From NCBI GenBank assembly GCA_024698005.1, contig JAILRW010000037.1, positions 1 through 51,499 of the forward strand: a stretch of 51,499 nucleotides of DNA, in the 5' to 3' direction. This stretch comes from Sphaerochaetaceae bacterium. GTDB taxonomy: Bacteria > Spirochaetota > Spirochaetia > Sphaerochaetales > Sphaerochaetaceae. Shown in pieces: positions 1 to 51,499 of the stretch. The translations under genes and the position numbers were made by a program. Position 1 is the stretch's first letter; each line of letters starts with the position of its first letter. The notes beneath the pieces were generated by a model. That model had not been told where the DNA came from. It did no database searches and saw nothing but the letters and a program-made list of their open reading frames with translations.

Positions 1-1523
1 TCTGATATAGAATCACTGTAATAGTAAGTTCTACTGTACTTATCAATTACACCATGAGCCATCAACAAAACTGTTCCTTCATAAGAAATGCCTTCAAACC
101 TCTTATAGCCCAACTTGTACTGTGCAACTAAAGCATCGCTACCAAAAGCATATGAAAGATATCTTGAAACATTCTGGACAGTACCACCACTTGAAATTCT
201 TGTTGTAGAAACATAGTAAAGAGACTGGTCATTCTTCTCGTAAGCACCATTTGCTCTGTGATACATAAATGGAGAGGTGTAAACAAGCTCAAGTGAATCG
301 TAAAGATAGCCATCTGCTTTTGCTTTGGTACTCTTCCTTCCCAAGACAGCTGCATATCCATCTACAGAAGCACCATCCGAAGGAGCTCTTGCTTCTCCTA
401 CAGGAAGGTCATCAATAGCAAGTTGTAAATAATATGATACATTCTTGCTTTTGGCGAAATTAACTTCAATAGAAGCAAGAGAGTTTGCGTTGCCAGCGAT
501 ATAGAAGTTATGCATGAAAAGAAGTGGATTTAAGACTCTAAAGTCAACAGTCCCCTCTTCAGATTGATACATTACAGCTTCATTGAAAACAAAGGAAAGT
601 CGTCCCTTTAGGAAGTTGAACTCAAATCTATGGCCAAGCATAAATCTGACACCTTTAGTTGGCCTTCTATCATAGTCATTTGCAGCAGTTCCAGGTTCAA
701 CTTCCTCAAGATCGTAATTCTTAGGATGACTAAAGAATGTTGTCAAAAGCTGGTACTTGAATACATTTCCACCCTTGAAGGTAAGAGTGAAATAATCGTG
801 GTAAGAAAGAGTATCTCCAAGAATAAGATTACCCATCTCACCATTACCCCAGGAGAGTCTATCACGTCCTACAGTGAATCTTGCAAAGGAATTTCCAAGT
901 GTAACATAAGCTCTATTCGGGAAGTCTACTGCGATACCTTCATTCATGAGCCATGGAATGTTAGTTCCTATTGCATGTGTATACTTCTGAGACATTTGAT
1001 AATATGCCTTAGAAATATCATTTACTGTTGTCCTTGTCTTATACTTATTATAATCTTCCGCATCACCTTCCCTTGCGCCAATATTCAAATTGACAAATCC
1101 AGAGAGGAAGTTACCTTGATTGATTGTTGCACAGATATTTATTGGATCTTCTTCAAGATCAGAAGGAATTACTGCAAGAGAAGTTGCATAGCTATGTCCT
1201 GTCTGGAAAATTCCCTTTGGAGCAAGACGTACATTGAAGCGATAATTGAAGCCCGTTTCTTCATCTGTTACCTGAGAAAGTAAAACCTCTTTACGTGTCT
1301 TTACAAAATCGTCACTCGGTCTAAGGTTTTCCAATATATCTTTTGCCTCACCCTTGGTCCAAGGTCTAGCACCTGAAGGCAAAGCTTTTCCTTCCATTAT
1401 ATACAATGAGTCTATTTCTCTATATATCGGATCTGAAAGCGGAATGACTTCTTGAGCCCCAGCAACGATTGAAAAAATACTGAAAAATAATATGACGAAG
1501 AAGACAATATGTCGTTTATTCAT
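1..1523 (-). CDS. Wzi-like outer-membrane beta-barrel protein (partial, runs off the window start)
   Basis: The gene is read on the minus strand from ATG at 1523 and stays open to the window edge, giving about 507 residues without a stop. The first 22 residues are a clear signal peptide: MNKR, a run rich in F, I and V, then AGA before QE. The mature start (DPIYREIDSLY, then ALPSGARPWT) and the later SWGNGEMGNLILGDTL segment resemble capsule-assembly Wzi-type barrel proteins. The remainder alternates aromatic and polar residues, as expected of a transmembrane barrel. If so, it sits in the outer membrane and may take part in surface polysaccharide attachment or export. An in-frame TGA lies 12 bases upstream of the ATG, so no longer start exists, and no good ribosome binding site is visible. 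The family call is by recollection and moderate; the exported barrel nature is more certain. Confidence 0.6.
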   Translation of the reverse strand, partial: MNKRHIVFFVILFFSIFSIVAGAQEVIPLSDPIYREIDSLYIMEGKALPSGARPWTKGEAKDILENLRPSDDFVKTRKEVLLSQVTDEETGFNYRFNVRLAPKGIFQTGHSYATSLAVIPSDLEEDPINICATINQGNFLSGFVNLNIGAREGDAEDYNKYKTRTTVNDISKAYYQMSQKYTHAIGTNIPWLMNEGIAVDFPNRAYVTLGNSFARFTVGRDRLSWGNGEMGNLILGDTLSYHDYFTLTFKGGNVFKYQLLTTFFSHPKNYDLEEVEPGTAANDYDRRPTKGVRFMLGHRFEFNFLKGRLSFVFNEAVMYQSEEGTVDFRVLNPLLFMHNFYIAGNANSLASIEVNFAKSKNVSYYLQLAIDDLPVGEARAPSDGASVDGYAAVLGRKSTKAKADGYLYDSLELVYTSPFMYHRANGAYEKNDQSLYYVSTTRISSGGTVQNVSRYLSYAFGSDALVAQYKLGYKRFEGISYEGTVLLMAHGVIDKYSRTYYYSDSIS

Positions 1524-1705
1524 AAATAAAAGTATTATTCAAAAACAGAACTCCTTCAATCAAAAAACAGAAATAGTCCAATAAATGGTAACTATTTAAT
1601 AGGAATAGACCTTTTATAAATAAGCAATAGCAATTAATGTTATGGAATTGAATTCAATTTTATTACATAATAGAGAAAATTAAAGAGAGAGGCACTTCAG
1701 GAATA

Positions 1706-2953
1706 ATGCGAATAGCATTTGGGTTTGACATATTCTATCCAGAGACTAATGGTGTTATTACAACAACCATCGATTTGGCGAGAAATCTTATTGATATGGG
1801 ACACGAAGTCTTCTTCTTCGTTCCTGATGATAAGGCTTTTCAGGATGATGTCATTGAAAACGGAATAAAAATAATCCACATAAAAGCTCTCCCTACTTTT
1901 ATTTACAAGGGAATCAAGATCATGCCTATCTGGGGCTGGTTCCTTGCAAAATATTTCAAGAAGTATCGTTTTGACATTATCCATAACACCTCTCCATGGC
2001 TAATGTGCATGGCCTTGAATCATGCTGCAAGAAGAACTCATACACCAGTTCTGGCAACCCATCACACTCTTATTGATGATCCTAACTACATCAAGTACGC
2101 ACTCAAGAGTGATACTCTTGCAAAACTTGCAAGAAAACCGATGTGGCAGATAATATTCAGCCCATTCTTTGAACTTGTATGGATGGCAACAGCCCCTAAC
2201 AAGCAGACTTGCGAAAGCGTAAAATCCCACATGCCATTCTTGGATGTGAGATATGTCTCCAATGGAATAAATATTTCCAAATTCGATAGCGATAAATGTT
2301 CTGGAAAACTACCAAAGGAGATTTCAGAGGATTGGGTCGGCAAGAAGACCTTCCTCTATGTCGGAAGACTTGGCTTTGAAAAGGCTATAGATGTAGCAAT
2401 CAAGGCATTCTCAATTGCCCATAAGAAGCATCCAGATGCAAAGTTCATTATCGTAGGTCAGGGACCTGCTCAGAACGAGCTCAAGGATATGGTGAAGTTG
2501 AATGGACTTGAAAACAGTGTTCTTTTCACTGGCATGATTCCGAATTCAGAAGTTATAGACTCTATGCTTATGAAGAAAGTAAATTCCTTTGTTACTGCTT
2601 CCCTATCTGAGAACCAGTCTATGACTATCATTGAAGCAATTTGCTCAGGTGCTCCTGTGATCTGTGCCGATGTCTATAACATGACAAGCCTTGTAGGCCC
2701 TGATGCTGGATGGTACTTCCAGCCATCAAACCCTGAGGACATGGCAGATAAGATGATCGAAGCACTCTCTAACCTTGATGAGAGAGATAAGAAAGCTGAA
2801 AATGCATTAAAGAATAAAAATCTCTATGACGGCAAGAAGGTTGCAAAAGAGTTTGAAGCTCTATATATTGAACTCCTACAGAGAAAAGAAGATGGCTTCT
2901 ACGTAAAGAATGGACAGCAAAAGGCCCGCTATTACAACAGGAACTTTACTTAA
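1706..2953 (+). CDS. Family 4 glycosyltransferase, probably diacylglycerol glucosyltransferase type
   Basis: A 415-residue GT-B fold retaining glycosyltransferase. The N-terminal acceptor domain starts with GFDIFYPETNGV (residues 6-17). The donor domain has FLYVGRLGFEKAID (216-229), a VGQGP loop (250-254) and the EX7E motif with E302 and E310. The N-terminal half resembles bacterial 1,2-diacylglycerol 3-glucosyltransferases, which make membrane glycolipids from a nucleotide sugar and diacylglycerol at the inner face of the membrane. AGGA lies 4 bases before the ATG. It converges on the MGDG-synthase-like gene and the two coding regions overlap by 8 bases at their 3' ends. Glycosyltransferase function is secure; the acceptor is inferred. 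Confidence 0.85.
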   Translation: MRIAFGFDIFYPETNGVITTTIDLARNLIDMGHEVFFFVPDDKAFQDDVIENGIKIIHIKALPTFIYKGIKIMPIWGWFLAKYFKKYRFDIIHNTSPWLMCMALNHAARRTHTPVLATHHTLIDDPNYIKYALKSDTLAKLARKPMWQIIFSPFFELVWMATAPNKQTCESVKSHMPFLDVRYVSNGINISKFDSDKCSGKLPKEISEDWVGKKTFLYVGRLGFEKAIDVAIKAFSIAHKKHPDAKFIIVGQGPAQNELKDMVKLNGLENSVLFTGMIPNSEVIDSMLMKKVNSFVTASLSENQSMTIIEAICSGAPVICADVYNMTSLVGPDAGWYFQPSNPEDMADKMIEALSNLDERDKKAENALKNKNLYDGKKVAKEFEALYIELLQRKEDGFYVKNGQQKARYYNRNFT

Positions 2954-4091
2954 GATTCTTCTTGAACTCTTCAATATCTGAAAGCATTATCTTGGCAAGC
3001 TTATCAGCACCATAAGTAATTGGAACCTTCTCGAACTTATCGTCAAACTCCTTCAATTTTTCAGGATCATTTGCATATTCAAGAACAATAGATGCCTGCT
3101 TTTCATAATCAAAAGCAGCGTTCCAACCTAGTTTATAGCGTTCAATATAATCGGCAGAAGCTAGGACTGTATAAACTGTCTCAGTAATCAGAAATGGCCT
3201 ATTTGCATATATTGTTTCAACTATTGTGTTAATTCCAGCTCTACCAGCTACCATATCAGCAGCATAGACATATTCATTTACGTTGGAAACAAATCCACGG
3301 ATATATCCCTTTACCTGTGGAGGGAAGCTCTTTATTATTGCCTCCAGTTTGCCCCTCATTGTCTCCCTCATACCACCGATAATAACAATCTGCATTGGAA
3401 TACCAGCCTGACCTAGGCGTTCAAGAAGACCTGTTGTTCCAAGACCTTCTCCTCCTAAATTAAGCTGCAATGTGAAGAGATTCTCATCAAGATCGAGCTT
3501 CTTTCTAGCCTCTGCTTTTGAAAGTACTGGAGAAGAAGCCAGAGAGTCCTGTAAAGGGAAAGGAACAAGCTTGAGGCTCTCTTCTCTCTGCCCCTGCTCA
3601 GCTGCACTCTTCAATCCTTCTATAGTGGAGACGTAGAATTTATCAAGACCATTGTTGATAGTAGCCTTAGGAACTGAGAATACATCGGTTGCAAAGTAAT
3701 ATACAGGAATATCTCTGTGACCGGCCTTGATCAAAAGATCGGTAAGAAATCGATTTGGATAAGGATGGGTAGTGAAGATAAAATCAGGCTTTTCTGCTTC
3801 AACAATTCTCTTCATTCTACCTGTAAGCAATCGACAGACCCACTTTGAGGCACTGTCCATACCATTTGTGCTCTGGTCATTCTTTTCACTCATCTTGCGT
3901 TCATACTTTGGCATCATGAGCATAGTTCTCCAGTATCTTTTGTTTATCCTGCCAATTGCCTTGATATCCAAAAGCTCAAAGAACTCAACAAGCTTTGCTT
4001 CATGCCCCATCATAGCAAGCTTTTCCTCGACAGCCTTTGCAGGCACATAATGCCCCTTACCACCATCAATATAAACACAGAGAGCTTTCAT
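2946..4091 (-). CDS. MGDG synthase-like glycosyltransferase (GT28 type)
   Basis: A 381-residue protein. Residues 1-170 match the N-terminal domain of monogalactosyldiacylglycerol synthase and processive diacylglycerol beta-glucosyltransferases, with a glycine-rich loop GGKGH followed by VPAKAVEEKL. The C-terminal half has the GT-B sugar-nucleotide part: LNLGGEGLGTTG, a VIIGG strand and GRAGINTIVETIYANRP, where GT28 enzymes bind the donor diphosphate. It is likely to transfer a hexose to diacylglycerol or a monoglycosyl lipid at the membrane. GGAAG sits only one base from the ATG, a poor spacing, but no in-frame alternative is better. It is divergent from the UDP-galactopyranose mutase gene (86-base gap) and overlaps the convergent GT4 gene. 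Donor sugar unknown. Confidence 0.8.
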   Translation of the reverse strand: MKALCVYIDGGKGHYVPAKAVEEKLAMMGHEAKLVEFFELLDIKAIGRINKRYWRTMLMMPKYERKMSEKNDQSTNGMDSASKWVCRLLTGRMKRIVEAEKPDFIFTTHPYPNRFLTDLLIKAGHRDIPVYYFATDVFSVPKATINNGLDKFYVSTIEGLKSAAEQGQREESLKLVPFPLQDSLASSPVLSKAEARKKLDLDENLFTLQLNLGGEGLGTTGLLERLGQAGIPMQIVIIGGMRETMRGKLEAIIKSFPPQVKGYIRGFVSNVNEYVYAADMVAGRAGINTIVETIYANRPFLITETVYTVLASADYIERYKLGWNAAFDYEKQASIVLEYANDPEKLKEFDDKFEKVPITYGADKLAKIMLSDIEEFKKNLK

Positions 4092-4177
4092 TCTTCCATT
4101 GTAAACTCAAATAAGGTAAAATAGCTACACATCTTTTATCGATGAACTATCACAATAATTCGAAGGAACAGTCTGTA

Positions 4178-5269
4178 ATGTACGATTATCTTGTTGTTGG
4201 ATCTGGTCTCTTTGGTTCGGTTTTCGCCCATGAAGCAAAAAAAAGAGGAAAGAGTGTACTTGTCCTCGAAAAGAGAAATCACATCGGTGGCAATATCTAC
4301 ACATATAAAGAAGATGGTATAAACATCCACAAGTATGGTGCTCATATCTTCCATACATCAATCAAAGAAGTCTGGGATTACATGAACCAGTTTGTTTCAT
4401 TCAATAACTACATCAATAGTCCAATCGCCAATTACAAGGGTGAAATATACAATATGCCATTCAATATGAACACCTTCTCAAGGATGTGGAACATCTCCAC
4501 ACCAGAAGAAGCTAAGGAGATTATTGACGAGCAGAAGAAGGAAATTTCTGGCAATATCGAGAATCTTGAAGATCAGGCAATCAGTTTGGTCGGAAGAGAT
4601 ATCTATGAAAAGCTCGTAAAAGGCTACACGGAAAAACAGTGGGGAAGAGACTGTACTGAGCTTCCTTCCTCAATCATCAAGCGCCTTCCTGTCCGATTCA
4701 CATATGACAATAACTATTTCAATGACTTCTATCAGGGAATTCCAATCGGAGGATACACTCAGATAATTGAAAAACTGCTTGAAGGAATTGAAGTAAAGCT
4801 AGAAGTAGATTTCAACAAAGATCAGGAAAAGTGGAGAGCTCAGGCAGAAAGAATTGTATATACAGGCTGTCTTGATGAGTACTTCCACTACTCCCTTGGT
4901 CCTCTTCAGTACCGCTCTGAAAAGTTCGAACTTGAAAGAGTTGAAACTGAAAACTATCAGGGAGTTGCTGTAGTCAACTATACCGACAGAGAGACCCCTT
5001 GGACCAGAATCATAGAACACAAGCACTTTGAAAAGGACCAGAGTCCTGTCACCTGGATAAGCCGCGAGTATCCTGTAGACTACAAGGAAACTGGTGAGCC
5101 ATATTATCCTATCAACGATAAGACAAATACCGAACTCTATCAAAAATACAAGGAATTAGCTCTGAAGGATGAAAAGCTCATCCTCGGAGGCCGTCTTGCA
5201 CAGTATGCGTACTTCGACATGGACAAGACTGTACTTGCAGCTCTTGAGCTTGTAAAAACAGAATTCTAA
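4178..5269 (+). CDS. glf: UDP-galactopyranose mutase
   Basis: A 363-residue flavoenzyme that interconverts UDP-galactopyranose and UDP-galactofuranose, supplying galactofuranose for surface glycans and glycolipids. The start was set at the ATG that gives MYDYLVVGSGLFG, the FAD-binding Rossmann start usual for this family. AAGGAA is 9 bases upstream, whereas an in-frame ATG 36 bases earlier lacks the family fit. Further family features are EKRNHIGGN, KYGAHIFHT, GYTEKQWG, the PVRFTYDNNYFND segment and the GGRLAQYAYFDMD end. Its neighbours are two glycosyltransferases and a Wzi-like outer-membrane protein, which supports a surface-glycan role. Confidence 0.95.
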   Translation: MYDYLVVGSGLFGSVFAHEAKKRGKSVLVLEKRNHIGGNIYTYKEDGINIHKYGAHIFHTSIKEVWDYMNQFVSFNNYINSPIANYKGEIYNMPFNMNTFSRMWNISTPEEAKEIIDEQKKEISGNIENLEDQAISLVGRDIYEKLVKGYTEKQWGRDCTELPSSIIKRLPVRFTYDNNYFNDFYQGIPIGGYTQIIEKLLEGIEVKLEVDFNKDQEKWRAQAERIVYTGCLDEYFHYSLGPLQYRSEKFELERVETENYQGVAVVNYTDRETPWTRIIEHKHFEKDQSPVTWISREYPVDYKETGEPYYPINDKTNTELYQKYKELALKDEKLILGGRLAQYAYFDMDKTVLAALELVKTEF

Positions 5270-5278
5270 TGAACACAG

Positions 5279-5307
5279 AAAAGGCCACCTCGTATGAAGT
5301 GGCCTTT
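5279..5307. terminator. Bidirectional terminator between glf and the hsp20 pair
   Basis: A 9-base-pair stem AAAGGCCAC/GTGGCCTTT with a 10-base loop lies between two convergent genes. Read on the minus strand the stem ends in TTTTC, so it mainly ends the hsp20 transcript. On the plus strand it follows the glf stop by about 10 bases. Confidence 0.8.
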
Positions 5308-5335
5308 GGTGTGTGTTACAGGAAACTCCTGTTAT

Positions 5336-5746
5336 TTAGTTAATCTTTACTTCGATCCTTCTTGGCTGGACCTTTGCCTTCTTTGGGATTGTGATGGTAA
5401 GAATACCCCTGCCATAATCGGCCTTGATAGCATCCTCATCTACACTATCTGGGAGAGAGAAGCTTCTTGAGAAGGAAGGAGTCATAATTTCCTTTACGAG
5501 CAATGTCTGCTTCTCTTTCTTCTCCTCTTCCACCTTGCAGGAAAGAGTGAGAATGTGCTTATCGACATTCAGTTCAATCTTATCCTGGTCATAGCCAGCA
5601 ACTTCAGCCTCGATAACATATTCATTATCAGTCTCATATACATCAACTGCTGGAATCTTCTTTACTGGGTTTGACCATGCATCAAAAAGGTCATTGAAGA
5701 TTGGATCGAATCCAAGGAATGGGTCTGCGTTTCTATAAAATTTCAT
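5336..5746 (-). CDS. Hsp20-family small heat-shock protein (second of a tandem pair)
   Basis: A 136-residue ATP-independent holdase with one alpha-crystallin domain spanning about residues 32-135. The domain opens with PAVDVYETDNEYVIEAEVAGYDQDKIEL and ends with GRGILTITIPKKAKVQPRRIEV, the usual last strand plus the I-x-I tail contact. The N-terminal arm, FLGFDPIFNDLFDAW, is short and aromatic. It starts 18 bases after the other hsp20 gene, with AAAGGAG in the gap, so the two form one transcript. The paralogues are clearly diverged, not a recent duplication, which suggests hetero-oligomers or different clients. Family call is secure. Confidence 0.95.
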   Translation of the reverse strand: MKFYRNADPFLGFDPIFNDLFDAWSNPVKKIPAVDVYETDNEYVIEAEVAGYDQDKIELNVDKHILTLSCKVEEEKKEKQTLLVKEIMTPSFSRSFSLPDSVDEDAIKADYGRGILTITIPKKAKVQPRRIEVKIN

Positions 5747-5764
5747 AATTGTAATCTCCTTTAA

Positions 5765-6181
5765 TTATTTGTTGATTGTTACGCTAATTTTCTTAGCTTC
5801 CTGCTTTGCTTTCTTTGGCACTGTAAGTGTCAGAACGCCCTTTTCGAAACCAGCACTGATATTCTCTTCATCTGCTTCCTCTGGAAGAGTGAATGCTCTA
5901 TCAAAAGTGCTGCTTACTCTTTCGCGAAGAATGTAGTGTCTCTTCTTTTCATCGTTAGAGCTGAAGCTCTTACCTGCAATGTGAAGAACGTGGTCATCTA
6001 CATGAACCTCGAGTTCCTTTTCATTTACGCCTGGAAGGCTAGCCTTGATGACATACTCACCATCAGTTTCCTCGATGTCCACTGGTGGAATCTTGCCACC
6101 TCTAACATTCCAGCCATCGAAGAAGGAATCAAGCATCCTCTCAAGACCTGTTTCGTTATATTTCTGTACATCGTTTGCCAT
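5765..6181 (-). CDS. Hsp20-family small heat-shock protein (first of a tandem pair)
   Basis: A 138-residue small heat-shock chaperone. The alpha-crystallin domain begins at about residue 32 (PPVDIEETDGEYVIKASLPGVNEKELEV) and ends GFEKGVLTLTVPKKAKQEAKKISV. The N-terminal arm contains LERMLDSFFDGW. A strong AAGGAGG lies 7 bases before the ATG. It is the promoter-proximal gene of a two-gene operon. The upstream region carries a full-consensus sigma-54 promoter and, about 120 bases from the predicted start of transcription, a palindrome array, so expression probably depends on RpoN and an activator, not on HrcA/CIRCE. Confidence 0.95.
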   Translation of the reverse strand: MANDVQKYNETGLERMLDSFFDGWNVRGGKIPPVDIEETDGEYVIKASLPGVNEKELEVHVDDHVLHIAGKSFSSNDEKKRHYILRERVSSTFDRAFTLPEEADEENISAGFEKGVLTLTVPKKAKQEAKKISVTINK

Positions 6182-6225
6182 ATTCGGCCTCCTTGTAATA
6201 TCTTTTTCTTTTGTACCAATATATA

Positions 6226-6241
6226 TGCAAAGCTCGTGCCA
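6226..6241 (-). promoter_or_regulatory. Sigma-54 (RpoN) -24/-12 promoter of the hsp20 operon
   Basis: The minus strand reads TGGCACG, then AGCT, then TTGCA, preceded by T. This matches every defined position of the accepted sigma-54 consensus YTGGCACGRNNNTTGCW. Transcription would start near 6215, giving a leader of about 33 bases that contains AAGGAGG before the first hsp20 gene. No competing sigma-70 promoter of similar quality is visible between it and the gene. Confidence 0.8.
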
Positions 6242-6318
6242 AAATATAATAATTATATATATAGAAAGAATTTAAATATTTAGATAAACAAAATAAAACA
6301 TTACAGGTAATACAATAA

Positions 6319-6351
6319 GTGTCATTTTGATACACATTGTCAGAATGACAC
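6319..6351. promoter_or_regulatory. Palindromic activator-site array (putative UAS) upstream of the hsp20 sigma-54 promoter
   Basis: The 33-base element has 12-base outer arms, GTGTCATTTTGA and TCAGAATGACAC, that are inverted repeats with one mismatch, separated by 9 bases. It also reads as two adjacent small dyads: TGTCA-TTT-TGATA (centre about 6326) and TGTCA-GAA-TGACA (centre about 6344), 18 bases apart. Its centre lies about 120 bases upstream of the predicted start site, the usual place for an enhancer-binding protein of the NtrC class. No T-run follows on either strand, so it is not an intrinsic terminator, and the arms are not CIRCE. Confidence 0.6.
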
Positions 6352-6392
6352 CTATTTTGGGTCAAAAAGGACTTTTTATGCCTTGAAGAGTT

Positions 6393-7115
6393 TCAGGAAC
6401 CGGGACATATCGAACCAAGGAACTCTCTAAGAGTCAGATTTGCTATGAAATTGAAGTGAATCACATGGCTTTTTTCTGTAACGAGTACACCCTTTTCCCC
6501 CTCTTTCAGATTCAAAAGAGCAATCTGAGCTTCATTATTTCCATAGGAAACAACTAAATTCTCAGAAAACCTATTTGCATAAATAAGCAGAACCTCATTC
6601 TGCCTTTCATACCTCAAACTATAGCCTAGAGAAAGCAGGTGACGAATGATCAGCACTTCAGGATCAAAGCCATGATAGAAGTAAGGAATATATATACTCT
6701 TTGATTTATCCTTGTTCCCCTTTATAGGAATTAGCAAACCAGTAGACAGGAACTTTTCAAAGATTCCTCTGACCTTGTAAAAATCCTTTATTCCACTACT
6801 CTTCATCAATGACTTCAAGCTAAACTCTTCAAGAGGTCGAGTTTTCAATATGGAATAAAGGGCAATAACATTGGATGCATTGGCAAAGTCATCCATGACA
6901 ATTTTTCTGAAGATTATATGGTCCTCATAGAAAACATCCTCTCCAGATGTGAACTCATATACATAGAGATAATCATCGCAACCAGCCATAGAAACGGCAG
7001 CAGTATCTATAGAAGATAGCTTCTTCTCTCCATCAAGTCCTAGATATCTGAGAGGAGAAACTATAGCAATCTTCTTTGAAAGTGAAAGTAGTTCAAGAGC
7101 AAGTTTTTCATCCAT
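6393..7115 (-). CDS. Uncharacterised protein, possible winged-helix segment
   Basis: I do not recognise this 240-residue protein. It is soluble, with no signal peptide or membrane span. Residues around 95-135 (ALYSILKTR, then LKSLMKSSGI and FEKFLSTGLLIPI) look like a helix-turn-helix/winged-helix unit, and the C-terminal half is a beta-rich region. The start was placed at the ATG at 7113-7115 because the longer reading frame begins at a TTG overlapping the RND pump stop and would include the pump's terminator in its coding region. The Shine-Dalgarno sequence is weak. It lies between the efflux operon and the hsp20 control region; this placement alone does not assign a role. Confidence 0.6.
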   Translation of the reverse strand: MDEKLALELLSLSKKIAIVSPLRYLGLDGEKKLSSIDTAAVSMAGCDDYLYVYEFTSGEDVFYEDHIIFRKIVMDDFANASNVIALYSILKTRPLEEFSLKSLMKSSGIKDFYKVRGIFEKFLSTGLLIPIKGNKDKSKSIYIPYFYHGFDPEVLIIRHLLSLGYSLRYERQNEVLLIYANRFSENLVVSYGNNEAQIALLNLKEGEKGVLVTEKSHVIHFNFIANLTLREFLGSICPGS

Positions 7116-7158
7116 GCCTATATCTACACTCTCAAATAAAAAATTGTAGTAATAAAAA

Positions 7159-7183
7159 CCCCGCAATGTTTGAATTTGCGGGG
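7159..7183 (-). terminator. Intrinsic terminator of the efflux operon
   Basis: A perfect 8-base-pair stem, CCCCGCAA with TTGCGGGG, has a 9-base loop and is followed on the minus strand by TTTTTATT. It starts 7 bases after the RND pump stop codon and separates the pump from the unknown gene downstream. Confidence 0.85.
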
Positions 7184-7189
7184 CAATGA

Positions 7190-10100
7190 TCAAGCTTTGT
7201 CGTATCTTCCTGTTGGGAATTCTGCATCAAACTCAGAAAGCTGATTCATCAAACTCTTAGGATTGTCGAACCTCTTCTCTCTTCTCTTGTTGAAGATCAT
7301 ATACAGAGTTGGAGACAAGAGCAGAGTAAGGAATGCACCCGTTACAAGACCACCAACGAAGGTAAGAGCAATAGGTTGCATCATCTCTGCACCACTGCCA
7401 GGGAAGAAGGCCATTGGGACCATACCAAGGATTGTTGTCAGCGTTGTCATCAGAATAGGTCTGAGACGTGTTCTTGCTGCCATAAGACAGGCCTCTCTTA
7501 CCTTGGTCTTCTTTCTAACAAGCTGGTTTATCGAATCGACCATTACAATACCATTGTTTACAACAACACCTATGAGGGCGATGATACCGACAATTGAGAA
7601 GAGCGAAAGTGCTTGATCCATCCACAGATGAATGAACACTACACCAATCAGCAAGAGCGGAATGGTTGCAAAGATGATGAAAGGATCAATCATCGATTCA
7701 AACTGGGCTGCCATTACCGCATATACCAGAACAAGTGCCAGGACGATAATCAGGGCAAGGGTTGGTGCATACTCTGCAAAATCAGACATTTCACCGCTCT
7801 GGGATACTGTTACCCCTTCCGGAACAAACAGGTGTGCATCAAGGGCCTCATCAACTGCGGCCTGTACCTCTGAAGATGTAAGACCTGCTGCTGCAGATGC
7901 AGTTACATGATTTATCCTCTTCTTGTCCTCTCTTGTGATTGATTTAGGAGATGTTCCGATCTCAAATGTTGCAATAGAATCAAGTCTTACATAACCATCA
8001 TTCGCAGGGACCAAAAGAGCACCAAGCGAATTGATATTTGTCATAGAGCTATCATCCATAGTTACCTTCAAACTGTATGTAGTATCAGAAGAGAAGGTAG
8101 TAAGAGAGGTTGCGCTCTTGCCAGAAAGTGCATAGGTCAGTATCTGTGATACGTTGGACAGTGATACACCAAGGTCAGAGGCAAGGTCCTTATCAATGAC
8201 GACACTGATCTTAGGAGCACCATTTGTAAGGTCTGTATTTACATTTGTGGCCTCAGGGACATAAGTCCTTATGATCGATGCAATCTCATTGACTGTCTCA
8301 AGTGTTTCATCGATATCACTTGAAGAAACTGAAATATTGATTGCAGAACCAGAACCTGGTCCACGGCCTGCAGAATAGGTCCAGACAGCATCTGGATTAC
8401 CCTCAAGCAGAGGAGAACAGATACTCTTTATATCATTTACAGAGTACTTCTGATCTGCAATATCAGGCATACAGATTTCAATGGAGCCGGAATTGGATGA
8501 CCCTGCGTTGATCATTATGTATTCATAGGCTTCTTCAGGAAGAACTTCGAGTATTTCTCTGTAGACCTTGAATAGCTCCTCCTGTGTAACATCCTTATGG
8601 GTTCCTGCTGGGAATGTAAGGTTCATTCTTACACTGTCGTCAGTATCCATACGAGGAGTAAGGGACATACCTACTCCAGAGAACTGACCAAGGGAGAAGG
8701 CAAGCAGGAGAACTAACAGAACAATAAGCAGAAGCTTATGGGACAGGAAGTAATCCAGGACCTTAACATACCCTACCTCCAATAGATCTTCAATTTTTGC
8801 AAGAAAATTGTCGATAGCTCTCAGAGGGGCAAATTTGATAGGCTTCTGAACTCTTGTTGAAATACCCATAATTGAACCAGAGAGAGCTGGAACCAAGGTG
8901 AGTGCAACAAACAGAGAGACAACCAGAGAAATACATACTGTATAGATGAGATCCTGGAACATCATACCGATCATCTCAAGTTTACCTTTGTAGATGATGA
9001 GAGGAATGAATACACAGAGAGTCGTCAATGTAGAAGACATGATCGCATTGGTCATGTTGTGACTTCCGAGAATCGCAGAAGCGGCACAGCTTCTACCCTG
9101 TTCTCTGAACTTTACAGTATTCTCAAGGATAACAATAGAAGCATCAACAATCATACCGATACCCAGAATGAGACCGGACATAGACATTGAGTTTACTGTG
9201 ATATCCATGATGGACATACAGGCCAGTGTTACCAGAATCGAAATAGGCATCGAAAGAGCGATGATAAATGTTGTTCTGAAAGAGCGCAGGAAAAGGAAGA
9301 TAATAAGCGCTGCGAGTATTACACCCATGATTGCACTGTTATATACCTCGTTCATTGTTGAGGAGATCATGGAGGTATTATCCCTCTGGACCTTCAGACG
9401 ATAACCTGTTGGAAGTTCACTATTGATATCATCAAGTGAAGCATATACAAGCTTCGCAACATCTGCAGAGTTGGTATCAGAGTCATTGGAGAGTCTGAGT
9501 GTAATAACCTTCTCCCCATCGATATAACTTCTTCTTGAGTTTGTAGACTCCTCTACTACGACTTCACCAACGTCCTCGACCTTTATCTGAACACCATCGA
9601 TTGTTTTAATCGTTGTCTTGCCAATCTCTTCAAGAGTCCTGAATCTTTCATCTATTGTTACCTGATAGTTCATTCCCTCCTGGGTCAAAGTACCACCAGA
9701 GGACTGAATATTTCTTGCAGAGAGAGCAGATGTAACATTTGCGATAGAAAGGCCATAGGATTCAAGTCTGATAGGGTCAACAATGACCTTATATACGCTT
9801 GAGGTACCGCCGTAGACAGTTACCTGAGAAATACCTTCAATTCTCTCAAATAGAGGCTTGGCAGAATCATTTGCTACATTATATGTCTCCTCAGCAGTAC
9901 CAGGACCCGAGATTATAAGGGTCATGAAAGAAGAGCTAGAAGACGTATCAAACTGCATTACAGTTGGTGTATTTGCCCAATCAGGCAAGCTAGATGAAAG
10001 TCTGTTTATGACATTCTGAACATCTGATTGTGCATCATCAAGATCTGTTCCATATTCGAATTCAAGAATTACATTACAGCTAGAGGATGAAGCACGAGAG

Positions 10101-10345
10101 GTCATTGAATTAAGACCTGTAATTGATGTAACTGCATTCTCGATCTTCTTTGCTACCTGAAGCTCTACCTGTTCTGGGTCTACATCCTCATCAATGGATA
10201 CCATGACACCTATGATAGGATATTCGACTGATGGATAAAGCGCTATCGAAAGATTTGAAAGAAAGAGCGTCGCAACTACGATTATCAGGACAAAGACCAT
10301 GGTAATCGTGACTGGACGGCGAACCGATAATTCACTGATTTTCAT
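7190..10345 (-). CDS. RND efflux pump inner-membrane permease (AcrB/MdtB superfamily)
   Basis: A 1051-residue proton-driven exporter, the usual length for the HAE-type RND family. It has an N-terminal membrane span after MKISELSVRRPVTITMVF, a first periplasmic loop, a block of spans at about 330-540, a second large loop and a final block from about 860 to 1020. TM4 reads GMIVDASIVILEN, so the first proton-relay aspartate is kept but the second (VDD in AcrB) is replaced by alanine. The TM10 segment VNNGIVMVDSIN is the form seen in many non-proteobacterial RND pumps. It is the last gene of a TolC-adaptor-pump operon, 11 bases after the adaptor. Substrates are unknown; drugs, bile salts or lipids are all possible. 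Confidence 0.93.
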   Translation of the reverse strand: MKISELSVRRPVTITMVFVLIIVVATLFLSNLSIALYPSVEYPIIGVMVSIDEDVDPEQVELQVAKKIENAVTSITGLNSMTSRASSSSCNVILEFEYGTDLDDAQSDVQNVINRLSSSLPDWANTPTVMQFDTSSSSSFMTLIISGPGTAEETYNVANDSAKPLFERIEGISQVTVYGGTSSVYKVIVDPIRLESYGLSIANVTSALSARNIQSSGGTLTQEGMNYQVTIDERFRTLEEIGKTTIKTIDGVQIKVEDVGEVVVEESTNSRRSYIDGEKVITLRLSNDSDTNSADVAKLVYASLDDINSELPTGYRLKVQRDNTSMISSTMNEVYNSAIMGVILAALIIFLFLRSFRTTFIIALSMPISILVTLACMSIMDITVNSMSMSGLILGIGMIVDASIVILENTVKFREQGRSCAASAILGSHNMTNAIMSSTLTTLCVFIPLIIYKGKLEMIGMMFQDLIYTVCISLVVSLFVALTLVPALSGSIMGISTRVQKPIKFAPLRAIDNFLAKIEDLLEVGYVKVLDYFLSHKLLLIVLLVLLLAFSLGQFSGVGMSLTPRMDTDDSVRMNLTFPAGTHKDVTQEELFKVYREILEVLPEEAYEYIMINAGSSNSGSIEICMPDIADQKYSVNDIKSICSPLLEGNPDAVWTYSAGRGPGSGSAINISVSSSDIDETLETVNEIASIIRTYVPEATNVNTDLTNGAPKISVVIDKDLASDLGVSLSNVSQILTYALSGKSATSLTTFSSDTTYSLKVTMDDSSMTNINSLGALLVPANDGYVRLDSIATFEIGTSPKSITREDKKRINHVTASAAAGLTSSEVQAAVDEALDAHLFVPEGVTVSQSGEMSDFAEYAPTLALIIVLALVLVYAVMAAQFESMIDPFIIFATIPLLLIGVVFIHLWMDQALSLFSIVGIIALIGVVVNNGIVMVDSINQLVRKKTKVREACLMAARTRLRPILMTTLTTILGMVPMAFFPGSGAEMMQPIALTFVGGLVTGAFLTLLLSPTLYMIFNKRREKRFDNPKSLMNQLSEFDAEFPTGRYDKA

Positions 10346-10356
10346 TCTTTGCCACC

Positions 10357-11292
10357 TTACTCAACAACCTTGAGAGCAGAACCCTCAGTTACAGTACCCT
10401 TTACAATAACCCTGTCACCAACATTCAGACCAGAGGTAATTACACTTCTTCCCTTCTCTCTCTTGCCTGTGGTGACGATTCTTCTAACAGCCTTTCCATT
10501 CTCCTCAACATATACGCATGGTTCATTTAGATAGGTGCTGATAGCAGTAGTTGGAATCATAAGAACATCTTCCTCGATGTCTGTTGTCAAATTGAGAGTG
10601 ACATACATACCAGCCTTTAACCTCTCATCCTCTTCAACAGAGAGAGTTACAGTAAAGGTTCTGTTAGAAGAATTAACTGTACTGGAAATTGTCTTTACAG
10701 TTGCATTCATCTCTTCTTCTGGCCATGCTGCAGTTGTAAAGGTTGCCTTCATACCTTCCTCGATTGTTGAAAGGTATCTTTCAGGAAGCTTTGCTGTAAT
10801 TTCAAGTTCGCCTACAGATCCAACCTTTGCAATTGATGTAGAGGTAGTGATAGTCTGGCCAACATAGACATCCAACTCTTCAATTACACCAGAAAGAGAA
10901 CTGATGACTGGCTGTGCCTTGTACTCAGCACCAGCAACAGAAGGATCTACATATGCTATGACATCACCCTTTTCAACGCTCTGGTTCTTCTCAACGAACA
11001 GCTTTGTTACCTTGCCACCTACATCTGATGTGAGGCCATAGTTATCGAGGGTATTGGTAATCTCAGCTCCAATTGTAGTAATCTGGGTAAAAGTCTCCTT
11101 TTCCATGGTCTGGACCATGACTGAGATTTCACTTGCCTTCACATTACCACCCTGTCTCATATTCATTTTCTTATTTGGCTCACTATTTCCCAAAAGATTG
11201 CGGCCAACCAGGAAGGCTAGAACAAGAATTACTAAAACAAGGATTAATGTGACAATTTTGTCAAAGGATAGTTTTTTATTTTCATTGGACAT
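10357..11292 (-). CDS. RND periplasmic adaptor (membrane fusion protein)
   Basis: A 311-residue adaptor that bridges the inner-membrane pump and the outer-membrane channel. One uncleaved N-terminal span (about residues 10-31, VTLILVLVILVLAFLVG) anchors it. The lipoyl-like half-motif follows, with TSDVGGKVTKLFVEKNQSVEKGDVIAYVD and the matching SSLSGVIEELDVYVGQTI, then a beta-barrel domain and a membrane-proximal end with GLNVGDRVIVKGT. The alpha-hairpin between the two lipoyl halves is very short (about VDPSVAGAEYKAQPV), as in adaptors that lack a long coiled coil. It lies 17 bases after the TolC gene and 11 before the pump. Confidence 0.93.
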   Translation of the reverse strand: MSNENKKLSFDKIVTLILVLVILVLAFLVGRNLLGNSEPNKKMNMRQGGNVKASEISVMVQTMEKETFTQITTIGAEITNTLDNYGLTSDVGGKVTKLFVEKNQSVEKGDVIAYVDPSVAGAEYKAQPVISSLSGVIEELDVYVGQTITTSTSIAKVGSVGELEITAKLPERYLSTIEEGMKATFTTAAWPEEEMNATVKTISSTVNSSNRTFTVTLSVEEDERLKAGMYVTLNLTTDIEEDVLMIPTTAISTYLNEPCVYVEENGKAVRRIVTTGKREKGRSVITSGLNVGDRVIVKGTVTEGSALKVVE

Positions 11293-11309
11293 GGATTTCT
11301 TCTCCTCGA

Positions 11310-12614
11310 TTACTTCAAAAGTATTTCAGCTTCTACACCAAGCGTTGTTGCAAGGCTTGAAAGAGCTGTTATGTAGGTAAGTCTCTGATCTAGAAGTGCA
11401 ATTTCCGCTTCAAAGCGATCGCTCTTTACATCAGTCAGATCTTTATATGTTGACTTGCCCCCTTCATAAGCAGCCTCAGTAAGAGCGAGTTTTTTATTGG
11501 CAACATCAAGATACTTTTCGTACTTTGTTATGTTATCGAAAGCAGTCACAACACTTCTGTAAGACTTTTCAACACTCTCATTCAAGCTATCGAGAGTTTT
11601 TTCAGCACTGATCTCAGCTTTGGTAACATTACTATTGGCATTTTGCAGATTTGCCTTTGCTGTTGAATGAGGTAAGAGATGATCCAGAGGAAGAGAAACT
11701 CCGACACTCACATTTGCATTGTCATAGTAACTATCACTCCAGCTGTCGCTACTTGCTTTTGCTGTTTTGTAAGGGCCAGTAACTGCATTACCAATCTTAT
11801 AGCTTGCGCTTACAGTGACCTTTGGATATACAGTAGAAGCCTTCAGATTCTTCTCTTTATCTTCAGCCTGAGAAACAGAGATAAGAGCACCCTGGTATGA
11901 GAGAGATGATGTTATCAATCCCTTTATCTCATCAATGCTCTTAAGTTCTCTTTCTTCAGGAAGAGTCCTTTCAACTTCAAAGTCATGTTCACCTATGAGA
12001 TATCCAAGGGTAGTTCTGGCATTTTTTTCGGTAGTCAAAGCATAATCATATGAAAGATTTGCATCATACAGAGCAAGCTCAGCCTGTGCCAGTTCAAGAG
12101 ATGATGCCTTACCTCCTTCATACCTCTTTTCGACTTCCTCATAACTTCTCTTGTTATCAGAAAGGTTGCTTTCTGCCCTTTCTACAGCCAAGATAACGCT
12201 AACAAGATTGTAGTAGGCGGTCCTTACAGAGTTCTCAATAGATACAACAGTCTGTTCATAACTATTGTAGGCACTCTGCTTTGTAAGCTTATTAGTGTAA
12301 TGTGTCAGGAAATCTGTATTAGATATGCTCATACTAACAGTAGCGCCAATTGTTGGACTTATACCTGTTGTATATGTTGAGTCGATAATCGAGGCATCTT
12401 TCAAAGTTGCAGTGGAACTGACACTTAACGATGGAAGGTACGAAATAGTCGATGCACTTCTTATACTGTTCTCAAGATTGATACGCTCAACTTGCAATTG
12501 TTTATTGTTCTTTCTTGCAAGTTCTATTGCCTCTTCAACAGAAATAGTCGAGGCAAATAGCGTTGCTGAGATAAAGATCATAAGAAGAAATGCAATGGTG
12601 CTCTTTCTTTTCAC
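11310..12614 (-). CDS. TolC-family outer-membrane efflux channel
   Basis: A 434-residue outer-membrane factor. Residues 1-21 are a signal peptide ending LFAS. The mature protein contains the two OEP repeats, each with long amphipathic helices (ISVEEAIELARKNNKQLQVERINLE, then YNLVSVILAVERAESNL; second repeat from about residue 235). It would trimerise as the tunnel that exports substrates of the adjacent RND pump. The start codon is GTG with AAGGAG 7 bases upstream. It is the first gene of the operon. A TATAAT box and a palindromic operator lie just upstream. Confidence 0.92.
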   Translation of the reverse strand: MKRKSTIAFLLMIFISATLFASTISVEEAIELARKNNKQLQVERINLENSIRSASTISYLPSLSVSSTATLKDASIIDSTYTTGISPTIGATVSMSISNTDFLTHYTNKLTKQSAYNSYEQTVVSIENSVRTAYYNLVSVILAVERAESNLSDNKRSYEEVEKRYEGGKASSLELAQAELALYDANLSYDYALTTEKNARTTLGYLIGEHDFEVERTLPEERELKSIDEIKGLITSSLSYQGALISVSQAEDKEKNLKASTVYPKVTVSASYKIGNAVTGPYKTAKASSDSWSDSYYDNANVSVGVSLPLDHLLPHSTAKANLQNANSNVTKAEISAEKTLDSLNESVEKSYRSVVTAFDNITKYEKYLDVANKKLALTEAAYEGGKSTYKDLTDVKSDRFEAEIALLDQRLTYITALSSLATTLGVEAEILLK

Positions 12615-12627
12615 GGTTTTTCTCCTT

Positions 12628-12641
12628 TGACCTAGCGGTCA
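12628..12641. promoter_or_regulatory. Palindromic operator candidate in front of the efflux operon
   Basis: TGACC-TAGC-GGTCA is a perfect inverted repeat lying 13 bases upstream of the tolC start codon. It would fall at about +13 to +26 if the TATAAT box at 12661-12666 is used. This is a typical position for a TetR- or MarR-type repressor. No regulator gene is adjacent, so the binding protein is unknown. Confidence 0.45.
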
Positions 12642-12660
12642 TAATTCCCACTCAAAAAAG

Positions 12661-12666
12661 ATTATA
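12661..12666 (-). promoter_or_regulatory. -10 box of the efflux operon promoter
   Basis: A perfect TATAAT is present on the minus strand. The -35 region 17 bases upstream, TCGAAC, is a weak match. The predicted start near 12654 leaves a leader of about 40 bases that contains the palindromic operator. Confidence 0.5.
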
Positions 12667-12729
12667 AGTGAACATAAAACCTTGTTCGATTATTAAATCT
12701 GAAGAATTTGTGTAGATGTAAAAAAAAGA

Positions 12730-12759
12730 GGACTGGACACAAAATTCTGTGCTCAGTCC
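12730..12759 (-). terminator. Intrinsic terminator of alaS
   Basis: GGACTG pairs with CAGTCC and CACA with TGTG around an internal mismatch. The minus-strand stem is followed by TCTTTTTTTT. It lies about 20 bases past the alaS stop. Confidence 0.85.
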
Positions 12760-12781
12760 CCACTCTAATTCTATTATCTTA

Positions 12782-14575
12782 TTACTTTTCGAGAACAGCC
12801 TTGATTCTTCTGACGCCTGCTGAGGAAGATTGCTCCTTGACAATTCTGAAGTGTCCCATTGTGCCTGTATGCTCAACATGTGGACCACCACAGACCTCCA
12901 TGGAGAAGTCACCAATGGAATAGACCTTAACATCTTCACCATACTTTGCATCAAACTGAGCAAAAGCTCCCTTCTCTCTTGCTTCATCAAGTGTCATTGT
13001 CTCGCACTTTACAGGAAGGTCCTTGCTGATTGCATCGTTGACAAGATCCTCGACCTTCTTGAGCTCTTCCTTTGTAACAGGACATGGATGGTTGAAGTCA
13101 AATCTGAGACGCTCTGCTGTGATATTGGAACCAAGCTGCTTTACATAGCCTCCGAGTACAACACAAAGAGCCTTGTGAAGTAGATGAGTTGCTGTGTGAA
13201 GTGCAGTTGTTGCATCACTGTGGTCAGCGAGACCGCCCTTGAACTGCTGCTCAGCGCCAGCTCTAGATACTTCCTGATGCTTCTCAAAAGCTGCCTGGAA
13301 GCCCTTTTCATCAACAGTGAAACCATTCTCTGCAGCAAGATCTCTTGTGATTTCAATTGGGAAACCATAAGTATCATAGAGCTTGAATGCGAGACGACCA
13401 GATATTTCTCTAGAAGAGCCCTTCATAAGGTTAGGAAGCATCTTCTGGAATTCCTTCTCACCCTTTACAAGAGTGTCGCTGAACTTAGCTTCTTCCTTCT
13501 CAAGTTCGTCGTAGATGAAAGCTGTGCGCTCTGCAATTTCAGGATATGGCTTGCCATAGAGGTCAACGACGATCTTTGCAAGCTCAGAAAGGAATGCATT
13601 CTCGATTCCAAGCTTCTTGCCATGTCTGATAGCTCTTCTGATGAGTCTGCGAAGGATGTAACCCTGTCCGACATTGGATGGAGCCATACCCTTCTGGTCA
13701 CCAAGGATGAAGACACTTGTTCTGATATGGTCAGCAATGATTCTGATAGATGTATCAGACTCTTCATTCTCGCCATACTTCTTTCCTGTAAGACCCTCTA
13801 TGCCATGGATAATTGGCTGGAAGACCTCTGTTTCATAGACACTCTTCTTACCCTGGAGAATTGCAACAGTTCTCTCGATACCCATACCAGTATCGATACA
13901 CTTTCTCTCCATCTCTACGAAGTTGCCATTCTCATCCTTTCTGTAGCCCATGAAAACATCATTCCAGATTTCAAAATACTTACCACAGGAACAACCAGGA
14001 CGACAGTCTGGGCCACAAGCTGGGCGACCAGTATCGATGAACATCTCAGAGTCTGGACCACATGGACCTGTTTCACCTGCTGGACCCCACCAGTTGTCCT
14101 CTCTTGGGAGGAAGTAGATTCTCTCATCTGGGATACCGAGGCTTCTCCAAGTGTCTGCTGCTATATCATCACGAGGAACGTCAGCGTCTCCTGCAAATAC
14201 AGTAACACTGAGCTTGTTTGGATCAAGGCCAAGAACCTGAGTCAGGAATTCATAGCTATAGTTGATTGCTTCCTTCTTGAAATAAGCGCCAAGTGACCAG
14301 TTACCAAGCATTTCAAAACATGTGAGATGATGAGGATCACCAACAGCGTCGATATCACCAGTTCTGATACACTTCTGGTAATCGGTAAGCATCTTACCAG
14401 CTGGATGTTCAGCACCAAGGATGTAAGGTACAAGTGGGTGCATACCAGCGGTAGTAAAGAGAACAGTTGGGTCATTCTCTGGAATCAGAGAAGCTCCAGA
14501 AATCTGTCTATGTCCTTTGGACACGAAGAAATCAATATAATTTTTTCTTAGTTCATTTGCAGTTAAGGCTTTCAT
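12782..14575 (-). CDS. alaS: Alanyl-tRNA synthetase, short spirochaete form
   Basis: A 597-residue class II synthetase that charges tRNA-Ala. The catalytic core opens with LRKNYIDFFVSKGH and carries PLVPYILG and GNWSLGAYFK. Residues 187-197 add a C-x3-C-x3-C-x-C cluster, likely zinc. The editing domain is present with HTATH at 460-464 and CGGPH at 561-565, which together supply the metal-binding His/Cys set that clears mischarged Ser and Gly. The protein stops about 30 residues after CGGPH, so the C-Ala dimerisation domain of the roughly 870-residue bacterial enzyme is absent. I recall the same short form from Treponema and Borrelia. The Shine-Dalgarno sequence (AAGGA) is unusually far from the ATG. 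Confidence 0.97.
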   Translation of the reverse strand: MKALTANELRKNYIDFFVSKGHRQISGASLIPENDPTVLFTTAGMHPLVPYILGAEHPAGKMLTDYQKCIRTGDIDAVGDPHHLTCFEMLGNWSLGAYFKKEAINYSYEFLTQVLGLDPNKLSVTVFAGDADVPRDDIAADTWRSLGIPDERIYFLPREDNWWGPAGETGPCGPDSEMFIDTGRPACGPDCRPGCSCGKYFEIWNDVFMGYRKDENGNFVEMERKCIDTGMGIERTVAILQGKKSVYETEVFQPIIHGIEGLTGKKYGENEESDTSIRIIADHIRTSVFILGDQKGMAPSNVGQGYILRRLIRRAIRHGKKLGIENAFLSELAKIVVDLYGKPYPEIAERTAFIYDELEKEEAKFSDTLVKGEKEFQKMLPNLMKGSSREISGRLAFKLYDTYGFPIEITRDLAAENGFTVDEKGFQAAFEKHQEVSRAGAEQQFKGGLADHSDATTALHTATHLLHKALCVVLGGYVKQLGSNITAERLRFDFNHPCPVTKEELKKVEDLVNDAISKDLPVKCETMTLDEAREKGAFAQFDAKYGEDVKVYSIGDFSMEVCGGPHVEHTGTMGHFRIVKEQSSSAGVRRIKAVLEK

Positions 14576-14623
14576 AAGTTGAGAGTATATTCCTTTTGAT
14601 TATTTTGTTAAAGATAAATAAGA

Positions 14624-15562
14624 CTAGAAGAGAGTAAGCTGTTCAGGGTTCTCTGTATTTCTCTTTTCTCTCTTCTTTGGAGGAGCAAGAAGCTTTTTCA
14701 ATTCCCCTTTCTTCCTGATTACAGTAACACCTGGAATCCTTGAATATTTGAATGCATATGTATATGCAGGGTTCTGGACCAATGATTCAAAAACATAAAC
14801 AGGAAGCTGCTTTTCAAGTGCAATATCTGCAAGCATCCACGCAGGTCCCCCATCTCTTTCTTCTGGAATTGCCAGCTTCTGGCTCATCTCGATCATCAAG
14901 CGGTTACGGGGGATTGAAAACCACTTCTCGACAGAAGAAGACGGAGCAAAACCCGTCAACAGCAGAGAGCCAGAGTTCACAATCTCGATCATGATATTCT
15001 TCAAGGCTTCAGGGTTGCACTGATGTAGAGGAGATGCAAGAACTGCTATTACAGGAAGCTTTGCCTTCAGAGCAGATTGCAGCACTGCCTGACATACACC
15101 TTTTTCAATGACACAAAGTAGAACATGTCCTGTTCTAGAACTCTCTTCTACCAATCTGTGACACTCAGAAAGACCGGTTCCTGTTACATTCTTTGCACCA
15201 AATACTGTGAGCCTTGGCTTTGTAAGCAGATCTTTGTTTCCACAGAGATATAGAAAGTGAACAGGATTTTCCCCTCTCTCAGCTCCTTTTGGCCAGAGAG
15301 GATCATCTTCATCTATTATTTCGTAGTTTATACGCTTTTCGTAAGCTTCGAATTTGAGCTCTATTCGGTTATAGATAGCAGTGAATGCTTCCTTAGAAAC
15401 ACCTAAAGAGCTGGTGAGAGAAGGAAGGATTTCACAGCAGGGTCTTTTGACATCTACACACTCTTTCAAACTCTTGAAAACAGTCCAGGAGCTGTCATCC
15501 TTCTTTTTTGTAAGTTCTTTTATTGTCTCGCAGAGAAGAGCTTCTCTATAATTTTTTCTCAT
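14624..15562 (-). CDS. Divergent DprA/Smf-like Rossmann-fold protein
   Basis: A 312-residue protein with the layout of DNA-processing protein A, the RecA loader of natural transformation. It has an N-terminal helical region (1-80), a PVHFLYLCGN lead-in (100-109), a first Rossmann strand RLTVFGAKN (117-125), PVIAVLASPL (170-179) and SIPRNRLMIEM (216-226), the best-kept motif. The SGxAxGID-AH segment that follows the first strand in DprA is replaced by CVIEKGVCQAVLQSAL, and SGSLxTA by GGPAWMLADIAL, so nucleotide or DNA binding may be altered. GAGGGG precedes the ATG. It lies alone between alaS and the iron-sulfur operon. Homology is fairly sure; retained function is not. Confidence 0.7.
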   Translation of the reverse strand: MRKNYREALLCETIKELTKKKDDSSWTVFKSLKECVDVKRPCCEILPSLTSSLGVSKEAFTAIYNRIELKFEAYEKRINYEIIDEDDPLWPKGAERGENPVHFLYLCGNKDLLTKPRLTVFGAKNVTGTGLSECHRLVEESSRTGHVLLCVIEKGVCQAVLQSALKAKLPVIAVLASPLHQCNPEALKNIMIEIVNSGSLLLTGFAPSSSVEKWFSIPRNRLMIEMSQKLAIPEERDGGPAWMLADIALEKQLPVYVFESLVQNPAYTYAFKYSRIPGVTVIRKKGELKKLLAPPKKREKRNTENPEQLTLF

Positions 15563-15607
15563 AGTTTCCCCTCAAGGAAAATTTTAACGTATGTATATAA
15601 ATGAGAA

Positions 15608-15625
15608 AAGGACGTTACCGTCCTT
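15608..15625 (-). terminator. Terminator of the iron-sulfur operon
   Basis: A 7-base-pair stem AAGGACG/CGTCCTT with a TTAC loop is followed on the minus strand by TTCTCATTT. Its first bases overlap the stop codon of the XRE regulator gene. The T-run is broken, so efficiency is uncertain. Confidence 0.6.
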
Positions 15626-15935
15626 AACTCTTAAATTCCACTACCTTGCACTCAAGCAGTATATCGGGATTGATTGCAAGCATATCCATCAGTCGGCAGG
15701 ATGAGCCTGAAGGCTCGTTGGCTCCATTCTCCCAAGCAACTACTGTTGCTAGCGAAACCCCCATGACCTCTGCAAAAAGACCTTGTGATAGCTGTAGAAA
15801 GCGTCTGAGCTTTCTCACTTGTGCTGCAGAATAGCTCTGTGGCTTTTCTATGTTCAGAAGGTTCTTATGCTTTGTTATGTTTCCTTTCTTGGGGTAAAGC
15901 AGATCCTTCACCCCATCCTTGTATATGCTAATCAT
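15624..15935 (-). CDS. XRE-family HTH regulator resembling a HigA-type antitoxin, without a toxin
   Basis: A 103-residue protein. Residues 38-92 form a helix-turn-helix of the kind found in HigA/MqsA-like antitoxins: VRKLRRFLQLSQGLFAEVMG, then VSLATVVAWENGANEPSG and a final LMDML helix. The first 35 residues are basic and otherwise featureless. It lies 5 bases after the NifU stop on the same strand, with only a weak Shine-Dalgarno sequence inside the NifU coding end, so it is probably co-transcribed and translationally coupled to iscS-nifU. No RelE/HigB-like toxin is adjacent on either side. A role as regulator of the operon is an inference from position. Confidence 0.85.
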   Translation of the reverse strand: MISIYKDGVKDLLYPKKGNITKHKNLLNIEKPQSYSAAQVRKLRRFLQLSQGLFAEVMGVSLATVVAWENGANEPSGSSCRLMDMLAINPDILLECKVVEFKS

Positions 15936-15940
15936 TTCTC

Positions 15941-16552
15941 TTATTTGCTATAGATATGTAAAAGCTCTTCTAGCTCTTCCTTTATCTTGTTCTTGCACTT
16001 ACCACATACAGTTGAGACACCTGTGAGCTCCTGGAGCTCTTCGAAGGAGTGTACCTTACCTGCCTTTACAAGCTCTTCAATCTGTACATCGGTGACATTC
16101 TTGCATTCACACATCACCTTTGCGACCTTGTTCTTGTATGGATTAGGCATACCCTGCTTCTCAAGATAATCATCAATTGCAGCTCTGAGTGCCTTGTCGC
16201 CAAGAACAGAACAGTGGAACTTGTGCTCAGGAAGACCACCAAGCTCATCCATGATCATGGTAGGAGTGAGGTGATATGCTTCCTCAAGGGTCATGCCAAT
16301 TGCCATCTCACTCATCATAGAAGTGGAAGCAATTGCACTTGCACAGCCATATGTGAGCCATCTGAGGTCCTGAATCTTTCCATCCACAACCTTTATGCCA
16401 ACTCTCATCTGGTCACCACAAGCGAGAGAACCAACCTCTCCAATACCATCAGCCTCGAAGTCTTCACCATCCTGCCAAAGGTTTCGAGGATTCATGAAAT
16501 GTTCCTTTACTGTATCTGTATAGACCCACTGGGACATGAAACTATTAGCCAT
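15941..16552 (-). CDS. nifU: NifU-type iron-sulfur scaffold (IscU plus [2Fe-2S] BFD domain)
   Basis: A 203-residue scaffold on which Fe-S clusters are assembled from sulfur supplied by the adjacent cysteine desulfurase. The IscU domain (about 10-135) keeps its cluster ligands C45, C70 and C114 and the assembly-controlling D47 (ACGDQMR). A BFD-like domain (about 140-195) adds C148-x-C150 and C183-x2-C186, the permanent [2Fe-2S] site of NifU proteins. The C-terminal Nfu domain of full NifU is absent. AAGGAG lies 8 bases before the ATG and inside the iscS end; the two genes overlap by 8 bases. Confidence 0.95.
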   Translation of the reverse strand: MANSFMSQWVYTDTVKEHFMNPRNLWQDGEDFEADGIGEVGSLACGDQMRVGIKVVDGKIQDLRWLTYGCASAIASTSMMSEMAIGMTLEEAYHLTPTMIMDELGGLPEHKFHCSVLGDKALRAAIDDYLEKQGMPNPYKNKVAKVMCECKNVTDVQIEELVKAGKVHSFEELQELTGVSTVCGKCKNKIKEELEELLHIYSK

Positions 16553-17717
16553 TATTCTGCTCCTTACGGGTAGACATCATTCTTACCCTCTTGATAATTG
16601 GAGGAAGCTTTTCAAGAACATAGTCTATATCTTCCTCAGTGTTCTCACGACCAAGTGAGAAACGGATGGAACCATGTGCGATCTCAACGTCGACACCACA
16701 GGCAAGAAGAACGTAGCTTGGTTCCAGACTACCTGTTGCGCAGGCAGAACCTGTTGATACCTGAATTCCTTCCATATCGAGATAGAGAAGAATTGATTCA
16801 CCCTCTGCGCAAGGGAATGACACATCGAGAGTGCCTGGAAGACAATCTGTAGGATGTCCATTGATAACTACATTTGGAATCCTCTCTTCAATACCCTTTC
16901 TGAGCTTCTCTCTCAACTTCCAGAGGTACTCGGCTTCTTCTTTCAAATTGAGCTTTGCAAGTCTTGCAGCTTCACCCATGCCTGCAATTGCAAGAGTGTT
17001 ATAGGTTCCAGCTCTAAAGCCACTCTCCTGATGACCTCCGTGAATGAGCGGCCTCAAAGGAACACCTGGGCGATGATATAGGGCACCTACACCCTTTGGA
17101 CCATAGAACTTGTGAGCTGACATTGAAACGTAATCTACATCCCAATCCTTTACATCAACCTCAATCTTTCCAATTGCCTGGGTTGCATCGGTATGGAAGA
17201 GAGCACCTGCCTTGTGAGCAAGAGCACAAGCTTCCTTTATTGGTTCAATTGTACCTACCTCATTGTTTCCTGTCATAATAGAGACTAGAGCTACATCGTC
17301 CCCAAGTTTCTCTTCAAGTTCCTTGAGGCTGATCTTTCCAGTTCTATCAACAGAGAGGAAATCGACCTTGTATCCTCTCGAAATAAGATACTGAGAGGTC
17401 TCTTCAATACAAGGGTGTTCAATAGTGGTAGTAATTATCCTATTTCTCTTATAGCCCTCATCGATCAGATCTCTGAATGTGAGGAAAACAAAGTTGTTTG
17501 CTTCAGAAGCTCCGCTTGTGAATACGATACCCTTCTTATCACAATTCAAAAGAGAAGCAACCTGCTCACGAGCCCACTCTACTGCGGTATCAGCATCTCT
17601 TCCTGAGCGATGCATACTCGAAGCATTTCCATATAGCTCAACATTATCCTGTATAAGCTCAATGACTTCTTTTGCCATTGGAGTTGTTGCATTGTTATCT
17701 AGATATACGTTTCTCAT
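16545..17717 (-). CDS. iscS: Cysteine desulfurase (NifS/IscS)
   Basis: A 390-residue PLP enzyme that removes sulfur from L-cysteine for Fe-S cluster and thio-cofactor synthesis. It begins NVYLDNNATTPM. H101 in TTTIEHPC stacks on the cofactor, K203 in SAHKFYGPKG forms the Schiff base, and C326 in STGSACATGS carries the persulfide. This active-site loop is of the NifS/IscS (group I) kind, not SufS. It is the first gene of iscS-nifU-XRE, with a good sigma-70 promoter upstream. Transfer of sulfur to the overlapping NifU gene product is expected. NifS and IscS cannot be told apart from sequence alone. Confidence 0.95.
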   Translation of the reverse strand: MRNVYLDNNATTPMAKEVIELIQDNVELYGNASSMHRSGRDADTAVEWAREQVASLLNCDKKGIVFTSGASEANNFVFLTFRDLIDEGYKRNRIITTTIEHPCIEETSQYLISRGYKVDFLSVDRTGKISLKELEEKLGDDVALVSIMTGNNEVGTIEPIKEACALAHKAGALFHTDATQAIGKIEVDVKDWDVDYVSMSAHKFYGPKGVGALYHRPGVPLRPLIHGGHQESGFRAGTYNTLAIAGMGEAARLAKLNLKEEAEYLWKLREKLRKGIEERIPNVVINGHPTDCLPGTLDVSFPCAEGESILLYLDMEGIQVSTGSACATGSLEPSYVLLACGVDVEIAHGSIRFSLGRENTEEDIDYVLEKLPPIIKRVRMMSTRKEQNNG

Positions 17718-17745
17718 TTCAATTCCCGTTTATTTTCTAGGAATA

Positions 17746-17774
17746 AAGATATAATCATTGGCATTAATCGTCAA
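17746..17774 (-). promoter_or_regulatory. Sigma-70 type promoter of the iscS-nifU operon
   Basis: The minus strand has TTGACG, a 17-base spacer and TATCTT. The -35 box lies inside the last codons of the upstream YcgN-like gene. The leader is about 22 bases. No IscR-like site was recognised. Confidence 0.6.
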
Positions 17775-18087
17775 CAAAGTCGAACACACCATTTCCTAGC
17801 ACGCACTCCTTTTCCTTACACAATCTGACATGATGTTCTTTAGCCCATCTGACATAGCCACAAATGGAAGGAAGATAGGAAGCAAACATTGCTCTGAAGA
17901 GATTTACTTTCTTGCATCTATGGCACTTCTTGAACCGTTCTTCATACACACTGCAACATTTATTTTCACTATCATAGAATTCACAAGGATTAGAGAGGTC
18001 TATCAGAAGCATATCTTCAGAGACAACCTTCTCGTGGCAGCAAAGGCCACAGTTGGAACAAAGGCTCTCCCACTCCTCTTTTTTCAT
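17764..18087 (-). CDS. YcgN/YkgJ-like cysteine-cluster protein
   Basis: A 107-residue cytoplasmic protein of the CxxCxxCC family (UPF0260/UPF0153 type), thought to bind zinc or an iron-sulfur cluster; the biochemical role is not known. The cluster is C10, C13, C16 and C17, followed by C35, C44 and C45, then C55 and C58 (YEERFKKCHRCKK), the family pattern. It overlaps the surE stop by 4 bases (ATGA), so translation is coupled. It is the last gene of the GalK-like-surE-ycgN operon and its end holds the -35 box of the iron-sulfur operon. Confidence 0.8.
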   Translation of the reverse strand: MKKEEWESLCSNCGLCCHEKVVSEDMLLIDLSNPCEFYDSENKCCSVYEERFKKCHRCKKVNLFRAMFASYLPSICGYVRWAKEHHVRLCKEKECVLGNGVFDFVDD

Positions 18088-18842
18088 GAAAAAAGACCCC
18101 GTGCTTTTTTCATCATCTCTTCATCGAGAGCAGGAAGACTACTTATAACATTTATAGCTATCTTTCCTTCATGGACCAACTCGAGATCTCCCTTGCCTCT
18201 TCCTTTCATGTCGATGCCAAATTCACCCTCCCCTTTGAGCTCCATCATGAAAGAGTTGTCATCTATCTTGATGATATTGGCACCTACTGGATATTTCACA
18301 AATCCAATTGAACCAAGTTCGACTTCCTCAGAGAAGGGGTTTGGAAAGTTTATATTCACAAATGATTCAAGGCTTGTGAGCTCTTTGAGTTTATCAAGGT
18401 TATCAGCAACCCAATTGGCACAGCTCTCATAATCATACTTATCATCAAACTGTCCGGGAGTTCCCTGTGAAAGAGCGATTGCTGGAACATGTTGATATAT
18501 AGCTTCCCTAGCAGCTGCACAAGTTCCAGAATAGGAAATGTCGGTAGAACAATTTGGACCATTGTTGATACCAGAAATTATAAGATCTGGAAGAGAAGGA
18601 AATATATTACCTCTGATTGAATAGAGGACGCAGTCTGATGGAGTACCACTACAGTAGTACTTATTCTTGCCAAAAGCGGTAAAAACAATGGGTTTTGTAA
18701 GATTCATGGAGTGAGAAAAAGCACTTCGATTCCCATCGGGTGCAGATACCCAAACCTCATGACCTCTCTCCTCCAAGACCTTTATAAGAGCAGGCAGGCC
18801 ACCCTTGTTATATCCATCATCGTTGACAAGTAATAGCTTCAC
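18084..18842 (-). CDS. surE: 5'/3'-nucleotidase SurE
   Basis: A 252-residue metal-dependent nucleoside monophosphatase linked to stationary-phase survival. The metal site is intact: D8 and D9 in LLLVNDDG, S40 in APDGNRSAFS, and N93 in SGINNGPN. The dimer-arm region SYSGTCAAAREA follows. It overlaps the GalK-like gene upstream by 4 bases and the YcgN-like gene downstream by 4 bases, so the three are translationally coupled. Length is normal for the family. Confidence 0.96.
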   Translation of the reverse strand: MKLLLVNDDGYNKGGLPALIKVLEERGHEVWVSAPDGNRSAFSHSMNLTKPIVFTAFGKNKYYCSGTPSDCVLYSIRGNIFPSLPDLIISGINNGPNCSTDISYSGTCAAAREAIYQHVPAIALSQGTPGQFDDKYDYESCANWVADNLDKLKELTSLESFVNINFPNPFSEEVELGSIGFVKYPVGANIIKIDDNSFMMELKGEGEFGIDMKGRGKGDLELVHEGKIAINVISSLPALDEEMMKKARGLFS

Positions 18843-20017
18843 TGCTCTACCTTCACAACAGTTGCAGGACCATGAGGAATGAATGTCCTCATTTCTGGCT
18901 TGAAGCCGAATATCATCTCATAATCTGAGAACTTCTGTGTGTACTCTTCCAATGCACTCTTTGTGAGTATCAAATAAATTGAACCAAGAGCGCCATTGCT
19001 TACAAGAGAACCACCATACACTTCACGTATTTCTCCAGCTCTCTTCATGAGCCAGTCTACCTCAGGGCAGACAATATTGAAGGTATCCCTCATACTGATA
19101 TAGACATCTGATAGAGCCCGGCCAAAGCCTTGAGCATAACCACGCTCAAGATTTGAAACACCACGCTGAACCTTGATCGACTCAAGGATTACATGCTCAC
19201 TGGTCCTTCTCTCATGCTCCGTAATACCTGTAATTACATGACTTTTGAGTTCACGGATAGAGATGTCTCTTATAGGAGTACCGTCAGTGATGCACTTTGC
19301 AAGATTGACACAGCAATCGTGAGCATCCTGTCTAGTCTCTTCAATGTCATTTCTCAAGATCTGTGGTGGGATTTGAGGGTCAACTATGATTCCACAAGCT
19401 TCATTCTTATCAAAATCAGAGAAGTTGTAGTCAATAAGCCTATAATTCATGCTGGTGAGGTCAAAGTATATTACCTTGCCTTCCTCAGCATAGAGCATGG
19501 TGATCAGGTCTCTGACACGAGGATGGATGTTAGAATACTGGTTGAGTGCCTGGTGAGATATTCTGATTATACTGTTTTTATCAAGCTTGAATGAAAACAG
19601 TTCATTCAAAGCATTGATTAGACCAATAGAAAGAGCGGAAGAAAGAGTGAGCTCATCACAGTAAAGAAGAGCTCCCTTAAGGGTGATATTCAAGCCACAT
19701 GGAATCCTGTGCCCATCACTTATAAGCAGTGACAGAACACCCTTGATATAATTTGCCCACTTATCCTCTTTCTTGAATTTAAGAGCATTGATGGAAAACT
19801 GTTTCTTTTCATTTCTGGTAGCATCATATAGAGAAACAACTGCTTCATCTCTTCTAGAAACAGCAACTCTTAGTGCTAGAGCCCCAGTTCCTGTAATGCA
19901 GTAGCCTTTGCAGAAATCAGAAAAAGCTCCCATTAGAGTGCATACTCCAGGGACCTCAGATATTAACTCTGGGGTTTTGTCAAAATATTCCCTATGGCAG
20001 TTGATGATCTTATCCAT
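18839..20017 (-). CDS. Degenerate galactokinase-like GHMP-family protein
   Basis: A 392-residue protein that follows galactokinase from end to end. The C-terminal half is well kept (RRTSEHVILES at 271-281, then VCPEVDWLM at 316-324). The three GHMP motifs are badly changed. Motif 1, normally RVNLIGEHTDY, reads GVCTLMGAFSDF (24-35), losing the Glu and His. Motif 2, normally GLSSSAA, reads ELTLSSALS (122-130). Motif 3, normally GGGFGG, reads GGSLVSNGALG (335-345). The catalytic-base Asp appears to survive at D170. It may be a pseudokinase, a sugar sensor like yeast Gal3, or an enzyme with a new substrate. It is the first gene of an operon with surE and the YcgN-like gene. Confidence 0.7.
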   Translation of the reverse strand: MDKIINCHREYFDKTPELISEVPGVCTLMGAFSDFCKGYCITGTGALALRVAVSRRDEAVVSLYDATRNEKKQFSINALKFKKEDKWANYIKGVLSLLISDGHRIPCGLNITLKGALLYCDELTLSSALSIGLINALNELFSFKLDKNSIIRISHQALNQYSNIHPRVRDLITMLYAEEGKVIYFDLTSMNYRLIDYNFSDFDKNEACGIIVDPQIPPQILRNDIEETRQDAHDCCVNLAKCITDGTPIRDISIRELKSHVITGITEHERRTSEHVILESIKVQRGVSNLERGYAQGFGRALSDVYISMRDTFNIVCPEVDWLMKRAGEIREVYGGSLVSNGALGSIYLILTKSALEEYTQKFSDYEMIFGFKPEMRTFIPHGPATVVKVEQ

Positions 20018-20069
20018 GATGTAGATTCCCTTAAGAAAAGAAAAACCAGCAAATCATTCTATTAAAAAA

Positions 20070-20098
20070 AAGCGGAAGGCATCTTTTGCTTTCCGCTT
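20070..20098 (-). terminator. Intrinsic terminator of rpmE
   Basis: The stem AAGCGGAA-GCA pairs with TGC-TTTCCGCTT around one mismatch, with a 5-base loop. On the minus strand it is followed by a TTTTTTT run. It lies about 18 bases past the rpmE stop. Confidence 0.85.
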
Positions 20099-20115
20099 CA
20101 GCTTTCAATTGAGAC

Positions 20116-20322
20116 TTACTTGTTGAAATTAGCATACCTCTTGTTGAAGCGATCAACACGACCGGTTGTATCAACAAGCTTCTGTGTTCCAGTAAAGAAT
20201 GGGTGACAAGCAGAGCAAATTTCTACTGTAAGGTTCTTGGATGTGGTCTTTGTCTTAATGACGTTGCCACAGGAACACTTGATCTCTCTGATTTCGTAAT
20301 TAGGATGGATATCAGCCTTCAT
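20116..20322 (-). CDS. rpmE: Ribosomal protein L31 (zinc-binding form)
   Basis: A 68-residue large-subunit protein. It starts [10 protein letters not shown] and carries the zinc set C16, C18, C36 and C39 (KCSCGN and [10 protein letters not shown]), so it is the zinc-containing type, not the zinc-free paralogue induced in zinc starvation. GGAGGAG precedes the ATG at good spacing. It lies 59 bases after rho on the same strand and ends at a strong terminator. The rho-rpmE order is common in bacteria. Confidence 0.97.
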
Positions 20323-20354
20323 TTTATTTCTCCTCCGAAATTATATATCCTACA

Positions 20355-20374
20355 TTCACTGCTTTCACAGTGAA
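20355..20374 (-). other. Hairpin between rho and rpmE
   Basis: TTCACTG and CAGTGAA form a perfect 7-base-pair stem with a 6-base loop. No T-run follows, so it is unlikely to terminate. It could protect or process the rho-rpmE message or act in L31 control. Confidence 0.35.
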
Positions 20375-20381
20375 CAAGATT

Positions 20382-22295
20382 TCATCTAACAGAGCTCATG
20401 ATCTGAGTAGCTGTATTTGCAGCTGCTGAGGACATGGACCCTAGGAATTCCTTATTATTATTAGTTTTCTTCATCTTGTCAATTAGGAATGCAGACATCT
20501 CAATGTCATCCATATTGCCTACCGCAGACCTGAGAAGGAATAGTCTGGACTGCTCATCCTTTGAAAGCAGAAGATCATCTCTTCTGGTTCCTGACTTCTT
20601 GATGTTGATTGCAGGGAACTTCCTGCTGTCAGCCATTCTTCTATCAAGAACGATTTCATTGTTACCAGTACCCTTGAACTCTTCGAAGATGACCTCATCC
20701 ATTCTGGAACCAGTCTCGATAAGAGCAGTTGATATGATGGTAAGAGAACCACCCTCTTCAATATTTCTAGCAGCACCGAAGAATCTCTTTGGCTTGTGAA
20801 GTGCATTGGAATCGACACCACCAGAAAGAATCTTGCCGGAAGCTGGAACAGTCTGGTTATAAGCTCTTGCAAGACGAGTGATGGAGTCAAGCAGAATTAC
20901 TACATCCTTCTTCTGTTCTACCAATCTCTTTGCCTTCTCGATTACCATTTCAGCAACCTGGACATGTCTTGTAGCCTGCTCATCGAATGTGGAAGCGACG
21001 ACCTCGGCCTTTACACTTCTTCTCATGTCAGTTACCTCTTCAGGGCGTTCATCGACGAGAAGAACTATGAGATGTACTTCAGGATGATTGGTTGTAATTG
21101 CATTCGCAATCTTCTGCATAAGTACGGTCTTACCAGTTCTTGGTGGAGCTACGATAAGGGATCTCTGGCCTTTTCCAATTGGACAGAAGAGGTCTACAAC
21201 TCTTGTTGAAAGATCCATCTTTTCTGGCTCACTCGCCTGATTTGCATATTCGAGATGCAGCTTTTCATCAGGGAAAAGAGGTGTGAGGGTATCGAATGGA
21301 ACTCTTAGCTTTGCCTGCTGAGGGGTCTGACCATTTACCATTGTGATTCGAAGCATCGCATGGAAACGGTCACTATCTCTTGGGCTCTTCAGCTGTCCAT
21401 ATACAGTATCACCAGTTCTGAGGCCACAACCCTTTACCATACCCTGGGAGACGTATACATCCTCTGTTCCAGTGAGATAGCTGTTGATTGAATAACGGAT
21501 GAAGCCATATCCATCAGAGAGGATTTCGATGGTTCCTTCGACCATGAGTGCTCCTCCTGAGAGCGCATGAATCTTCATGAGCTCCTTGATAAGGTCCTGC
21601 TTCCTGCAATCAAGAATAACCTCTTCTGCAATACCCTTCTCTCTTGCCATATCTCTCAGGCGCTCGATTGGGATTACTGTGAGATCGGAGATGAAGAGCT
21701 TAGGAGCATCTGGATTTTCCTCAAGGTTGACCTCTGGGATTGTCTCCTCCTGTCTTCTATCCTTGGCTCTGCCGTTCTTCTTGTCAAAGCGGTTTCTCTT
21801 GTCATACTTGTTGTATCTGCCCTGCTTCTCATAGCGAGTAGAGCCTTCTTCACCAGAGTTCTCTGTACTCTCATCTGTAGAAGCTTCTGGGTTTTCTTCT
21901 GATGTAGCTGCTACCTCTTCTGGTGCTTCTACTGAAACAGTTTCCTCAGCGACTGCTTCTATTTCGTCCTCTTCAGATACGTTTTCAACAATCCCAAGAG
22001 GAAGCTCCTCCTGATTGCTCTCTTCTTCGACCTTCTTCTTTCGGCCTCTTTTCTTTTCTCCGCTCTGTGTCTTTTCCTTTGCAGTCTTTTTCTGGACACG
22101 CTTTTTTGGCTTTGGAGCCTTTAATGTCTCTTCTTCTACTGCAGCTTCTTTTTCTTCTGCACTGTCTGCTTCAGTTGCTTTTGCAGCAACTTTTCTAACA
22201 CGAGGGGTTCTCTTAATAACGATTTTTGTTGGTTTGGATTCATTCTCCTGTACGCTTTCATTAGCTACAGATTCAGAGAATTCTTCAAATTCCAT
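20382..22295 (-). CDS. rho: Transcription termination factor Rho with long N-terminal extension
   Basis: A 637-residue hexameric RNA helicase/translocase that ends untranslated transcripts. Residues 1-200 are a low-complexity extension, first acidic with Lys/Arg-rich patches (KKRGRKKK), then Asn/Arg/Lys/Tyr-rich ([15 protein letters not shown] at about 160-175). The usual protein follows: Rho N-terminal helical domain (about 205-245), cold-shock-like RNA-binding domain (250-330), Walker A PPRTGKT (384-390), then the Q and R loops. The core is intact. It lies 59 bases before rpmE and is preceded by a 136-base leader with a possible promoter. GGAG precedes the ATG. Confidence 0.97.
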
Positions 22296-22379
22296 CTATT
22301 ATTCTCCATTTTTGATTATCATCACATACAACGAAAGAAATAATGAAATATTGATGATATTAGGATTTAAAACTTTGTT

Positions 22380-22407
22380 TATATATTTGAAAGGAAAGGA
22401 TCTGCAA
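22380..22407 (-). promoter_or_regulatory. Possible promoter of rho
   Basis: TTGCAG, a 16-base spacer and TATATA are present on the minus strand between cinA and rho. A leader of about 80 bases would result. Spacing is one base short of optimum and the region is AT-rich, so this is tentative. Confidence 0.35.
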
Positions 22408-22431
22408 CAAATCCTTCTTGCTGAATACGCT

Positions 22432-23577
22432 TTAAATATATTCCCAATGACTTACAGTGTCAACAAGAGACTTTCCTTGAAGAAATACATGTACAAGAAT
22501 AAAAGCAGCAGCAACACTTCTTTTTCGAACATACTCTCTAGAAATTGCACTGAAATTAATTACTACACTCTCACTTCTGTTCTTTGTAGAGATACCAAAG
22601 GATACTCCTTCTGTATTACCAGAAATGGAAAGAGCAACGTCAGAAGAAAAGAGCACGCGGGTCTTATCTGCCTGAATAGAAGGATCTGATTCGTGAAAAT
22701 CGAGAATACCACCCTTGAAATAGCGAGAATACTCAGGATCAGAAGTGATAAGTGAAGAAACAAGACCACCTGTGAAGCCCTCGCAGATAGAGAGTGAGAG
22801 CTTGTTCTCTTTAAGGTATCCAGTCAATGTAGTGAGTGCACTTACATCCCCATCCTGAACAAGTTCAGGGCCTACCAGAGAGCGAAGACTCTTTATTGCA
22901 CTATCTCTTTTCTCTTTATCTCCACCCTGAACGTATAGACTTATTTTATAGTCCTGGAAGCGAGTTCCCCAATCAAGTGAGCTATCGACCTTTTCAGTGA
23001 GCTCCTCAAGTTTTGCTTCTGCTATGATGTATGTAGTGTATTCGTCTCTCTCCACTCCATCATGCCCTATCTCCTTTGCAAGAAGAGGGAGCACATAGTC
23101 ATAGAACATTGGCCTCATCTCTCTTGGAGGGCCAGGAAGTGCAATAATGAGACAATTATCTGTTCTTCCATAGAAGCCCTCAGCGGTTCCGTTTGGATTT
23201 AACAAACAGGTAAAACCACTAGGGATCAGAGTCTGCTTTTCATTTGCTCCATGGATTCTTTCTCCTATTCTCTCATATAGCCTTTTATAGCAATCAGAAT
23301 TTTTCTCAAGGGAAACTGAAGCTGCCTGAGCAATGGCATACCTTGTCATATCATCACTAGTAGGGCCAAGGCCTCCTGTGACTATGACGACATCGCTCTC
23401 TGCTGCTGATTTTGAAAGAACTTTTTCAATGGAACCATCGTCTGGAATTGCAATACACTCTTTCATGCTGTACCCAAGATGAGTGAGTTCTCTAGATACA
23501 AGCTGACAATGCTGGTCCTGTATTATCCCACGGACCAGCTCTGTGCCAATTACGATAAGCTCTACACTCTTGGTCAT
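22432..23577 (-). CDS. cinA: CinA family protein with altered C-terminal deamidase motif
   Basis: A 381-residue two-domain protein. Residues 5-170 are the COG1058/MoCF-like domain (VIGTELVRG, then VIVTGGLGPTSDD at 64-76 and ALPGPPREM at 146-154), linked to ADP-ribose or related pyrophosphatase activity. Residues from about 250 form the CinA C-terminal domain, which in active enzymes deamidates nicotinamide mononucleotide. There the normal AESCTGG reads CEGFTGG (265-271), so the conserved Ser is Gly. The C-terminus is also divergent. It overlaps lnt by 4 bases and follows it in the same operon. Confidence 0.88.
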   Translation of the reverse strand: MTKSVELIVIGTELVRGIIQDQHCQLVSRELTHLGYSMKECIAIPDDGSIEKVLSKSAAESDVVIVTGGLGPTSDDMTRYAIAQAASVSLEKNSDCYKRLYERIGERIHGANEKQTLIPSGFTCLLNPNGTAEGFYGRTDNCLIIALPGPPREMRPMFYDYVLPLLAKEIGHDGVERDEYTTYIIAEAKLEELTEKVDSSLDWGTRFQDYKISLYVQGGDKEKRDSAIKSLRSLVGPELVQDGDVSALTTLTGYLKENKLSLSICEGFTGGLVSSLITSDPEYSRYFKGGILDFHESDPSIQADKTRVLFSSDVALSISGNTEGVSFGISTKNRSESVVINFSAISREYVRKRSVAAAFILVHVFLQGKSLVDTVSHWEYI

Positions 23578-25238
23578 GATTTACCCTTCTTGATAAACTT
23601 CAGGACAGCCCCAATGATCAAAAGAGCACCACTGAGGTAAATAGAGACAAAGGCAAACAGATCTGGATGATTTACATAGAATGTATTATCTCTCTCAGAA
23701 CTGTAGACAGGTACATCATAAATGTGCCAGGTCATCTTGAACTGTTCAACAGGATCAACAATCTTACCAGTTGGCAATATCATACATGTGAGACCTGAAT
23801 TTGTACTTCTTACCATACTCTTTCTTGTCTCGACAGAGCGCAGTGTTGCAATTGCAGCGTGCTGTATAGCAGCCTCTGCACAACCAGACCAGCGGTCATT
23901 TGTCAAGTTGACAATAACTTCTGCGCCATTCTTTACAAATTCTGCACTGTGGAAGCCGAATGTGTCCTCGTAACAGATAGGAGTCGAGAACTTTACACCT
24001 GCTGCCTCAAAGACTACAGGTTCATCACCAGGGAGCCACCAATTGTAATCATTGGCAAGGAGCATCTTATAAAGCCAAGGAAGCTGCTTTTCATATGGGA
24101 AGTGTTCAGTGAAAGGAACAAGGTGCTGTTTTGCATAGCTCTCCTTGATTCTGCCTTCATCGAAAAGAATTACTGTATTGTAGTCGATCCTATTGAGATC
24201 ACCATCCTCGAGAACAGGTCCTTTTGTTGGGTCCTTAAGTACCCCGCGAGGATTACCTGTTATAAGTGGAAGGCCAAGCTCTTCACCAAAATCGACGAAC
24301 TCCTTGACAAGGGCTGCAGTCTTTTCATTACTTGAAATCTTATCAGTCTCCTCATAGGAGTAGCTCATATGCCAATCTACAGAAGGGATGAACGCTGTTT
24401 CAGACCAGACAACTACTTCAGGATCTCTTCTTATAGCTTCAAGAGAGAGCCTTCTAAGATTACTGAAGTTGCTTCTATATGTCTCGAGACCACCCTTCCA
24501 GGAGTCATGGTTGTGCTGGATTGTAGCAACTCTCCAGGTTCTGTCTGCCTCTTCGTTGGACCACTTTCCAACCTTTACGAAACCGAAAATCAACCAGATT
24601 ATGAAGAGAACAATATATACAATAGGGAAAATCCTATTCTTCTTGATGTAATTTACAATTGATTTATCCTCACCACAGAAAATATCTGCTACATAGCGAG
24701 CAAGGAAGGCCTGAGGGAGAATGAGCATGAATATGATGCCCCAGACGCCGGTAATCTCAGCGATCTGCATCAGAGGTAGGTATCTGTATAGGGTGTAGCC
24801 AATATTGCCATATGGATAACCAGCGAACCAGCTTTCTGCAAGGTATGCGTATGCAACCCAGATGAGAGCCTGAAGGATATAACCATGTTTTCTAAAGAAA
24901 CGATCTGCGGCCTTGAGGGCTAGGAACAACAGGACCATTTCGCTTCCCTTGATTATGGTTACAATCAAGATGGCAAGCTTATGGAACCCAGGAAGCCAAT
25001 AGTTAAAAAAAAGATAGAATGAAACACCGAAGATAAAACCATAGATACCACTAGCAGGTACTGAGGTGTTCCTGATTATTGCAAGCACTGGAATGAGTGC
25101 AAAAAAGGCTATAAAGCCGAAACCTTTGCTGGTAACGAATCCAGGAAAAGCCAATGAATATATAAATGCGGATAAAATTAATATAAAAACCTCAGAACAG
25201 TAGGTTCTGAGGTTTCTTCTGTTATAAAAGTTCTTCAA
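23574..25238 (-). CDS. lnt: Apolipoprotein N-acyltransferase
   Basis: A 554-residue inner-membrane enzyme that adds the third acyl chain to lipoproteins. Several N-terminal spans (to about residue 210) are followed by a periplasmic nitrilase-like domain with all three catalytic residues in context: Glu in VVWSETAFIP, Lys in YAKQHLVPF and Cys in TPICYEDTFG. A last span near the end re-anchors it. The start was moved to a TTG at 25236-25238, 20 bases past the HU-like gene, with GGAG 9 bases upstream; the only in-frame ATG lies inside that gene with no ribosome binding site. Even so, the HU terminator falls inside the first 20 codons. It is translationally coupled to cinA. Confidence 0.85.
   Translation of the reverse strand: MKNFYNRRNLRTYCSEVFILILSAFIYSLAFPGFVTSKGFGFIAFFALIPVLAIIRNTSVPASGIYGFIFGVSFYLFFNYWLPGFHKLAILIVTIIKGSEMVLLFLALKAADRFFRKHGYILQALIWVAYAYLAESWFAGYPYGNIGYTLYRYLPLMQIAEITGVWGIIFMLILPQAFLARYVADIFCGEDKSIVNYIKKNRIFPIVYIVLFIIWLIFGFVKVGKWSNEEADRTWRVATIQHNHDSWKGGLETYRSNFSNLRRLSLEAIRRDPEVVVWSETAFIPSVDWHMSYSYEETDKISSNEKTAALVKEFVDFGEELGLPLITGNPRGVLKDPTKGPVLEDGDLNRIDYNTVILFDEGRIKESYAKQHLVPFTEHFPYEKQLPWLYKMLLANDYNWWLPGDEPVVFEAAGVKFSTPICYEDTFGFHSAEFVKNGAEVIVNLTNDRWSGCAEAAIQHAAIATLRSVETRKSMVRSTNSGLTCMILPTGKIVDPVEQFKMTWHIYDVPVYSSERDNTFYVNHPDLFAFVSIYLSGALLIIGAVLKFIKKGKS
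25188..25214 (-). terminator. Terminator of the HU/IHF gene inside the start of lnt
   Basis: A perfect 11-base-pair stem AACCTCAGAAC/GTTCTGAGGTT with a 5-base loop is followed on the minus strand by TTTTATATT. It lies about 45 bases past the HU-like stop codon. It also encodes roughly codons 9-17 of lnt, so translation of lnt should compete with hairpin formation. Confidence 0.8.
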
Positions 25239-25258
25239 AACAGATTTCTCCAATAATC

Positions 25259-25582
25259 TTATTCGAAATCTTCTGCTGCAGAATCGCGAAGATTCCATAC
25301 GGAATCCTTGAGTTCCTTTCCTGGACGGAAAATTGCAACTCCATGTGTATCTACAGCGACCAGATCACCGGTCTTTGGATTACGGGCCTTTTCTCTGCCT
25401 TTTCTAGTTCTTACTTCAAAAGTACCAAACCCACGAAGCTCAATAACTCTGTCATCCTTGAGTCCATCTTTAATCTCTTCGAACAGTTCATCGATTACCT
25501 GATGGATATCGGTTCTAGGGATTCCGAGCTTGTTATGAAGACTTTCAATCATAGCAGCTTTGGTAAGCTTCTCTTTTTCCAT
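25259..25582 (-). CDS. HU/IHF-family nucleoid DNA-binding protein
   Basis: A 107-residue histone-like protein that bends DNA as a dimer. It begins with the helical part LTKAAMIESLHNKLGIPRTDIHQVIDELFEEIKD and continues with GFGTFEVRTRKGREKARNPKTGD, the beta-arm that inserts Pro into the minor groove. It has a short acidic C-terminal tail (AAEDFE). The sequence does not let me choose between HU and IHF. AGGAG precedes the ATG. It ends in a strong hairpin terminator placed inside the lnt start region. Confidence 0.93.
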   Translation of the reverse strand: MEKEKLTKAAMIESLHNKLGIPRTDIHQVIDELFEEIKDGLKDDRVIELRGFGTFEVRTRKGREKARNPKTGDLVAVDTHGVAIFRPGKELKDSVWNLRDSAAEDFE

Positions 25583-25676
25583 GATAAACTCCTAGGAATC
25601 TTGATTGTCTTTTTCCCGTTAACACACCATTTAGTTGTAAATGGATACGAGTGTACAGCTAGTATTAGTACTAACC

Positions 25677-25937
25677 TTATGCAAGCTTAGCAAAAGCGTG
25701 ATACATTCTGGACTTCTTTCTGCTAGCTGTGTTTCTGTGAAGAACACCCTTGCTTGCAGCGCTATCCAAAAGCTTGAAGCTGAGAGCCATAGCAGCCTGT
25801 GCATCTTCCTTGTTGTTAGCAGCAACTGCAGCATCGAACTTCTTGATAGCAGTTCTGACTGCACTCTTTACCATACGGTTATGCATTCTGCGCTTGGTAT
25901 TCTGGCGCTCTCTCTTTTCAGCGGACTTGTTAGACAC
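25677..25937 (-). CDS. rpsT: Ribosomal protein S20
   Basis: An 86-residue small-subunit protein: basic helical start SNKSAEKRERQNTKRRMHNRMVKSAVRT, then the three-helix bundle ending SRKKSRMYHAFAKLA. The start codon is GTG with GGAGG 7 bases upstream. A weak start is also known in E. coli S20 (UUG), where it matters for autoregulation, and here a small hairpin sits just before the ribosome binding site. A clear promoter lies 84 bases upstream. It stands alone between the HU-like and RicT-like genes. Confidence 0.97.
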   Translation of the reverse strand: MSNKSAEKRERQNTKRRMHNRMVKSAVRTAIKKFDAAVAANNKEDAQAAMALSFKLLDSAASKGVLHRNTASRKKSRMYHAFAKLA

Positions 25938-25951
25938 TTTATTCCTCCGAT

Positions 25952-25973
25952 CTAAAATACTTTTCGATTTTAG
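25952..25973 (-). promoter_or_regulatory. Leader hairpin just upstream of the rpsT ribosome binding site
   Basis: CTAAAAT and ATTTTAG form a perfect 7-base-pair stem with an 8-base loop ending 3 bases before GGAGG. It could take part in translational control of S20 together with the GTG start. Confidence 0.35.
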
Positions 25974-26020
25974 TTTATTTCTTTTGTATTACAACTTTTA
26001 CTAAAGCTGCGCGATTAACA

Positions 26021-26049
26021 AAACTAGCAAAAAACCTAACTTCGGTCAA
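26021..26049 (-). promoter_or_regulatory. Sigma-70 type promoter of rpsT
   Basis: TTGACC, a 17-base spacer and TAGTTT are present on the minus strand, giving a leader of about 76 bases. The -35 box forms one arm of an inverted repeat GGTCAA-15-TTGACC at 26044-26070. Confidence 0.6.
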
Positions 26050-26078
26050 GACAGATTGACAACATTGACCAACTTTCT

Positions 26079-27080
26079 TCATTCAGCACTGAAGAGTTCC
26101 TCTTCAAACTCCTCATCTACCTCCCAGTGACCAGTGTCAGAATTGAAGTAAATATATTCGAAAGGAATATTCACACTTCTTCCTTCACTGCCGCTCACTG
26201 TTATCTTTCTTGAGAGAATATTGATTGTAGAAACCCTCCAAAGCTCCCGGTCAAGCTTGATTCTTGAGCCTTCTGGTGGGCAATTTGCCTTCTCCTCCAC
26301 ATAGTAATCATATTCGTATGCAAGACAGCAGAGCAATTTTCCACATGGCCCTGATATCTTTGAGGAGTTGAGAGAAAGATCCTGTTCCTTTGCCATCTTG
26401 ATCTGGATCTGTTGTCCATTTGCATTGAAGCAGTGACAACAGAAATCACGACCACAGACTGAAAGGCCTCCGAGCATGCTAGCCTCATCTCTGTCCCCTA
26501 CTTGTCTGAGTTCGATTCTCATCTTGAAGACAGAAACCAGATCCTTTACAAGATCCCTGAAATCAACTCTGCCATCGGAATAGAAGAAGAAGATTACCTT
26601 TGGCTCTCCTAGCAGGAAGTGTGCACTTATGAGCTTCATATCGAGCTTGTGCTTCTTCACCTTCTCCCTGCAGATTTCAAGGGCATAGTCCTCCTTGCTC
26701 GCATTCTCTCTTGCCTTGTTTATCTCAGCTGGAGTTGCTATATGGTCAAGCCAGGTAACATCTCCACTGACCTTGACCTTCTGGTTTGCTCTACAATTGA
26801 CCTCGGCACAAACTTCACAGCCAGAGTCACCACCTGCACAGGAGCCAAAATGCAGGCAAGCTCCTGTAATATTTGGATTTCCTGGCTCATATCTCTTCTT
26901 GCCAACAGGAGCAGGACCTATTACAACACCAAGGTCAAGCCCATATTTGGTCTCGTACACTACCTGGCAGCCCACAAAGAGCTCATTATCCCAGGCAGCA
27001 AGCATTTTATCATTATAGGAAGTATTCTTGACCACATAGACGTAGGCAAGTTCATCCTTTTCAACTACTTTCTTAGCCAT
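26079..27080 (-). CDS. PSP1-domain protein, RicT/YaaT-like, with extra cysteine cluster
   Basis: A 333-residue protein of the PSP1 family. In Bacillus the homologue RicT works with RicA and RicF in an Fe-S-containing complex that guides RNase Y and affects development. The family core is present: LGGLSVCGRDFCCHCF (204-218, C209, C214, C215, C217) and GPCGKLLCCLAYE (244-256, C246, C251, C252). An added segment at 75-96 has five cysteines (C75, C81, C88, C91, C96) within the PSP1 domain and may hold a second metal cluster. The RNase Y gene lies 13 kb away. No RicA or RicF homologue is in the window. It is divergent from the dus gene. Confidence 0.85.
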   Translation of the reverse strand: MAKKVVEKDELAYVYVVKNTSYNDKMLAAWDNELFVGCQVVYETKYGLDLGVVIGPAPVGKKRYEPGNPNITGACLHFGSCAGGDSGCEVCAEVNCRANQKVKVSGDVTWLDHIATPAEINKARENASKEDYALEICREKVKKHKLDMKLISAHFLLGEPKVIFFFYSDGRVDFRDLVKDLVSVFKMRIELRQVGDRDEASMLGGLSVCGRDFCCHCFNANGQQIQIKMAKEQDLSLNSSKISGPCGKLLCCLAYEYDYYVEEKANCPPEGSRIKLDRELWRVSTINILSRKITVSGSEGRSVNIPFEYIYFNSDTGHWEVDEEFEEELFSAE

Positions 27081-27170
27081 GAGATAAAACTATCATGGCC
27101 ATTGAAGTTTAGCAAGCTAGTCGAAATATCTTGCTTTACAAAATAAACATTTTAGGTTTTGCTATCACTC

Positions 27171-28130
27171 ATGAATATCGACAAGATAAATTTCAGATCC
27201 AATCTTTTCCTTGCACCTCTTGCAGGCTACACAGATGGAGCCTTCAGAAGAATAGCAACCGAGCATGGAGCAGGCTGCTGCGTAACTGAGATGGTCTCTG
27301 CAGAGGGTTTAGCTAGGGGAAATGATAAGACAGCAGATCTTCTTGAACGCTTTGAAGGCGAAAAGGAGCTTATAATGCAGCTCTTTGGACCTGATGTTGA
27401 TCCATTTACTCGCTGCCTTGATAGCATACTGAAATACAATCCAACCATGATCGATATCAACTGTGGCTGTCCTGTTCCCAAGGTAGTAAAGACTGGTGCT
27501 GGATCTGCTATGATGAGAAATCCTGAGAAGATTGGCCAAATTGTCTCTTTCCTCACCAAGAACTCTGATGTCCCTGTTTCTGTAAAATTCCGTCTCGGAT
27601 GGGACCTGGCAAGTGAGAACTATCTCGAGTTTGCTCACGTCTGCGTAGATAACGGAGCAAAGCTGTTGACCTTGCATGCAAGAACAAGAAGCCAAGGATA
27701 TTCAGGAAAAGCTGACTGGTCAAAGCTCAAGAGGCTCAAAGAAGAGTTTTCCAATACTGATGTAAAAATCTTTGGATCAGGAGATGTGTTCACAGCAGAG
27801 GATGCAATAAGGATGCTGGATGAAACACATTGCGATGGGGTCATGTTCGCACGTGGCGCTATCGGCAACCCATTCATATTCTCTCAGACTCTTTCACTTC
27901 TGGAAGGCAAAGAGTATTCAAGACCAACTACTGCTGAAATAGTCAGGACAATCCTCACCCACTACGACTACATGGCTGAAATCTTTGATGAAAAAACTGC
28001 AGGCCATGAGATGAGAAAACATGTTTGTGCATATGTTAAGGGAATTCCAGGTTCTAGCCGTGTAAAGGCTGAAATTGTCAAATCTGTTACTCGTGATGAG
28101 TATCTTAAAGCACTAGAAAGCTTAAAATAA
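27171..28130 (+). CDS. dus: tRNA-dihydrouridine synthase (DusB-like)
   Basis: A 319-residue FMN enzyme that reduces uridines in the tRNA D-loop. The TIM barrel opens LFLAPLAGYTDGAFRRI, with VTEMVSAEGL, LIMQLFG and IDINCGCPVPKVVKTGAGSAMM; the catalytic Cys is about residue 100 (NCGCP). Later motifs are VSVKFRLGWD, LHARTRSQGYSG and GVMFARGAIGNPFIF. A TTG 12 bases earlier is in frame but lies too close to the only AGG, so the ATG at 27171 was chosen; the Shine-Dalgarno sequence is weak. It is divergent from the RicT-like gene and 64 bases before the PurD-like gene. Confidence 0.94.
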   Translation: MNIDKINFRSNLFLAPLAGYTDGAFRRIATEHGAGCCVTEMVSAEGLARGNDKTADLLERFEGEKELIMQLFGPDVDPFTRCLDSILKYNPTMIDINCGCPVPKVVKTGAGSAMMRNPEKIGQIVSFLTKNSDVPVSVKFRLGWDLASENYLEFAHVCVDNGAKLLTLHARTRSQGYSGKADWSKLKRLKEEFSNTDVKIFGSGDVFTAEDAIRMLDETHCDGVMFARGAIGNPFIFSQTLSLLEGKEYSRPTTAEIVRTILTHYDYMAEIFDEKTAGHEMRKHVCAYVKGIPGSSRVKAEIVKSVTRDEYLKALESLK

Positions 28131-28194
28131 TAAAAACTTTTATTTGACTGTGAAATAATCGATAGTTTAGCATTTTCTTTACGGAGGTGCTGGA

Positions 28195-29484
28195 ATGCGT
28201 GTTCTTATTCTTGGTTCTGGAGCGAAAGACCATGCCATTGCATGGTGGTTCTCAAAGTCTGACCTAATTACAGATCTTTATATTGCACCTGGAAATGTAG
28301 CGACCAGCAAGTTTGCAACAAACCTACCACACATCAATCCTGCTGATTCTATCCAGGTCTATAGAGCTTGTGTCGCTTTCAAGATAGACCATGTTTTCAT
28401 TGGAACAGAGGCTCCTCTACTTACCGGCGTAGTAGATTACCTCAACCAGAGGGGCATAGACACATTTGGAACTCCAACAAGAGCATTGAAGCTGGAAAGC
28501 GACAGAGCTTTTGCAAGAGCTTTCACAGATAGACATAACATACTTACACCAAGAAGAAACCTTTTTGAAACCTATGAAGCTCTCGAGTCCTTCCTCAAGC
28601 GTAACGAGGGAGAGCGATATGTGCTGAAATCCAATACAGTTGCACCTTCAAGAGTCATGCTCGATTCAAGAGACTCCAATGCGCTCTTATCCTTCGCAAA
28701 GGAACTTCTGAAAAAGGGTCCTGTACTTCTCGAAGAGCATATCAAAGGTCTTTCCATAACCTGCACCTTACTTGTAGACAACAATGGATATCTGATGCTC
28801 CCTCTGACAAGCGACTACATGTTCACAAGTGATAATGAGGGCCTGCCAACAGGTGGCATGGGTGCAATCTGTCCAATCAACCCAGGAGAAGAGGTAGACG
28901 ATAATATTAAGAATCTGGTAGTCGAACCAACAATCTACGGCATGAAAGTCGAAGGTCTCTCCTACAAGGGTGTTCTCACAATTTCAATTGTTGTAAGCGA
29001 AGATAATCACCCATATGTTGTTGACTACCATATGCGTTTCAATGACCCTGCTAGCCAGGCTATCGTCCCTCTCATCAAGAACGATGCAGTTAAACTTTTA
29101 ATAGCCATGAAAGAGGATAAGATAGCACAACAGACCCTCGAACTTACAAATGAGTCTACTGTTGCTGTTGTAATTGCTTCTGAAGGCTACCCTATGAATC
29201 CTATAACCAACAAGAAGATCGAGCCTGTCAATCCTCTTCTTCTTTTCAACGTCTTCGACACCCTTCCAATGGTATTTACAGGCGCTGTAATTGGGGATGA
29301 AGCAGATGAACTCAAAACAAGTGGAGGAAGAAACTTCACCCTCGTTGGTAGAGGATTAAATATAAAAGCGGCAAACGAGAACGTCTACCGCCATATAGAT
29401 AAGATTAAATTCCAGGGTTCTTGGTACAGGAATGACATCGGAACAAAGTTCTTTGTCAATCCTGAAGATGAATTCAATTTTTAA
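28195..29484 (+). CDS. Divergent PurD-like ATP-grasp protein
   Basis: A 429-residue homologue of phosphoribosylamine-glycine ligase along its full length (start MRVLILGSGAKDHAIAW, IAPGN at 30-34, GTPTRALKLESDRAFAR, PTGGMGAICP at 218-227). Several active-site signatures are lost. The usual KADGLAAGKGV reads KSNTVAPSRVM (145-155). The metal-binding ENxRFGDPETQ reads DYHMRFNDPASQ (277-288), changing Glu to Asp, Asn to His and the DPE Glu to Ala. GGAGG lies 6 bases before the ATG. No other purine gene is in the window. It may be inactive for purine synthesis or act on another substrate. The end overlaps the convergent rlmB by 11 bases. Confidence 0.75.
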   Translation: MRVLILGSGAKDHAIAWWFSKSDLITDLYIAPGNVATSKFATNLPHINPADSIQVYRACVAFKIDHVFIGTEAPLLTGVVDYLNQRGIDTFGTPTRALKLESDRAFARAFTDRHNILTPRRNLFETYEALESFLKRNEGERYVLKSNTVAPSRVMLDSRDSNALLSFAKELLKKGPVLLEEHIKGLSITCTLLVDNNGYLMLPLTSDYMFTSDNEGLPTGGMGAICPINPGEEVDDNIKNLVVEPTIYGMKVEGLSYKGVLTISIVVSEDNHPYVVDYHMRFNDPASQAIVPLIKNDAVKLLIAMKEDKIAQQTLELTNESTVAVVIASEGYPMNPITNKKIEPVNPLLLFNVFDTLPMVFTGAVIGDEADELKTSGGRNFTLVGRGLNIKAANENVYRHIDKIKFQGSWYRNDIGTKFFVNPEDEFNF

Positions 29485-30220
29485 CTCTTCTGAACTCGTA
29501 AAGTAGAATGCCACATGCAACGGATACATTGAGAGAATCGATGTGTCCGCTCATTGGTATGCTTGTTATGTAGTCACACTTCTTTCTAACAAGCTGACTA
29601 ATACCATCACCCTCACTACCCATTACGATGACACTTCTTTTTGCGAACTTTGTATCATAAGAGCTCTCACCTGCCATATCAGCACCATATACCCAGAAAC
29701 CATTGTCCTTGAGTGTATCGATCTCTCTGTTGAGATTGGTAACTACGGCCATCTGTACATACTGAGCTGCACCAGAAGATACCTTCTGAACAGTCTCATT
29801 GGCCTGGACACTTCTTCTTTCTGGAATAATTACAAGGTCGACCCCAAACTGGTCTGCAGAACGCAGAATTGCACCAAGGTTATGTGGATCAGTGATACCA
29901 TCCAGCATCAACACAAGCGCACCCTGGTCAGGCCCCAGAGAGGAACAGAAATCCTTTACTGAGATCTCCTGAATCCTGGAAGCTCCCTTTCTTGGACCAC
30001 CGAGGTCAAGCACTGCCCCTCTGTGATCAACATCAGGCATCATCCTGTCCATCTCGACACGTGCAATCTTTCTGACTGCAACTTTACCTGAGAATCTAGC
30101 TTCTCTCTCGAGAGCTGCAATTCTCTCTCCGCCGCCGCGGACAATAAATAGTGTAGAACCAGCTCCCGCTTTCTTGAGAGCCTCCTCTATAGCATGAAAA
30201 CCGTAAATCTTTTCGCCCAT
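29474..30220 (-). CDS. rlmB: RlmB/TrmH-family 2'-O-ribose methyltransferase
   Basis: A 248-residue SPOUT methyltransferase. Residues 1-75 are the substrate-binding domain (GEKIYGFHAIEEAL, a family-typical start). The SPOUT domain has LMLDGITDPHNLGAILRSADQFGVD, VIMGSEGDGIS and IPMSGHIDSLNVSVACGILLYEF, the knot motifs that bind S-adenosylmethionine. The likely target is a guanosine in 23S rRNA, as for E. coli RlmB, but other TrmH-group RNAs are possible. No Shine-Dalgarno sequence precedes the ATG, and the best promoter would start transcription 2-4 bases before it. The 3' end overlaps the PurD-like gene. Confidence 0.93.
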   Translation of the reverse strand: MGEKIYGFHAIEEALKKAGAGSTLFIVRGGGERIAALEREARFSGKVAVRKIARVEMDRMMPDVDHRGAVLDLGGPRKGASRIQEISVKDFCSSLGPDQGALVLMLDGITDPHNLGAILRSADQFGVDLVIIPERRSVQANETVQKVSSGAAQYVQMAVVTNLNREIDTLKDNGFWVYGADMAGESSYDTKFAKRSVIVMGSEGDGISQLVRKKCDYITSIPMSGHIDSLNVSVACGILLYEFRRVKN

Positions 30221-30229
30221 AATGGGGAT

Positions 30230-30258
30230 AAATTACAGTCAAAAGTAATTTTATTCAA
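30230..30258 (-). promoter_or_regulatory. Promoter of rlmB, implying a near-leaderless message
   Basis: TTGAAT, a 17-base spacer and TAATTT are present on the minus strand. The expected start, about 7 bases past the -10 box, lies within 2-4 bases of the rlmB ATG. Confidence 0.5.
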
Positions 30259-30284
30259 GACATAAAATAAGAACAAAAGAAAAA

Positions 30285-30303
30285 GGAGCACATCACGTGC
30301 TCC
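30285..30303 (-). terminator. Intrinsic terminator of the dnaK-dnaJ transcript
   Basis: A perfect 7-base-pair stem GGAGCAC/GTGCTCC with an ATCAC loop is followed on the minus strand by TTTTTCTTTTG. It starts 12 bases after the dnaJ stop. Confidence 0.85.
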
Positions 30304-30314
30304 CTATATCTCAG

Positions 30315-31439
30315 TTAATTCTCAAATGGAATTGGATCTGGGGTTGTATTTTCCCCGATAGTCTCCGAAAGTTCCCTCATGAGCTTCTTTGCCTTCATAT
30401 CCAGCGCACCAAGCTTAGGTGTCTGAACAAGTATGTGAAGATACATATCTCCACGGTTGTTCACGCTGCCTCTGAAGGAAGGAACCCCGCGACCACGCAA
30501 GCGAAGAGGTTTTCCAGACTGGATTCCAGCAGGAACACTCACCTTGACCTTTCCACCATCGATTACAGGAACCTCGATCTCGCAACCAAGGGATGCCTGC
30601 ATGAAAGAAATTGGAACCTGCAGATGCAGATCTCTATCCTCTCTGATGAAATACTTGTCATCCTTGACGCTTACAACAATGACAAGATCTCCAGAAGGAC
30701 CACCATTCTTACCTGCGTTGCCCTTTCCTCTTGCAACAAGCTGTGTTCCATCATCAGAACCTACAGGAATTGTTACAGCAAGCTTCTCCTGCTTTCTCAT
30801 AACACCTGTACCGTGACAGGAAGAGCAAGGATTTTCAATTGTATGACCAGCGCCATGACAGGTTGGACAGGTAGTTATTGTCTGGAAAAATCCACCACCG
30901 TGAGCTACCTGGCCACGACCACCACAGGTTGGACAGGTCTTGGTACCTGTACCACCTGTACCATGACAAGTATCACAAGCTACATCATGTGAATAAGAGA
31001 CATCTACCTTTGTTCCAAAAATAGCGTCATGGAGAGAGATCTGAACATTGTACTGTAAAGATGAACCTCTCTGAGGACCACCCTGAGCACTGCCACCTCT
31101 CATGCCACCGCCAAAGAACTGGGAGAAGATGTCACCAAAACCGGAGGAACCAAAGATATCTTCAAAACCTGAGAATCCTGAGAAGCCCTGACGATTGAAG
31201 CCTGCCTGGGAAGGATCAACACCAGCAAATCCAAAACGGTCATAATTTGCTCTCTTTGTCTTATCCCTGAGAACATCATAGGCCTCGGTTGCTTCCTTGA
31301 ACTTCTCCTCTGCTTCCTTATCATTTGGGTGTGTATCTGGATGGTTTGCCATAGCAAGCTTTCTATAAGCCTTCTTGAGCTCTTCATCACTTGCGTCCTT
31401 GCTAACTCCCAGAACTTCATAATAATCACGTTTTGCCAT
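30315..31439 (-). CDS. dnaJ: Chaperone DnaJ (Hsp40)
   Basis: A 374-residue type I J-protein that delivers unfolded substrates to DnaK and triggers ATP hydrolysis. The J domain (1-70) has HPD at 33-35. A Gly/Phe-rich linker follows (about 75-125, [13 protein letters not shown]). Four CxxCxGxG zinc repeats then appear in order ([32 protein letters not shown]), then the two beta domains. It lies 69 bases after dnaK on the same strand, with a hairpin in the gap, and is followed by a terminator. GAGAGGA precedes the ATG. Confidence 0.98.
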
Positions 31440-31458
31440 AATTTCCTCTCAACGACGA

Positions 31459-31482
31459 ACATGCCGGCTTGTACCGGCATGT
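31459..31482 (-). other. Strong hairpin between dnaK and dnaJ
   Basis: ACATGCCGG and CCGGCATGT form a perfect 9-base-pair GC-rich stem with a 6-base loop. No T-run follows on the minus strand, so it is more likely to protect the dnaK 3' end or mark a processing site than to end transcription. Confidence 0.5.
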
Positions 31483-31508
31483 CCCCCACTCTACACTAAT
31501 TTTGCAGA

Positions 31509-33437
31509 TTATTTAACCTCTTCGAAATCAGCATCGTAAGCATCGTTGTTGCTGCTGCCGGTATTAGCAGAAGCACCTGCATCTGCCTGAGGACCAGCCT
31601 GAGCACCTGCCTGCTGCTTTGCCTGAGCTGCTTCGTAGACCTTCTGGCCAAGAGCCATGGAAGCCTGCTGGAGAGCTTCAGACTTGCTCTTGAGCTCCTC
31701 AGCTGTTGCATTTGTGTTTGCAAGAGCATCCTTGAGGTCCTTGAGAGCTGCTTCAGTCTGGCTCTTCTCGGCATCGGTAATCTTGTCACCGTATTCCTTG
31801 ATAGCCTTCTCTGTTGAGTATACGAGGCTCTCTGCATTGTTTCTTGCTTCGATACCCTCTCTGAGCTTCTTATCCTCAGCCTGGTGAGCTTCAGCATCCT
31901 TTACCATCTTGTCGATCTCAGCTTCTGAGAGACCAGAGGAAGTTTCGATTCTGATTTTCTGCTCCTTACCAGTTCCAAGGTCCTTTGCAGAAACATGTAC
32001 GATACCATTTGCATCGATATCGAAAGTTACTTCAATCTGAGGTACTCCTCTTGGTGCAGATGGAATGCCGACAAGGTCGAACTTACCAAGTGTTCTGTTC
32101 TGGCTTGCAAGCTCTCTTTCGCCCTGGAGTACGTGGATGGATACAGCGGTCTGTCCATCAGCTGCAGTTGAGAAGATTTGGCTCTTCTTTGTAGGGATGG
32201 TTGTATTTCTTTCGATGAGCTTTGTATTTACACCACCGAGAGTCTCGATACCAAGAGAGAGAGGAGTTACATCGAGAAGAAGAACGTCCTTTACATCACC
32301 CTTGAGAATACCACCCTGGATTGCAGCGCCAACAGCTACAACTTCATCTGGGTTTACACCCTTGTGTGGCTCCTTGTTGAAGATCTGCTTTACGAGCTCC
32401 TGAACGTATGGGATTCTTGTTGAACCACCAACAAGGATAACCTCATCGATATCAGCAGCACTTACGCCTGCATCGCGGAGAGCGTTCTGGCAAGGAACCT
32501 TTGATTTCTCAACAATTGGAGCTACCATCTGTTCAAACTTAGCTCTTGTGAGGCTCATCATCAAGTTCTTTGGACCAGTTGAATCAACTGCAATAAATGG
32601 CAGGTTGATATCAGTGGAAGTTGAAGAAGAGAGTGCAATCTTTGCGTTCTCTGCAGCTTCCTTAAGTCTCTGGAGAGCCATCTTGTCCTTGGAAAGGTCG
32701 ATGCCTGTATCACTCTTGAAGGAGTCAAGCATCCACTGGATGAGCATCTGGTCGATGTTATCACCACCAAGGTGAGTATCACCATTTGTACTCTTTACTT
32801 CGAAGACACCGTCGCCGAGCTCGAGGATGGAGATATCAAATGTACCACCACCGAAGTCATATACTGCGATAGTCTCGTCCTTTGCATTTGCATCCTTACC
32901 AAAGCCGTAAGCAAGAGCTGCTGCAGTTGGCTCGTTTACAATTCTCTTGACTTCAAGGCCTGCAATTCTACCAGCATCCTTTGTTGCCTGTCTCTGTGCA
33001 TCGTTGAAGTAAGCAGGTACTGTGATGACAGCCTCTGTGACAGCCTCACCGAGGTAATCCTCTGCAGTCTTCTTCATCTTCATGAGGACTTCAGCACTGA
33101 TCTCCTGTGGAGAAAGCTGCTTGCCACGAATATTTATCTTGATCTCGTCACCAGAACCGGATTCTACCTTGTATGGTGCGAGCTGTACGTCATCAGAAAC
33201 CTCATGGAACTTCTTACCCATGAATCTCTTTACTGAGAATACTGTGTTCTCAGGATTTGTGACCATCTGGTTCTTTGCTGGCTTACCAACAACACGGTCA
33301 CTCTCTGACTTATAACCAACTACGGAAGGTGTAGTTCTATCACCTTCAGAGTTTACAATAACCTTTGGCTCATTTCCTTCCATTACAGCTACACAGCTGT
33401 TTGTGGTACCAAGGTCAATACCAATAATCTTTCCCAT
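31509..33437 (-). CDS. dnaK: Chaperone DnaK (Hsp70)
   Basis: A 642-residue ATP-dependent chaperone. It starts [21 protein letters not shown] (phosphate loop 1), with [32 protein letters not shown] and the substrate-binding domain from about 390. The C-terminal lid ends in an Ala/Gln/Gly-rich linker and DADFEEVK, the usual EEVK-type tail. All family signatures are intact. GAGGAAA precedes the ATG. It has its own promoter at the end of grpE and is followed by dnaJ. No CIRCE element is in the upstream gap. Confidence 0.98.
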
Positions 33438-33491
33438 ATCTATTTCCTCTCTATGTTTGCAAATTTAACTATCTCTTTACGAGACATCCCT

Positions 33492-33520
33492 AATGTAATA
33501 ACGATAAAACCAAACGTCAA
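33492..33520 (-). promoter_or_regulatory. Sigma-70 type promoter of dnaK
   Basis: TTGACG, a 17-base spacer and TACATT are present on the minus strand. The -35 box overlaps the grpE stop codon. The leader would be about 48 bases. It would allow dnaK-dnaJ transcription independent of grpE. Confidence 0.5.
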
Positions 33521-34137
33521 TTCTTTGGCTTACCAACTTTAACTTTTGCTGGACGAATTACTCTTCCATTAAGTTTGTAGCCCTTCTGAAGCATCATTGT
33601 GACAGTGTCTTCCTCAAGTCCCTCGACCTCTTCCATGAGGCAAGCCTCGTGCTCATTTGGATCAAAAGGAACATTCTCTGCATCAATGACCTCAAGACCC
33701 CAATTGTTCTTGAGAACAGCAAGCATATTGTCCTCGATCATCTTTACACCATCTCTGAAGCCATCAAAATTCTTACTCTGGTCAGCTGCCTGTAGCGCTC
33801 TTGAGAAGTTGTCAATTGGATCGAGAAGATCCTTAACAAGAGAGACGTTTGCATATTTGACAGCATCTTCCTTGTCCTTGAGAAGACGCTTCTTGTAATT
33901 CTCGCTCTCTGCCTGATTTCTCAAAAGGCGATCGGAGAGTTCAGCATTCTTTGCCTTCTCTTCTTCGAGTTCCTTTCTGAGGCTTTCAGCTTCATCTACA
34001 ACCTCTTCTTCGACATTTTCCTCTTCTAAAGTCTCTGCGACTACCTCTTCCTTGATCTCTTCGTCTTTAGCATCAAATTCTTCTGTCTTCTTACCCATGA
34101 TCCTATTCTTCTTTTTCTTATTCTTATGTTTGCTCAT
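33517..34137 (-). CDS. grpE: Nucleotide exchange factor GrpE
   Basis: A 206-residue dimeric factor that releases ADP from DnaK. The N-terminus is charged and lysine-rich (KHKNKKKKNR), followed by a long coiled coil (about 45-110) and the beta-wing domain with PIDNFSRAL, NWGLEVIDAENVPFDPNEHEAC and LQKGYKLNGRVIRPAKVKVGK. The start was set at the ATG at 34137 because AAGGA lies 8 bases upstream; a longer frame opens at a TTG inside the preceding terminator. It heads the grpE-dnaK-dnaJ cluster. No hrcA precedes it, unlike in many bacteria. Confidence 0.95.
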   Translation of the reverse strand: MSKHKNKKKKNRIMGKKTEEFDAKDEEIKEEVVAETLEEENVEEEVVDEAESLRKELEEEKAKNAELSDRLLRNQAESENYKKRLLKDKEDAVKYANVSLVKDLLDPIDNFSRALQAADQSKNFDGFRDGVKMIEDNMLAVLKNNWGLEVIDAENVPFDPNEHEACLMEEVEGLEEDTVTMMLQKGYKLNGRVIRPAKVKVGKPKN

Positions 34138-34169
34138 ATGACCATCCTTTCTGTCGAGCCATATAAAAA

Positions 34170-34198
34170 CACACACCAACCAATATGGCCGATGTGTG
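34170..34198 (-). terminator. Intrinsic terminator of the der-HAD-SpiroCoCo operon
   Basis: A 13-base-pair stem (with three G-U pairs) closes on a 3-base loop and is followed on the minus strand by TTTTTATA. It lies between the SpiroCoCo gene and grpE and overlaps the predicted start of transcription for grpE. Confidence 0.75.
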
Positions 34199-34199
34199 A

Positions 34200-34228
34200 A
34201 AAATAATAAAGGTTTAATTAATGGTCAA
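34200..34228 (-). promoter_or_regulatory. Candidate promoter of grpE overlapping the upstream terminator
   Basis: TTGACC, a 17-base spacer and TATTTT are present on the minus strand. The predicted start, near 34193, lies inside the first arm of the terminator hairpin, so transcripts begun here would carry an incomplete stem and escape termination. Confidence 0.45.
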
Positions 34229-34234
34229 GGTAGC

Positions 34235-36337
34235 TCAGAGAATTGAACCATCAATATCATCAGGGAATACATCAAAACCGACGTTTCCCCTCTTTGCTTC
34301 AACCTCAGATTTGAGCTGTTCCTCGTAGGAGTTAACCTCCATTTTGAGCTTTACGAGCTTACCTTCCTCGTTGATTCTCTGCTGCTTGATAGCCTTGAAT
34401 CGATGATCTGCTTCCTCGATATCAGAAATCATCTTGTCGACTTTGGTCTGCCATTCGCGATGATCCTTCTGAAGATCAAGGAGCTCCTCCTTGGTCCTGG
34501 TTACGCTCTCATTGGTCTCTTCAAGTCTTGTCTCGGAAGCAAGCAACTTCTTCTGAAGATCCTGAAGACGGTCAACGGCATTAGCAATTGTCTCGCCAAC
34601 ACCCTGGTTGAGCCAGGAGACTGCCTCCTTGAAATCGCTCTGAGATTTTCCAAGGTTATTGATATTTTCGATTGCAGAAGCGGAGAATTTCTCGAGAACC
34701 TTGCCAATCTCACTAACCTCTTCAGAAAGAGCATCAGACAGAGCCTTTCTACAATTATTTTCAAACTCCTTCTCTGCCTTCTGGATGAGATCAAGCTGCT
34801 GACTGTGAAGATTCTTTGCCTCCTCACAAGTCTTATCGACATTGGCTCTGACATCCTCGCTCTTATTATCGAGAACTTTTATGGTCGCATCGCCGCTGTC
34901 GCCAATTCTCTTTATCATCTCATCGGTATGGGCAGAAACAGAATCTCTTGCCTTCTCGATAGATGCCTTGACGTCCTCATTGAATGAGTTGAGCTTTTCA
35001 TCTGCACTGCTCTTAAGCAGTTCTGTGTTCTTGGCAATCTCATCATTCTTGTTTTCAAGAGTCTCTATGCTGCTGTTGATCTTAGTAAAGAGTTCTTCCT
35101 TTTCAGCATTGTAGTTTTTGAGAGAAGTTTCAAAATTGTTCTTGAGCTCATCAGAATGATTGTCTATATCACTCTTTGCATATCCAAGAGAAATCTTGGC
35201 TTCATCAACAATGACATTGACAGAGTTCCTGACCTCTTCGACCTTAGCATTGGCACCTTCAACAATTTCAGTATTTCTCTCTTCGAGAGAGTTTCTCATA
35301 TCCTCAACTCTCTGCTCGTAGGACGCCTTCTCGCTGTTAAGAGATTCTTCATACTCTGCCTTGAGCTCTGTAAGCACTTTCTGAATATTGTTATGGGTCT
35401 CTTCGAGCTCAGCAACAAGCTTCTTATCAAGCTCTTCGAGAATATTCATATTCTTCTCGACATTGCTCTGATAGCTTTCTTCGCTTGCCTTGTTATCTGC
35501 TCTTCTCTGTTCGAAGTATTCGTCGAATTCCTGCTTCCAGGACTTCAAGTCTGCATTCTGAGCTTCAATGTACTTTTCAGCATCTTCAATCTTCTTGTTG
35601 ATGTTTTCTATGCCCTGATCAACAGATTCGGAGAAAAGATTCTTCTTCTCTTCAAGACTATTATCGATTTCAACAACATAGGTATCGATATCGCCTCTCT
35701 TATCATCGAGCGTGGCAAAAATAGAATTTACCTGGCCAGAGAAATCGTCTCTCTTCCTATCCAGCTCATCAGAGAAGAGTGTAAGCATCTCCTCTTCACT
35801 CTTTCTATGAGATTCTACGATTGATGTGAAATCTCTTTCGGTTCTCTCACAGAGGAGCCTGTAGCTCTCTTCTGAAGCAGCAAGATCCTTCTTGATATTC
35901 TCAGAAGATACCTCGAAGGCGTGAATTGACTGGGATATACCCTCGGCAGTGATAACGTCCTGCTTTACCTGATTTACCTTTTCCTCTGCTCTCTCAGTCT
36001 GGACACGAAGGTTTGAAAGCGCATCCTCATAGCTCTTGCAGATACCTTCCAGGCTTATAAGGTCATCGCGATGACGTTCGAGAGTCATCAGACCTTTGTT
36101 GATATCATCAATTATCTGATTGGTCTCATTCCTCTTCCTATCAATACTATCCAAGCAGTCATGGGTGGCTTCTTGAATTCTTTTGGTTGTCTGGTTAGCC
36201 TCAGAACGGAAATTGAGAAGAGTATCATTTATATTCTTCAAGGTACGACTTTTTGAATCCTCACCTCTCAGAATAAACAATATAATCATCGTTAGCACAA
36301 AAAGCGCAGCTGGAAAAATGTAAACCATAAGATTCAC
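34235..36337 (-). CDS. Membrane-anchored coiled-coil protein, SpiroCoCo family
   Basis: A 700-residue protein with one N-terminal span (about residues 4-23, MVYIFPAALFVLTMIILFIL), then almost unbroken heptad-rich coiled coil to about 660 and an acidic tail ending DVFPDDIDGSIL. Repeats rich in E, K, N and S with no Pro are visible throughout. It matches the spirochaete-specific SpiroCoCo coiled-coil proteins as I recall them; the function is unknown, and a structural or cell-shape role is a guess. The start is GTG with GGAGG 8 bases upstream. It is the last gene of der-HAD-SpiroCoCo, 12 bases after the HAD gene. Confidence 0.85.
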   Translation of the reverse strand: MNLMVYIFPAALFVLTMIILFILRGEDSKSRTLKNINDTLLNFRSEANQTTKRIQEATHDCLDSIDRKRNETNQIIDDINKGLMTLERHRDDLISLEGICKSYEDALSNLRVQTERAEEKVNQVKQDVITAEGISQSIHAFEVSSENIKKDLAASEESYRLLCERTERDFTSIVESHRKSEEEMLTLFSDELDRKRDDFSGQVNSIFATLDDKRGDIDTYVVEIDNSLEEKKNLFSESVDQGIENINKKIEDAEKYIEAQNADLKSWKQEFDEYFEQRRADNKASEESYQSNVEKNMNILEELDKKLVAELEETHNNIQKVLTELKAEYEESLNSEKASYEQRVEDMRNSLEERNTEIVEGANAKVEEVRNSVNVIVDEAKISLGYAKSDIDNHSDELKNNFETSLKNYNAEKEELFTKINSSIETLENKNDEIAKNTELLKSSADEKLNSFNEDVKASIEKARDSVSAHTDEMIKRIGDSGDATIKVLDNKSEDVRANVDKTCEEAKNLHSQQLDLIQKAEKEFENNCRKALSDALSEEVSEIGKVLEKFSASAIENINNLGKSQSDFKEAVSWLNQGVGETIANAVDRLQDLQKKLLASETRLEETNESVTRTKEELLDLQKDHREWQTKVDKMISDIEEADHRFKAIKQQRINEEGKLVKLKMEVNSYEEQLKSEVEAKRGNVGFDVFPDDIDGSIL

Positions 36338-36349
36338 AGGGCATCCCTC

Positions 36350-37042
36350 CTAAAGTACTATTTTACTGAACATGTCCCATCCTGTTAATACTATATTTGC
36401 ATCAGGATAGTCCTGTGTCTTGTTTTCTGGTACTGGCAACAGAAGAGTATGGAGGCCGGCATTCTTTGCCCCCTGCACATCCTTTCTGTAACTATCTCCA
36501 CAGTATAAAGCCTCTTCAGGTGAAACACCAATAGAAGAAAGCATCAAATCGAAAGGAACTCGATTTGGTTTGAGATATCCAGACTCCTCTGTACTTGCAA
36601 TAAAATCAAAGAGATCTGCAAGACCTAATACCTCAAGTTTATTTCCAATGGGAAAGTCAGAAAGAGCTGCAAGCTTGTACCCTTTTTTCTTGGCTTCAAT
36701 CAAGGTCGCTCTAACTTCCTTGTAAGCTCTGACATGAGCCTTTACCTCTTTCTGCCAAGGTTTAAATATGCATTTCTCATATTTCTTGATGTATTCATCA
36801 ACATTTTCAAAACCTAATACCCTAGCTTCCTTCTTTCTAAAATCGGCACAGGAAAGACCCATCTTTCCTGCAAGGCCATCTTCGGCTCTGATTACCTGCC
36901 TAGCATTGTTGTATCTCATGGAGAAGAATGGGTGACGAAGAGCTGAAAGGACAAGATAGAGATTTGTTCTCCACTTGGGATAGAGAGTTCCATCTATGTC
37001 AAAACAGAGCGCCTTGATCTTATGCTCGCTTGAGTATCCCAT
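36350..37042 (-). CDS. HAD-superfamily hydrolase
   Basis: A 230-residue phosphatase-like protein. Motif I is FDIDGTLYP (nucleophile D15, acid D17), motif II is the SDF in LAALSDFPIG, motif III is a Lys in GYLKPNRVPFD and motif IV is YCGDSYRKDVQGAKNAG. An all-helical cap lies between motifs I and II (about 25-100). It resembles phosphoglycolate phosphatase-like and pyrophosphatase-like HADs; the substrate cannot be told. Its ATG overlaps the der stop by one base (TGATG), so translation is coupled. Confidence 0.9.
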   Translation of the reverse strand: MGYSSEHKIKALCFDIDGTLYPKWRTNLYLVLSALRHPFFSMRYNNARQVIRAEDGLAGKMGLSCADFRKKEARVLGFENVDEYIKKYEKCIFKPWQKEVKAHVRAYKEVRATLIEAKKKGYKLAALSDFPIGNKLEVLGLADLFDFIASTEESGYLKPNRVPFDLMLSSIGVSPEEALYCGDSYRKDVQGAKNAGLHTLLLPVPENKTQDYPDANIVLTGWDMFSKIVL

Positions 37043-38592
37043 CAGCGAGCACCTCTTCTCTTCTGCTTTGAATTTCTAACAATCTTCTCAGCTCTCTCTC
37101 TTTCCTTTCCAGTTCTAGCCTTTCCTCCTGGCTTGCGAGCGACACCCTTCTTGATGCTTGCAGGCTTCTTTTCAGAGTTCATGACCTTTCTGATCTCGAG
37201 CTCTTCTTTTCTTGGACCATTCTCATTGAGGTTCTTGTTCCTTGCTCTTTCACGGAGATTTATCTCAATAGGAATGTAGGAAAAGCCCATCTCCTTTCTC
37301 ATGCAGTTCTTTATGTAGCTGATGTAGGTCTCAGGGAAGTCCTTGATCCTGTTCACGAACAGAAGAAAGCGTACTGGAGTTACAGATACCTGAGTTCCAT
37401 AGAGCACCTTGTAATGGCCACTAGCACCTCTTGCTGGCTGATAATTCTCTCCCCAGCTCTTAAGTGCATTATTGAGCTCTGCTGTATCAACTCTCTTATT
37501 GAGCTGTCTCCAGACTGCCCAGACAGTATCGAGCAGGTTTCCAATCTCATCACCCTCAAGTGCGCTGATAGGTACGAGAGGAGCAAAGTTGAGTACAGGG
37601 AACAGGAATCTTACTCTGTCCTTGATAGCTTCAAGCTCGTTCTGTACGCCTTTCAGAGCATCAATCTTATTGAGAACGAGAATTACACCCTTACCTCTTC
37701 TTACTATGAGCTGAGCAATCTTCTTGTCCTGTTCAGCCAGACCTTCGGTAACATCAATCATGAGAAGAACGACATCTGCATCATCGATAGTCTTTATCGC
37801 TCTGTTTACAGAGTAGTACTCGACATCATCCTCTACCTTGCTCTTTCTTCTGATTCCAGCTGTATCAAGAACAGTGTAGTCAGTACCCTTATAGGAGAAG
37901 GTTCCTCTCATTACATCTCTTGTAGTTCCTGCAATTGAACTTACAATTGAGATGTCTCTACCTGTCAAAAGATTGGTCAGGGTACTCTTACCAGTGTTAG
38001 GCTTACCAAGGATAGCAATCTTGATTGTTTCAGGCTCTTCTGGAGCTTCCTCGATCCTCTCGAGACTGAGCATTCCAAGGAGAGTATCCTCGAGCTCCTC
38101 GATACCAAGGCCATGAGCTGCAGAGATACCGACAACTCTCTGATAACCATACTGATAGAAGTTCCAGATAAGATCCTCGCGCACTACATCATCGATCTTG
38201 TTGACAACGAGAACAATCTTGTCTGTATATGGTCTGAGAGCCTTCAAAAGCAGCTGGTCCTCTGAATTAATCTCCATACAGTCCATTACAAAGATTATGA
38301 GGTCACTCATTTCAAGCAAGGACATGGATTTTTCAGTTACAGCTCCATCAAGTCCTTCCTTGTCAATTTTTACACCACCGCTGTCAACTAAAGTGACAGG
38401 ATGGTTTCCTAAGAGCCAGCGCTCTGGAATTGGGTCTCTGGTAACACCAGGAGTTGGATCCGTGATAGCCCTTCTCTTTCCAATAAGGCGGTTGAAAAGG
38501 GTTGATTTACCAACATTTGGTCTTCCAATTATGCTTATAAGAGGAAGCTGTGTATCGATATCTGCTTTATTAATTATTTCCAATTTCTGCAT
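37042..38592 (-). CDS. der: Ribosome biogenesis GTPase Der (EngA)
   Basis: A 516-residue double GTPase needed for 50S subunit maturation. Both G domains are complete: GRPNVGKST and GKPNTGKST P-loops, DSGG and DTAG switch II motifs, and NKID in each. A KH-like domain follows (about 365-450, FAPLVPISALEG then VRFLLFVNRIKDFPETYISYIKN). A basic C-terminal tail of about 60 residues (RKPGGKARTGKERERAEK) extends beyond the usual end and probably contacts rRNA. GGAG precedes the ATG. It is the first gene of an operon with a HAD phosphatase and the SpiroCoCo gene. Confidence 0.97.
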   Translation of the reverse strand: MQKLEIINKADIDTQLPLISIIGRPNVGKSTLFNRLIGKRRAITDPTPGVTRDPIPERWLLGNHPVTLVDSGGVKIDKEGLDGAVTEKSMSLLEMSDLIIFVMDCMEINSEDQLLLKALRPYTDKIVLVVNKIDDVVREDLIWNFYQYGYQRVVGISAAHGLGIEELEDTLLGMLSLERIEEAPEEPETIKIAILGKPNTGKSTLTNLLTGRDISIVSSIAGTTRDVMRGTFSYKGTDYTVLDTAGIRRKSKVEDDVEYYSVNRAIKTIDDADVVLLMIDVTEGLAEQDKKIAQLIVRRGKGVILVLNKIDALKGVQNELEAIKDRVRFLFPVLNFAPLVPISALEGDEIGNLLDTVWAVWRQLNKRVDTAELNNALKSWGENYQPARGASGHYKVLYGTQVSVTPVRFLLFVNRIKDFPETYISYIKNCMRKEMGFSYIPIEINLRERARNKNLNENGPRKEELEIRKVMNSEKKPASIKKGVARKPGGKARTGKERERAEKIVRNSKQKRRGAR

Positions 38593-38722
38593 GGAAAAAC
38601 TCCATTATTTTGCTAATCTCGCGGTAGCTTGTCATATTACTTAACATTTGGCAAGTGGCTACCACATCACGTGCCTTTCCTATTGTTTTTATTGCAATGA
38701 ATTGTATCCTATTAACCCTTTT

Positions 38723-38750
38723 GTAGTAAAGATTATGAACTCTTCACTAC
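38723..38750. repeat. Inverted repeat in the leader of the GerMN gene
   Basis: GTAGTAAAGA and TCTTCACTAC form a 10-base inverted repeat with one mismatch around an 8-base centre, 28 bases upstream of the GerMN start codon. It may be an operator or a leader hairpin. No T-run follows on the plus strand. Confidence 0.35.
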
Positions 38751-38778
38751 TCTCAATAAAATAGATTAGAATATCCCT

Positions 38779-39327
38779 ATGATCGAATACTTGGGTCCAG
38801 ATAAAGATGAAAAGAAAAAAAAGGTTTCACACAATACCCTTCTGATCTCTCTTTCACTGATTATTCTCTTTATTATCTGGACAATAGTCATGAGCGCTAT
38901 CTTCTATCCAAGACTGAAAGATGCTTATAAAGAGAGCGATATTGATGCCCTCATAGCAAAAAGAGAAGCCGCAAATGAACAGCTAGAAAGAAAGGTCAAC
39001 ATAGCACTTCTAACTAAAAATGCGATAATAATGGAAGACGTCATTACAGAAAGAAGGGGTGGGGATATATATCATGATACTATCGAGGCACTTCTGCACG
39101 ATGAGATTGAGGGTAAGATTGGAATAATTCACCCTGATACAAGGCTCATCGGAATTACTGTATCAAGAGGTATCTGCTATGTAGACTTTTCCCGAAAATT
39201 TCTAGATAGCAAGTCCTATAACGGTATAACGGCCACAGAGCTTGTAAACAGGTCTCTTTATCACTTCCCTACAATCGAAAAGGTAGTAATTCTAATTGAA
39301 GGCGAACGTATAGAAAAAAAGGAGTAG
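38779..39327 (+). CDS. GerMN-domain membrane protein
   Basis: A 182-residue protein. The N-terminal 18 residues are charged and cytoplasmic (DKDEKKKK), one span follows (about 20-44, LLISLSLIILFIIWTIVMSAIF), then a linker and a GerMN (sporulation/germination-type) domain at about 95-180, with TIEALLHDE, TRLIGITVSRGICYVDFSRKFLD and VVILIEGERI. GerMN domains occur outside spore formers in cell-wall-associated proteins, so an envelope role outside the membrane is likely. The ribosome binding site is weak. It is monocistronic, and its stop codon lies inside the terminator stem. Confidence 0.82.
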   Translation: MIEYLGPDKDEKKKKVSHNTLLISLSLIILFIIWTIVMSAIFYPRLKDAYKESDIDALIAKREAANEQLERKVNIALLTKNAIIMEDVITERRGGDIYHDTIEALLHDEIEGKIGIIHPDTRLIGITVSRGICYVDFSRKFLDSKSYNGITATELVNRSLYHFPTIEKVVILIEGERIEKKE

Positions 39328-39338
39328 CTATCTACTCC
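39321..39338. terminator. Bidirectional terminator between the GerMN gene and ymdB
   Basis: A perfect 7-base-pair stem GGAGTAG/CTACTCC with a CTAT loop serves two convergent genes. On the minus strand it is followed by TTTTTTTC, on the plus strand by TCTTTATTT. Confidence 0.85.
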
Positions 39339-39345
39339 TCTTTAT

Positions 39346-40119
39346 TTAGATTCTTTCGATCTTTATTGCTTTTCTTGTATCACAATCTATCTCAATGAGA
39401 ACACCTTTGATAACGCCATTACCTTCTGCAACTACACTCCTTACTGGAACCTGAGAAAGCTGGCGATGGATTGAAACTGAAGGATCAGACCCAATTACCA
39501 TATCCTGGACACCTGTCATCCCAATATCGGTTATATAGGCAGTTCCACCTGGCATTATTCTCTCATCCATCGTCTGTACATGTGTGTGGGTTCCAACCAC
39601 GGCGGCACAGAGACCATCGAGATAGAAAGCCAAGGACTCCTTCTCAAGACTTGACTCAGCATGCAGGTCAACAAGAGTTATGTAACCCTGTTTATAAAGC
39701 CTCTCAAGTTCCTGACGAGAGGCCTTGAAAGGATCTTCCGTGATAGGCATATCAACTCTACCCTGGACATTTACAACTGCAAATTTTATACCATTCTTTT
39801 CAAGGGTACATACACCATGCCCCGGAACAGAGGAGGTGTAATTGATAGGCCTCAATAGATCCTTCTGGCTATCGAGAAGAGGAAAGATTTCCTGCTTCTG
39901 CCAGATATGGTTTCCTGAGGTTATAACATCAATGCCCATCTGCTTGAAGGTGTAATAGTCTTCACATTCGATCCCAAAGCCCTGAGCTGCATTCTCGCCA
40001 TTTGCGACTACGAGATCTGCACCAGTTATCTTTGTAAGTGAAGAGAGCCCTACAAAAAGGGCTCTCTTTCCGGGATCTCCCGAGACATCCCCAAGCATCA
40101 ATACTTTTATGCTCTTCAC
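39346..40119 (-). CDS. ymdB: YmdB-family metallophosphoesterase
   Basis: A 257-residue phosphodiesterase (TIGR00282 type). The metal-binding residues are in order: D11 (MLGDVSGDPG), E42 and N43 (VANGENAAQG), N70 and H71 (TSGNHIWQ), the LVDLHAESSLEK His and GTHTHVQT. In Bacillus, YmdB hydrolyses 2',3'-cAMP and is encoded next to rny, influencing RNA turnover, biofilm and motility decisions. The same pairing is found here, with the start overlapping the rny stop by one base, so the two are translationally coupled. Confidence 0.94.
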   Translation of the reverse strand: MKSIKVLMLGDVSGDPGKRALFVGLSSLTKITGADLVVANGENAAQGFGIECEDYYTFKQMGIDVITSGNHIWQKQEIFPLLDSQKDLLRPINYTSSVPGHGVCTLEKNGIKFAVVNVQGRVDMPITEDPFKASRQELERLYKQGYITLVDLHAESSLEKESLAFYLDGLCAAVVGTHTHVQTMDERIMPGGTAYITDIGMTGVQDMVIGSDPSVSIHRQLSQVPVRSVVAEGNGVIKGVLIEIDCDTRKAIKIERI

Positions 40120-41651
40120 TATCTCGCGTACTCCACGACTCTTGTTTCACGAATGATTGTAACTTTGATCTTTCCAGGATATCTGAGCTCTGCTTCGATT
40201 CTCTCAGCAATATTCTTTGCGATATCCTTAGCTCCATCATCGGAAACAGTATTGTTATTAACAAGAATTCTAAGCTCACGACCAGCCTGAACAGCAAATG
40301 CGCTGTCAACGCCATCAAAGCTCTTTGCAATTCCCTCAAGGCTCTCAAGACGCTTGATATAGTTATCAATGCTCTCTCTTCTTGCGCCTGGACGAGCTGC
40401 AGAAATTGCATCAGCAATCTGAACGATGATTGCTTCAAGGGTCTCTGGTTCAACATCCTGATGGTGTGCATGAACTGCATTGACGACCTTACTATCTTCG
40501 CCAAGTCTCTTACAGAGTTCAGCGCCGAGTTCTGCATGGTTAGCTTCACTCTCTGTCTCTGCGCCCTTACCAAGATCATGGAGAAGACCTGCTCTCTTAG
40601 CAAGCTCTGGGTCTGCACCAACTTCAGAAGCGATCATGCCAGCAAGAATTGCAACTTCCTTAGAGTGGAGAAGAACATTCTGACCATAACTTGTTCTGAA
40701 ATGGAGTCTGCCAAGGGCTCTGATGAGTTCAGGACTCATGTTTGCAAGGCCAAGATCGAAGACAACCTTCTCACCTTCATCGACAATAATTCTACCGATT
40801 TCCTTGCTTACCTTGTTGACCATCTCCTCAATTCTTGCTGGATGTATTCTACCATCCTGAACAAGACGTTCGAGAGCAACACGTGCAATTTCTTTTCTTA
40901 CAGGGTCGAAACAGCTAATTACAACAGCTTCAGGAGTATCATCAATAATGATATCAACACCCGTGAGGGTTTCGAGAGTTCTAATATTTCTACCCTCTCT
41001 ACCGATGATTCTACCCTTCATCTCATCGGATGGAAGAGAAACTGAATCGGTAGTGACTTCACTACTTACTTCAGTTGCAAGACGCTGAATGGATTCGACA
41101 ATGATATCTCTAGCAATCTTGTCTGCAGAAAGCTTTGCTTCAGCTTCTATCTTGTTGATATAGACCTGGCCGTCGCGGTGTGCCTTCTGCTGCATCTGCT
41201 CGATAATTACATTCTTGGCCTCTTCCTGGCTCATTCCTGCAATCTTTTCAAGCTCCTGGATAAGGGAATTCTCCTTATCCTGCACATTCTTTTCCTTCTG
41301 TACAAGCACTCCGTTTCTTTCGGAGAGCAGTTTCAAACCGTTTTCAATCTCCTGCTGCTTATGCTCAAGATTCTCTTCCTTCTGCTGAAGTCTTCTTTCA
41401 TACTTCTGCAGCTCAGATCTTCTTTCTCGAGCCTCTCGCTCCTGCTGCTGCTGTTCCTTGAGCAGTTTGTCCCTCGTTTCCAGTAGAAGTTCTCTTCCCT
41501 GGGCTTCAGCCTTTACAACGGCTTCCTTGGTGAGACGTTCTGCATTCTGTTCAGCAGAGGTCAGTTGAGACTTTGCGTATATCCATCGGCCAACAAAGCC
41601 GAGGGCGATGCCAATTAAACAGCAAAGGAGGGCAAATAGTACACTTACCAT
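40119..41651 (-). CDS. rny: Ribonuclease Y
   Basis: A 510-residue membrane-anchored endoribonuclease that starts mRNA decay. It has an N-terminal span (about 3-23), a long Gln/Glu/Lys-rich coiled coil (about 30-185), a KH RNA-binding domain (GRIIGREGRNIRTLE at 213-227) and an HD domain with HD at 358-359 (GLLHDLGKGAE). The start was set at the ATG at 41649-41651 with GGAGG 6 bases upstream; a TTG four codons earlier lies inside that ribosome binding site. It has its own promoter just past the alpha-operon terminator. The coupled ymdB follows. A RicT-like gene, a possible partner, lies elsewhere in the window. Confidence 0.97.
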   Translation of the reverse strand: MVSVLFALLCCLIGIALGFVGRWIYAKSQLTSAEQNAERLTKEAVVKAEAQGRELLLETRDKLLKEQQQQEREARERRSELQKYERRLQQKEENLEHKQQEIENGLKLLSERNGVLVQKEKNVQDKENSLIQELEKIAGMSQEEAKNVIIEQMQQKAHRDGQVYINKIEAEAKLSADKIARDIIVESIQRLATEVSSEVTTDSVSLPSDEMKGRIIGREGRNIRTLETLTGVDIIIDDTPEAVVISCFDPVRKEIARVALERLVQDGRIHPARIEEMVNKVSKEIGRIIVDEGEKVVFDLGLANMSPELIRALGRLHFRTSYGQNVLLHSKEVAILAGMIASEVGADPELAKRAGLLHDLGKGAETESEANHAELGAELCKRLGEDSKVVNAVHAHHQDVEPETLEAIIVQIADAISAARPGARRESIDNYIKRLESLEGIAKSFDGVDSAFAVQAGRELRILVNNNTVSDDGAKDIAKNIAERIEAELRYPGKIKVTIIRETRVVEYAR

Positions 41652-41674
41652 ACAATCCTCCAATGTTACTGTTT

Positions 41675-41703
41675 ATGATACAAATGGAGAAGATTAGCGT
41701 CAA
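41675..41703 (-). promoter_or_regulatory. Sigma-70 type promoter of rny-ymdB
   Basis: TTGACG, a 17-base spacer and TATCAT are present on the minus strand, close to consensus. The leader is only about 17 bases and contains GGAGG. It begins 13 bases past the rplQ terminator. Confidence 0.7.
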
Positions 41704-41716
41704 CACATAAAAAAAA

Positions 41717-41734
41717 CCGTCACCTAGGTGACGG
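41717..41734 (-). terminator. Terminator of the ribosomal-protein (alpha) operon
   Basis: An 18-base perfect palindrome CCGTCACC-TA-GGTGACGG, followed on the minus strand by TTTTTTTTA. It lies 36 bases past the rplQ stop and ends the large spc/alpha cluster. Confidence 0.9.
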
Positions 41735-41770
41735 CTTCAGAGACTTAATCTCTGTTTGTCAGGCTTGTAA

Positions 41771-42163
41771 TCAAGCCTTCTTCTCAGCTTTAGCATCCTT
41801 CTTGCTTGTCTTTTCAACGAGCTCGAGGATAACCATTTCAGCTGCATCTCCAAGTCTGTTACCAGTCTTGAGGATTCTGGTGTAACCACCCTTACGTTCA
41901 GCGAACATAGGAGCGATTTCCTTGAAGAGCTTGGCTACGACTGCTTCGTCGTAGATGTCGCTAGCGATGATTCTGCGATTGTGTACAGAATCTTCCTTGG
42001 CGCGAGTGATCATCTTCTCAGCCATCTTTCTTACTTCAAGAGCCTTTGCCTTGGTGGTCTCAATTCTCTCATATCTGAAGAGAGAGGTGACCATGTTGCG
42101 CTTTAAAGCTTTGCGCTCGCTTGTTGTGCGAGAAAGCGCATTGAAACCAATTCTATGATTCAT
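41771..42163 (-). CDS. rplQ: Ribosomal protein L17
   Basis: A 130-residue large-subunit protein located near the exit tunnel. It starts [20 protein letters not shown] and contains [24 protein letters not shown], both family-typical. A Lys/Ala-rich tail ([10 protein letters not shown]) extends the C-terminus. It overlaps the end of rpoA by 11 bases, with AAGGAAG inside the rpoA end. It is the last gene of the cluster, before a strong terminator. Confidence 0.98.
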
Positions 42164-43205
42164 TGTTTTCTTCCTTATTTTCCGGAACTGTTGCAGTCTT
42201 TAATATGCTGTAGTCGGTCATGCCGAGAGTAAGGTTCCACTCCTTGAGCTTCTCCTTGATCTCCTGAAGAGACTTCTTACCGAAGTTTCTTGTCTTGGCA
42301 ATCTCTTCCTCAGTCTTCTTTGTCAGATCTCCGATTGTTCTGATGTTGGCATTCTTCAGACAGTTGGAGGAACGTACAGTAAGCTCGAGCTCTTCAACAG
42401 AGGTGTCGAGGATCTTCTTGATCTTTGCCTCTGCTTCATCTACGACCTCAGTAGTACTTACGAGGCTCTCATCAAAGTTGATGAAGATGGAGAAGTGCTC
42501 CTTGATAATCTTTGCAGCCTCAGCAAGTGCATTCTCAGGAGAGATTGTACCGTCTGTATAGACTTCAAGAATCAGCTTATCATAATCGTTTCTCTGACCA
42601 ACTCTAGTAGGCTCGATATCAAACTTGACTCTCTTTACTGGAGAGAAGAATGCATCGATAGCGATAACACCTGGTTCCTCAGAGTACTTGTCATTGAGTT
42701 CAGAAGGGACATAGCCGCGACCGAGGCTGATTTCCACGACCATTTCGAGATCGCAGTCATCCATCATGGTAAAGAGCTCAAGATCCTTGTTAGTGATAGT
42801 TACCAGATCCTTTTCGAGATACTCGGCAGTAACGATGCCAGGGCCCTTACATGGAATTGTAAGAGTAACACCTTCGCTATCCTCAGGCATTGAAATCTGA
42901 AGCTTCTTGAGTGCAGCGATGATATCAGCGATATCTTCACGAACACCAGGGATTGATTCAAACTCACTGGTAATAATGTGTGGTTCCTTTCCTTCGTTAT
43001 TGAAGGTAGTGAACTGCACTGCTGTTACTGCATAACCCTGAATTGAGGAAATGAGAGCTCTTCTGAGGGTATTACCAACAGTATAACCAAAACCTCTTTC
43101 GAAAGGATAAGCAATAAACTTACCATAGTCTGGGGTAGATACGGTGTGATCGTATGTTATCCCGGTAGGCTTCTTGAAGCCCTTAAGTAGGTTCTTGCGT
43201 GCCAT
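42153..43205 (-). CDS. rpoA: RNA polymerase alpha subunit
   Basis: A 350-residue subunit that assembles the polymerase core. The N-terminal dimerisation domain (about 1-235) contains [27 protein letters not shown]. The C-terminal domain (about 255-325) has [47 protein letters not shown], which contacts UP elements and activators. A 25-residue acidic tail ends KEENNES. It follows rpsK after 77 bases that hold two hairpins; rpsD, usual at this place in many bacteria, is missing. Confidence 0.98.
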
Positions 43206-43230
43206 GATTACTCCTTAATAGTCTAAGTTA

Positions 43231-43247
43231 TGTGTTCAACGAACACA
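43231..43247 (-). other. Hairpin upstream of rpoA
   Basis: TGTGTTC and GAACACA form a perfect 7-base-pair stem with a 3-base loop, 25 bases before the rpoA start. It is one of two hairpins in the rpsK-rpoA gap. Confidence 0.45.
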
Positions 43248-43257
43248 GTTGGATGGT

Positions 43258-43277
43258 AAGGAGCCCGAAGGCTCCTT
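43258..43277 (-). other. UUCG-loop hairpin after rpsK
   Basis: An 8-base-pair stem AAGGAGCC/GGCTCCTT has a stable TTCG tetraloop on the minus strand, starting 5 bases after the rpsK stop. Only two T residues close the stem and ACC follows, so it is a weak terminator at best and may be an attenuator or processing site. Confidence 0.5.
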
Positions 43278-43282
43278 TATCA

Positions 43283-43660
43283 TCAGACACGGCGTGACTT
43301 TCTTGGACGACAGCCGTTGTGTGGGATTGGGGTGACATCACGGATGGAGCGGACCTTGAGACCGAGAACTCCGAGAGTTCTGATGGCAGATTCGCGACCT
43401 ACGCCTGGACCCTTAACGAAAACATTGACTTCCTTAAGACCATAGTCAAGAGCCTTCTTAGCAGCAGTCTCACAAGTAGTCTGAGCTGCATAAGGAGTGG
43501 ACTTCTTGGCTCCTCTGAAACCGAGGCCACCAGCTGATGCCCAAGAAAGAGCATTGCCAGCAAGGTCAGTAACAGTGATGATGGTGTTATTGAAGGTTGC
43601 CTGGATGTAGACATTACCCTCTATAACAGTCTTCTTAATCTTTCTTTTTACTGTAGCCAT
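43283..43660 (-). CDS. rpsK: Ribosomal protein S11
   Basis: A 125-residue small-subunit platform protein. It starts with basic residues (KRKIKKT) and contains [46 protein letters not shown] and the C-terminal [18 protein letters not shown], which are family signatures. It follows rpsM by 15 bases. Here rpoA comes next, not rpsD. Confidence 0.98.
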
Positions 43661-43675
43661 AATTTCAACCTACCC

Positions 43676-44041
43676 TTACTTCTTCTTTCCGGCAACGGTC
43701 TTCTTCTTACCCTTGCGAGTTCTAGCGTTAGTCTTAGTTCTCTGACCATGAACTGGGAGACCCTTTCTGTGTCTAAGACCACGATAGCAGCCAATATCCA
43801 TAAGTCTCTTGATGTTGAGAGCAACTTCTGTTCTGAGAGCACCCTCAACCTTGTATTCTTCTTCAAGAACCTTTCTGATCAAAGCAACATCATCCTGAGA
43901 AAGATTGTTAGCTCTCATATCTGGATCAATGTTGGTCTTGGTACAGATATCCATAGCGGACTTATTTCCAATACCATAAATATAAGTCAGGGCAATTTTG
44001 ACTGCCTTGTTTGGCAAGTCAACACCTGCAATACGTGCCAT
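43676..44041 (-). CDS. rpsM: Ribosomal protein S13
   Basis: A 121-residue small-subunit head protein that contacts P-site tRNA and the inter-subunit bridge. It starts [25 protein letters not shown] and ends [32 protein letters not shown], with the basic tail that touches tRNA. GGAGG precedes the ATG. It lies 14 bases after rpmJ. Confidence 0.98.
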
Positions 44042-44055
44042 ATAGGCCTCCTAGT

Positions 44056-44169
44056 TTATTTCTGTCTCTGCTTGTGCTTTGGATTCTCGCAAACGATGCG
44101 AACAACACCGTTACGTCTGATGACCTTGCACTTGTCACAAATCGGTTTGACACTTGCTCTTACTTTCAT
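44056..44169 (-). CDS. rpmJ: Ribosomal protein L36 (zinc-binding form)
   Basis: A 37-residue gene read directly from the sequence: it starts [14 protein letters not shown] and ends PKHKQRQK. The zinc ligands C11, C14, C27 and H32 are all present. ATG is at 44167-44169 and TAA at 44056-44058. It lies 12 bases after secY and 14 before rpsM. The infA and adk genes often found between secY and rpmJ are absent. Confidence 0.96.
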
Positions 44170-44181
44170 AGTTCAAGCTCC

Positions 44182-45498
44182 TTAAATTTTTTTGGTTCTG
44201 CGGCCACTACCAACAAAACCTTCGTGGTGATGCATCTTCATGAGGCCGTCAAGCTGTCTTACGGTATCGAGACATACACCAACCATAATGATCAATGATG
44301 TGCCACCGAAGAGCATAGCAACACTTGCTGGGAAGTGGAACAGCTTCTGAATCAGAGTTGGAATCAGAGCGATGAAAGCAAGGAAGAGAGCACCAGGAAG
44401 AACGATTCTGTTGAGTACCTTTGAAAGATACTTCTCCATGTTCTCATTCTTGACACCAGGAATGGAACCGCCGTTCTCTCTGATATTCTTTGCCATCTCA
44501 ACTGGATTCAAACTTATCTGAGTATAGAAGAAAGCAAAACCAATAATCAACAGTGTGTAAATGATAAGATAAGGTGCACCCTGTGGATTGAGGAAGTTTG
44601 CTACAGCCTGCAGCCATCTGACGTTGTTACCGAGAGAGGATGCAATCTGGAGCGGGAATGTAAGCAGTGCAGAAGCGAAGATGACAGGAATAACGCCAGA
44701 AGGGTTGATCTTGAAAGGAATGTAGCTGGAACCAGCACCATAGACCTTTCTACCGACAACACGTCTTGCATAGTTGACTGGAATCTTTCTCTGACCCTGT
44801 TCTTCATATACGACCATTACAACAACAGCAACGAACATGAGTACAACAATGAGAAGTACTACTGGGTTCATTGTGCCTGCAGAAATGCTTGAGATAATGG
44901 TTGCAACTGCTTGTGGCATTCTGGCTACAATACCTGCGAAGATCATGAGAGAGATACCGTTACCGATACCATTCTGTGTGATCTTATCGCCAAGCCAAAT
45001 AAGCATCATTGTTCCTGCAGTGACTGAAATCATTGAAATCAGTGTGAAAGGAAGGACACCTATTGTCATTGCACCAGGAATAGATCTTGCGTATACAGTT
45101 ACTACGAAGGACTGAATCATACATACGACGATTGTACCGTAGCGAGTGTACTGCTGCATCTTCTTGCTACCCTGAGGATCCTGTGCCAACTTCTTGAGTG
45201 ATGGTACAACGAGCATCAGGAGCTGGACGATAATCTGGGTGCTAATGTATGGCATTACACCGAGCATGAATACCGAAAAGTTACTGAATGCACCACCTGA
45301 GAAGAAGTTCAAGTACTCAGCAAAGCCGATAGTACTGGACTGGCTAATAGTCAGGAAGTAGTTTTTGAGAGCGTTTGGATCAATGCCAGGAATTGGGATA
45401 ACGGTTCCGATACGGCTTACAATGAGTAAGCCGACCGTCACCAGGATCTTCTTCCGGATGTCCTTCATTCTCATCATATCTGTGAGAGTGTTTGACAT
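44182..45498 (-). CDS. secY: Protein translocase subunit SecY
   Basis: A 438-residue channel subunit of the general secretion system. Ten membrane spans are visible, starting with KKILVTVGLLIVSRIGTVIPIPGID and including MLGVMPYISTQIIVQLL and the cytoplasmic QGQRKIPVNYARR loop that contacts SecA and the ribosome. The plug segment follows TM1 (DPNALKNYF). It lies between rplO and rpmJ in the usual spc-operon order. Confidence 0.98.
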   Translation of the reverse strand: MSNTLTDMMRMKDIRKKILVTVGLLIVSRIGTVIPIPGIDPNALKNYFLTISQSSTIGFAEYLNFFSGGAFSNFSVFMLGVMPYISTQIIVQLLMLVVPSLKKLAQDPQGSKKMQQYTRYGTIVVCMIQSFVVTVYARSIPGAMTIGVLPFTLISMISVTAGTMMLIWLGDKITQNGIGNGISLMIFAGIVARMPQAVATIISSISAGTMNPVVLLIVVLMFVAVVVMVVYEEQGQRKIPVNYARRVVGRKVYGAGSSYIPFKINPSGVIPVIFASALLTFPLQIASSLGNNVRWLQAVANFLNPQGAPYLIIYTLLIIGFAFFYTQISLNPVEMAKNIRENGGSIPGVKNENMEKYLSKVLNRIVLPGALFLAFIALIPTLIQKLFHFPASVAMLFGGTSLIIMVGVCLDTVRQLDGLMKMHHHEGFVGSGRRTKKI

Positions 45499-45515
45499 TG
45501 TTACCTTCTTTGAAG

Positions 45516-45947
45516 TTACTTAACTGAGCCGCCAGCAGCTTCGATAGCAGCTTTAGCAGCCTGGGAGCACTTGACTCCTTCGAAAGAGACCTTCTTGGTA
45601 AGCTCGCCATTAGCGAGAATCTTAACAAGAACATCTGCACCCTTTATTAGGCCCTTTGCCTTGAGTGTCTCAATGTTAACGGTTTCACCGTCTTCATACT
45701 TTGCACTTACAGCAGTAAGGGAAACAACCTGATAGGTTTCCTTAAAGAGCGCGTTGGAGAAGCCACGGCGTGCAACACGTCTATAAAGTGGCATCTGACC
45801 GCCCTCGAAACCAGGGCGAACTCCACCACCAGAGCGGCTATTCTGACCATCATGGCCACGGCCACATGCTCTACCCTTGGAAGAAGCACCGCGACCTACA
45901 ATGGTCTTCTTTGTATTAGCACCAAATGGTGCGTGAATCTGTCCCAT
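45516..45947 (-). CDS. rplO: Ribosomal protein L15
   Basis: A 143-residue large-subunit assembly protein. It contains the Gly/Arg-rich start (GRGASSKGRACGRGHDGQNSRSGGGVRPGFEGGQMPLYRRVARRGF) that reaches into 23S rRNA and a C-terminal globular domain ending AAKAAIEAAGGSVK. It begins one base after the rpmD stop and lies 17 bases before secY. Confidence 0.98.
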   Translation of the reverse strand: MGQIHAPFGANTKKTIVGRGASSKGRACGRGHDGQNSRSGGGVRPGFEGGQMPLYRRVARRGFSNALFKETYQVVSLTAVSAKYEDGETVNIETLKAKGLIKGADVLVKILANGELTKKVSFEGVKCSQAAKAAIEAAGGSVK

Positions 45948-45948
45948 C

Positions 45949-46134
45949 TTAAATCTCCTCGACCTTTACTAAGTGAGCTACAGTGCGAACCATACCAAGT
46001 GTGGATGGTGTAGCAGCCTGTACAACACTGCTGTTGAGCTTGCCAAGACCAAGAGCCTTAACAGTCTTTCTCTGATTTGGGAGTGTACCTGCAACTGAGC
46101 GTACAAGAGTAATCTTAATCTGCTTCTCTGCCAT
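45949..46134 (-). CDS. rpmD: Ribosomal protein L30
   Basis: A 61-residue large-subunit protein: [32 protein letters not shown], then [24 protein letters not shown]. The ATG at 46132-46134 gives the usual MAEK start; a GTG 12 bases earlier is in frame but lies inside the rpsE end. The gene starts 2 bases after the rpsE stop. Confidence 0.95.
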
Positions 46135-46136
46135 AA

Positions 46137-46643
46137 TTAACCCCACATTTCCTTGAGAGACTTACCTCTGTTCTTAGCGACAACTTTTGCATCGAAAAGG
46201 TTCTCGAATGCATCAAAAGTAGCCTTAACTGAGTTGATAGCGTTCTTAGAACCAAGGGACTTGCTGAGCATATCCTTGATACCAGCTGCATCAGCAACAG
46301 CCTTGACTGTACCACCAGCGATAACACCAGTACCTGGAACAGCTGGGCGAACAAGAACCTGTGCGCTCTTGAACTTTCCAACCATTTCGTGAGGAATGGT
46401 AGTTCCCTTAAGTGGAACGGTGATCAGATGAGCCTTTGCATGGTCGGTAGCCTTTCTGATGGAATCGGTAACGTCATTAGCCTTACCAAAACCATAGCCT
46501 ACTCTACCATCGCCATAACCTACAACTACGAGAGCTGCATAGGAGAAGTTCTTACCACCCTTAACAACCTTACAAACACGGTTGAGAGTGATGAGCTTCT
46601 CTACATATCCATCTCTGACTTCCTTATCTCTAGACTTTTCCAT
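46137..46643 (-). CDS. rpsE: Ribosomal protein S5
   Basis: A 168-residue small-subunit protein involved in decoding accuracy. It contains [44 protein letters not shown] (double-stranded RNA-binding-like domain) and the C-terminal [35 protein letters not shown]. It lies 11 bases after rplR. Confidence 0.98.
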
Positions 46644-46654
46644 TACTGAACCCC

Positions 46655-47014
46655 TTAGAACTTAACACCAGCTGAACGAGCGCCGTCAGCGATGGCCTTG
46701 ACGATACCGTGGTAGATGTAACCATTGCGGTCAAATACTACAGTGTCAATCTTCTTCTCGAGAAGTCTCTTGCCAATTGTCTCACCGAGCTTTGCAGCAT
46801 CAGCTACACAATTCTTGAGTCCCTTGAGTTCAGCTTCGGTAGTAGAAGCAGAAGCGAGAGTCTTTCCATTCACATCATCAATAACCTGAACATACATGTG
46901 GAGGTTAGAGCGGAAGACGGACATTCTTGGTTTCTCTGGAGTACCAGAAAGAGTCTTTCTGATGTGTGCCTTTCTCTTGGCCAGCTTGCGATTCTTATCG
47001 ACAATTCTGTTCAT
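46655..47014 (-). CDS. rplR: Ribosomal protein L18
   Basis: A 119-residue 5S rRNA-binding protein. It starts with the basic arm NRKLAKRKAHIRKTLSGTPEKPRMSVFRSNLHMYVQVIDD and ends FDRNGYIYHGIVKAIADGARSAGVKF, the family-typical C-terminus. It lies 13 bases after rplF. Confidence 0.98.
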   Translation of the reverse strand: MNRIVDKNRKLAKRKAHIRKTLSGTPEKPRMSVFRSNLHMYVQVIDDVNGKTLASASTTEAELKGLKNCVADAAKLGETIGKRLLEKKIDTVVFDRNGYIYHGIVKAIADGARSAGVKF

Positions 47015-47027
47015 TTTTCTCTACCCC

Positions 47028-47579
47028 TTATTTCTTACCACCAGACTTACCAACCTTGCGGCGGATATTCTCGGTCTCATACTTGATACCCTTACCCTTA
47101 TAAGGTTCTGGACCTCTGAGGGAACGGATCTCTGCTGCGGCCTGGCCAACGAGAGCCTTATCGATACCTGTCAAAACGATCTTGGTACCTTCACCAGTAG
47201 CAGTGATACCTTCTGGTACTACGTAGTCGATGATGGTGGAATAGCCGAGGGAAAGAACGATGATGTTCTTCTGGCCATCCTTCTTGAACTCAGCTCTGTA
47301 ACCTACACCGTTGATAAGAAGAGTCTTTGTGTAACCCTGGCTAACACCGATGATCATGTTGTTGATCAACTGGCGATAGAGGCCGTGTGCACTTCTGCTC
47401 TCCTTCTCGTCGTCCTTTCTGGTTACGAGAACTTCATTATCCTTAACTTCAACAGTTACTGCTGGAGAAATAGCCTGCTCGAGCTTGCCCTTTGGACCTT
47501 CAACGAGAACGAGGTTGTCCTTAACAGTAACCTTTACACCTGCTGGAATGACAACAGGCAACTTACCAATACGTGACAT
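47028..47579 (-). CDS. rplF: Ribosomal protein L6
   Basis: A 183-residue large-subunit protein near the factor-binding site. It starts MSRIGKLPVVIPAGVKV, has two similar beta-rich halves, and ends RGPEPYKGKGIKYETENIRRKVGKSGGKK. It lies 12 bases after rpsH. Confidence 0.98.
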   Translation of the reverse strand: MSRIGKLPVVIPAGVKVTVKDNLVLVEGPKGKLEQAISPAVTVEVKDNEVLVTRKDDEKESRSAHGLYRQLINNMIIGVSQGYTKTLLINGVGYRAEFKKDGQKNIIVLSLGYSTIIDYVVPEGITATGEGTKIVLTGIDKALVGQAAAEIRSLRGPEPYKGKGIKYETENIRRKVGKSGGKK

Positions 47580-47591
47580 TGCTTGTTCTCC

Positions 47592-47990
47592 TTACCAGAT
47601 TGTGCAAATGAGCTCACCACCAACCTTTGCTTCAGTTGCCTTGCGGCCAGTGATAACGCCAGTGGAGGAAGAAACGACCACAGTACCATGGCCATTGTAG
47701 ACCCTTGGCATATCCTTGTAACCGCAGTAAACACGGCGACCAGGTGTGGAGACTCTCTCGATACCATGAATAACAGGTGCCTGAGACTCGTCATACTTAA
47801 GGTAAACGCGAATAACGGAGAGGTTATCCTTTGTTACCTTCTTGAAATTCTTGATGTAGCCCTCATTCTTAAGGATCTTGATGATCTGGAGCTTCATCTT
47901 GCTTGTTGAAATATCTACTTTCTCATGCTTAGCCTGACTAGCATTTCTCAGCTTAGTCAGCATATCAGCAATTGGATCACTTACTGCCAT
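47592..47990 (-). CDS. rpsH: Ribosomal protein S8
   Basis: A 132-residue small-subunit assembly protein and, in many bacteria, translational repressor of the spc operon. It starts [25 protein letters not shown] and ends with the RNA-binding [26 protein letters not shown]-like segment ([12 protein letters not shown] here). It lies 9 bases after rpsZ. Confidence 0.98.
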
Positions 47991-47999
47991 ATCTCTCTC

Positions 48000-48185
48000 C
48001 TACCAGCTGGACTTGGTAACGCCAGGGATCTGGCCTTCACTAGCCAATTTACGGAAGCAAAGTCTGCACATATCAAACTTGCGCATATATCCACGTGGTC
48101 TGCCACAAAGTCTGCAGCGGTTGTAGCTGCGAGTGGAGAACTTTGGATCTCTATTTGCCTTAATAATCAAAGACTTCTTTGCCAT
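48000..48185 (-). CDS. rpsZ: Ribosomal protein S14, zinc-binding type Z
   Basis: A 61-residue short S14. It carries [20 protein letters not shown], the four-cysteine zinc site (C24, C27, C40, C43) of the zinc type, and ends GVTKSSW. This is the short form, not the roughly 100-residue zinc-free paralogue. It lies between rplE and rpsH. Confidence 0.97.
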
Positions 48186-48197
48186 ATTCTATTCTCC

Positions 48198-48749
48198 TTA
48201 CTTTGCGAATGGCATGCCAAGCTTCTTGAGAAGTGCATAACCTTCTTCGTCAGTCCTTGCGGATGTAACGAATGCGATATTGAGACCGCTAACTCTTTCA
48301 ATCTTATCGAAGTCGATTTCTGGGAAGATAATCTGTTCGGTAAGGCCGAGGGAGTAGTTACCGTGACCATCAAATGCGTTTGGATTAACGCCTCTGAAGT
48401 CCTTAACACGAGGAAGAGCAATACTGATAAGTCTCTCGAGGAAGTACCACATATTGTCACCACGGAGAGTAACCATAGCGCCAATCTCCTGTCCCTGACG
48501 GACCTTGAAGTTAGCGATGGACTTCTTTGCCTTGGTCTTTACAACATGCTGTCCTGTGATCTGCTCGAGTTCCTTTACAGCAGCATCAAGGAGCTTCTTG
48601 TTTGTTGTTGCTTCACCAACACCAACAGATACTGTGATCTTCTCGAGTGTTGGAATCTGCATAACAGACTTGTAATTGAACTCCTTCATGAGCTCAGGAG
48701 CTACGGTTTCCTTGTACTTAACCTTGAAATTTGGAACAAAATCTGCCAT
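48198..48749 (-). CDS. rplE: Ribosomal protein L5
   Basis: A 183-residue 5S rRNA-binding protein of the central protuberance. The start was set at the ATG giving [14 protein letters not shown]; the frame stays open 22 codons upstream but that part lies in the rplX coding region. It contains [39 protein letters not shown] and the C-terminal [27 protein letters not shown]. rplX stop and rplE start overlap slightly (TAAAATG arrangement). Confidence 0.97.
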
Positions 48750-48750
48750 T

Positions 48751-49050
48751 TTAGAGCACCTCTCCAGTCTTCTTGGCGAAACGTACCTTCTTTCCGTTCT
48801 CCATTTTGTATCCAACTCTTGTTACCTTGTCCTTGCTAAGAAGAGCAACGTTTGAAACATGAATTGGAGCTTCTACTACCATGATACCACCCTTATCCTG
48901 TGGGTTTCTTTTCTTCATGGTCTTGCTGACCATGTTGGCACCCTGGACGATGACCCTTTCGGTTTCAGGATCAATCTTCACAATCTTACCGACCTTGCCC
49001 TTATCCTTACCAGCAATGATCTTGACTGTGTCGTTCATCTTAAGTCTCAT
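48751..49050 (-). CDS. rplX: Ribosomal protein L24
   Basis: A 99-residue large-subunit assembly initiator. The KOW motif is [38 protein letters not shown], followed by [22 protein letters not shown] lies 9 bases before the ATG. An in-frame ATG four codons later (MNDTVK) is a possible alternative start. It lies 12 bases after rplN. Confidence 0.97.
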
Positions 49051-49062
49051 GTGTCTAATCTC

Positions 49063-49428
49063 CTACAACACTTCCGGTGCGAGTGAAACGATCTTCATGT
49101 ACTGGTCGCGAAGTTCTCTTGCGACTGGTCCAAAGATACGCTTACCACGTGGGTTATTGTTGGCATCAATAACAACGCATGCGTTGTCATCGAACCTGAT
49201 ATAGGTACCGTCAGGTCTGCGGTATTCCTTACTAGTGCGGACGATTACTGCCTTGAGTACGTCTCCCTTCTTGATGGAGCCGTTAGGCAGAGCGTCTTTA
49301 ACTGCAACAACAATGATGTCACCAACTGAAGCAACATATCTGTGGCTGCCGCCGAGAACCTTGATGCACTGCACGCGCTTTGCACCAGAGTTGTCCGCTA
49401 CATTCAAATAAGACTGCATCTGTACCAT
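49063..49428 (-). CDS. rplN: Ribosomal protein L14
   Basis: A 121-residue large-subunit interface protein: [44 protein letters not shown], then [32 protein letters not shown]. All signatures are intact. It lies 12 bases after rpsQ. Confidence 0.98.
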
Positions 49429-49440
49429 GTCAATTCTCCT

Positions 49441-49692
49441 TTAGCGGGCTCTCTCAACGATCTGGATAAGTCTCCAGCACTTGTCCTTGGAGAGGTGTCT
49501 GCACTCCTCAATGACAACTGTGTCGCCGATATGAGCATCGTTCTTCTCGTCATGAGCCTTAAGCTTCTTAGTACTGGTGACGTACTTCTTGTAGAGAGGG
49601 TGAAGGGTTCTATTGGTAACCTCGACAACGATGGTCTTCTCCATCTTGTCGCTCACTACAATACCATTAAAAGTTTTCTTTCTAGCTTCCAT
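49441..49692 (-). CDS. rpsQ: Ribosomal protein S17
   Basis: An 83-residue OB-fold small-subunit protein: [46 protein letters not shown], then [26 protein letters not shown]. It lies between rpmC and rplN in the usual order. Confidence 0.98.
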
Positions 49693-49708
49693 TTCTAGCC
49701 TCTTCTAC

Positions 49709-49915
49709 TTACTTTGAAACCTTGGCAATGCCAATTTCATGAGCATGGATCAGAGTGTTAAGTCTAGCGATATCTCTTCTGACGTTCCTCAATGCGAGAG
49801 GATTGTCGAGATGACCAACTACCTTATTCATTCTGAGGTCCAACAATTCCTTTCTGAGCTTCTCGCGCTGAGCAGTAAGCTCTGTTACGGACATCTTCTT
49901 ATAGTCTTTCTTCAT
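49709..49915 (-). CDS. rpmC: Ribosomal protein L29
   Basis: A 68-residue tunnel-exit protein: [31 protein letters not shown], then [23 protein letters not shown]. The start is the ATG at 49913-49915, just past the rplP stop. The frame stays open further upstream, but that part is the rplP coding region. Ffh and trigger factor dock near this protein. Confidence 0.96.
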
Positions 49916-49919
49916 TTCC

Positions 49920-50336
49920 TTACTCCTCGTTTGCGCGAGCAATGATCTTGGTCTTGATAGGGAGCTTAGATGCTGCGAGTGTGAGAGCTTCTCTAGCGAT
50001 TTCGCTGTCGACACCACCCATCTCGAACATGATAGCACCAGTCTTAACAACTGCTACCCATCCTTCTGGAGCACCCTTACCATTACCCTGTCTTGTTTCA
50101 GCTGGCTTCTTGCAGTATGGCATATCAGGGAAGATACGAATCCAAACCTTACCACCTCTCTTGATGTGTCTGGTCATAGCAACACGGGCAGCTTCGATCT
50201 GGCGGTTTGTGATCCAAAGTGGCTCTGTAGCCATAAGACCATATTCACCAAATGCGAGTGTGTTACCCTTGTGAGCAACTGCATCGCGGGTACCGCGCTG
50301 CTTCTTTCTGAATTTAATTCTCTTAGGACTAAGCAT
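49920..50336 (-). CDS. rplP: Ribosomal protein L16
   Basis: A 138-residue large-subunit protein near the A site: [95 protein letters not shown], shown here by motif, not as a new function. It lies 5 bases after rpsC and 4 before rpmC. Confidence 0.98.
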
Positions 50337-50341
50337 TGCGA

Positions 50342-51043
50342 TTAACTCCTTGTTGGCTCAGCAGCCTTCTTCTTGAGAACGCCACCGGCATCCTCTTCTG
50401 GTGCTGCATGGTCGTAGATCTCACCATTGAATACCCATACCTTGACACCGATAGCACCATAGCTGGTGTTAGCAGCCTTGAAGCCGTAATCGATATCAGA
50501 GCGGAGAGTATGAAGTGGAACTCTACCTTCCTTCATCCATTCAGATCTAGCGATTTCTGCACCGCCAAGTCTACCTGAACACTTGATCTTGATACCCTGT
50601 GCTCCACCTGCCATAGCGCGGGAAACACTGTTCTTCATAGCTCTTCTGAAAGCACCTCTGTTCTCGAGCTGCCTTGCAACGTTCTGAGCAATGTTCTGAG
50701 CATCGATTTCAGGCTTCTTGATCTCCTTGATCTTGATCTGAACCTTCTTCTCTGTAAGCTTCTGCATGCTCTCAGCAACCTTCTCAACGTTAGCACCCTT
50801 AGCACCGATGATGATGCCTGGGCGAGCTGTGGAGATTACGAGAGTGATGCGCTGTGGCTTACGAATGATCTCGACATCAGAAATCTCTGCATTCTGAACC
50901 TCTGGGCAAGCAAGAAGTGCCTTGCGAAGCTTGAGGTCCTCATGAAGAGTCTCTACATATTCCTTTGGATCAACATACCACTTGGACTTCCAGGTCTTGT
51001 TAACACCAAGTCTGAGTCCGATTGGATTAACTTTCTGGCCCAT
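50342..51043 (-). CDS. rpsC: Ribosomal protein S3
   Basis: A 233-residue small-subunit protein at the mRNA entry. It starts [22 protein letters not shown], has a KH domain with [21 protein letters not shown], and a C-terminal domain with [23 protein letters not shown] short Lys/Ala tail follows. It overlaps the rplV stop by one base. Confidence 0.98.
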
Positions 51044-51405
51044 TACTTACCTACCTTAACTTTCTCGTCGACGACAACGGTGATATGAGACATTCTTCTA
51101 AGGAGAATATCACGCTTTCCGTGGGATCTTGCCCAGACTCTCTTAAGACGTGGACCGTCATCAACCATACAAGCTGCTACGTAGAGGGAGTCCTCATCAA
51201 GCTTCTTGTTAGTGTTAAGAGCATTAGCACCTGCGGACTTGAGAACTTTCAGAATGAGATTTGAGCCCTTCTGTGGCATTGCCTCGAGGATAGCTACAGC
51301 TTCAACATAGGACTTGCCCCTTACCAGATCGGCAACTGGGCGTACCTTTGAAGGTGAAACCATCAGATACTTGGCAATTGCATAATAACCTTTCTTAGTA
51401 TCCAT
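51043..51405 (-). CDS. rplV: Ribosomal protein L22
   Basis: A 120-residue protein lining the exit tunnel. It contains [49 protein letters not shown] and the beta-hairpin loop [29 protein letters not shown], which reaches the tunnel constriction. It lies 14 bases after rpsS. Confidence 0.98.
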
Positions 51406-51419
51406 CTTTAGTACCTTTA

Positions 51420-51499
51420 TTAACCTTTCTTATCAGATGCGTGGCCACGGAACACTCTAGTAGGAGCAAACTCACCAAACTTGTGTCCGACAAGGTTCT
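51420..51499 (-). CDS. rpsS: Ribosomal protein S19, C-terminal end (partial at the window edge)
   Basis: The last 25 codons of S19 are read directly from the sequence. They begin NLVGHKFGEFAPTRVF and continue RGHASDKKG before TAA at 51420-51422. The N-terminal two-thirds lie beyond the window. S19 followed by L22 and S3 is the standard S10-operon order. Confidence 0.93.
   Translation of the reverse strand, partial: NLVGHKFGEFAPTRVFRGHASDKKG

Follow-up and report, generated by a model that had tools for sequence, protein, structure and literature searches.

The palindrome upstream of a pair of hsp20 genes in a Sphaerochaetaceae genome is very probably a sigma-54 enhancer, bound by an Rrp2-type enhancer-binding protein (EBP) that drives hsp20 and the gene of an RpoS-like sigma factor and that also controls itself, although no binding or expression data exist for the organism. 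The analysis itself shows a conserved site that is coupled to sigma-54 promoters, with two target genes and a further copy at the operon of the activator, and the orthology of that activator to Rrp2. The stretch of DNA analyzed here (the window; 51,499 nucleotides) is contig C3 of an assembly (G000) of 1.68 Mb in 169 contigs, and the nearest relatives of this genome are spirochaetes of the gut that share a GTDB genus with Bullifex porci.

The palindrome and the hsp20 promoter

On the plus strand the palindrome at 6319-6351 reads GTGTCATTTTGA TACACATTG TCAGAATGACAC, and its two 12-base arms, paired at 11 of 12 positions around a 9-base center, are present as given in a preliminary description made from the sequence alone. 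An inverted-repeat search widens the arms to 17 bases that are 88% complementary (6314-6330 and 6340-6356). The two TGTCA-N3-TGAYA dyads 18 bases apart that had been described along with it are likewise found as TGTCATTTTGATA (6320-6332) and TGTCAGAATGACA (6338-6350), and the minus strand across the palindrome, GTGTCATTCTGACAAT-GTGTATCAAAATGACAC, resolves into two dyads with the same 18-bp offset.

How unusual is such a sequence? Taken merely as an inverted repeat, it is so to a moderate degree only, since it ranks third in the window, where other strong repeats are the short inverted repeats at 25187-25215, 40041-40068 and 5273-5314, and since its score is equaled by the best of 100 local shuffles. 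The bare 13-bp core TGTCANNNTGACA (TGTCA-N3-TGACA) shows no enrichment genome-wide, with 3 sites versus 4 for a control pattern, and for this reason a longer 17-bp site was derived. Both observations leave room for a chance palindrome. However, a palindromic matrix trained on other spirochaetes, with the window and its sister species (G006) left out, has the consensus TGTGTCA-WWW-TGACACA (TGTGTCAWWWTGACACA; information 19.5 bits), such that the conserved unit is 17 bp and exceeds TGTCA-N3-TGACA. With this out-of-sample matrix, window positions 6317-6335 score 20.0 bits, compared with 9.4 for the runner-up anywhere in the 51.5 kb and with maxima in 20 shuffled windows that average 11.2 and reach 15.0 bits. 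The palindrome is highly significant as a copy of a conserved site, and chance, which is also refuted by the footprint in the sister species and across the class, can hardly be entertained as an explanation.

The positions of the elements around the promoter are collected in Table 1. The promoter-proximal dyad is the strong one, and the proposed array of two dyads therefore holds only in part: both exist, but the distal one is weak and only half kept in the sister species. Relative to the expected start, assumed ~12 bp downstream of the -12 element, the dyad centers lie at ~-111 and ~-129, in agreement with the earlier placement of the palindrome about 120 bases upstream. This satisfies the distance expected of an enhancer (~80-200 bp upstream of a -24/-12 promoter), and the same range is observed in relatives. 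The sigma-54 promoter itself is one of five strict matches in the genome (control 0). The second hsp20 gene begins 18 bp downstream of the first and probably shares its transcript. The GGGTCA half-site scores -4.3 as a full site and so is no full site by score.

Table 1 Features of the hsp20 locus in the window
Feature	Position	Strand	Remarks
Main enhancer site, UAS A	6317..6335, core 6318-6334	-	GTGTATCAAAATGACACTT; 20.0 bits; in block shared with sister species; one of two genome-wide matches
Secondary weaker dyad, UAS B	6335..6353	-	18 bp distal to UAS A; 6.8 bits (main matrix), 11.5 bits (sigma-gene promoter matrix)
Half-site GGGTCA	6359..6364	+	Kept in sister species; about one usual 40-bp step from UAS A
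Sigma-54 promoter	6241-6226	-	TGGCACGAGCTTTGCA, TGGCAC-N5-TTGCA; serves hsp20 pair; start expected at ~6215
First hsp20 gene, 138 aa	5765..6181	-	PF00011, E 2.9e-25
Second hsp20 gene, 136 aa	5336..5746	-	PF00011, E 8.8e-22

Upstream of hsp20, the minus strand at 6393-11292 encodes a 266-aa protein without a Pfam match, an AcrB-type RND efflux protein and an HlyD-type adaptor. Could the palindrome instead act as an RNA hairpin, either terminating this RND-efflux cluster or forming a leader structure? The strand does fold better than shuffles (-15.9 kcal/mol, z -3.3) and the palindrome follows the stop codon of the upstream gene by ~40 bp, but there is no T-run in the direction of that gene, a terminator scan is positive on the other strand only, and the location is upstream of the expected hsp20 start. 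Moreover, one arm is changed in the sister species while the enhancer core is identical, and in relatives the site occurs as separate copies, all of which makes a hairpin very improbable.

Other elements were noted in passing. A possible terminator is the inverted repeat at 5273-5314, just downstream of the second hsp20 gene. Elsewhere in the genome, an intergenic consensus sigma-54 promoter between adenosine-deaminase-like and rlmE-like genes (locus L008, 1380-1640 of contig C46; promoter at locus positions 1501-1516) precedes a stretch of ~100 nt that contains a T8 run and folds into a very stable hairpin (z -5.3). The locus may encode a small RNA dependent on sigma-54; it lacks a TGTGTCA site, and a palindrome of the form CTGTGAA-N5-TTCACAG is located ~80 bp upstream. 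An Rfam search of the hsp20 and L008 loci returned matches at chance level only.

Conservation of the site and its target genes

Comparison of the window with the sister species places the main site inside a 27-bp unbroken identical block (TTCTGACAATGTGTATCAAAATGACAC), and the DNA between the site and the promoter is poorly conserved. For a wider comparison, hsp20 loci were gathered from 41 genomes and 80 named contigs, the collection scan using a narrower hsp20 alignment since the first one was too diverse. Most hsp20 loci of relatives have a sigma-54 promoter, conserved in most of those examined, with one or more copies of the palindrome 80-170 bp upstream. Phylogenetic footprinting, a check that had been proposed for the palindrome, thus finds the site conserved both in the sister species and in relatives.

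In a set of 100 non-redundant hsp20 and sigma-factor promoters, the strict form of the site occurs 45 times, versus 0 in 100 shuffle sets, and a site of at least 15 bits is present in 92 of the 100 promoters (0% of shuffles). These class-wide percentages are in-sample, the training promoters having been picked by gene and sigma-54 motif, which applies neither to the window score nor to cross-validation. In the latter, a matrix built from the sigma-gene promoters alone ranks all 81 of the hsp20 promoters beyond the 99% shuffle level, and the converse test succeeds for 18 of 18. Between sites, a lag of 40-41 bp is commonest (37 counted over 81 hsp20 promoters and 18 over 19 sigma promoters), and a lag of 18-19 bp is counted 15 times over the 81 hsp20 promoters. 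The matrix and these lags together meet the expectation that an enhancer be conserved, dyad-symmetric and often tandem. The hsp20 promoter of the window displays the 18-bp arrangement plus the lone GGGTCA half-site near the 40-bp position.

Which genes does the site accompany? An exact scan of the 41 relatives with a shorter form of the site yielded several matches a few kb from an NtrC-type activator gene, and downstream of the site at these loci come a sigma-54 promoter and its gene, which encodes ~291 aa and contains the sigma-70 regions 1.2, 2, 3 and 4. A combined pattern of site and promoter (GTCANNNTGAY, 72-102 bp, TGGCAYN5WTGCW) matches 48 places across the 395 Spirochaetia genomes searched, versus 0 for the reversed pattern used as control. 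Thirty of the 48 loci were examined; the site precedes the sigma gene at 17 and hsp20 at 11 (28 of 30), and the other two look like chance matches within coding sequence. The suggestion that a scan for such sites upstream of sigma-54 motifs would define a regulon is therefore borne out for pairs of site and promoter, which are specific to hsp20 and one sigma gene, but not for the bare TGTCA-N3-TGACA.

All 12 further Sphaerochaetaceae loci in which the sequence extends to the sigma gene have the order histidine kinase, EBP, DinG, GroES (on the opposite strand), UAS array and sigma gene, and in most of them the array consists of two or, usually, three sites at 40-bp steps. The sister species has two sites before its sigma gene; in the window genome this gene starts 9 bases from a contig end, and its upstream region is unreadable in the assembly. 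One genome (G138) has a site at the sigma gene (L264) but no activator match at the strict cut-off.

The candidate activator and its operon

A single full-length sigma-54 activator, a response regulator, and a single sigma-54 gene were detected in the window genome. The activator, on contig C126, combines REC, sigma-54 AAA and Fis HTH domains (Pfam PF00072, PF00158 and PF02954), and the order of its cluster is murG, cvpA, holB-like, histidine kinase, EBP and DinG. When the whole genome is searched for the 17-bp site with at most two mismatches, only two places are found (control 0), namely the site in the window and the short gap between secA and murG, which heads the EBP cluster. Sites of 16-21 bits occupy the same operon-head position in five other species of the genus. 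The preliminary description had advised a search for activator genes adjoining sites of this kind, and here the same genome carries the site at the head of an EBP operon. No sigma-54 promoter lies beside this secA-murG site, so its role there must differ; the EBP probably regulates its own operon by repression or by acting at a sigma-70 promoter, which is inferred and not demonstrated.

The absence of a sigma-54 promoter at the murG operon head, like the proximity of the palindrome to a chaperone gene, would also suit an operator of a heat-shock repressor or other regulator (HrcA/CIRCE-like or CRP/FNR-like) that lies near sigma-54 promoters by chance. The coupling of the site to sigma-54 promoters at enhancer distance (48 versus 0 for the control) and the frequent tandem arrangement with sites 40 bp apart argue against such an operator. 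The CIRCE consensus is TTAGCACTC-N9-GAGTGCTAA, which the matrix consensus TGTGTCAWWWTGACACA does not match, as had been pointed out for the palindrome itself, and a CIRCE/HrcA operator was rejected. We consider an operator of any of these kinds quite unlikely.

Of 248 Spirochaetia genomes, 247 have an Rrp2-type orthologue of the EBP, whose recognition helix, IGRKTLHRK, hardly varies. One alternative is that hsp20 is served by the same enhancer, with another sigma-54 activator bound to it. The sister species carries a second, paralogous REC-AAA-Fis EBP (contig C31), and since the assembly of the window genome is only 92.5% complete, a second activator may have been missed there. However, the paralogue groups apart in the tree and differs in its recognition helix (ISRRSMINK), almost every genome of the class has the Rrp2-type gene, and the site both heads the Rrp2-type operon and precedes a sigma gene a few kb from that EBP. 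For these reasons another activator appears unlikely, though somewhat less so than an operator, and the Rrp2-type EBP remains the preferred one. The palindrome had been described as a possible site of an uncharacterised sigma-54 activator; its conservation, its coupling to a promoter and its recurrence at an EBP operon uphold the enhancer, but an orthologue of Borrelia Rrp2 is not wholly uncharacterised.

Several further observations concern activators and sites of the class. Helix and site show no clear covariation in GTDB genus g28, where EBPs with a changed recognition helix (IGRKTITRK) retain strong sites, some leaning to GGGTCA. In the window genome, a 15.8-bit match to the enhancer matrix (TTGTACCAAAATGATACAA; 10780-10798 of contig C126, locus L093) is flanked by the DinG-like helicase and groES genes, whose 3' ends face it. 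In a 1.14-Mb single-contig genome (G100, locus L256), an Rrp2-type EBP with a slightly different helix (IGRKTLYLK) stands beside a kinase whose match is divided between two overlapping frames, and neither an enhancer site nor a sigma gene was detected within the 18 kb examined. The small genomes G196 (locus L260) and G218 of genus g31 have divergent activators only (~40% identity), unlike the rest of the class, and in G196 two EBP-type genes flank cvpA/holB-like.

Taken together, the following scheme is proposed. A soluble PAS histidine kinase, the Hk2 orthologue, would sense an internal condition and phosphorylate the Rrp2-type EBP, dimers of which would bind TGTGTCA-WWW-TGACACA sites 80-170 bp upstream. 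The bound EBP would loop to the sigma-54 polymerase and open the promoters of hsp20 and the sigma-factor gene, the RpoS-like sigma factor presumably extending the response in a cascade from sigma-54 to a sigma-S-like factor, and the EBP may control itself through the copy of the site that heads its operon. In this scheme, physical binding of the EBP, its looping, the stress signal and whether the EBP activates or represses itself are matters of inference. The inducing signal is presumably protein or general stress, as the targets suggest, but the actual signal is unknown. Sensing of protein damage, one of two possibilities raised earlier, is merely inferred from the hsp20 target; the other, envelope stress, finds no support, as the PAS histidine kinase of the cluster has no transmembrane segment.

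Comparison with Borrelia Rrp2 and other sigma-54 systems

Borrelia Rrp2 is essential and central to the tick-mammal cycle. B. burgdorferi has only two two-component systems besides chemotaxis, and Rrp2 is its sigma-54 activator (PMC12472547, PMC5846617). Identical plasmids identified two genomes of family f19 as Borreliella andersonii and Borrelia turicatae, and the sampled Borreliaceae each show only one activator at the cut-off applied; in view of the published role of Rrp2, this gene was taken as rrp2. The gene order murG, holB-like, histidine kinase and EBP is common to Borrelia and the window species, and in the tree the Borrelia EBP groups with that of the window genome, apart from the paralogues, with moderate support (88/93). 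Judged from these sequence comparisons, the EBP of the window genome is the orthologue of Borrelia Rrp2 and its partner kinase that of Hk2, which is a soluble kinase (PMC12472547).

Borrelia also has an rpoS-like gene a few kb from the EBP with a sigma-54 promoter (TGGCACAATTTTTGCA), and the sigma-54-promoted sigma-70-family gene near the EBP fulfills what is expected of a Borrelia-type RpoS target. The relation between the two sigma factors is unresolved in a tree, where Borrelia RpoS sits on a long branch; rpoS_proteo is the best NCBIfam model for both, each below its cut-off. No site above 11 bits was found in the 18-kb stretches around Borrelia rrp2 and rpoS, and no such palindrome lies upstream of rpoS. 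A promoter without an enhancer is consistent with the report that Rrp2 activates Borrelia rpoS independently of an enhancer and that its binding was not observed within 238 bp (PMC1976401). No DNA target of Borrelia Rrp2 was found in the searchable literature, and the signal of its kinase is reported as unknown (PMC1976401, PMC12472547).

The two systems are alike in their orthologous EBP and kinase, the neighborhood of these genes, the sigma-54 promoter before an RpoS-like gene and the soluble kinase, but Borrelia rpoS lacks the site, whereas most Spirochaetia loci examined have strong sites at the sigma gene and hsp20. We hypothesize, with only slightly better than even confidence, that the ancestral task of Hk2-Rrp2-RpoN was proteostasis or general stress, with Rrp2 acting at TGTGTCAWWWTGACACA on hsp20, the RpoS-like sigma gene and itself, and that the Lyme cascade arose from it by reduction, through loss of the enhancer and of the hsp20 arm, with the activator and the sigma-54 promoter of rpoS retained. 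The 17-bp site, its two conserved targets and the site at the activator's own operon, found in gut and free-living spirochaetes, provide a testable recognition sequence for the whole Rrp2 group, and the hsp20 and sigma targets suggest an internal stress signal for it. In the searchable literature, which mostly leaves out subscription papers, no description was found of the site, of a binding sequence of the Rrp2 group or of hsp20 as its target, and an earlier description is not excluded.

Sigma-54-dependent heat-shock promoters are known in E. coli at ibpB and rpoH. The likeness to Bacteroidota and Planctomycetota lies in chaperone genes under sigma-54, reported for both phyla in a survey; its text does not report the chaperone cluster as enriched in Spirochaetia, and no shared activator or enhancer was found named in it (PMC12316311). 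The present findings extend sigma-54 heat-shock control to Spirochaetia. In Desulfovibrio vulgaris, comparative genomics defined many EBP regulons of the sigma-54 regulome, some of them stress-related, and a text search of that paper found no hspC or TGTCA-type site (PMC4641369).

Sigma-54 enhancers and NtrC-type activators are well known, and the palindrome represents no new mechanism. NtrC autoregulates through a site at its own operon, and the spirochaete system resembles enhancers of the NtrC/glnA type in its palindromic sites 100-170 bp upstream, its tandem copies, the Fis-type DNA-binding domain of its regulator and the site at the regulator's operon. It differs from them in the sequence of the site and in its targets, which are heat-shock and sigma-factor genes rather than nitrogen genes.
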